From Methanobacteriota archaeon (GTDB taxonomy: Archaea; Thermoplasmatota; Poseidoniia; Poseidoniales; Thalassarchaeaceae), in assembly GCA_004195715.1 (NCBI GenBank), contig PSPX01000027.1, positions 1 through 34,697 of the forward strand: DNA of 34,697 nucleotides, read 5' to 3'. Below, one piece after another: positions 1-34,697 of the stretch; within the stretch, counting starts at the first letter, position 1; each line of letters opens with the position of its first letter. Below the pieces are notes generated by a model. The model ran no database searches. It saw only the letters and a program-made list of their open reading frames with translations, and had not been told where the DNA came from. The position numbers were made by a program, and so were the translations under genes.

Positions 1-2114
1 CTCAATTCGAGGACGGCGAGATGCCGCTGGGACGAAGCCTCGAGCAGGCATACGGGGTAATCAACACTCGAATCATCGCCACCAGTGCTGATAACCTGAT
101 GGGAGTCTTCGGCACCGGTCTGGACAGCAGTTCTCAGCCGATAGTCAACTTCGACTGGCCTGACAGGGAGATCATCTGGACCACCTCCGACTGCTTAGAT
201 TCCTCTTCCACAGAGGATAGGTGGGACCTCTGCATGTGGTCCGAGAACCTCTACAAGATGACCATCGAGTTAGAGCCCGGCCAGTCGAATGAGGTCACCC
301 TAGAGCCCGGTGATTCCAGTAATGTGGAGATGATACTCCACGGGATTAGGGTACCTGGCGACAGCGACATCGTGATTGCAGATTCATATGGCGCACCCGC
401 TGGCTGGTTCGCCGAGGTGGGTTTCTCGAATTCCTATCAGTCCACCACGACCCTGATTGTGGGCTCCACGAGCGACCTCAATCTGTTCCTGCGGGCTCCG
501 AACCTTCAGGAGATCAATGAGGACCAGACTTTCCACCTCACGGTGACCGTGACCTCGTCGACCAAGATCGAGGCCACTACCAGCATGACCTTCCTAGTCA
601 ACCTCGTCAATGAGGCCGACTGGGACGATGATGACGGAGACGGCGTCGCCGATTACGCCGACGACTGCCAGTTCGGCGACACGAGTTGGAACTCAGACGT
701 CGACACCGACCACGACGGTGACGGCTGCAGGGACTCCACCGAGGATCTGAACGACGACAACGATGCCTATCCCGACGAGTACGACTCTTGCCCATCCGGC
801 TACATGGGTGAGCACGTCGATTTAGACGGCGACGGCTGCGACGACCTCCATGAGGATCCAGACAACGACGGCGACGGCGTCGAGAATCACCTCGACCTGT
901 GCCCCAATGGGGCGCAGTACTGGGGCGGCTTCGCTGAGGATCACGACGGCGACGGCTGCCGAGACGCCGACGAGGACGACAACGACGACAACGATCCATA
1001 CCCCGACACGGAGGACGCTTGCCCGGAGGGAGTGGTGGGGTGGACCAGCACCCTGTTCGACCACGATTCCGACGGTTGCCACGACCTCCAGGAGGATGAT
1101 GATGACGATAATGACCAGATTACCGACATTGACGACCTGTGCCCGGTTGGTATGACGATATGGTTCTCCGAGCCAGCCAGTGACTACGACTCGGACGGCT
1201 GCCACGACGTTGCAGAGGACATGGATATCGACAACGACGGCGTGCTCGATGAGGCAGACCAGTGTCCTCGGGGTATGTTGGGATGGATATCCACACCGCT
1301 CAACGACTGGGATTCGGACGGCTGCCACGACGATTTCGAGGACAATGACGACGACGGTGATGGCCTGTCCGATTGGTCTGACGATTGCATCCGCAGCTCG
1401 ACATCACCTCAATCACATATTGATGCCGACGGCGACGGCTGTGACGACAACACCGAGGACAACGACCTCGATAATGACGGCATCGTGTCGGCCTACGACA
1501 ACTGCGAGAACGACCCTTCCTCTGATTGGGTCTCCACACTCGCAACCGACTACGACTCGGACGGCTGCGAGGACTCAGTAGACTACGACGACGACGGTGA
1601 CGGCGTCCCCGACGACGTGGACCAGTGCCCGACCAGCATTTTAGTCAATTCCGACTACGACCGAGACGGCTGCGACGACGAGACTGAGGATTGGGACGAC
1701 GACGGCGATGGAGTTCCTGACACTAGCGACAGCTGCCCATTGGGCTTAATCAACTGGGACTCCTCATCCGCCAGCGACATCGACGGCGATGGATGCATGG
1801 ACTCACTCGAAGACGACCACGTCTCCGGCAGGATACTGCACACTATGCGCAGCAACGCCTTCATGATACTAATCATCAGCAGCGTGACGGTCCTGATGCT
1901 CGCAGGAATGATGCTATCCGTGCAGCGCGGACGAGGCAGACCCGGGTTCACAGACCAGACATGGGCTGTCGACGATGCGATGCGATCTGAGGCCCCTCAA
2001 GACCCTCCCGCAGTCGAGAAGCAGGTCAGGGATCTCTCGGACCTAGGCTACTCTCCCGAGGTCGCCCAAGCAATCGTGGAAAACGAGGAAAGGGCACGTC
2101 GAAGGAGAAACTGA
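1..2114 (+). CDS. Membrane-anchored surface protein with Asp-rich thrombospondin type 3-like repeats (5' partial)
   Basis: The reading frame is open to the left edge, so the true start lies outside the window; the first internal Met is at 21. Numbered from that Met, residues 1-200 look like beta-rich extracellular sandwich domains. Residues about 200-605 are a long array of Asp-rich calcium-binding repeats of the DxDxDGxxD type, each with Cys-Pro or Gly-Cys spacing as in thrombospondin type 3 repeats. A single hydrophobic segment at about 613-634 is followed by a basic 63-residue tail, giving a C-terminal anchor with the repeats outside the cell. The tail ends in a short helix-forming segment (DLSDLGYSPEVAQAIVENEE) and an Arg cluster. 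Such large repeat proteins are frequent in marine planktonic archaea and are usually thought to act in adhesion or particle attachment; the exact function is unknown. The next gene is 71 bases downstream on the same strand. Confidence 0.85.
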   Translation, partial: QFEDGEMPLGRSLEQAYGVINTRIIATSADNLMGVFGTGLDSSSQPIVNFDWPDREIIWTTSDCLDSSSTEDRWDLCMWSENLYKMTIELEPGQSNEVTLEPGDSSNVEMILHGIRVPGDSDIVIADSYGAPAGWFAEVGFSNSYQSTTTLIVGSTSDLNLFLRAPNLQEINEDQTFHLTVTVTSSTKIEATTSMTFLVNLVNEADWDDDDGDGVADYADDCQFGDTSWNSDVDTDHDGDGCRDSTEDLNDDNDAYPDEYDSCPSGYMGEHVDLDGDGCDDLHEDPDNDGDGVENHLDLCPNGAQYWGGFAEDHDGDGCRDADEDDNDDNDPYPDTEDACPEGVVGWTSTLFDHDSDGCHDLQEDDDDDNDQITDIDDLCPVGMTIWFSEPASDYDSDGCHDVAEDMDIDNDGVLDEADQCPRGMLGWISTPLNDWDSDGCHDDFEDNDDDGDGLSDWSDDCIRSSTSPQSHIDADGDGCDDNTEDNDLDNDGIVSAYDNCENDPSSDWVSTLATDYDSDGCEDSVDYDDDGDGVPDDVDQCPTSILVNSDYDRDGCDDETEDWDDDGDGVPDTSDSCPLGLINWDSSSASDIDGDGCMDSLEDDHVSGRILHTMRSNAFMILIISSVTVLMLAGMMLSVQRGRGRPGFTDQTWAVDDAMRSEAPQDPPAVEKQVRDLSDLGYSPEVAQAIVENEERARRRRN

Positions 2115-2185
2115 CTACTATTGGAGCACCTATGAAGTATTTTCATAACCTCATCTAGTCGCTGGAGGACTGAGGGGGACCTAAA

Positions 2186-2830
2186 GTGAGGGCAGTTAGG
2201 GTCGAGTGCGCCATTCCCTCCATTGAGCACGATCCAAGAGCGCAGGCAGCCCTGCGGGCCGTGAGTTGGGATTACCGCGGAACTCTTGACCAGATTGACG
2301 GTAGGATGCGTGTGATGTGTGAGTGCATAACTGTGGATGGAGGGTGCCCAGCACCAGGATTCCGCATAGGCGGCATCACAGTCGTCGAGATCCTCGAAGA
2401 ATGGTCCACGGACTACCTGACCCATCATCTCGTCGTGCTGGACTTCGATTCTGACACGATTGGACGATTCTTCCACTCCAGAGATCTGACTTTGATGGCT
2501 GGCACTAACTTCACCTCTAGTGGCCTGATCGTTCAAGTAGCAGGCAGGCAGGCCTCAATGGTGTCATTCCTGAATGCGATTAGGGAAGCAATCCCTGTAG
2601 AGAGAGTCACGACAGCGAAGACCTCTGAGGGAATAATCCAGAAGGGCCCCACTTTGCAGCAGCATAGGATAATCAAGGTCGCTCACCGGCACGGTTGGTA
2701 CGAGGCCCCAAAGAGAATCTCAATCAGGGGCTTGGCCTCAAAATTGGGTCTGTCCAAGTCCACAGTGGCAGAGCAGTTAGTCAAGGCAGAGAGCGAGATT
2801 GTAGGCGGATTCCTGAAGAAGTCGCGATAA
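2186..2830 (+). CDS. HTH_10 (bacterio-opsin activator-like) transcriptional regulator
   Basis: This 214-residue protein has a C-terminal helix-turn-helix (about residues 175-214) containing GLASKLGLSKSTVAEQL, typical of the HTH_10 family of archaeal regulators related to bacterio-opsin activator. The N-terminal 150 residues resemble the small sensor-like region that precedes HTH_10 in these proteins; no ligand can be named. The start is a GTG with a G-rich Shine-Dalgarno stretch (GGGGGAC) seven bases upstream, and an AT-rich TATA-like element lies at about 2138-2147. The gene ends exactly where the convergent nreA stop codon begins. Targets cannot be deduced. Confidence 0.8.
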   Translation: MRAVRVECAIPSIEHDPRAQAALRAVSWDYRGTLDQIDGRMRVMCECITVDGGCPAPGFRIGGITVVEILEEWSTDYLTHHLVVLDFDSDTIGRFFHSRDLTLMAGTNFTSSGLIVQVAGRQASMVSFLNAIREAIPVERVTTAKTSEGIIQKGPTLQQHRIIKVAHRHGWYEAPKRISIRGLASKLGLSKSTVAEQLVKAESEIVGGFLKKSR

Positions 2831-4032
2831 TCAGGCGAATGAGTCCAATCTCGTCTGACGACTCCTCTTGACGAACCAGTTGTTACGCAAGTCGTCTGGG
2901 GCTGATACCCTAGGGGCGACGTAGTCGATAGCGTGTTTGAGAGAATCAAACTGCCTCGGAGTCAGCTTCATCGCCTCGCGAACGGTTTCTCTGATCAGCC
3001 AGACCCCTACTGGCGCCCAGTATTCAGGACCGATGTCCCGCCAGATGAGGCAGGCCCCCGAGCGCCGCATCGAATCCATGTGCTCGAGTACACCCAGTCT
3101 AGCCGAGTAGTGCGCGGCTTGAGATCCTCCCAATCTCCGAGCACCTTTCCTGTACCGGTCCAGACGCTGCCCCGAGTCCAGGCCTCTAGCATGTGGAAGG
3201 CCCACAGGCCAGGTGTGAGGATGATGTGGAACACGTTGTCGAGATAGGTGGCCTCGTAGACCAGCACTTTGTCGAGCGAGGGATGGTCCCTGACTCTGTC
3301 CCAAAGCCGCTTCCCAAGCATGTCGTCAGTAGCCGTGATGCCCCACCGCGTGGGAACCAGCTTCCTACTGCCTTCTCGGCCGAGAAGCCCCGAAGAGAGG
3401 AGGCGAGATATCTGAGCTTCTCCTATTGAGGCCTCAGTCAGCTCGCCCATCGCATCGGCAGCCAACAGGTCATCCTCGTTGGCAATCGAATCGACCTTCC
3501 TCGGGATGCTGGCATGACCGACGACCTCGGCTCGTAGTACCTCGCCTGAGGGGCCGAGGGGAGTGCTCATACTGTCGAAAGTGGGATTTCTCCCTACCAT
3601 AATCGGCCTAGCGAAGTCGAGTTCCACGTCCACACTCTTCTCAGCCATCGCAATCTCCTGTGTGGTTTCCAGCATTGCTCCGGGCGAAGCGGTGCTACCG
3701 ATCGGCATCACACTACCCCCAGTGATGAGATTGGCGTGTCGGGCCGCAACCTCCTCTAGCGGTTTTCCGAACAGGTCGGCAGGGTCACCACTAGCCAGAG
3801 GCACGGCATCGGAATCTTCTGGGACCCAAGCAGCGCTAGGACCCGCCCTGACATCAGGGTAGCCATATCTGCCTACGAACAGCGACGGCGGGCTCGGCCC
3901 GACCAGCTCGCTGACCGAACCCGATTGCACCACAGGGAGCCTTCCCCGGATGTCAGCGAGCAGGGGGCATGGGGAGATGCCACACATACCCCGAGTACCC
4001 CGGCATTCGATGCACTCCGGAAACATCACCAT
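2831..4032 (-). CDS. nreA: NreA-type archaeal DNA repair protein, frameshifted near 3120-3135
   Basis: Two minus-strand reading frames together give one NreA-like protein (families formerly DUF650/DUF651). The first carries the N-terminal Cys cluster (C7, C10, C17, C22 from the start at 4032), the family signature SPPSLFVGRYGYPDV, then AMAEKSVDVELDF and WGITATDDMLGKRLWD. The second supplies the C-terminal half: HYSARLGVLEHM, RDIGPEYWAPVGVWLIRE and the final QTRLDSFA. That last peptide matches a PCNA-interacting PIP box, as known for haloarchaeal NreA. The frames change between about 3120 and 3135, where the sequence behaves as if one base (or a few codons plus one base) were missing. It is either an assembly or sequencing error or a recently broken gene; intact upstream and downstream motifs favour an error. 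An upstream in-frame ATG at 4089 would add 19 residues with no family support. The gene abuts the HTH_10 gene tail to tail. Confidence 0.82.
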
Positions 4033-4127
4033 GAAATCGCAATCGGATGCTCTTAGGCATACTGCTCTGCGAACGCAGGGAGGCGGCATTCAAAGGGACC
4101 ATTCCTCTCCGGCAGGCGGGGAGAGAG

Positions 4128-4559
4128 ATGACTCGGATTCCAGCGGTCATACTGCAGCATTTCATTGGTCTTTCGGACTACGAGCGCAAGCTGGCCTTAG
4201 ACAAGGCATCCAGAGAGCTCGGCATGAGCGTCGAGCAGATTGAGACCGAGATAGAGAACTTCCAGAGCGGCGGCTTCAATCAGGACCAACCCACCACCAC
4301 GTCTCCTGTTGAAGCGCCGCGCAAGGTGTCGATTTTCAATAGATCTAAGAAGCAGAAAGAGGGAGGCCCGGAGTTCGTAGACGACTCCCACAGATACCGA
4401 TTTCGATACGACCCCAGCGTGGCCGGAAAGGCCCGTCAGGACAAGGCGACCCAGGCCATCGCCTGTCCGCACTGCAAGGCCGCACTCGGAATCCCAGAGA
4501 AACGCCCAATCAGGGTCACATGCCCCGCGTGCATGATGGATTCGAGCTTCGAGGACTGA
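4128..4559 (+). CDS. Small conserved hypothetical protein with C-terminal zinc ribbon
   Basis: A 143-residue protein. The ATG at 4128 has a GGGGAG ribosome-binding motif just upstream, and the longer frame from 4047 has no such support. Residues 1-45 look helical (IPAVILQHFIGLSDYERKLAL), residues 50-85 are polar and probably disordered, and the C-terminus carries two CxxC knuckles (C113/C116 and C132/C135) forming a zinc ribbon. It is divergent from nreA and ends flush with the DUF373 stop codon. I do not recognise a named family. A nucleic-acid or protein-binding adaptor is possible but is only inference. Confidence 0.7.
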   Translation: MTRIPAVILQHFIGLSDYERKLALDKASRELGMSVEQIETEIENFQSGGFNQDQPTTTSPVEAPRKVSIFNRSKKQKEGGPEFVDDSHRYRFRYDPSVAGKARQDKATQAIACPHCKAALGIPEKRPIRVTCPACMMDSSFED

Positions 4560-5729
4560 TCAGACTCCCCAGAACCGGTTCTCTCCAGAAGCGCCCTCAT
4601 CTTCGGTCACTGACTGCACAGCCGTCCTCAATAGGTAGTACCCGATGATTGTGAACACAGGCATCCCCCAAGTGTCGGAGACGCTCTGATAGTCGAGGCT
4701 GAAGTCTGAACCCCCCATCTCAATGAGTACGACTACTAGTGCGGCCTTCGCGAAGAAGTAAACCACAGCCCCTAGACCCAGGAGTAGCACGCTGCGCCCA
4801 GTGAAACTGCCTTCTTTCCATCTTAGCACACCCAGAGAGAGTGCGAAGGAGAACGCAGAGACGACAATCCAAGTCAATGCCTCATTTATGGCAATGGCCC
4901 AGACGGCGATGTCTCTGTTCACCGCGTCTACGTTGAATTCACTGCCCAAAGAGGCCACATACCCGTCAATTTCGATGTTCGTGGCTGAGAAAACCTGGTA
5001 GGCGGTGAGGATGGATAGTAGCACTGAGACGATCGAAAGTCCCCAGAGAAGAGACGACCATATCCCTCCGGTGGCACTCTCCCGCATATCAATCATCAGA
5101 CGCTCCAACTGCTGTTCCCAACCGAGCCCCTTGGCGAACAGCCAGATGCCGATGAACAGGGGCATCGCGCCGATGAGAGCGCCTCCGCCTGGGATGATGA
5201 GGCCGAGCCCGATAATCATCAAGAAGATGGCGACAGGAACCAGCAGCTTGGCTCTCCACCGCGGGTCATCGATGGCCTTAGCAACATAGTAGTAGGTACT
5301 CTCGATGCCCTTGGACTGTCTCACAATCACCTTCTCAACGTGATCGACGCGCACCCTTGAGGTGATTATGGGAAGAGAAGCCTCATCATCCGCTCCGTCG
5401 GTGATTAGGACGGCGGAGTCTGGTTGGAACTCTTGGATGACCTCATCCAGTTGCATCGCGACAGCCCGATCGCTGCGCGGACCGACTCGGACATCGCCTG
5501 TAAGTAGGGCGATTTCTATCTCGTCGTCGCCCTGAGCGTTCTCAACTAACCTGTCGTGATGATGCAGGGCACCAAGGATGGCGTTGGTGTCCGATTCCTC
5601 AGGATCGGCTATGCCTAGACGCAGAGCAGCTGTCAGGGTGGCCTTGCGACCGATGACGGGACCTCTGATGCCAGCCTTAACTCCAAGGTCGTTGTCTCGG
5701 TCGACAGTCAGTACGAGAGTCCTCACCAT
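4560..5729 (-). CDS. DUF373 family archaeal membrane protein
   Basis: This 389-residue protein starts with the DUF373 signature: VLTVDRDNDLGVKAGI, GPVIGR, LGIADPEESDTNAI, LLTGD, then SDRAVAMQLDEVI and VLITDGADDE, followed by RQSKGIESTYYY. The soluble N-terminal domain covers about residues 1-150. Hydrophobic segments follow at about 162-198 (two), 224-248, 276-303, 311-337 and 355-371. The family is almost restricted to archaea and has no established function; the Asp-rich N-terminal motifs suggest a nucleotide- or metal-binding fold. It lies 43 bases downstream of the primase gene on the same strand, so co-transcription is plausible. Confidence 0.88.
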   Translation of the reverse strand: MVRTLVLTVDRDNDLGVKAGIRGPVIGRKATLTAALRLGIADPEESDTNAILGALHHHDRLVENAQGDDEIEIALLTGDVRVGPRSDRAVAMQLDEVIQEFQPDSAVLITDGADDEASLPIITSRVRVDHVEKVIVRQSKGIESTYYYVAKAIDDPRWRAKLLVPVAIFLMIIGLGLIIPGGGALIGAMPLFIGIWLFAKGLGWEQQLERLMIDMRESATGGIWSSLLWGLSIVSVLLSILTAYQVFSATNIEIDGYVASLGSEFNVDAVNRDIAVWAIAINEALTWIVVSAFSFALSLGVLRWKEGSFTGRSVLLLGLGAVVYFFAKAALVVVLIEMGGSDFSLDYQSVSDTWGMPVFTIIGYYLLRTAVQSVTEDEGASGENRFWGV

Positions 5730-5772
5730 GTCTACTCATCCGGTATGGGCTGCGATGTAATGCTGGCCCATA

Positions 5773-6945
5773 TCAAGAATTGGCCGACTCGACCTCTTCC
5801 TCGCCGACTTCAGGCTCTTCCGCGGCCTGCGAACTCTCGCGGTAGCGGCTGCGCTGCTTGGCTCTGATGTACTTCAGTGGATGGCTCAACCACTCTTGAT
5901 CGCAGAGCCTGTCGTCACCAGGCTGCACCGGGCATCTCGCAGCGGTTTTCAAGGCGGAGCAACCGTGCGGTGTGTAGTCGCGCTCGTAGATTTGGTTCAC
6001 TTGGTATGAGGTGGTGTCCGCACTGTAGTCAGGTGCGTTTGCAAAGAACGAGCATGTCTGTTCCTGCGACATCCCAACTGACTTCGAGAAGGCAGCTAGA
6101 AACACCCTCCCGGTATGGTTTACGTTTACTCCTTGGTTCAATTCAGAGACCGCCGACTCGAAGCACGGCGGCCAGTCATCTCTAACCGCAGCCGTCATCG
6201 GCATCTCTTCCTGTACGCGCTCTGAGAGTAGCCCGGTGATGCGCTCGACCGGATCGGCGAACAGAGCCGCGAACTCTTCGCTCATCCTGTCCATTCTGTC
6301 TGTGCAGGTCTGGTTCAGATGCTCTCTAATCCTCTCTTTCAGTAGCCTAGCAGTACGCTGCCTACTACTCTCTCCAACAGCTGCGTCCATGCAGACCCAT
6401 CCCTTGATGACTGGACGATTGGCCAGATGCCAGTATGCACCCGATATTCTCGGGCACAGTTCTATGAAGTCGGCCATAGGAATCCAGTAAACCACCTCGT
6501 TAGATCCCGAGCTCATCTCGCTTCTGATTCCTGACAGGTAGGAAGCAGCCAACAACTCAAAATTCTCCGAGTCCATTCCGAATAACTGGTCGGCCCTAGT
6601 CGCCTCACCTTCTATCCATCGGGCCAGCAGCCTCTCATTGAAGGAGGCGCAGACGACTAGCATAGCGTGTAGGAACGAAAGCACTTCGGTCATCCTACCT
6701 ATCTCTGTCGACATGTCGACAGTAGTTGCGATGTCAGCACCGTCCTTGTGCATCACACTGTCGAGCAGGCGTAGTCGCCCCCGGGTCCTAACGTCCTCCA
6801 ACCAAGGCTCGTCTATCAGGTCCTCAACCGAGATCCCATTCTTCTCAAGCACGCTGCGCATGTGCTCCCTGCCTTGAGGCAGGAAGGGATAGCGAGCTAG
6901 CAGGACCTCGTCCTCCACTGATGGCAGTGCAAGCGGCATCGGCAT
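5773..6945 (-). CDS. priL: DNA primase large subunit PriL
   Basis: The 390-residue protein matches the archaeal/eukaryotic primase large subunit, the non-catalytic partner of PriS that binds an Fe-S cluster and regulates primer synthesis. The N-terminal helical region has ARYPFLPQGRE. The C-terminal Fe-S domain is recognisable by PPCFESAVSEL, the histidine and arginine segment NHTGRVFLAAF, the DYSADTTSYQVNQIY block and the C-rich HGCSALKTAARC. Likely cluster ligands are C261, C329, C338 and C348, with C298 as another candidate. A TTG at 6951 and ATGs at 6945 and 6939 are possible starts. 6945 is preferred because a TATA-like TTGAATAAC lies about 26 bases upstream, suggesting a leaderless message. 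The short intergenic region is shared with the divergent mptE gene. PriS is not in the window. Confidence 0.9.
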   Translation of the reverse strand: MPMPLALPSVEDEVLLARYPFLPQGREHMRSVLEKNGISVEDLIDEPWLEDVRTRGRLRLLDSVMHKDGADIATTVDMSTEIGRMTEVLSFLHAMLVVCASFNERLLARWIEGEATRADQLFGMDSENFELLAASYLSGIRSEMSSGSNEVVYWIPMADFIELCPRISGAYWHLANRPVIKGWVCMDAAVGESSRQRTARLLKERIREHLNQTCTDRMDRMSEEFAALFADPVERITGLLSERVQEEMPMTAAVRDDWPPCFESAVSELNQGVNVNHTGRVFLAAFSKSVGMSQEQTCSFFANAPDYSADTTSYQVNQIYERDYTPHGCSALKTAARCPVQPGDDRLCDQEWLSHPLKYIRAKQRSRYRESSQAAEEPEVGEEEVESANS

Positions 6946-7010
6946 TGGCAAGCAGAGGGCCGCGAGGGTTATTCAACACTCACCGTGTCCTTCTACTGGA
7001 GCGAGGCTAG
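6946..7010. promoter_or_regulatory. Short divergent promoter region between priL and mptE
   Basis: Only 65 bases separate the two start codons. An AT-rich element at about 6968-6977 (GTTATTCAAC on the plus strand, GTTGAATAAC on the minus strand) is positioned to act as the TATA box for priL (about 26 bases to its ATG), and perhaps also for mptE, whose ATG has a GGAGCGAGG motif upstream. Placement is by eye. Confidence 0.4.
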
Positions 7011-7766
7011 ATGGACCGACCGACCGACCTGCTTCCAGTCGTCGACGAACTGCTTGCCATCCAGACGGAGGTCCGCGAGCACTTCGGATGGAAACTCGAT
7101 CCCGACTCCAACAGTGCTCTGTCCATGCTCGAAGCGGTCGAGGCGTCGGAGATAAATGACTGGACCCGGCCTCGCAGGGCCGCCACAGTGGCCGGTCTGA
7201 TTCGGCGGATGGTACTCAGGCCCACCGAAGTGGCAATCCTCGGTGCCGCTGTAGAGGCCGAAGAGGTTCTGAGAGTGCTGGAGCGGCCAATCCTGCTGGT
7301 CGCAGCCGACGGCTCCGCAGGCGTGCTCTCGACGCTGCCCGATTCGACGGCGGAGCGAGCCTGGTCGCGTCTGGCATGCGTCGTCAGCGATGGTGATGGT
7401 GGCCAAGGAATCATCGAGGCGGTCAAGCGGGGCATACCGGTCTTCCTGCACGCCCACGGCGACAACGTCGCTGAGTGGAAGTCACTACTGGAGATAGCTG
7501 CAGGGGCATCAACACCTTCGCCTCTGGTGTTGACTCACCAGACCCCGGCAGCGATTCCCGGTATGCACAATCCCGGAGGGTTCACCGACGGGGACCGGGC
7601 TGTGTGCGTGGTCCGATCTATGGGCGTGCCTAAGGAATCAATCACGATGCTGGGTACTAGGGCCGATGTCTTAGGCAGGTGGTCTGGAGTGACCGACGCT
7701 GAGACCAAGATGGAGAAACTTCAGTGGATGGACAAGGTCCTGCGGGCCCTAGAAATCGATTACTAA
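7011..7766 (+). CDS. mptE: Archaeal 6-hydroxymethyl-7,8-dihydropterin pyrophosphokinase (MptE)
   Basis: A 251-residue member of the DUF115/MptE family, which transfers pyrophosphate from ATP to 6-hydroxymethyl-dihydropterin in archaeal pterin biosynthesis. Diagnostic motifs are CVVSDGDGG (residues 123-131), the RGIPVFLHAHGDN block (140-152), THQT (175-178) and NPGGFTDGDRAVC (187-199), which carry the acidic and histidine residues of the active site. Length fits the family. The start ATG has a GGAG motif at a suitable distance. It is divergent from priL and convergent with the PolD gene, its TAA overlapping the polymerase stop by two bases. Confidence 0.88.
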   Translation: MDRPTDLLPVVDELLAIQTEVREHFGWKLDPDSNSALSMLEAVEASEINDWTRPRRAATVAGLIRRMVLRPTEVAILGAAVEAEEVLRVLERPILLVAADGSAGVLSTLPDSTAERAWSRLACVVSDGDGGQGIIEAVKRGIPVFLHAHGDNVAEWKSLLEIAAGASTPSPLVLTHQTPAAIPGMHNPGGFTDGDRAVCVVRSMGVPKESITMLGTRADVLGRWSGVTDAETKMEKLQWMDKVLRALEIDY

Positions 7767-10700
7767 ACAAAGTCGTTGAGCGTCATCACAGTGACCGTGT
7801 CGTCGTTGAACAGAGAGTCAACGCTGTCAGTCATCCAAGCGACGCGCTGCTTGGTATAGTCGTCGACGCCGTACTTCTCGATGACGTTCTGAGTAATCTC
7901 GATGTACTTGCGAACCGCTCCCTCGGAGACCGTCAGAACGACATTGCCCCCGCACAGGGTGCTATCGCCGTCTCTTGAGCCGACCAGACCACCGCCTATC
8001 GAAACGGTCTGGATGCATCTGCCCGCTAGCGGCATTCTGCGGTACGAATGGGCACATTTGACGCAGCGAACTTTCTGACGTGTGAAGGCCATGAGGTTTC
8101 CACGCAGGTCAGGAAGGAAGTGGGATTCGATGACCTGCGAGGCTACGCGCTGCACTCTGACAGATCTCAAATCAGTTCCGAGAGCCAGTTGAGCAAGCAT
8201 CTTGTCCTCCATCGTCTTGAGGGTCTTGTACGATGAGTTCTTCGGGCCGGCGTCGAGTCGGCCCGAGTCATGGGTCCAGCCGTACCCACGAATCTCCCCC
8301 ACAGTGTCAATCCTGTTACTAACCAAATCAACAATCCCTTCTATCTCGCTCGGGTGTGGCTGCGACTTTGTCGCCTCGTAGAAGGCTCGATTGTAGGACC
8401 ACGAACAGTCGACGTTGAGAGCCTCCTTGTCAATCTCGCTCGGATTGATGCGTGTGCTCAGCACCAGCGGAGCATCCATCCGACCACCCCTGCCCGCTGG
8501 TAAAATCGACTTGGAGAAGTTCAGCAGACCGTCTAGCAGCATCATCAAACTGTCCTCATCACCGTCGCAGTTGCGCCGCTTCGCGGCGTGGAACAGAGGA
8601 TGAGCATATCCAGCGGAGGCACTGGTCCAGCCAATGATTCGACACAGCACACCGCCAGATGTGTGTGGCGCGAGGCCGATAGCCAGATGCCCCACCAGAT
8701 CGGATTCATCAACGACCTCGTAGAAGGGCTCCATCCCATAGAACCGTACCAATAGGTCGTCGACGAAGCGACACGTGTTCAGGAGATGATTCTTGGCTAG
8801 GATAGAAGGCACGAAGTCCTGAGGTAGCAGCTCGAGCATCTGCTCGTCCGATTCGAGAGGTGCACCGAAGATGTCGTGAGAATATCCTAGATCATGCAGC
8901 TTATTCCATGGAGTGCCTATCTCGCTAGGTTTGAAGTGAGTAATCGGGACATCGCTCATGTCGTAGCGCGAGGTGCCGTCGCGGAACACCGAGACCTCAT
9001 GTTTTGCTCGCAGTATCCCCTTTTCGATTGGTTCAGGAGTCTGGTCTATTGAGATTAGGCCCTTGACTGCCTTGATTATTTTCGGCACCCTGTCAAGCCC
9101 GAGCGCACGCCTCTTGACCTCCAGAATACCGCCTAGTGGAACACTAGTTCTCTGCCCCTTCCTGCGCCTGAACTGCCCGCCTCGGCGCTTGCTCTCCTGA
9201 GTACGCCCCCCGCACTCAACCGCCTCTCCTGAGACCAGTCGGTGGTGGCATCTCAGATGTGGGGACTCTTGCCCGCACTTGTCGCACAAGCGCGGCCCCA
9301 TCTCGACTCGGATGACACCCTTGCCGGCGGCCTGCCCCAGCAGTCGTTGCGGCCCACCGTTCTCTCCTATTGGGTACAGAGCGTGGACCTTCGGCTTCAT
9401 CTCACGCACTCCGGCCTTCTCCGGCCGACCCATGCGTGAGCCCACCCTGCAGGGTGCAGAATCCTCCCAGCGTAGCTTGGAAAGACGCCTGACTAGCCAA
9501 AGCGAACGTTCGACTTCATGTTCGTCCAGTAGAACCTGCGCAGCACGAAGGGCTGTGGTATCGGCGGGGCCGGGGTCGTCGATCTCCTCCGCAGCAGCCT
9601 TTCCAGCGGCATCGGTATCCTGTATCCCGAGCCCTTCCTGTCTCGCTGCTGTCTCGGCCTTCATTCTGACGACCGCTCGACGACCATCCAAATTCTCCTG
9701 ACGAGCGTTCTCCTGTGCGATGATTGCCGTCGCTTCATGAATCCTGCCTACTCTATCATCGATGTGCGGTCTGGCCTCGACTGCGATATGCACAGCCCCA
9801 CTGCGAACCTCGAGACCGAGCCCCTCAACCAAACCCTCCCAGTGTGATGACATCACGATGTCATTTCCTTCGTGGCGGTGTTCGACTCCGAGGGTCATCA
9901 AAGCCGATTTCAGAATACCGTGGTTGTGCACCATGGTCCACCCGGGCCAGACCCCGGTGGAGGGAGTTGGTAGCCCAATGTCTTCGATGAAGGCGTCCGG
10001 CGACCAGGCGGCGGCGCCATCGTGTAGGCGCAGCGCGCCGTTCTCTATGGATGAGCCAACAAACGCCTCGATGACTGTCGGGGCGAACGACATTGGCATG
10101 TCCGACCACCACAGGTTCCACGGCGGAGGAACCGCCACGCCGTACTCCGTATTCATGGCCCGCGCAGATTCCCACTTCATATCCAAATCGCGCAGATACA
10201 GGAACCATTCTCGCCGGCGCCAACTACGATCTAGAGAACTCTCCCCGCCTCGCTCGATTGCGCCATTGAATGGTAGCCCCGGTGGTAGTTCGGACCTATC
10301 GACCCCGAGTATCTGAGCGAATTCGTCGACCTTGTCGGGGTGGACTAGGGAATCCGCGAGGTCGGCTGCCCACCAGTCCCTGTTGTAGGCCGAGGGAACG
10401 AGGTCCTTGTTGTTCTCAAGGAATTCACCAAAGCCAGACAATATCTCTCCTGAGTCCCAAATGCTGAGAACTTCATGAGAGCATTTCTCCCATTCCTCGG
10501 GTGTGGAAATTCTGAGGAAGGAACCGTCTCTGAGCAGGACCGTGGGCCCGTCGATATCGACGCACGGGGTGACCGCGCAAGCCTTGCCAGGCCGTTCTGT
10601 CTTCATCTGAGTCCCCACGGATAGAAATCCTCCCAGAGCCTGCATCGAGACCGGGTTCACCCCGGCGGCGGCAAGCCCGGAGGCACGACTCCTACCATAT

Positions 10701-11728
10701 CTCAGTCTGAATCCACCGGGTTCGCAGGGCTCGCCAAAGACCGGCCGCCCGGCGATGACATCCTCCATGTATCGACTCACTTTGCCAATCTCACGCTTCT
10801 TTACGCCACTATCATCATCGGTTTTGCCCTTACCAACGAACTGGGCTATGAAGTCCCATCCGGGTATCTCCAGCCTTGTGGTGTGTTTGAGGATCTTTGG
10901 AGCCTTGAGGCATAGCCCCTCTCCGATGACCAGCATCACACCTCCTCGAATTCTTGTACGAGGCGAATCGTTAGAATTCACAATGTTGCGAACTTCCTTG
11001 TATCCAGCGCACTCCTGCTTCTCAGTCTCCTCCCCGTTAATCATCACAGGGCAGGCCCTCACAATGATCTCTATCTCCTCAGGGGGAGGCTTGTACTGCA
11101 GGCCGACGCGGTATAGGCCGAACTCCTCCTTGACCCGCTCCACTTCAGGTGTAGTCGGGACGTACCTGCCAATGCCGAGTTCACGACGGATCATGTCGCC
11201 TATCAGGACACCCAACGCCTGGGCTGTACCTCCCGCTGCTCGGATTGGGCCAGCGAAGTCTATTGATAGGAATTCGGAACCATCGGCGTTGTTCATGATG
11301 CGAACTTTGCCGATACCCTCGAGTGGTGCCACCAGAACCGCTTCAGTCAGTACCGCGAGGCCGACTCTCAGTCCGGAGTCTATGGCTGTGGTGATGTCAC
11401 CTGTCCTAGCGTGCATCTTCCTTGCTACATCGAGCGCAATCTCGATGGCCGCAGGCTCTCTTTCGGAGGTTCTGAGGAGGTTGCGTAGGTCATCCTCAAT
11501 GCTCATCCCATCGAGATACTCCTCGAGCAACTTCTCAGTTCTGCTTGCGAGGTCGGCGGTACGCGGAATCTCGACGTCTTCTGTGAAATCAAGACCTTTG
11601 GCCCTAGCCTCGGACGCGATTAGGTAGACCTCGTCCGCTCGGCGGTCCAACCAGCTCTGGTATGACACACATTCGTCGCTCAGGCGGGTCTCGTCGTACT
11701 CCGCAACATGCCTCTTATCCGAACTCAT
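7763..11728 (-). CDS. polC: DNA polymerase D (family D) large catalytic subunit DP2
   Basis: A 1321-residue protein (start ATG at 11728; an upstream in-frame codon at 11803 would add 25 residues without family support). The N-terminal region has the DP2 hallmarks SIDFAGPIRAAGGTAQALGV and RIRGGVMLVIGEG. The catalytic double-psi barrel contains NCDGDEDSLMMLLDGLLNFS at about residues 1053-1072, with the paired aspartates that bind metal. Zinc modules lie near residue 810 (CDKCGQ...CHH) and residues 1215-1260 (RCVKCAHSY...CGG). The extreme C-terminus, VMTLNDFV, resembles a PCNA-interacting peptide without the usual Gln. There is no intein: no splicing blocks or homing-endonuclease motifs are seen, and the sequence is continuous through the catalytic motif. 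An alanine/glutamate-rich insertion near residues 700-760 makes it longer than many homologues. DP1, the exonuclease subunit, is not in this window. Confidence 0.95.
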   Translation of the reverse strand: MSSDKRHVAEYDETRLSDECVSYQSWLDRRADEVYLIASEARAKGLDFTEDVEIPRTADLASRTEKLLEEYLDGMSIEDDLRNLLRTSEREPAAIEIALDVARKMHARTGDITTAIDSGLRVGLAVLTEAVLVAPLEGIGKVRIMNNADGSEFLSIDFAGPIRAAGGTAQALGVLIGDMIRRELGIGRYVPTTPEVERVKEEFGLYRVGLQYKPPPEEIEIIVRACPVMINGEETEKQECAGYKEVRNIVNSNDSPRTRIRGGVMLVIGEGLCLKAPKILKHTTRLEIPGWDFIAQFVGKGKTDDDSGVKKREIGKVSRYMEDVIAGRPVFGEPCEPGGFRLRYGRSRASGLAAAGVNPVSMQALGGFLSVGTQMKTERPGKACAVTPCVDIDGPTVLLRDGSFLRISTPEEWEKCSHEVLSIWDSGEILSGFGEFLENNKDLVPSAYNRDWWAADLADSLVHPDKVDEFAQILGVDRSELPPGLPFNGAIERGGESSLDRSWRRREWFLYLRDLDMKWESARAMNTEYGVAVPPPWNLWWSDMPMSFAPTVIEAFVGSSIENGALRLHDGAAAWSPDAFIEDIGLPTPSTGVWPGWTMVHNHGILKSALMTLGVEHRHEGNDIVMSSHWEGLVEGLGLEVRSGAVHIAVEARPHIDDRVGRIHEATAIIAQENARQENLDGRRAVVRMKAETAARQEGLGIQDTDAAGKAAAEEIDDPGPADTTALRAAQVLLDEHEVERSLWLVRRLSKLRWEDSAPCRVGSRMGRPEKAGVREMKPKVHALYPIGENGGPQRLLGQAAGKGVIRVEMGPRLCDKCGQESPHLRCHHRLVSGEAVECGGRTQESKRRGGQFRRRKGQRTSVPLGGILEVKRRALGLDRVPKIIKAVKGLISIDQTPEPIEKGILRAKHEVSVFRDGTSRYDMSDVPITHFKPSEIGTPWNKLHDLGYSHDIFGAPLESDEQMLELLPQDFVPSILAKNHLLNTCRFVDDLLVRFYGMEPFYEVVDESDLVGHLAIGLAPHTSGGVLCRIIGWTSASAGYAHPLFHAAKRRNCDGDEDSLMMLLDGLLNFSKSILPAGRGGRMDAPLVLSTRINPSEIDKEALNVDCSWSYNRAFYEATKSQPHPSEIEGIVDLVSNRIDTVGEIRGYGWTHDSGRLDAGPKNSSYKTLKTMEDKMLAQLALGTDLRSVRVQRVASQVIESHFLPDLRGNLMAFTRQKVRCVKCAHSYRRMPLAGRCIQTVSIGGGLVGSRDGDSTLCGGNVVLTVSEGAVRKYIEITQNVIEKYGVDDYTKQRVAWMTDSVDSLFNDDTVTVMTLNDFV

Positions 11729-11863
11729 GTATGCACGCTCCGCTGCCGGACATCCTCGTACTGTGGGAGGCCGTCCAAGAACATTCACTGAAATGCCCGC
11801 CAATCAGCCTGTCCAGAGTGCGAACCTTCATCCGACCCCTACCAAGCCGGAGCGAAGGAGAAG

Positions 11864-12451
11864 ATGGCGTCAACCAGCGTGGATGAAGCGAGGTCGAGAC
11901 TAGTCGACAGGGTCCGTGACTTGGCTTATCTTCACTCTCCCGACGAACCATTCACACTCGCTAGTGGTCGTCAAAGCACCCACTTCTTCGACATGAAGCC
12001 GGTGATGATGGATCCTGACTGTGCCCACCTGCTTGGCGTGCTCATACACGCTGAGATAGAAGACATCGGCGGCGTGGACGCGGTCGGCGGCCTCGAGCTC
12101 GGCGCAATCCCACTCACTGGTATCGCCATCGCCAAGGCGGGCAGAGGATCTAGCCTGCGCGGCTTCCTCGTGCGCAAGGAGCCCAAAGGCCGCGGCGGTC
12201 GAAAGACCGGAAATCCCCCTGGTATCGAGGGATCGAGCCTTGCTGCTGGTGACAGAGTAGTGCTTCTTGAGGACGTGACCACGACTGGGGGCTCTGCTCT
12301 GCAGGCCGCAGCCCGACTCAGCGAGATGGGCTGCGAAGTCGCCGCATGCATCACCATCCTAGATCGCGAAGAGGGTGGGGCGCAGGCTTTCGCCGAGGCT
12401 GGAATAAATCTCCGACCTTTGATTTTGAAGTCAGATGTCGCGGGTGAGTGA
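11864..12451 (+). CDS. pyrE: Orotate phosphoribosyltransferase
   Basis: The 195-residue protein converts orotate and PRPP to orotidine 5'-phosphate in pyrimidine biosynthesis. The PRPP-binding loop VVLLEDVTTTGGS is at residues 132-144. Substrate-binding features are FTLASGRQSTHFFDMK near the N-terminus, the GGLELGAIPL turn at 75-84, and FLVRKEPKGRG at 101-111. Length is normal for a stand-alone enzyme. The ATG has a GGAG motif seven bases upstream, and the gene is divergent from the PolD gene. Its TGA directly precedes the csaA ATG, so the two are very likely translated from one message. Confidence 0.93.
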   Translation: MASTSVDEARSRLVDRVRDLAYLHSPDEPFTLASGRQSTHFFDMKPVMMDPDCAHLLGVLIHAEIEDIGGVDAVGGLELGAIPLTGIAIAKAGRGSSLRGFLVRKEPKGRGGRKTGNPPGIEGSSLAAGDRVVLLEDVTTTGGSALQAAARLSEMGCEVAACITILDREEGGAQAFAEAGINLRPLILKSDVAGE

Positions 12452-12847
12452 ATGAGCCAGCACATCATCGACTCGAGCGAGCCCTACCATCCTGAGAAAC
12501 TCGACAAGAAGGAGTATGTGGGCGCAGCGGCCTACTTCGAACTCGACATGCGTGCAGGCGTGGTCCTCGAGGTCGAGGAGTTCCCTGAGATGCGTAAGCC
12601 CTCGTACAAGATTCAGGTCGACTTTGGACCTGTTATTGGCAGACTGTGGAGCTCCGCGCAGATTACCAACTACTCGCGAGCCCAGTTAATTGGCCGCACT
12701 GTGGTAGGCGCAGTCAACCTCGGTGACAAGACTCTGCCCACGGGTTTCATCTCTCAGTTCCTTGTCCTTGGCGCACTCGATCCCGATGGTACTGTACGGC
12801 TGCTTGAGTTGCCTGATGGTGTACTATCTGGCTCCATGGTCGCCTAA
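12452..12847 (+). CDS. csaA: CsaA-family tRNA-binding-domain protein
   Basis: A 131-residue single OB-fold protein of the CsaA/tRNA-binding domain family. Diagnostic segments are FELDMRAGVVLEVEEFPEMRKPSYKIQ, the DFGPVIGRLWSSAQIT core and the C-terminal FISQFLVLGA. Bacterial CsaA is a dimer with export-chaperone-like activity, and the fold also binds tRNA; the archaeal role is unproven. The start ATG follows the pyrE TGA with no gap, and a GGTGAG Shine-Dalgarno motif lies inside the end of pyrE. About 20 N-terminal residues precede the domain. Its stop abuts the convergent zinc-ribbon gene. Confidence 0.85.
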   Translation: MSQHIIDSSEPYHPEKLDKKEYVGAAAYFELDMRAGVVLEVEEFPEMRKPSYKIQVDFGPVIGRLWSSAQITNYSRAQLIGRTVVGAVNLGDKTLPTGFISQFLVLGALDPDGTVRLLELPDGVLSGSMVA

Positions 12848-14014
12848 TCACTCCCGCTGGTGCATGTAGCAGTAACCGGAATTTCGGTATACCATCCTGC
12901 GGCACCTTTTGACAGTCTTCGCATCAATATGCAGGCAGTGGATCTGTGATTTCAGGAACTCTTCGGTGTTAGCACTCTTTGACTCATCATCATCCACTCC
13001 CTCGGCGAAAGCATCGACAACATCCCAAGGTCCCCCTCCCTCCACTTTCTTCTCCTTCTCAGGAACTTTCTTTGTTTCTGTAGTGGCGAATCGAAGGGCA
13101 CCCATTTCTTTCTGACATTCCTTGCAGACCAGCAAATCCTCCACCTCATCGTCACCGAAAGCCAATTCTGCCCCCAAAACCGCTGGTGCGAAGCCCGCCC
13201 CCCCTGCGGCCCCCTCCGTGACGATGAAGAGGCCTAGGCCAAGCACTCCTCCTGCCACCATCAGCGCCCCTCCGCCCAGAGTTTTCACGTATGTCTCGAC
13301 CGGATCGTCGCCCACGGACCTGCAGGTGGTGCAGATGGGGGCCTCACAACCAGCTCTCTGGCAAGTCCAACCAATCGTTTTGTTGAGGCCGCATCGGCTG
13401 CAGGCACCTCCCTCAAGACCAGTCTCCGGGGCCGTGGTAAGGGCGAGAATGCCCCCTCCTATTGCCAATAGTAAGCCTAGGACCGGGCTGCAGAAGGACC
13501 CAGGACCACTCCCTGCGAACCACCCAAGACCGATGAGAAGGAGTATTGCTCCCGCTCCCCTCCTCATCATCACCGGCGTGCTTTCGGGGTCTACATGGGC
13601 CTCCATCTTCGCGGCATTTTTCTTCATCTGCACCTGTCGGAGTTTCGGCTTGATGCCGTTCAAGGTGTCTAGCTCACCTGCGTCGAACCAGATTGTGGCA
13701 CAGTCCCCGCAGATGTCTATCTTCACGTCGTGCTCGCTCGCCCGGCCCTCTGCCGCGAATGGTTTGGGCACCTCTATTTCCAACATCGTAGAGGGACAAA
13801 CCGGGCAACTGTGACCCTCTGGATGCTTGACCCCCATGTTCTCAATTTTTTCCCGCACTTCGTCGGGAACTACCCCCTGCATCGTCTTGGCCTGTACTGC
13901 GAGGCCCCAGCAACCGGTGCATACCAGCAGGTCGACGCCATCTACTTCCTCGGCTGACTCCACCCTCAGTTTCCTCGAGCACTTGGGGCAGTCGTAGTCG
14001 CTAGCAGTACTCAC
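12848..14014 (-). CDS. Membrane protein with zf-TFIIB-like and other zinc ribbons
   Basis: A protein of about 388 residues from a GTG at 14014, the codon just before the first zinc knuckle; longer starts would run into the divergent cyclophilin gene. The N-terminus has CPKC...CTGC (C9, C12, C32, C35). This is followed by CPVC and CGDCATIWFDAGELDTL, the signature of the zf-TFIIB family. Three hydrophobic segments follow, rich in Gly and Ala (AGAILLLIGLGWFAGSG; SPVLGLLLAIGGGILAL; GGGALMVAGGVLGLGLFIV). A CSRCGL...CTTC motif lies between the second and third. A charged Lys/Glu stretch and a last Cys/His cluster (HCLH...RCRR...CYMHQ) end the protein. No named function is recognised; the several metal knuckles suggest a membrane-bound adaptor or quality-control role, which is inference only. 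Confidence 0.75.
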   Translation of the reverse strand: MSTASDYDCPKCSRKLRVESAEEVDGVDLLVCTGCWGLAVQAKTMQGVVPDEVREKIENMGVKHPEGHSCPVCPSTMLEIEVPKPFAAEGRASEHDVKIDICGDCATIWFDAGELDTLNGIKPKLRQVQMKKNAAKMEAHVDPESTPVMMRRGAGAILLLIGLGWFAGSGPGSFCSPVLGLLLAIGGGILALTTAPETGLEGGACSRCGLNKTIGWTCQRAGCEAPICTTCRSVGDDPVETYVKTLGGGALMVAGGVLGLGLFIVTEGAAGGAGFAPAVLGAELAFGDDEVEDLLVCKECQKEMGALRFATTETKKVPEKEKKVEGGGPWDVVDAFAEGVDDDESKSANTEEFLKSQIHCLHIDAKTVKRCRRMVYRNSGYCYMHQRE

Positions 14015-14093
14015 AACGGACCAGTTGCGGACACCATCATTAGGCTTAGGGCGGCACGCATATGCTCTTGTGCCTGTGAACGTTCCCGACTCC

Positions 14094-14579
14094 ATGCCTA
14101 CTGTAGTCAAGATGACAACCAGCGCCGGGGAGATAATGATTGGACTGTACACCGAGGACTGCCCTGAGACCACAGGGAACTTCCTCAAGCTCGTAGATGA
14201 CGGGTTCTACAACGGCCTGCACTTCCACCGCGTGATCAAGGACTTCATGATTCAGGGCGGGTGCCCTCATTCAAGGGATGCTAACAATGGCCGAGCCGGT
14301 ACTGGTAGTCCTGGGTGGAAGATTCGCTGTGAGTCATCAGCATTAGCCAAGAGTCATGACAGACCCGGGCTTTTCTCCATGGCGAATGCAGGTAGGGATA
14401 CGGGTGGATCTCAGTTCTTCCTCACCACTGTGCCAACTCCATGGCTCGATGGGAACCATGCGGTGTTCGGAGAGGTCATTGAGGGCATGGAGAACGTGTA
14501 CAGGATAGAAAATTGCGACACCAAACCCGGCGACAGGCCCCACGACCCCCAGAAGATAATCAGTGTAGAGCGGGTATGA
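14094..14579 (+). CDS. Cyclophilin-type peptidyl-prolyl cis-trans isomerase
   Basis: A 161-residue cytoplasmic cyclophilin. The catalytic core is plain: FHRVIKDFMIQGGCP (with the active Arg), GRAGTGSPGWKI, FSMANAGRDTGGSQFFLTT, and PWLDGNHAVFGEVIEGM. No signal peptide or membrane segment is present, so it acts on folding proteins in the cytoplasm. The ATG at 14094 begins the family N-terminus (MPTVVKMTTSAGEI); an upstream in-frame Met at 14025 is less likely. It is divergent from the zinc-ribbon membrane gene, with 79 bases between the starts. Confidence 0.92.
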   Translation: MPTVVKMTTSAGEIMIGLYTEDCPETTGNFLKLVDDGFYNGLHFHRVIKDFMIQGGCPHSRDANNGRAGTGSPGWKIRCESSALAKSHDRPGLFSMANAGRDTGGSQFFLTTVPTPWLDGNHAVFGEVIEGMENVYRIENCDTKPGDRPHDPQKIISVERV

Positions 14580-14638
14580 GGTCGCTAATTGATTTCTGCT
14601 ACCAAACAATACGTTGCATTGAAGCCATATAGTCTGAG

Positions 14639-14648
14639 TTTATTAATA
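14639..14648 (+). promoter_or_regulatory. TATA box for the fumarase gene
   Basis: TTTATTAATA lies in the most AT-rich stretch of the 91-base gap after the cyclophilin gene. Its centre is about 27 bases from the ATG at 14671, the spacing expected for an archaeal promoter driving a leaderless transcript. No Shine-Dalgarno motif precedes either candidate ATG (14662 or 14671), which fits. Confidence 0.55.
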
Positions 14649-14670
14649 ACTAATTAACGCGATGCGAATT

Positions 14671-16272
14671 ATGGCCAAGCATCGTGCTGGAGACCGTCGA
14701 ATAGTCAGTATAAGCATACCAGAAGACCTCGCTAAGAGGCTCGACAGGAGAGTAGGCAAAGGTCGAGAGAAGGGCCGTTCCGCAACCATCTCCAGAATGA
14801 TCCAGGGTTCGCTTGATTCGGAGTCTGAGGAGCGTACGGGGGAGCCAGCAGCAGCAGCCCGCAGCGCTAGGGCGAAACCCGATGCCATCAGGATAGAGAA
14901 GGACACGATGGGGGAGGTTGAGGTCCCAGCAGACAGGTATTACGGGGCTCAGACCGCCCGATCCCTAGTCAATTTCGATATCGGAGAGGACATCATGCCC
15001 CGTTCGGTCGTCCGCGCTTTCGGTGTTCTCAAGCAGGCCGCGGCCCAAACCAACGTTGATCTTGGCCAGATGGACCCCAACATCGGCTCGTTGATCTCAG
15101 CGGCCTGTGATGAGGTAATCTCAGGCTCTTTAGACAAGCACTTTCCTCTGAGGATATGGCAGACAGGCTCGGGCACCCAGACCAACATGAACGCTAACGA
15201 GGTAATTGCCAACCGAGCCATCGAGATTTCCGGTGGCACCGTGGGTAGCAAGACCCCAGTGCATCCAAACGATCACGTCAACCGGGCCCAGTCGAGCAAT
15301 GACACCTTCCCAACGGCCATGCATATCGCCGCAGCCGAGGAGACCAATCACCGATTGTTGCCCGCAGTACGTCATTTACGGGGTGCTCTGACTAACAAGG
15401 CGCGGGACTTTAGGAGTACAGTGAAGATTGGTAGGACCCATTTGATGGACGCAGTCCCACTGACCCTAGGGCAGGAGTTCAGCGGCTATGTTTCGATGCT
15501 CGACGCCGACATCACACGCATTGAGAGCGCCATGGGAGATTTGCTCGAACTGGCATTAGGTGGGACCGCGGTTGGGACCGGACTGAACACACACCCTGAG
15601 TTCGCTGATACAGTGGCGGGACACATTGCGGACAGCACTGGGATGCCTTTCGTCAGCGCCGACAACAAGTTCGCACAGTTAGCAGCTCACGATGCGCTGG
15701 TAGCCGCCTCGGGAGCGTTGAACACACTTGCAATTTCTCTGATGAAGATAGCCAATGACATCAGATGGCTCGGTTCTGGTCCAAGATGCGGCTTTGGGGA
15801 ACTCTCACTTCCTGCTAACGAGCCCGGATCAAGCATAATGCCAGGCAAAGTCAATCCCACTCAGGCAGAGGCGATGACGATGGTGTGCTGCCAGGTTATG
15901 GGCAACCACACCGCTATCTCAGTTGGAGGCAGCCAGGGTAATTTTGAACTCAATGTGTACAAGCCGATGATAATCCACAACTTCCTACACAGTGTACGCC
16001 TGCTGACGGACACTTGCCGCTCATTCACGGACAAATGCGTGGTGGGGCTGGAGGCTAACGAGGACAGGATTGCAACCCATCTCGAGAACTCGCTCATGCT
16101 GGTCACTGCACTCAATCCTCACATCGGCTACGACAACGCCGCGAAGATAGCTAAGAATGCGCACTCGAAAGGAACCACACTCAGGGAGAGTGCTCTCGAA
16201 CTCGATCTTCTGACAGATGAGCAATTCACTAAGTGGGTCAAAGCCGAGGACATGATTGGGCCACGAGACTGA
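14671..16272 (+). CDS. fumC: Class II fumarase with an N-terminal ribbon-helix-helix domain
   Basis: A 533-residue fusion. Residues about 9-48 ([20 protein letters not shown]...[12 protein letters not shown]) have the beta strand plus two helices of a ribbon-helix-helix (CopG/MetJ-like) DNA-binding domain. A polar Ala/Arg linker follows to about residue 68. The rest, about 464 residues, is a full-length class II fumarase that interconverts fumarate and malate in the TCA cycle. It begins [23 protein letters not shown] and contains [19 protein letters not shown], the [21 protein letters not shown] block, [20 protein letters not shown] and [11 protein letters not shown]. The TGSGTQ and HPNDHVN versions point to fumarase rather than aspartase. 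There is no stop or frame change between the parts, and no ATG or GTG fits a separate fumarase start. 14671 is preferred over 14662 because of TATA spacing. The DNA-binding role of the N-terminus is inferred. Confidence 0.9.
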
Positions 16273-16429
16273 AGGAACTGAAACTCCAATCGATTATTCC
16301 AGAGCGAAACGCTCCACAAACATTGCAATAAAATCTTGGGGGCCGATCACAGGTGGGAGCAGGCAGGAGAGGTTCCGCACATGGGGGAGCTTCCCCCCTC
16401 CTGTTCTACTCCGCAGGGTCCGGGTGTCC

Positions 16430-16449
16430 CCCGGGCCTCTCGGCCCGGG
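16430..16449 (-). other. Perfect 8-bp stem with GNRA-type loop (minus strand)
   Basis: The stem CCCGGGCC/GGCCCGGG has a four-base loop that reads GAGA on the minus strand. This is a GNRA tetraloop, a typical RNA feature, while the plus strand would have an ordinary TCTC loop. It lies in the 3' part of the proposed RNA. Confidence 0.6.
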
Positions 16450-16502
16450 TTTCTCCGGGTAGACTCCTCCGGGACCTCTAGTGCCCCTTTGTCGCGTTCC
16501 GT

Positions 16503-16535
16503 TTCCTTCCCCTTCCTTTCGTCCAGTTCTCTCCA
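16503..16535 (-). repeat. Purine-rich repeat copy 1
   Basis: On the minus strand: TGGAGAGAACTGGACG, then AAAGGAAGGGGAAGGAA. This is the last (most 3') of five related units in the 16.3-17.2 kb region. It has a single GGAGAGAACT motif. Confidence 0.7.
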
Positions 16536-16587
16536 CTTCACTCATCTTCTTTCTCCAGGGGCGTTTCCCCCCCCTTCGCGTTCTCCA

Positions 16588-16642
16588 TTTCCTTCCCCTT
16601 CCTTCCCCTTCCTTGCGTCCAGTTCTCTCCAGTTCTCTCCAC
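16588..16642 (-). repeat. Purine-rich repeat copy 2
   Basis: On the minus strand it has two tandem GGAGAGAACT motifs, then GGACGCAAGGAAGGGGAAGG and a further GAAGGGGAAGG. On the plus strand, 16591-16612 is a perfect mirror repeat built of CCTT and CCCC blocks. Confidence 0.75.
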
Positions 16643-16701
16643 GGTCCGATACAGCTTCCTCCACGGATCTCTCCGCCCTCGTCCACTCATGTTTCCCTCC
16701 G

Positions 16702-16746
16702 CTTCCTTCCCGTTCCTTCCCCTTCCTTGCGTCCGGTTCCCGTCGG
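16702..16746 (-). repeat. Purine-rich repeat copy 3 (diverged)
   Basis: On the minus strand it carries GGACGCAAGGAAGGGGAAGG as in copy 2, but the GGAGAGAACT part is replaced by CCGACGGGAACC. Confidence 0.6.
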
Positions 16747-16896
16747 TTTTTCCGCTTCGTTCCTCACATCGCTTCCAGGTTCGTTCTCCTCCCCCTTCCA
16801 CGCGTATCTCCTCGGGATAGTACTCTGCCTCGGTTGTGTTTTCCCCGTTGCCGGTTCGGTTACGTTTTCCTCAGCTTCCTCCTCCGTTTCCTCCAG

Positions 16897-16951
16897 CTTC
16901 CTTCCCTTTCCTTCCCTTTCCTTTCGTCCAGTTCTCTCCAGTTCTCTCCAC
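16897..16951 (-). repeat. Purine-rich repeat copy 4
   Basis: On the minus strand it has two tandem GGAGAGAACT motifs, then GGACGAAAGGAAAGGGAAGG and a second AAAGGGAAGG. It is nearly identical in layout to copy 2 but lies about 310 bases away. Confidence 0.75.
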
Positions 16952-17007
16952 TCTTGTCCTCTTCGGTTCTCCCGCCGTCTTCCCGCCCATATGGCGTTCC
17001 GACTCTT

Positions 17008-17040
17008 CTCCCGTTCCCCTTCCTTGCGTCCGGATCCCGG
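17008..17040 (-). repeat. Purine-rich repeat copy 5 (diverged)
   Basis: On the minus strand: CCGGGATCCGGACGCAAGG then AAGGGGAACGGGAG. It shares the GGACGCAAGGAAGGGGAA core with copies 2 and 3, and is the first unit in the predicted transcript. Confidence 0.55.
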
Positions 17041-17147
17041 GTTCTGCCACCGCTCTCTCGCGGCTCGGTTTCTGTGGCCCGCGGGTCGCGCCGAAGCGCC
17101 CCCACACCACTTCAGAGAAGCGGCAAGGTTAGCAGGGAGAGATGGAA

Positions 17148-17155
17148 TACATAAA
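17148..17155 (-). promoter_or_regulatory. TATA-like element upstream of the RNA candidate
   Basis: TTTATGTA on the minus strand, preceded by a purine-rich GGAAGG that could serve as the TFB-recognition element. It is 66 bases beyond the stop of the beta-propeller gene and points into the repeat region. There is no other AT-rich stretch in the following 700 bases. Confidence 0.4.
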
Positions 17156-17220
17156 CCTTCCTAGGACAGACTCGCAGTCTACCGGAAACAAGGGTCTCAA
17201 ATGTTAATTTCCATTGGATT

Positions 17221-18346
17221 TCACACACCTCTGAGGCGCCTCAAACGCTCCATCAACTGGCTTCTACGCTCGATATCGTCAGTTTCCTCCACGATTCCTC
17301 TGAGGCGCCTTGAAAGAAACGCTTCTTCAATCAGATGAATTCTCCCACTGGAGTCGCCCAGGGCGATGTTGCCATCTGTTGATTGGAGGTGCCTTATGCG
17401 GTGATAGTGCCCAAGTTCTAGGAGTATGCTACCATCATCGGCTTCCAAGACAGTAATGCCCGACGTCTCACCGTTCCATCTCGATCCCCAGATTCCGCTG
17501 CCATTGGATACAGAAGGGCCCATTGCAAGTGATTCAACAGCACCTGGCGCCGTGTCTACCCAGCCGCGACTTGAGACAATCTCGCCCGATTCGTGCCCTG
17601 AGAACCAGGTCTGTCCGGAGCTGCAGATTGCTCGAACAGGCGAAGACCGCTCCTCGCCAGGCTCATCAACTGAATCGGTCACCACGCAGACCCTGCCGTC
17701 AGAGTGCCCGATTAGAAATCGTCCCTCGGAGTCGCATGCACCGGAGGTCACAGGACTATTTCCCTCTAAAGGGAGATGCGATGCGGCCTCACCGCTTCGG
17801 ATTCGAAGTAGCCCACAACGTGGTCTACCTAGTCCCAGCAGCACCCCTCCCTCGTCGTGCAGACCGAGTCCAGTGCTCCTGAAGCGAACCCTCGCTGTCA
17901 AACATCCACACAGTCGACTCGGTGTAGTCTGAAATCTCAATCTCGTACACAGACGAAGCCGCCCAAACGACTCCTTCGCAAACTTGGACGAAATCACTCG
18001 CTCCCTCCAGCGGACGACTCCAGATGATATCTCCAGTGCCTGCGTCGAGCGCGTGTAGGTCCGAGGAGGCTGCCGCGTAGACGCGACTATCAATCATAGC
18101 GATATCACTAATCGGTCCGTTCACCTCGACTCTCCACCGCTCGTTCCCAGAATCTACCGACCAGCAGGCCAGAACGCCCTCCTGCGAGCCTCCCAACAAG
18201 TCATCACCGTCAATCCTCAGAACGGTGCAGGCGCTGCCGAGCTCGCGCTCAAACGAAGAGACCGCCCCGAGTGTATGCACGACCATGGTGTCAGACCATG
18301 ATGCCCCGCTATCGGGCTTTCGCGTGAACGAGTCAGGCTGAAACAC
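17221..18346 (-). CDS. PQQ/WD40-like beta-propeller protein, frameshifted near 17870-17890
   Basis: Two minus-strand frames make up one protein of about 375 residues. The first part has propeller blades such as GGSQEGVLACWSVDSGNERW and YAAASSDLHALDAGTGDIIW, typical of PQQ-like repeats. The frame then moves by one base in the sequence around 17870-17890 (one G seems to be extra), and the second part continues with GLHDEGGVLLG, FLIGHSDGRVCVV, WFSGHESGEIV and ALGDSSGRIHLIEE. It ends in a basic helix (ERRSQLMERLRRLRGV). The GTG start at 18346 overlaps the end of the carboxypeptidase gene by 14 bases; an ATG at 18286 is the alternative. No signal peptide is seen, so it is probably cytoplasmic, perhaps a protein-interaction scaffold. 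The frameshift may be a sequencing error or real decay. Confidence 0.7.
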
Positions 18347-19835
18347 CGTAGAGTCGCTCGACCTTGTCTTTCAGGTAGTCTACAAAGGCGTCTGGAGAGG
18401 GGGGGGATCCAGTGGCTTCCTCGATTAGGTCCGCCGGCTCGAGAATGCTCCCTCGTTGATGCACGTGTTCACGCATCCAGCCCAGCAGGGGTGCGAACTC
18501 GCCACACCGCATCTGCTCATCATGGTCAGGCAAGTCCTTGCGGGCCGCAGCAAGCAACTGCGCGGCGTACAGGTTACCAAGCGTGTAGGTCGGGAAGTAA
18601 CCGAAGGCCCCCATAGACCAGTGGATGTCCTGCAATACTCCGAGCGCGCGGTTCGGGGCTCTTATGCCGAGAAACTCCTCGTACATGTCGTCCCAGGCGT
18701 CCGGCAGGTCATCGATTTCAAGATTCCCTGCGATAAGCTTCTTCTCGAGTTCGTAACGGATCATAATGTGCATATTGTAGGTTGCTTCATCGGCCTCGAC
18801 ACGAATCAGACTCGGCTCCACAAGATTGACTGCCTGCCACAGCGCTTCCGAATCGACTCCATCCATGTTCTGGGGGAAGTGCTTCTGCCACATTGGCAGG
18901 GCCCACTCGCAGAACTCGCGCGAGCGGCCGACTTGATTCTCCCACAATCTGCTCTGACTCTCATGAACTCCGAGCCCGTTGGCCTCACCAGCGGGCTGGA
19001 AGTCGAGGTCTCGACGACGCCCCTGCTCGTAGGTGCCGTGACCCGTCTCATGCATCGAGCCATACAGCGAACCGAATGGATCAGATTTGCTGTAACGGGT
19101 TGTCCAGCGGACATCGTCGGGATTAGACCCACCGCAGAATGGATGGGTCGAAGCATCTCTCCTGCCGGCAGAGAAGTCGAAACCAATCGCTTCGGACACG
19201 CCTTGGCTCAGCGCTTCCTGACCCGGCTGTTCCCATGAGTTATCCTCCACCCACGAGATGTCCGGGCGGTTACCACTCTCGACGACCGCCTTGATTAGGG
19301 GGGCTACGTTGTCGCGTAATCCAGCGAACAACGGGTCTACTTTGGCTACGGTGAGACCACTTTCGTAAATGTCGAGGAGTGCGTCGTACCGTAGTTCGTC
19401 GTAGCCCAGGTAGTCGGCCTTTCGACGAGCGAGATCAATAGACTTGGCGAGATCGTCGCGAAAGATCGAGAAATCGTCCTTCGCACGTGCCTCACTCCAC
19501 GAGATCTGCGCTTTCGAGCGGTGCTTGGCCGTCTCTTCGACGAATTCTGTAGGCAACTTTGTCGCCTTGTCATATGACTCGCGGGCCAGTCTGACGTTAG
19601 CGGTCTGCACATCGTTGAGGCTGTCAGTGGACTCCAGTTCGTCGAGCAACTCCCCAATGCGAGGATTGGTCAGCCTTTGGTGACCGGTCTTGGAGATCCA
19701 AGCCAGCTGCTCGGCCCTGAGGCCCGCAGCCTTGGGCGGCATCAGTACTTCCTGATCCCAACTCACCAAGCCACCGATTTGGCCAATCAGGTCTATGTCC
19801 CTCAATCTCTCAAGCAGTTCGTCGTATGCGCTCAT
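18333..19835 (-). CDS. M32 family metallocarboxypeptidase (carboxypeptidase Taq type)
   Basis: The 500-residue protein is a zinc carboxypeptidase that removes C-terminal residues from peptides in the cytoplasm. The M32 motifs are all present: HPF at 231-233, DVRWTTR at 241-247, the zinc-binding HETGH at 262-266, and HESQSRLWENQVGR from 291, which supplies the third metal ligand Glu292. Length agrees with the family (about 500), and the N-terminal VSWDQEVLMPPKAAGLRAEQLA is also typical. The ATG at 19835 begins the family start (MSAYDELLERLRDID). It lies 51 bases after the ferritin/VIT1 gene on the same strand and overlaps the start of the beta-propeller gene. Confidence 0.93.
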   Translation of the reverse strand: MSAYDELLERLRDIDLIGQIGGLVSWDQEVLMPPKAAGLRAEQLAWISKTGHQRLTNPRIGELLDELESTDSLNDVQTANVRLARESYDKATKLPTEFVEETAKHRSKAQISWSEARAKDDFSIFRDDLAKSIDLARRKADYLGYDELRYDALLDIYESGLTVAKVDPLFAGLRDNVAPLIKAVVESGNRPDISWVEDNSWEQPGQEALSQGVSEAIGFDFSAGRRDASTHPFCGGSNPDDVRWTTRYSKSDPFGSLYGSMHETGHGTYEQGRRRDLDFQPAGEANGLGVHESQSRLWENQVGRSREFCEWALPMWQKHFPQNMDGVDSEALWQAVNLVEPSLIRVEADEATYNMHIMIRYELEKKLIAGNLEIDDLPDAWDDMYEEFLGIRAPNRALGVLQDIHWSMGAFGYFPTYTLGNLYAAQLLAAARKDLPDHDEQMRCGEFAPLLGWMREHVHQRGSILEPADLIEEATGSPPSPDAFVDYLKDKVERLYGVSA

Positions 19836-19886
19836 GGCTTCGCGAGAGCGGTCTCAGACACATAGGTTGCGGAGCCGGTAATCGAC

Positions 19887-20768
19887 TCAGACATCGATTC
19901 CAAGCATGCCTCTGAGGGCTAGTCCTATGCCGTACGAGATTAGGCTGACCACACCGAGAATACCAACCATTTCCATGAACCTACTCCTGAAAGAGACCTC
20001 CTCGACCACTGAGACATAGAAGTTGAACACCGCGACTATTAGCAGACCTATCGCGAAGGTGCATAGCAGAGCCTGAACATGAGGTTCAAAGCCTTGGAAA
20101 TCAGGACTGTCGGCTTGGAAGAACAAATAGGGGGAGACCAGCATGAAGACCGTGACTAGGTAAGAAATCCAGGTGAAGAACGCAGCCTTGACGGCTGACT
20201 CACTCTTCTTCTCCGCACGCGAGGACAGGTACTCCGAGGCACCCATGCTGAATGCCGCCGCGATTCCCGTTACCAATCCGGCCAGTGCTACCAAATTCAG
20301 GTCTTGCAGAGCGAAGGTGAGCCCTGCCAAAGCCCCAGTAAGTTCAACGAGAGCGTCAGACATCCCAAGGACAACGCTGCCTGAGTAGCGCAGACGCTCC
20401 TCGTCAAGCATACCAATCATGTTCTCCTCGTGAGCCTCCTCTTCATCGGCAATCTCGTGCAAGCCGAGTTCGCGATACTCAGCAGCAGCATCCTGCTCCG
20501 TGGCCTCCATCATCTTGACAGAGAAGGTGAACCCGAACAGCCTAGCCAACATAACTTGCCTTCTGACTTTGCCCATGTCAGCCCTGACCTGCTCTCCCGT
20601 CATCTTCCCTATCACGGACTCATGCCTCTCCTCCTCCAAGGCGATGCCCTCGAGTATGGATCGGTTCATGGGGTCGGGCTGCATCTTGGCGAGACGGCGA
20701 TAGACTTCCGCTTCGGTGGCCTCCATGCGCTGCAGATTGAGTAACTTGGACCGCGTGGATTCGTCCAT
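19887..20768 (-). CDS. Ferritin-like/VIT1 (CCC1) family membrane protein
   Basis: A 293-residue protein with two parts. Residues 1-130 are a ferritin-like four-helix domain with carboxylate and His ligands (MEATEAEVYRRLAK, LEEERHESVIGKM, EATEQDAAAEYREL, EEEAHEENMIGML). The C-terminal part is a VIT1/CCC1 transporter domain (GSVVLGMSDALVELTGALAGL, then about five hydrophobic segments). Such fusions are thought to oxidise or sense iron and move Fe2+ or Mn2+ across the membrane; substrate and direction here are inferred. The ATG at 20768 fits the family; an in-frame ATG at 20813 would add 15 residues. It is divergent from the STAND ATPase gene. Confidence 0.87.
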   Translation of the reverse strand: MDESTRSKLLNLQRMEATEAEVYRRLAKMQPDPMNRSILEGIALEEERHESVIGKMTGEQVRADMGKVRRQVMLARLFGFTFSVKMMEATEQDAAAEYRELGLHEIADEEEAHEENMIGMLDEERLRYSGSVVLGMSDALVELTGALAGLTFALQDLNLVALAGLVTGIAAAFSMGASEYLSSRAEKKSESAVKAAFFTWISYLVTVFMLVSPYLFFQADSPDFQGFEPHVQALLCTFAIGLLIVAVFNFYVSVVEEVSFRSRFMEMVGILGVVSLISYGIGLALRGMLGIDV

Positions 20769-20872
20769 GAGACGCGCTGAGTCCCCTTTCTCTTGAATAT
20801 GACCAATGCGCAACCGCGCCGGGGCGCAGCCTTACGAACGCTTGATGCGCAGCGCATCTCTCGCCAAGACGC

Positions 20873-22423
20873 ATGGCACGCAGTGATATCAGGATCAGTG
20901 TCCCTGTGGTTGATCGCATCCTTCTGCACCTCTGGGAGCAGGACCACCAAGCCGACCACTACCTCGTCACTCAGGAGATGACTCGCCCCGGGATAGCCGA
21001 GATATGCGCCCTGCACCCACCAAATGTCTCCCGCTCTATGCGAGATCTGATGTCCAACGGATGGGTCGCCGAGCACACCCGGACTGTCAGGGGGGACGAC
21101 CGCCGTCAGAAGACTTGGCAGTTGACCGATGAGGGCCGCGCCGAGGCGCGGGAGCGGATAGACGAACTCCGCGCAACCTCGATACTGTTGCGCAGCAGGG
21201 AGGGCAAACTGCTCGAGGTCCGCGCCGATGAGGCGGCAACGAGGTTGAAGGCCGGGCTGACACTGCTTCAGGTGCTAATGCACGCGCAGCACGAAGGGGT
21301 GCTGAACTTCGGTGACATAAGATTCGGAGCTATCGTCAGATCCGACGATGCTGCAACTCCGCCCCCTGGCTCGCTCTCGCTTCTCACCGGGGCGCATTCG
21401 ACATACCACACCCGACCTCCTCAAACCCGAACCGTGCACGGCCGTTCGTCAGAGAAACTTCGCTTGGACAACTGGTACGCGTCCAGCGCCCCGATGTTTG
21501 TACTCTCTGGAATTGCCGGGTGCGGCAAGACCACTCTGACCTCGCACTGGCTCGACGGGCTGCTAAAGAGGACCCCCAGTCTCGAAGTGATGTACTACCC
21601 GTGTCAACCTTGGGACTCACCCTTGGGCATCGCCACGAGCTTGCTGCACAGGCTCGGCATTGGCCCAGATGAAGACTCATCCGACCCCTACGGAATACTC
21701 GATTCACTCCCCCTCAAGCCCGGAGCCCGACTAGATCTAGACCTCTACCGTCGTCGACTATCCGCCCACATGCTGGACGAAGAGGGGCATTGCGGCGTTC
21801 CTTGCAGCGAGATGTTGTTGATCCTCGATGACGTCCACAACATCGGCTCCGAGGGAACTCATCTGCTAGGCGCACTGCTGCAGGTCGCTGAGTCAACGGC
21901 CATGCGGCTGTTGCTGGTCTCCCGGACAAACCTCGCTTTCTACGACAGGCGCGATGTGCACACGCGTGGACGCATCGAGGAGCTTGCACTCTCCGGCCTT
22001 TCTCTGGACGAGATATCGGCTTGGCTAGATTCTCTCGACCTACCTAGTCACGCCCCGGCCGAGGAGATACACCGAGCTACAGGTGGTCACCCGCTGGCAG
22101 TCGAGTTGCTCGAACTCTATGGTCAGACCCTGCACGAAGACTGGTTGCGCTTCCTCGACGAGGAGATTCTCGATGTACTGCCAGAAGATCGCAGAGAAAC
22201 TCTCGCGTTGCTGGCGGTCGCCGAGCGCCCAGTCCCGTGGAGTACCCTGGCGAAGGCCGCCGGAATCGACGGTCCGCCACCAGCCGATTTGCTCGAGAGG
22301 GGACTGATGCTGGAGCTCAACGACGGCATGTGGTTGCACGAGGCGCTACGAGCAAGACTCCTGAGGGAGGTCGGCGCGCCGCATGAGGAGCGAGCCCGTA
22401 GGTTGCGCGAGGCGTCCGACTAG
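20873..22423 (+). CDS. Winged-helix STAND ATPase (signal-transduction ATPase)
   Basis: A 516-residue protein. Residues about 10-90 form a MarR-like winged helix (ITRPGIAEICALHPPNVSRSMRDL-like recognition helix, then the wing with DDRRQKTWQLTDEGR). A linker follows, then a P-loop ATPase: Walker A GIAGCGKTT (213-221), Walker B LLILDD (315-320), a sensor segment LLLVSRTN, and TGGHPLAVELLELYG, the conserved Gly-Pro motif of STAND/NB-ARC ATPases. The C-terminus is a small helical/winged-helix region, with no sensor repeats. It is likely a ligand- or partner-gated regulator that binds DNA. Its TAG overlaps the convergent thioredoxin stop within a CTAG. The target and signal are not evident. Confidence 0.82.
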   Translation: MARSDIRISVPVVDRILLHLWEQDHQADHYLVTQEMTRPGIAEICALHPPNVSRSMRDLMSNGWVAEHTRTVRGDDRRQKTWQLTDEGRAEARERIDELRATSILLRSREGKLLEVRADEAATRLKAGLTLLQVLMHAQHEGVLNFGDIRFGAIVRSDDAATPPPGSLSLLTGAHSTYHTRPPQTRTVHGRSSEKLRLDNWYASSAPMFVLSGIAGCGKTTLTSHWLDGLLKRTPSLEVMYYPCQPWDSPLGIATSLLHRLGIGPDEDSSDPYGILDSLPLKPGARLDLDLYRRRLSAHMLDEEGHCGVPCSEMLLILDDVHNIGSEGTHLLGALLQVAESTAMRLLLVSRTNLAFYDRRDVHTRGRIEELALSGLSLDEISAWLDSLDLPSHAPAEEIHRATGGHPLAVELLELYGQTLHEDWLRFLDEEILDVLPEDRRETLALLAVAERPVPWSTLAKAAGIDGPPPADLLERGLMLELNDGMWLHEALRARLLREVGAPHEERARRLREASD

Positions 22424-22737
22424 GCCATGTGACGGTTCAACCAGTCATCCATCCCCGGTTTCGGCATGGCACCGGACAGCCTATCGACGACCTCGCCGTT
22501 GTGGAAGAGAATCAGGTTCGGAATCCCTCTGACGCCGTATTTCCCGGGTGAAAGGTGATTGACGTCGGTGTTGACTTTGGCGATAGTAATCTCGCGCTCT
22601 CCGGCGATTTGCTCGAGCACGGGGGCAATCATCCTACAGGGTCCACACCAAGGTGCCCAGAAGTCAACCAACACCCACTCATCGCTTCTCGTCACTAAAT
22701 CGAAATCCGCATCACTCGCAGTCACTATTTTTCCCAT
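22420..22737 (-). CDS. trxA: Thioredoxin
   Basis: A 105-residue classical thioredoxin with the redox motif WCGPC (residues 30-34), VDFWAP before it, VNTDVN, and the cis-proline segment GIPNLILFHNGE. It reduces protein disulfides in the cytoplasm. The start at 22737 (MGKIVTASD) has a GGTGAG Shine-Dalgarno motif a few bases upstream and places the CGPC as in other thioredoxins; an ATG at 22755 would add six residues. It is divergent from rpe and convergent with the STAND ATPase gene. Confidence 0.93.
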   Translation of the reverse strand: MGKIVTASDADFDLVTRSDEWVLVDFWAPWCGPCRMIAPVLEQIAGEREITIAKVNTDVNHLSPGKYGVRGIPNLILFHNGEVVDRLSGAMPKPGMDDWLNRHMA

Positions 22738-22846
22738 TCGCTCACCCGTAGCCATACCGCCGCATCCACATCCTATCAATTTGTGTCTGTAGCACGTACA
22801 TTGCTGGGCCGAGGGATTGAGAACCGAAAGCCACCCCCGTCGACTC

Positions 22847-23524
22847 ATGGAGATTACGCCGAGCATCCTCACAGCCGATTTCACAAGGCTCGGCGAGACG
22901 CTTGAAGAAGCAGTGGCAGCGGGTATTGATTGGTTACACATGGACGTAATGGACGGTAATTGGGTTGTCAATCGAACCGTCACATTCGGCCCCGCTCTGA
23001 TACGTTCTGTGCGAGACCGATTCGGTTCTGAAGTCACCATTGACTGCCACCTCATGATTACCAACGCTGAGGAGACATGGGACCAGTATGTCGACGCCGG
23101 TGTGGACCTGGTAATCGCCCACATTGAGGCCGTAGGAGACTTTCCCGCGCTAATCGAGGATTTGCACGGTGCTGGAGTACAGGCCGGCTGTGTGCTGAAT
23201 CCCGATACTCCAGCCGAGGATGTTTACTCCTTCTTACAGGACTTGGACCTCGTTTTGGTGATGTCTATTGTCCCCGGCAAGGGCGGACAACAATTCATGC
23301 CTGAGGTCGAGGACAAGGTGCGCGCCCTCCGCGCAGCCATAGATATTCAGTCTGCAGCCGGAGGGCGCGCTACCAAGCTGATGATAGATGGCGGCGTGAA
23401 GGCCCACAACGCCGCAATGATTGCAGAGTGGGGAATTGATATCGCGGTAGTGGGATCAGGACTCATCAACGACCGTGGCACGATAGCCGAAAACCTCGCT
23501 ACAATCACCGCGGCACTCGGCTAG
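22847..23524 (+). CDS. rpe: Ribulose-phosphate 3-epimerase
   Basis: A 225-residue TIM-barrel enzyme interconverting ribulose 5-phosphate and xylulose 5-phosphate. Motifs are ITPSILTADFTRLGE, WLHMDVMDGNWVVN with the metal/catalytic His and Asp, FGP, DCHLMI, MSIVPGKGGQQFMPE, and LMIDGGVKAHNA near the C-terminus, which binds phosphate. Length is normal. The ATG at 22847 starts the family sequence; an in-frame TTG at 22817 is less likely. It is the first gene of a probable operon with bolA (48 bases downstream), the glutaredoxin gene and the eamA-like gene. Confidence 0.92.
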   Translation: MEITPSILTADFTRLGETLEEAVAAGIDWLHMDVMDGNWVVNRTVTFGPALIRSVRDRFGSEVTIDCHLMITNAEETWDQYVDAGVDLVIAHIEAVGDFPALIEDLHGAGVQAGCVLNPDTPAEDVYSFLQDLDLVLVMSIVPGKGGQQFMPEVEDKVRALRAAIDIQSAAGGRATKLMIDGGVKAHNAAMIAEWGIDIAVVGSGLINDRGTIAENLATITAALG

Positions 23525-23572
23525 TAGCGCCCCGACGAGCATTCAAAGCACTCAGCCCCGAGGGGAGTCTCG

Positions 23573-23896
23573 ATGGTCACAGAGCAGTGGATGGCCAAGG
23601 AGGTCCGCAAGGTCGTTCCCGACGCCGAGGTCGAGGCATCGGATCTGCATGGCAGCGGTGACCACTTCCATGTTAGAGTGATTTCCGAGAGCTACGAAGG
23701 GGTGCGACCACTACAGAGACAACGACCAATCCTGAATCACTTCAAGCCCTTCATTGCGCAGAACATCGTGCATGCGCTGGATTTGAAGTGCATGACCCCT
23801 GAGCAGGCTGGAGATAGCGGTGACACTGCTTTCGACCCGCATGGTGAAGAAGTGGAGTTCTTTGGGGTGCATATCCGCAGGCCGGACAAGGAGTGA
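23573..23896 (+). CDS. bolA: BolA/IbaG family protein
   Basis: A 107-residue BolA-fold protein. Family features are the SGDHFHVRVISESYEGV segment with the conserved His residues, LQRQRPILNHFKP, and IVHALDLKCMTPEQA near the C-terminus. BolA proteins partner with CGFS monothiol glutaredoxins to hold a [2Fe-2S] cluster and help in iron-sulfur trafficking. The very next gene, four bases downstream, is such a glutaredoxin, which strongly supports this reading. Its C-terminus extends about 20 residues beyond the usual fold (HGEEVEFFGVHIRRPDKE). Confidence 0.88.
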   Translation: MVTEQWMAKEVRKVVPDAEVEASDLHGSGDHFHVRVISESYEGVRPLQRQRPILNHFKPFIAQNIVHALDLKCMTPEQAGDSGDTAFDPHGEEVEFFGVHIRRPDKE

Positions 23897-23900
23897 TGAT

Positions 23901-24230
23901 ATGACAGAATTCAATTGGGCACCAGAGGAGTTGCAAGAGATAGTCGACAACAACAAACTAGTCCTCTTCATGAAGGGAACACCGGAGCAACCGCAGTGCG
24001 GATTCTCCAACCGCGCCGCGACGGTACTGCAGCAGCTCGGACAGCCATTCGTCAGCATCGACATACTCTCTGACCACCGAGCAATCCCCTCGGTTTGCGC
24101 GTGGTCGGATTTTCCCACAATGCCCCAAATTTTCGTTCATGGCGAGCTCATCGGGGGCTCTGACATAGCTCTGGAGATGTACGAGAGCGGCGAGCTCCAG
24201 CAGATGCTCGTGGACGGCGAATCAGAGTAG
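23901..24230 (+). CDS. grxD: CGFS monothiol glutaredoxin (Grx4/GrxD type)
   Basis: A 109-residue monothiol glutaredoxin. The active motif CGFS is at residues 33-36, preceded by MKGTPEQPQ. SDFPTMPQIFVHGELIGGSDIA carries the cis-Pro and glutathione-binding residues. These proteins carry a glutathione-ligated [2Fe-2S] cluster shared by a homodimer or a BolA heterodimer. The ATG at 23901 is only four bases after bolA and has a GAGTGAT motif upstream; longer in-frame starts overlap bolA. The eamA-like gene begins 10 bases downstream. Confidence 0.93.
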   Translation: MTEFNWAPEELQEIVDNNKLVLFMKGTPEQPQCGFSNRAATVLQQLGQPFVSIDILSDHRAIPSVCAWSDFPTMPQIFVHGELIGGSDIALEMYESGELQQMLVDGESE

Positions 24231-24240
24231 GTGGCCGGCT

Positions 24241-25158
24241 ATGTCGGTCGATTCAGACCGTCGAACCATGCTGATAGCGCTGGTTGGCGCTGTGGCTATC
24301 TCATTCTCCCCCGTGTTCTACATCTACTCGGACACCAATCCATCTACCGGGGCGTTCTTCCGGATGCTGTACGCACTCCCAGCGCTTGCATTGCTAGCGT
24401 ATCTCGTCCGCAAGTCAGACACACGCTCCTCGCGGACGCGATGGACAGCGTTTGGTGCTGGATTGATTCTCGCTCCGGATATGTTATCCTATCACAGTTC
24501 GATGATTTTCATCGGCATCGGCATCGCTACACTGATTGGCAATTCACAAGTCATCATAGTCACTCTGGCATCTTGGAAACTGTTCGGAGAGAAACCGAAC
24601 CAAGCCATTCTGATATCCCTTCCAGTAGTAATCATCGGATTGGCACTAATCTCAGGTATCGCCGATACCGATCCATACGGCGAAGACCCCGTCAAAGGCG
24701 TCGTTTTCGGTACGATAGCGGCATTCTTCTACTCCTCATTCCTAATCTTGTTCCGGTATTCTAACAGGGAACTGGCACCATCCTCTTCAGTCCAATTGGA
24801 CGCTACGGCGGGCGCCGCCCTAGGATTACTCGTTCTCGGCTTACTGCCTCTAAGCAGCATGGCCATAGAACCACTGGAATTACAACCAACCTGGCCCGGC
24901 CACGGATGGCTCATCGTTCTAGCAATACTTTGTCAGGTAGCTGGTTGGTTGGCCATTGCCCACGCTCTACCGCGCCTACCAGCAGCACACACTTCCTTCG
25001 CCATCCTACTGCAGCCGGTATTGACACTTATTTGGGGTTATGTCATACTGCATCAGGAGGGGCATTCGCAGAACCAAGTCATCGGCATATTCCTTGTATT
25101 GGCCGCTATCATAGCAGTGACTCTGTACGGCTCAGCGAGCAGCTCGGAAGCGGACTGA
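24241..25158 (+). CDS. EamA/DMT-family transporter
   Basis: A 305-residue integral membrane protein with about ten hydrophobic helices in two similar halves, as in the drug/metabolite transporter superfamily. Examples are MLIALVGAVAISFSPVFYIY, FGAGLILAPDMLSYHSSMIF and the second-half FAILLQPVLTLIWGYVIL. The conserved Pro/Glu positions (LFGEKPN and LHQEGHSQNQ) at the ends of the fourth and ninth helices are typical of EamA. Substrate is unknown; family members export amino acids, nucleobases or other metabolites. It starts 10 bases after the glutaredoxin gene, with GGTGG upstream of the ATG, and its stop abuts the convergent SAP-domain gene. Confidence 0.88.
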   Translation: MSVDSDRRTMLIALVGAVAISFSPVFYIYSDTNPSTGAFFRMLYALPALALLAYLVRKSDTRSSRTRWTAFGAGLILAPDMLSYHSSMIFIGIGIATLIGNSQVIIVTLASWKLFGEKPNQAILISLPVVIIGLALISGIADTDPYGEDPVKGVVFGTIAAFFYSSFLILFRYSNRELAPSSSVQLDATAGAALGLLVLGLLPLSSMAIEPLELQPTWPGHGWLIVLAILCQVAGWLAIAHALPRLPAAHTSFAILLQPVLTLIWGYVILHQEGHSQNQVIGIFLVLAAIIAVTLYGSASSSEAD

Positions 25159-26015
25159 TTACTCAGTGGAGTCCGGTGGCGCAACCTTCGCCATGCTCAC
25201 TGTGTACTCAATGTAAGAGATGGTCAGCCTGACCTCCTCACCGTCCTCGCAGTCGCACACTGTGCCCCAGAGTGTGTAGACATCTACGCTAACGTCGATA
25301 CGCCATTCCCCTGTACCAATTCCGTTGTATTGCTCCCACAGTGCGAGCGCCTCCTCTTGAGTGCCTTCGTAACCAGTTATGTTGGGGAGATCAAGTGTGT
25401 AATGGTACCATATCTTGTCCCATGGCTCTGTCCCATCGGCATCACAGTCCTGACTCATGGCATCAGTGTTCGATAGCGAGTACTGGTTCGACTTGTTGAC
25501 TGAGGAATCGTAGACCTCCACTGTCACCTTGTCGCATCCCACTATGCCCCCCGGCTGCTCGTCCTCCTCTCCCCAGTAGGCCCCGATATAGACGCTAGAT
25601 ATGTTACGTGGCAGTGGAATGCTCAGGACCACATTCTCGGTGGCGTCGTCATTCACGAAGAAGGACTGGACATCGGTCTGGTTTCGCTCCTCGAGGGTAA
25701 ACTCCCACACATTCCCCTCGGGTTCGGCCTCCTTGTCCGGCATGACCATATCGAGGACACAACCAGCATGGCTACACCGAGCACCGCTGCGATGGCTACA
25801 CGGTTCCTAAGGGCGGCTCCCGTGAGTGAGGCCACCAGTTCAGATGCGTCGAACCCCGAATCTCTCTCATCCCAGTCATCTTCGTCCCATTCCTCATCTT
25901 CCTCATATTCGAGCAGACGATTGTACAACTTCTCCTTGTTTCCACTGTTCGAGAGTCCGAGCTCCTTAAGCTCGCCCTTGAGCTCGGCTACGGTCCACTC
26001 GTCTATGGGTTCCAC
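25159..26015 (-). CDS. SAP-domain membrane protein with extracellular domain, frameshifted near 25745-25775
   Basis: Two minus-strand frames read as one protein of about 285 residues. The first frame, from the ATG at 26015, starts with a SAP-like helix-extended-helix domain (TVAELKGELKELGLSNSGNK, residues 8-40). An acidic stretch (EEDEEWDEDDWDE) follows, then a hydrophobic segment (NRVAIAAVLGVAMLVV, about residues 70-87). The second frame continues with KEAEPEGNVWEFTLEE and a Cys-containing beta-rich domain of about 190 residues with several N-x-S/T sites. The junction behaves as one missing base near 25745-25775. The second frame alone would lack both start signals and a membrane anchor, so one gene is preferred. 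Topology would be SAP inside, beta-domain outside. Function unknown. Confidence 0.68.
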
Positions 26016-26253
26016 ACTCTGAGATGGTGGTGGTACGAATGGAACTTTTGTTTGCTAGATACTCTCTCGCAGGCCTTTGTACTGCCTCGCAGCAGCCCGA
26101 TTTAGGTGTACAGGGCGAGAGATAAAAGCGAGGGGATGGGATGCACTCAGCGAGAACCTGTCGTCCCCGTACGGAGACCCATCGGAGTCGGCAATAAATA
26201 ATCGTTGTGAGAAACTGCCGCAATTTTGGGAAAAACGATGTATTGCAAGCCTG
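26016..26253. other. Intergenic region with minus-strand promoter-like elements and a hairpin
   Basis: This 238-base gap follows map and precedes the SAP-domain gene, both on the minus strand. On that strand it holds TTATTTATTGC (26202-26191) and CTTTTATC (26128-26121), either of which could be the TATA box for the SAP gene. A hairpin with a 6-bp stem and GTAC loop lies at 26163-26178. No convincing protein: a plus-strand frame from 26077 is the shadow of map. A small RNA between the two TATA elements is possible but unproven. Confidence 0.35.
26230..26235 (-). terminator. T-rich probable terminator after map
   Basis: About 20 bases past the map stop the minus strand has CGTTTTTCCC, a short T run of the kind that ends archaeal transcripts. 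Weak by itself. Confidence 0.3.
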
Positions 26254-27267
26254 TTAATGTACAGTGAGCACTTCCGGACCGCCTTCGGTAACGAGCACCG
26301 TGTGCTCGAACTGTCCGACGTCCCCTCCGTCTGCATCGCGCAACGCGGCGTAGATCTCCAAGAAGCGGATAGAAGTGAGTTTCTTGATCAATGCGTCCCA
26401 CTTCCGACGGAGCGATTCTACTTCCTCCTCGGGAAACGGTCTCTCCAGCAGCGGATAGGCCCACCTCTCTGCGAAAGGGAGGGTGTTGTAACGCTCCTCG
26501 ATGTATCTAGCCATGGTCGCACCGAGCGGCTTGACCTTGCCCTTGGCTAACGCCTTGCGAATCTTGACATTACCAGTAACCCTCAGGATGTTCGCCGAAT
26601 TAGATGGAGGAACGTTTTCCACCATCCCCGATCCACCAGTCGTGTTGAAGGGCTCGACGGCGTATATCCCACCGATTTCGGGAGAACCCTTGAAGCCAGG
26701 GTTGTTGGAACCGCAGGCGTACGATGGAATCGAAGTCCCGGCGTGCAGGTTCCAACGCTCCAACTGATGCCCACAGAGGTTACGTATCGGCTCGAAGCCA
26801 GCGTCCTTCGCAACCTGCTCGGCAGCAGCTCCGATCTTGTGCCATGGAGTGCCTGAATGCATCTTCTCGATGGCGGCGTCGCGCGCCTCCTCGGCTGCAC
26901 GAATCTGTTCGGTGTGGTTGCCGCCCCCACCTACTTCGACAGTCAGGGCATTGTCGGCGATGGCGCCTTTGATGTGCACCCCGACGTCGAGTTTGACCAA
27001 GTCCCCCTTCTCAAAGATCATCTCACCCTCAAACCCCTCGGGAGGCTCCAACAGGTGATTGGTCGTGTAGTGCGCGGCCATGTCATTGACCGAGATGGTG
27101 ACCGGGAACGCAGCATGGCCACCATGCCGTTTGATGAAGCGCTCTGCGGAATCAATGACATCGTTCCAGTGCTTTCCAGCGGTGATTTCTCCCTTGATTC
27201 CGTCCAAGGTCCTGCGCGCGACGTGTCCGGCGTCCCGCCAGTGCTTCAGGTCCTCTTCCTCAACCAT
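26254..27267 (-). CDS. map: Methionine aminopeptidase, type II
   Basis: A 337-residue archaeal/eukaryotic-type methionine aminopeptidase that removes the first Met from nascent proteins. The five metal ligands are visible: Asp94 (KLDVGVHI), Asp105 (IADNALTV), His167 (LCGHQLERWNLHAG), Glu205 (IYAVEPFNTTG) and Glu321 (GQFEHTVLV). The type II insertion between the His and the last Glu is present (KALAKGKVKPL to FLEIYAALRDADG). The N-terminus is normal. The start ATG at 27267 overlaps the 3' end of the Sua5/YrdC gene by 22 bases, so the genes are translationally coupled. Confidence 0.95.
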   Translation of the reverse strand: MVEEEDLKHWRDAGHVARRTLDGIKGEITAGKHWNDVIDSAERFIKRHGGHAAFPVTISVNDMAAHYTTNHLLEPPEGFEGEMIFEKGDLVKLDVGVHIKGAIADNALTVEVGGGGNHTEQIRAAEEARDAAIEKMHSGTPWHKIGAAAEQVAKDAGFEPIRNLCGHQLERWNLHAGTSIPSYACGSNNPGFKGSPEIGGIYAVEPFNTTGGSGMVENVPPSNSANILRVTGNVKIRKALAKGKVKPLGATMARYIEERYNTLPFAERWAYPLLERPFPEEEVESLRRKWDALIKKLTSIRFLEIYAALRDADGGDVGQFEHTVLVTEGGPEVLTVH

Positions 27268-27848
27268 GATCTGACCTCTAATTCGCTAACTACTCCTTCT
27301 CTGAGAACCTCGATATCTCTTGACTCGGTTGAATCATAGACTGAATACCACACTATCAATGTACTGGGCCTTCCGCTCGGACAGGAACCAGACACACACT
27401 CGATAGTATCACCGTCGTTTGAAAGGAGTCGTGCAGCTTCGTCGCAATCGGTTACGGGGTCCTCACCACTCCTGTTTGCGCTGGTTGCTGTCAGCGGACC
27501 GGTTGCTTCCAGCAGACGCTTGGCGAGCGGGTGAGCCACCACTCGGATGGCGATGCTGTCGCCACCGAGTCGGGAATCCAGTGTATTGTGGGCCCTGAGA
27601 ATCACTGTCAGTGAGCCCTCGGGGAAGTTATCGAGTAGCTCCCTGACTCCATCGGGAACCTCGACAAGCGTTTCGGCCTGAGTCAGACTAGCCACACCGA
27701 TGCTTACGAGCACGTCAGACGCCCGCCCCTTCAATCGGTACAACTGGTCGAGGCAGGTGGATTCTGGCAGGCAGCCGAGAGCAGGCTGAGTGGTAGTTGG
27801 ATAGACGATACAGTCTCCTGCGAGCGCGCACCGCACCGCTTCTTCCAT
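27246..27848 (-). CDS. Threonylcarbamoyl-AMP synthase domain protein (Sua5/YrdC)
   Basis: A 200-residue YrdC-fold protein of the family that makes threonylcarbamoyl-AMP for the t6A modification of tRNA. Seen: IVYPTTTQPALGC, the KGRASDVLVSIGV segment in place of the usual KxR motif, GSLTVILRA, SIAIRVVAHPLAKRLLEATGPLTATSANRSG with the SxN motif, and no C-terminal Sua5 domain. The N-terminal PTTTQPALG differs from the more common PTDTVYGLG, so assignment to the enzyme is probable rather than certain. It sits between the RDD gene and map on the minus strand and overlaps map. Confidence 0.82.
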   Translation of the reverse strand: MEEAVRCALAGDCIVYPTTTQPALGCLPESTCLDQLYRLKGRASDVLVSIGVASLTQAETLVEVPDGVRELLDNFPEGSLTVILRAHNTLDSRLGGDSIAIRVVAHPLAKRLLEATGPLTATSANRSGEDPVTDCDEAARLLSNDGDTIECVSGSCPSGRPSTLIVWYSVYDSTESRDIEVLREGVVSELEVRSWLRKRT

Positions 27849-27856
27849 ACTCTCTC

Positions 27857-28432
27857 CTACCTGATGTGGTGCCTGCTCGCTGGCGGCAGCGAGTCTGCGT
27901 GCACCACAATTGAACAGACGATTAGGTCGATGTTGGACTGATGCGTGTGTCGTTGTGATATCCTAGCCAAATCGTAGGCTCCGAAGTACAAGTTCAGTAC
28001 AGGTATGAGGTAGAGCAACTTGCGCAGGGCCCGCGCGTCCCACATCTGACTAGTCATGCCCGAACCGTCCTCGGCTACCACCGCGAGACCGAGCATGCGC
28101 TGACCCAGAGAACGTGAGTAGGCGACGCCAGTAAGCCTCCAGTATAGCCAGTGGGCCGCCAGCACCACGAAGGCCTGAGCGAGAGCGTAGTGGAAGTCCG
28201 CGGAGGACCACAGTGTGAGGTTCCAAGCATCGATGATCCTTCCTCCTGTGACAACCATCAGTATCGTCGTGACTATCACTACATCCACGGTGAAAGATGC
28301 GGTCCTTCTGACTCCAGAAGCCAGAATTGCACCGTCCGGCACTGACCAGTGCCCCTGTTCGGAGGAGACAATCTGCTGGGCTAGCGTACCGCCACCGGAA
28401 TTCATCTGTATTGGCGAATCATGGTCCGACAT
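27857..28432 (-). CDS. RDD family membrane protein
   Basis: A 191-residue protein from the ATG at 28432 (an in-frame upstream start at 28465 would overlap the helicase gene). A polar N-terminus of about 45 residues is followed by GVRRTASFTVDVVIVTTILMVV, where the charged residues R-x-x-A-x-x-x-D match the RDD signature. Two further hydrophobic segments follow. The second conserved block, GVAYSRSLGQRMLGLAVV, is also typical of RDD proteins. Their function is unsettled; some are ion antiporters. It starts eight bases after the helicase stop, so the genes are likely in one operon. Confidence 0.8.
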   Translation of the reverse strand: MSDHDSPIQMNSGGGTLAQQIVSSEQGHWSVPDGAILASGVRRTASFTVDVVIVTTILMVVTGGRIIDAWNLTLWSSADFHYALAQAFVVLAAHWLYWRLTGVAYSRSLGQRMLGLAVVAEDGSGMTSQMWDARALRKLLYLIPVLNLYFGAYDLARISQRHTHQSNIDLIVCSIVVHADSLPPASRHHIR

Positions 28433-28440
28433 AGGTACCC

Positions 28441-30381
28441 TCAGGCCATTCCGAGCAAGTGCCATGCCTCAAGGTTGCGACTCCGCACGTGTTCCAGCCA
28501 GGCCGCCCAATCTTTGTCGTAGCGCAGTGTTTCAGGGTCTCCGATGACGATAAGTCCGCGCCTGGCTCGAGTCAGGGCGACATTGAGCCGGCGGGAGTCT
28601 GAGAGGAAGCCGACGTTGCCCTGGCTGTTTGAGCGCACACACGAAAACAGGATGACCTCTTTTTCCCGGCCCTGGTAACCGTCCACGGTACGGACCTCGA
28701 CCCCGTCGTATCTGGTGGGGACACTATCTCGGATTGCCCTGACCTGGCCTGCGTAAGGCGTGATTATGCCGATATCGTCTTGCCCGAGCTCGCCACCGTC
28801 CATCAATCCCTCAAGCAGTTGAGCTACCCAGGAAGCTTCAGTCGGATTCTCCTTCGAGGTGCCGTCGGGGGACCTGACCTCCCCACCAGCGATTGGCAGG
28901 AAAGCTATCGGGCATCCCCAGTCTGGCCACAACAGGCCTGCAGGGGTGATTCTGTCTGAGTCCTCGACGCCATCCTCGAGCCTACCATTGTAGAAACGCT
29001 CGTTTGGAAATGCGGAGATTGCCGGGTGCATCCTGTATTGGATGCGCAGCAGATGGGGGCTGATTCCGACCTCCACCATACGCTCGAATAGCGAGCGACT
29101 CAGCCCGCCATTCTTCGCGCGCTGAGATATGACGGTAGGGGGGAGCTGCCGATGGTCTCCGACCAGCACAATCTGACGCGCTCCTCGGACCAGCGGCACC
29201 AGTGCGGCGGGCTCGGTGGCCTGCGTGGCCTCGTCTATGAGGACGCGCGAGAACCTGCGACCATCAAGGAGCTCGTGGCCCGAGCCGATGCAGGTGCAGC
29301 ACAACACCTGCGCCCGGTCGAGAATGTCGTCACGCATCTGCGACTCTATTTTGCGAACCTCCTTCCATCCTCTGCTAAGATCACGATGCGCCAACCCCTT
29401 CTCCTTACCTTTCATCCCCTTGACACGGCGGGAGAGTTTCTCATTAGACTCCAACCAGTGATCGAGGTCGCGTCGAAGCGGATGCTCCTCCATCCGGGCA
29501 TCCATCGTGGCCTCGCGCAGGTTCTCCCGCACTTTGACTGGCTGTCCTAGACGAACGGCACGTACACCGAGGGAGAGTAACCCCTCCAGTAGGTTGTCCA
29601 CAGCTACGTTAGAGTCAGCAACAGCCAGAATGGTCCCGATATCCTGTTTGGCCCATGCCTCAAGTATCCGCACTGCGGTATGGGTCTTACCCGTCCCAGG
29701 CGGCCCCTGTATCAGAGTCATGCGCCTATCCATAGCTGCCTGAGCGGCTTCGCGCTGCACCTTGTTTAGATCGGAAGCCAGAGAGACTGGGCGCGCACGG
29801 GCTCCTCCGAGCTGAGGGGTCAGTGAGGCAGTGCCAACCGGATCGTGGATCATACCGAGCAAGAGGTCTCGCAGTGGAGCACCACCGTCCTCCTCGAATA
29901 ACGAGTTCAGAGCGTCACGCATCCTGTCGTGCGCAATCCTGTTGGCCCCCCTATCTATCCTCCAGGTGTCCTTTCGCAGGCCAGTTGGAGTCTCCGGGAG
30001 GACGATACGGATGAAGTGCCTGGAACGGTTGCTGACTATTGCGTCGACAGGCTTCTCGGAGAGTGGATTTCGACGACTTAGCATGACTATGTCACCCTGC
30101 CTGAAGCGATGCATTCCGAAGGCCTGCCGATCTCGTCGCTGCAGTTTGACGATACGCTGTCCGAACAGCCATCCATCGGTCTTCGCCACTAGGTCGAACA
30201 GGGCAATACCGTTTGCAGCGAGCCTGCCGTCAGTCCACTCTTGCAACCTCTTCTCTGTAATCGACAACTCGTCCTCCAACTCCCATCCTATCAGATTCAG
30301 ATAGGCTTCATGATGGTCCTGACTACGATTGAAACGCGCAGGCAACTCCTCAGACTCGTCTGTCACGCCCCTGCGGCACAC
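28441..30381 (-). CDS. SF1B DNA/RNA helicase, UPF1/IGHMBP2-like
   Basis: A 646-residue superfamily 1 helicase. After an N-terminal beta-barrel-like region (about residues 1-200), the motifs run in order: Walker A IQGPPGTGKTHT, Ia ADSNVAVDNLL, Walker B VLIDEATQATEP, III GDHRQLPPTV, IV IQYRMHP, V VDGYQGREKEVILFS, and VI RRLNVALTRARRG. This set matches the UPF1-like group that includes IGHMBP2 and archaeal Hcs1-type helicases and moves 5' to 3'. A coiled-coil-like insert (RRVKGMKGKEKGLAHRDLSRG) lies between motifs Ia and II. The start is taken as the GTG at 30381, with an AT-rich element about 26 bases upstream suggesting a leaderless transcript; another GTG at 30366 is possible. The natural substrate is not known. 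Confidence 0.9.
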   Translation of the reverse strand: MCRRGVTDESEELPARFNRSQDHHEAYLNLIGWELEDELSITEKRLQEWTDGRLAANGIALFDLVAKTDGWLFGQRIVKLQRRDRQAFGMHRFRQGDIVMLSRRNPLSEKPVDAIVSNRSRHFIRIVLPETPTGLRKDTWRIDRGANRIAHDRMRDALNSLFEEDGGAPLRDLLLGMIHDPVGTASLTPQLGGARARPVSLASDLNKVQREAAQAAMDRRMTLIQGPPGTGKTHTAVRILEAWAKQDIGTILAVADSNVAVDNLLEGLLSLGVRAVRLGQPVKVRENLREATMDARMEEHPLRRDLDHWLESNEKLSRRVKGMKGKEKGLAHRDLSRGWKEVRKIESQMRDDILDRAQVLCCTCIGSGHELLDGRRFSRVLIDEATQATEPAALVPLVRGARQIVLVGDHRQLPPTVISQRAKNGGLSRSLFERMVEVGISPHLLRIQYRMHPAISAFPNERFYNGRLEDGVEDSDRITPAGLLWPDWGCPIAFLPIAGGEVRSPDGTSKENPTEASWVAQLLEGLMDGGELGQDDIGIITPYAGQVRAIRDSVPTRYDGVEVRTVDGYQGREKEVILFSCVRSNSQGNVGFLSDSRRLNVALTRARRGLIVIGDPETLRYDKDWAAWLEHVRSRNLEAWHLLGMA

Positions 30382-30502
30382 ACTCCATCACATCACGATT
30401 CCCTAGATTTTCCCCTCCACCGTCTGTGACAGCGAGCGACCAACTTCGGGTGAAGATTATACGGAACGTTTCAACGAGATTGGCCATCCAAGGGGGTTCG
30501 GG

Positions 30503-31696
30503 GTGTTCGACCGATTCAAATCATGGCGAAAGCGGGAGGATGAGGGGGCCGAGTGTCCGCTTTGCCAGCAGCGCAACCATGAGGACGCTGAGTCCTGCTC
30601 ACGTTGCTCCTATCAGTTGCTAAAACCTTCTCACCAACAGGATGCGTCAGTGGGTGACAAGGTCGCCACCGACCTCTTCGACGAGCTTCTAGAGGAAATG
30701 GACGAAGGCGATGACGACGAAATCATCGATTGGAGCAATGCGGCCTTTACCCTGGATGAGGTTACCATAGATGTCAAGCAGTACGGTAAGGACGACTCAG
30801 TGGTCACGAAGCAGAAGCCCAGCTTCGCTCTCACCGATATGCCTGAGCCTAGCGACACCGAGGAAGAGGAATACGAACTCAAGCCTGAGGACGCCCCCGA
30901 GTTCGTCACCAAGTTTGAGGTCCCAGAGGCCGAGGTCGAACCACTTGAGGTCATCGAGGCCCAGCAGATAGAGTTGATTCAGCCGACTGCGGAAGCCCCT
31001 GAGAATGTTGAGGTCATCTCCGCAAGCGAGGTGCCCGACACCAACGGAGTTACACCAGAATCTGTGAGCGAACCCGAACCAGAACCAGAACCCGAATTGG
31101 AGGAGCCAGGTCTCTCTGATTTTACAGTTGACCAGTTGAAGGCGATGGCCAGTGAGCGTGGTCTTTCGGGCTACTCCAAGCTCAAGAAATCCGAAATCAT
31201 AACACTACTAGAGACCGAGCCCGAGCCCGAGGGAGAGCCCGAGGCCGAGGCCGAAATCCCACCCCCTCCAACTGACTTACCGACTCCTCCGACTCCTCCC
31301 ACACTACCGCCTCCACCTGAGGTCGAGGAGGACCAGGAGCCGATGCCTATCCCTCCCGCTCCTGTTATCCCCTCAATCCCAAAGATACCAGAGCCCACAG
31401 AGACTCCGAATTATTGGCCGTGGTCACAGCAGGAGAAATGGTCGGACCGCAAAGTTGCCGGGCAGGTGAAGGCTGCAATGGAGGCGGCCCGCTCGAGGGA
31501 CATAGCACAGGCTACTGTGATCATCGACGAGGTCGGCCCACACCTCGGCGACCGCTCCAAATTAATCTACCCAATTGGCGCCCTTCTCCAGCGTATAGGG
31601 CGCGGCAAAGCCGTCGACAATTTGCTCACATCTTCCCTAACCGCACTGCCGAACGACCCCAATGTGGCCACTGCCAAGGCAAAACTGCGTCCCTGA
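30503..31696 (+). CDS. Zinc-ribbon, acidic and SAP/Rho-N-like domain protein
   Basis: A 397-residue modular protein. A four-Cys ribbon (C18, C21, C32, C35) opens it. A long acidic, disordered stretch (about 60-195) follows. A SAP/Rho-N-like helical unit comes next (DFTVDQLKAMASERGLSGYSKLKKSEIITLL, about 205-238). A Pro/Glu-rich segment (PEPEGEPEAEAEIPPPPTD, then PTPPTPPTLPPPPEVEE) separates this from a C-terminal helical domain of about 90 residues with TPR-like character (YWPWSQQEKWSDRKVAGQVKAAMEAAR). The start is GTG with AGGGGG upstream. No membrane segment. The SAP/Rho-N unit suggests nucleic-acid binding, but the role is unknown. It lies on the opposite strand to the helicase and ends close to the acetyltransferase gene. 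Confidence 0.75.
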   Translation: MFDRFKSWRKREDEGAECPLCQQRNHEDAESCSRCSYQLLKPSHQQDASVGDKVATDLFDELLEEMDEGDDDEIIDWSNAAFTLDEVTIDVKQYGKDDSVVTKQKPSFALTDMPEPSDTEEEEYELKPEDAPEFVTKFEVPEAEVEPLEVIEAQQIELIQPTAEAPENVEVISASEVPDTNGVTPESVSEPEPEPEPELEEPGLSDFTVDQLKAMASERGLSGYSKLKKSEIITLLETEPEPEGEPEAEAEIPPPPTDLPTPPTPPTLPPPPEVEEDQEPMPIPPAPVIPSIPKIPEPTETPNYWPWSQQEKWSDRKVAGQVKAAMEAARSRDIAQATVIIDEVGPHLGDRSKLIYPIGALLQRIGRGKAVDNLLTSSLTALPNDPNVATAKAKLRP

Positions 31697-31739
31697 GGCG
31701 TCCGTAGCCCTGATTGGTCATGACTCAGCCGCGGAGGGT

Positions 31740-32324
31740 GTGTTGAGGCGCGCGACTACCACTATTCGGGTCGATGAAAGAATGGTCCTGAGGCCGGCGA
31801 CGAGCGAGTTCTACTCAGAATTGGTAGAGGCATTCGAGGAAACCTGGCCCGAGGTTAGCAGGGCGATGCCATGGATTAACCCAGATCTTCCCTTCGACAC
31901 CCAAATCGAGGATTTCCTAGCCGAGACCGAACGAATGGGCAGATCCGGTCTACTGCACCACTGGGTGATGGTCAGGCCATGGGATGGAGCCCTTCTTGGT
32001 TTGATAGGATTTGACCAGGTGACCCGTTCGGGCAAGGCTGTTTGGAATCTCGGGTACTGGGTGCGCAGCTCCGAGCAGCAGCACGGTTTCGCGCGCCGGG
32101 CTATCGATGCATCACTGCGCTGGCTTGGAGAGGCCGAAAAATCGTCAGTAGAGCTCAAGGTTGACCCCCACAATCCCGCAGGACGCAGCACTGTGATGCG
32201 CACTGTCAGGGAGTGGAAAGGGGAGCGGTGCGTGGATGGAGATTCGGCGATAACTGTCGCAGGAGTCAGAACCCCTCACGAGTGCCACTTGGTAACCATC
32301 GGGCCGGGTCTAGGACCAGAATGA
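31740..32324 (+). CDS. GNAT-family (RimJ/RimL-like) N-acetyltransferase
   Basis: A protein of about 194 residues resembling the RimJ/RimL acetyltransferases. The start of the domain is VDERMVLRPATSEFYSELVEAFEETWPEV, a hydrophobic beta strand is ALLGLIGFDQV, and the AcCoA-binding region is YWVRSSEQQHGFARRAIDASLRWL. It probably acetylates a protein N-terminus or small amine; the substrate is unknown. The start is uncertain: GTG at 31740 and TTG at 31743 both follow a GGAGG motif, and ATG at 31782 is the conservative alternative. The usual C-terminal part of the domain seems somewhat divergent. Confidence 0.78.
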   Translation: MLRRATTTIRVDERMVLRPATSEFYSELVEAFEETWPEVSRAMPWINPDLPFDTQIEDFLAETERMGRSGLLHHWVMVRPWDGALLGLIGFDQVTRSGKAVWNLGYWVRSSEQQHGFARRAIDASLRWLGEAEKSSVELKVDPHNPAGRSTVMRTVREWKGERCVDGDSAITVAGVRTPHECHLVTIGPGLGPE

Positions 32325-32329
32325 GAGGC

Positions 32330-32390
32330 CAATTGGGTGCGACCCATTGAAAAAACCCCCTTGGGTCCGAATTCTGCCCCAGTGGGGCAG
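32330..32390 (+). other. Two hairpins between the acetyltransferase and aceE
   Basis: 32330-32349 forms a stem of eight pairs with one bulged base (CAAT-TGGGT / ACCCA-TTG) directly after the acetyltransferase stop, and is followed by a run of six A. 32374-32390 is a perfect 7-bp stem, CTGCCCC-AGT-GGGGCAG, 11 bases before the aceE start. They could be a transcript end and a regulatory or leader structure for aceE, or protein-binding sites. No plus-strand T run follows them. Confidence 0.4.
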
Positions 32391-32401
32391 GTAGAGTGAG
32401 A

Positions 32402-34697
32402 ATGCCCCCATCTGAACCGCGTCAGAGCCTGCCGGACAGCGATCCGGAGGAGACCGATGAGTGGATGGAGGCCCTGCGATCGGTCGTAGCCTCACAAGGA
32501 GTCGAAAGAGCACGCATCCTGCTACACGAACTAATGGCCGAGGCGAACGCCTTGTCTGTCCCAATCCGACCATCTTCGCAGACGCCGTATGTCAATTCAA
32601 TCTCGCTTGAGCAGCAGCCGCCCTATCCGGGCAAACTCACACTTGAGTCTTCCATCCAGAACGCAATCCTTTGGAACGCGGCAGTGACGGTTTCCGACGC
32701 CAACCGCCGACTCGATGGAATCGGTGGGCACATCTCCACCTACGCCTCAAGCTCAACGCTCTATGAGGTAGGCTTCAATCATGTATTCAGAGGCAAGCAG
32801 CACAACGGCATCGGCGATGCCATCTATGTCCAGGGACACGCCAGTCCGGGAATCTACGCCAGAGCATTCCTCGAGGGCAGGCTGAGTGAGGAGCAGTTAC
32901 GCAACTTCAGGCAGGAGGCCTACGGAGTCGGATTGTCGTCATACCCCCACCCTAGGTTGATGCCAGAGTTCTGGGAATACCCAACCGTCTCGATGGGGCT
33001 CGGCCCACTCGGCGCAGTCATGCATGCTAGGTTCTGGAAGTACCTACACCAGCGCGGACTCGCTGATACCTCAGAGAGCCGTGTTTTCGCCTTCCTCGGA
33101 GACGGCGAAATGGACGAGCCCGAATCGGTCGCCTCTATTGCTGTGGCAGGCCGAGAGCAACTTGACAACCTCATTGTCGTGGTGAACTGCAACCTACAGA
33201 GACTCGACGGTCCTGTTAGGGGTAATGCGAAGATTATCCAGGAGCTTGAGGGCCTCTACCGTGGTGCCGGATGGACCGTCATCAAGGTGTTGTGGAGCTC
33301 TAGTTGGGACCGTGTGCTACAAGGAGACCAGAATGGCGAGTTGTTGGCTAGATTTGAGGAGATTACAGACGGCGACTGGCAGCGGATGAGCACACTTACT
33401 TCTGCCGAGTTCCGCGCTGAGTTGTTTTCAGGCAGCCCGAGCCTCGAGGCGCTGGGTACTTCGCTGTCCGATGAGGACATTGAGGGACTTACCCGCGGCG
33501 GTCACGACCCACTCAAGGTCTACGCCGCCTACGAGGCGGCTCTGGCAGCCACCGGGCCGGCAGTGATTCTCGCTCACACAGTAAAGGGCTGGGGAATCGA
33601 CTCCTTCGAAGGAAGGAACACGACTCACCAGAAGAAGAAGCTGGAGCTTGATGACCTGATTGCCTACAGGGATGCGCTCGGACTAACGATAGCGGACTCG
33701 GACCTCGAGGACAGTCCATTCTACAGCCTCGACGACGAGTCTGATGAGGCGGAATACCTGATGCAGCGGAGGGCCGCACTGGGTGGCTCACTGCCATCTC
33801 GAAACCCAGCCGAGATCAACCTCGATCTTCCTGGTCAGGATGCTTACGCCGCCTTTGACGAAGGCACTCCGGAGGGCCAAGAGGTCTCTACCACCATGGC
33901 GTTCGTCAGGCTACTTCGCAACCTGATGAAGTCGGACATAGGGGAGAGAATCGTACCAATCATACCGGACGAAGGCAGAACCTTCGGGATGGACCCGCTG
34001 TTCAGCGAGTTCGGAATCTTTGCATCGCAAGGGCAAAAGTATACTCCGGTAGATCACACGATGTTGCTGAATTACAGGGAGTCCGAGTCTGGCCAAGTCC
34101 TTCAGGAGGGAATTTCAGAGGCTGGAGCCATCGCATCGTGGATTGCCAGCGCCACCTCATACGCCAACGCCAACTCGCCAACACTTCCGTTCTACACATT
34201 TTACTCGATGTTCGGCTTCCAACGCGTCGGTGACCAAATTTGGAGTGCTGCCGACGCGAGAGCCCGCGGCTTCCTGATGGGAGCGACCGCCGGACGTACC
34301 ACTCTCAACGGCGAGGGCCTGCAGCATCAAGACGGCCACAGTCTGCTGATGGCCTCGGCGGTTCCGTACTGTAGGGCTTGGGACCCGGCCTACGCCTACG
34401 AGGTCGCGGCCATTATTCGACACGGTATAGACGAGATGTGGGGTCAGAACCTCGACGTCTTCCACTATGTGATGCTGTATAACGAGAATCAGCAGCAGAT
34501 GCCCAAGCCAGAAGGCGCGGACGAAGGCATAGTGCGCGGCGCCTACTTGCTCGACGAGGGCAAGGGCAAGGGAGCTAGAATCCGACTACTTGGCTCGGGA
34601 CCAATCCTGAAGCACGTCAGGGAGGCCGCGGGCATCCTCAGTTCCGATTATGAGGTATCTCCTGAGGTTTGGTCAGTCACATCCTACGGCGAGATGC
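32402..34697 (+). CDS. aceE: Pyruvate dehydrogenase E1 component, homodimeric AceE type (3' partial)
   Basis: The frame is open to the right edge: 765 residues are visible of the roughly 890 usual for the family. It decarboxylates pyruvate with ThDP and passes the acetyl group to the E2 component. Recognised: the N-terminal NRRLDGIGGHISTYAS, HVFRGKQHNGIGDAIYVQGHASPGIYARAFLEGR, SYPHPRLMPEFWEYPTVSMGLGP, the ThDP motif GDGEMDEPES at about 233-242 ending in NCNLQRLDG (from 264), AHTVKGWG, then IPIIPDEGRTFGMDPLF, and the C-terminal QHQDGHSLLMASAVP. It is the bacterial homodimeric form, not the alpha2beta2 form common elsewhere in archaea. A GAGTGAG motif is just upstream of the ATG. E2 and lipoamide dehydrogenase may lie beyond the edge. 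Confidence 0.93.
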   Translation, partial: MPPSEPRQSLPDSDPEETDEWMEALRSVVASQGVERARILLHELMAEANALSVPIRPSSQTPYVNSISLEQQPPYPGKLTLESSIQNAILWNAAVTVSDANRRLDGIGGHISTYASSSTLYEVGFNHVFRGKQHNGIGDAIYVQGHASPGIYARAFLEGRLSEEQLRNFRQEAYGVGLSSYPHPRLMPEFWEYPTVSMGLGPLGAVMHARFWKYLHQRGLADTSESRVFAFLGDGEMDEPESVASIAVAGREQLDNLIVVVNCNLQRLDGPVRGNAKIIQELEGLYRGAGWTVIKVLWSSSWDRVLQGDQNGELLARFEEITDGDWQRMSTLTSAEFRAELFSGSPSLEALGTSLSDEDIEGLTRGGHDPLKVYAAYEAALAATGPAVILAHTVKGWGIDSFEGRNTTHQKKKLELDDLIAYRDALGLTIADSDLEDSPFYSLDDESDEAEYLMQRRAALGGSLPSRNPAEINLDLPGQDAYAAFDEGTPEGQEVSTTMAFVRLLRNLMKSDIGERIVPIIPDEGRTFGMDPLFSEFGIFASQGQKYTPVDHTMLLNYRESESGQVLQEGISEAGAIASWIASATSYANANSPTLPFYTFYSMFGFQRVGDQIWSAADARARGFLMGATAGRTTLNGEGLQHQDGHSLLMASAVPYCRAWDPAYAYEVAAIIRHGIDEMWGQNLDVFHYVMLYNENQQQMPKPEGADEGIVRGAYLLDEGKGKGARIRLLGSGPILKHVREAAGILSSDYEVSPEVWSVTSYGEM

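Follow-up and report, generated by a model that had tools for sequence, protein, structure and literature searches.

Comparative sequence evidence for a large structured non-coding RNA in Marine Group II archaea

Genomic context of the locus

The window analysed here, a stretch of 34,697 nucleotides, comes from a euryarchaeote with a DP2-type DNA polymerase that belongs to Ca. Thalassarchaeaceae, in Marine Group II. A gap of 948 bases separates the fumC stop codon (16272) from the end of the following gene (17221), and an initial annotation made from the sequence alone had proposed that its minus strand encodes a large, structured RNA without coding function. The features of the locus, with the basis of each assignment in brackets, are as follows.

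14662–16272, plus strand: fumC (fumarase), the convergent neighbour (Pfam Lyase_1 and FumaraseC_C)
17221–18346, minus strand: WD40/PQQ-like beta-propeller gene, the upstream neighbour, frameshifted in the assembly (frame of the relatives and fold)
17175–17188, minus strand: upstream box, TATTTCCRGTGGACTGC in most relatives and TTTCCGGTAGACTG here (precedes the RNA in core genera)
17148–17160, minus strand: putative archaeal BRE/TATA element of the RNA, GAAGGTTTATGTA, consensus GAAAGGTTTATG (sequence and spacing conserved across genera)
16327–17128, minus strand: predicted RNA gene as a whole (homology, covariation and strand test)
17037–17128, minus strand: 5' domain (pair counts)
16471–17036, minus strand: middle, a fast-evolving helical region of variable length, lengthened by repeats in the genus of the window (alignment and covariation)
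16500–17041, minus strand: purine-rich module GGACG(C/A)AAGGAAGGGGAAGG, five copies, at 17031, 16929, 16734, 16620 and 16524 (repeat search)
16352–16470, minus strand: 3' domain, consisting of a CUACCCGG..CCGGACCC stem, an inner hairpin and then the terminal hairpin (pair counts)
16354–16414, minus strand: terminal hairpin, GCGGAG-stem-loop-stem-CUCCCA (covariation in the divergent group; covariance model R2)
16340–16344, minus strand: tail GGCCC, which may clamp to GGGCC at 17080–17076 in the 5' domain (complementarity)
16327–16334, minus strand: T-rich tract, the likely terminator (read directly; many relatives likewise have T-rich tracts after the RNA)

At homologous loci the gene order is WD40-like propeller gene, RNA on the same strand and then fumC, on which the RNA converges in nearly all genomes; in most of the family of the window, an M32 carboxypeptidase precedes the propeller gene. 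In the window itself, the propeller gene is divided into two minus-strand open reading frames (17825–18346 and 17221–18093) with a shift near 17880, and a single frame of ~360 aa spans both in the relatives; the split reflects either a sequencing error or a recent pseudogene. AlphaFold modelled the propeller protein with a mean pLDDT of 69, and Foldseek assigned it to the propeller fold. This fold is frequent in ribonucleoprotein assembly, yet it is frequent everywhere else too, and the neighbouring protein is a possible partner of the RNA through a link that is positional only. In genus g22, the propeller gene is kept beside the RNA and fumC was not found adjoining it, which makes the RNA independent of fumC. 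Conversely, the propeller gene and fumC stand together in g13 (L127) and g16 (L131) with the RNA missing between them, pointing to lineage-specific loss.

The RNA gene would have its own promoter, from which a minus-strand transcript is predicted to run from ~17128 to the T tract near 16327. The start is an estimate, placed ~27 nt past the TATA box (+/-4 nt), and the end was set at the T tract. The span of 16328–17130 proposed initially is almost exactly the one obtained by comparison, and both of the signals named with it were recovered, the TATA-like TTTATGTA at 17155–17148 and the terminal T tract at 16334–16327. The upstream box sits ~20–30 nt ahead of the TATA box and in several genera is often an inverted pair. 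Elsewhere in its own genome it is found at chance level (19 matches vs 16 for a reversed control pattern), and it is missing before the RNase P and SRP RNA genes; it was therefore rejected as a general stable-RNA promoter. It could possibly be a site for a dedicated transcription factor or be subject to Orc1/Cdc6 regulation.

In the window copy, purines make up 72% and T 8% of the RNA strand, and the strand skew reported earlier was confirmed, with a GC skew of -0.44 and an AT skew of -0.68 over 16401–16800. A length of about 800 nt describes the genus of the window, where the RNA reaches 856 nt, but not the family of sequences in general: most relatives have 577–706 nt, and one genus has an RNA of roughly 0.5 kb, a different one an RNA of roughly 1 kb.

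Distribution in Marine Group II

Homologues occupy the same locus in ~122 of the 148 genomes of the window's family and in 11 of its 11 genera, and many of the misses are incomplete genomes. The window DNA used as a query matched 99 of the 148 genomes at the syntenic place, and covariance model R1, built on the 3' domain, matched 98 of them, genus g8 included. Genera g2, g3 and g5 carry a diverged form, which was found beside fumC and by DNA or covariance model R2. The latter detects the terminal hairpin across both families. The sister family has matches in 27 of 171 genomes, all from three genera (g15, g17 and g22), and the RNA is absent or undetected in the other 8 of 11 genera; together with its absence from the fumC locus of g13 and g16, this indicates that the RNA is dispensable for some lineages. 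Outside these two families, neither the class nor the phylum as sampled gave a match; R2 is blind to the core group, so more distant variants could still exist.

A scan of 84,980 species genomes with a pattern of the 5' domain returned 74 stretches. Of these, 73 come from Marine Group II records, that is, Candidatus Thalassarchaeaceae or Poseidoniales, or "Euryarchaeota" whose contigs match the family genomes searched; Ca. Thalassarchaeum betae and single-cell genomes are among the 73. The last stretch, in a verrucomicrobial genome (L261), shows no further similarity to the RNA and was set aside as a chance match. Since the RNA is present in MAGs as well as in single-cell genomes, it is not an assembly artefact. 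As a rule there is one copy per genome. A viral origin was considered and rejected, with no match in viral contigs.

Domain anatomy

The RNA is predicted to fold into several domains: four helices make up the 5' domain, the middle is variable and has many helices, and the 3' domain finishes with the GCGGAG/CUCCCA hairpin. The 5' domain opens with the hairpin GCCGCUUC-UCU-GAAGUGGU, whose consensus is GCCGCUYC-NNN-GRAGUGGU. A second hairpin follows, located at 17099–17088 and with the UUCG loop seen initially, and ends in the invariant GCGGGCCACA; next comes a hairpin CCGC..GCGG, and a covarying GCC/GGU helix closes the domain, with C-G replaced by U-A in 6 of 34 sequences.

The middle was initially thought to be unpaired and purine-rich, a view that does not survive comparison: helices run through this region in the relatives, and the repeats are a lineage-specific expansion. 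Covarying helices in the relatives lie, for example, at alignment columns 141–168, 480–580, 584–619, 597–606 and 643–678, the fold of the middle being uncertain where alignment quality falls. The direct repeats themselves are real, with GGACG(C/A)AAGGAA occurring five times within units ~96–195 nt apart. The module GGACGCAAGGAAGGGGAAGG is found in 2–6 copies in the genus of the window (g1) and in 0–4 copies in other genera, with none in g6. A/G-rich loops and this module, multiplied in the window's genus, are the main source of the purine bias. A quite different interior was observed in genus g17 of the sister family (L129 and L201), where many short UUCG hairpins form a chain and CUUCGG recurs about a dozen times, quite unlike the purine-rich interior in the window.

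In the 3' domain, G-C, U-G and C-G pairs interchange in the stem among relatives, and the inner hairpin varies in length. The terminal hairpin, which is the GC-rich 3' hairpin described earlier and lies at 16414–16354, is the most widely conserved element and the sole one common to all genera. Its exposed C-rich loop is invariant in the core group but has been lost from the divergent one. Ahead of the T-rich end, many genera have a small hairpin and then GGCCC or a wobble variant of it. A tail complement of at least 5 bases is present in 87% of sequences vs 37% of shuffled tails; with an invariant 5' side, this does no more than suggest a clamp between the tail GGCCC and the GGGCC of the 5' domain. 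Genus g10 lacks the long-range pair GGGCC/GGACCC that RNAalifold put forward, and the tail GGCCC is the better candidate partner. In most of the g3 genomes searched, the 3' part with the terminal hairpin is tandemly duplicated ~300–330 nt apart, as in L125 (1023–1082 and 1324–1383).

Covariation, strand and folding energy

The alignment and fold were based on 61 full-length sequences of 577–856 nt from seven genera. Covariation was evaluated against a null that kept the tree together with the number and type of substitutions per branch, and a compensatory double change was scored where the two partners of a pair are substituted on a single branch with pairing retained. The stems covary well above slid and shuffled controls. 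The 150 consensus pairs show 174 compensatory double changes vs 5–15 when partners are slid by 1–3 columns, a count less affected by circularity than the share of pairs formed, which is favoured over the slid versions by deriving the structure from the same alignment. Individually significant pairs (E<0.05) number 16 vs 0–1 in the slid versions. An all-against-all scan yielded one pair at E<0.05 and has little power because the changes cluster at the genus level, and the structure-restricted test was used for this reason.

The same pattern is seen domain by domain. In the 5' domain, 46 cells changed on both sides vs 10.6 in shuffled and at most 14 in slid versions. For the 3' domain, RNAalifold applied to it alone missed two covarying helices, so a hand-drawn structure was counted; 16 pairs changed on both sides, giving 46 cells vs 14.7 shuffled, with one slid version (+1) reaching 44 cells because of runs of G and C. 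The terminal hairpin of the diverged genera contributes 33 double-change cells vs at most 1 when slid.

The minus strand, named initially on the form of its loops, is also the one singled out by the alignment. The consensus fold reaches -244 kcal/mol on the RNA strand vs -203 on the opposite strand, and the GU:AC ratio is 798:212 on the former and 257:270 on the latter; the weaker fold of the opposite strand and its lack of a G-U excess identify the minus strand as the RNA. Folded singly, the window copy is no better than its shuffles (z = +0.6), an ordinary value that makes the RNA visible only by comparison; its relatives have z values between -2 and -5, some antisense strands being low too.

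Synteny, covariation, strand asymmetry, promoter and a non-coding mode of evolution agree in supporting the large structured RNA proposed at first. At the level of sequence comparison, the gene, its promoter, its strand, its fold and its conservation are established, and the locus almost certainly represents a structured non-coding RNA that is conserved among Marine Group II archaea.

Comparison with known RNA classes

No known RNA class had been recognised at the locus initially, and a search of Rfam bears this out. The whole window gave no match; when five diverse members were scanned permissively, the sole hit was the lncRNA family Six3os1_3, below threshold (24.8 vs 40 bits). No family of Rfam 15 reached its gathering score, OLE, GOLLD, ROOL, HEARO, raiA, group I/II introns, RNase P, SRP and riboswitches included. 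The archaeal RNase P RNA (RF00373) and SRP RNA (RF01857) are likewise stable structured archaeal RNAs, but of ~0.3 kb; both were rejected as identities for the locus, which they do not match, and the genome's own copies lie on contigs 35 and 34 of G000, respectively.

The closest likeness is to OLE, GOLLD and ROOL, which are also non-coding RNAs of ~0.6–0.9 kb with an elaborate covarying fold and a poorly known function. They differ in that they gave no match in the Rfam scans, and in belonging to bacterial or phage genomes, whereas the present RNA is on an archaeal chromosome; its hypervariable interior is a further feature that they do not share. Tan1 of Ca. Thalassoarchaea is similar as an abundant, structured, uncharacterised non-coding RNA from the same archaeal group, but was reported as 229 nt, a comparison drawn from its published description (PMC5069720). 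No description of the present RNA was found in the open-access literature. As an RNA class, without a relative in Rfam, it is new; as a "large ornate RNA", it has precedents. To our knowledge, RNAs of such size and complexity are very few in any prokaryote, and none is known to be specific to an archaeal order.

Possible functions

Presence in g22 without an adjoining fumC, together with a single copy per genome as a rule, suggests action in trans. We hypothesize that a stable, trans-acting RNA would most likely scaffold a ribonucleoprotein particle; its two conserved ends would hold the shared function, and its interior would tolerate large changes in length and sequence. We lean towards this scaffold mechanism as somewhat probable, and hold the explanation as a whole with the same moderate confidence.

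A protein-free alternative is a homo-oligomer made of RNA only, a cage or dimer in which conserved hairpin loops kiss between copies. OLE, GOLLD and ROOL form such RNA-only assemblies by cryo-EM (PMC12286853), and the present RNA resembles them in its size and elaborate fold and offers, in the core group, an invariant exposed C-rich loop on the terminal hairpin. The loss of this loop in the divergent group, and a chromosomal location with no viral-contig match where ROOL and GOLLD are described as phage- or prophage-borne, make the homo-oligomer unlikely. Slightly less probable still is a trans-acting regulator or sponge, which would pair with messenger RNAs or bind a global RNA-binding protein through its purine-rich modules. 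The variable number of these modules and the C-rich loop of the core group would suit such a role; however, a module count of 0 to 6, with zero in g6, means that they cannot be the shared function.

Catalysis would also explain conserved core ends around a variable interior, and the large size and invariant unpaired stretches (GCGGGCCACA) are in keeping with a ribozyme; with no match to an Rfam ribozyme and neighbours that suggest neither substrate nor partner, we regard this as improbable. The near-universal convergence on fumC might be read as the mark of a cis element of that gene, either an antisense transcript or a terminator spacer. Such a role is very improbable for an RNA that is far longer and more structured than it requires, has its own promoter, and is kept in g22 where fumC was not found beside it.

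Protein-coding potential and published transcripts

The absence of a plausible protein, as first claimed, held in part: open reading frames of up to 272 aa are present, but none is conserved. On the RNA strand, the longest frames range from 39 to 188 aa across relatives with no pattern. Their existence is explained by stop codons requiring T, as the strand is poor in this base (7–20% across relatives). Between sister species, indels of 1, 19 and 20 nt break the frame, and substitutions fall over all three phases, with no codon periodicity.

In a Red Sea study, 13 "mRNAs" accounted for 93% of Marine Group II RNA-Seq reads, all 13 were predicted to encode intrinsically disordered proteins or regions (IDPs), and the 229-nt structured Tan1 ranked fifth (PMC5069720). 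A T-poor structural RNA read as protein would resemble a disordered sequence rich in K, E, R and G. The locus might accordingly be taken for a gene with a disordered product of this kind, as the Red Sea transcripts may have been read, and both the frame of 188 aa in one relative and the dominance of IDP "mRNAs" among the reads would accommodate it; the frame-breaking indels, the missing codon periodicity and the erratic length of the longest frame leave a protein gene with hardly any credibility. The Red Sea set of IDP mRNAs and Tan1 (PMC5069720) may include the present transcript, and it is plausible that some of the IDP transcripts are this RNA, misread. More tentatively, we propose as possible, rather than probable, that an undescribed class of large archaeal RNA assembles into an abundant particle, with protein or of RNA only, in one of the most abundant archaeal groups of the ocean and accounts for much of the published Marine Group II "IDP mRNA" signal.

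Non-coding, unmatched in Rfam and conserved in both families of the order, the RNA is a strong candidate for a new RNA-based machine or scaffold of the cell. Marine Group II archaea are uncultured and are the dominant archaeal plankton of surface seawater, and a large RNA conserved in them could be a common marine molecule that genome annotation has overlooked or entered wrongly as genes for low-complexity proteins. With the covariance models and the list of loci, it can be tested at once in available metatranscriptomes, and its structure is open to study on RNA made in vitro.

Comparison with replication origins

The region could instead be a DNA element, with the upstream TTCCAGTGGAAA boxes serving as origin recognition boxes (ORBs); they resemble the published motif TCCA[CG]T[TG]GAAA[TC][GA]AAGGGGT (PMC4164010) and form inverted pairs in several genera, ORB pairs being known in the related Methanomassiliicoccales (PMC4153887), but the skew of two long contigs has no inflection where the RNA lies, the best ORB pair on one of them (contig 4 of G097) is ~94 kb away from it, the Orc1/Cdc6 genes lie elsewhere and not adjoining it, and the covariation would be left unexplained, so that an archaeal oriC at this locus was rejected as extremely improbable. 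On that same contig, a strong inverted ORB-like pair at 145910 and 146074, 164 bp apart and near a skew plateau, is a candidate for the chromosomal replication origin of the lineage.
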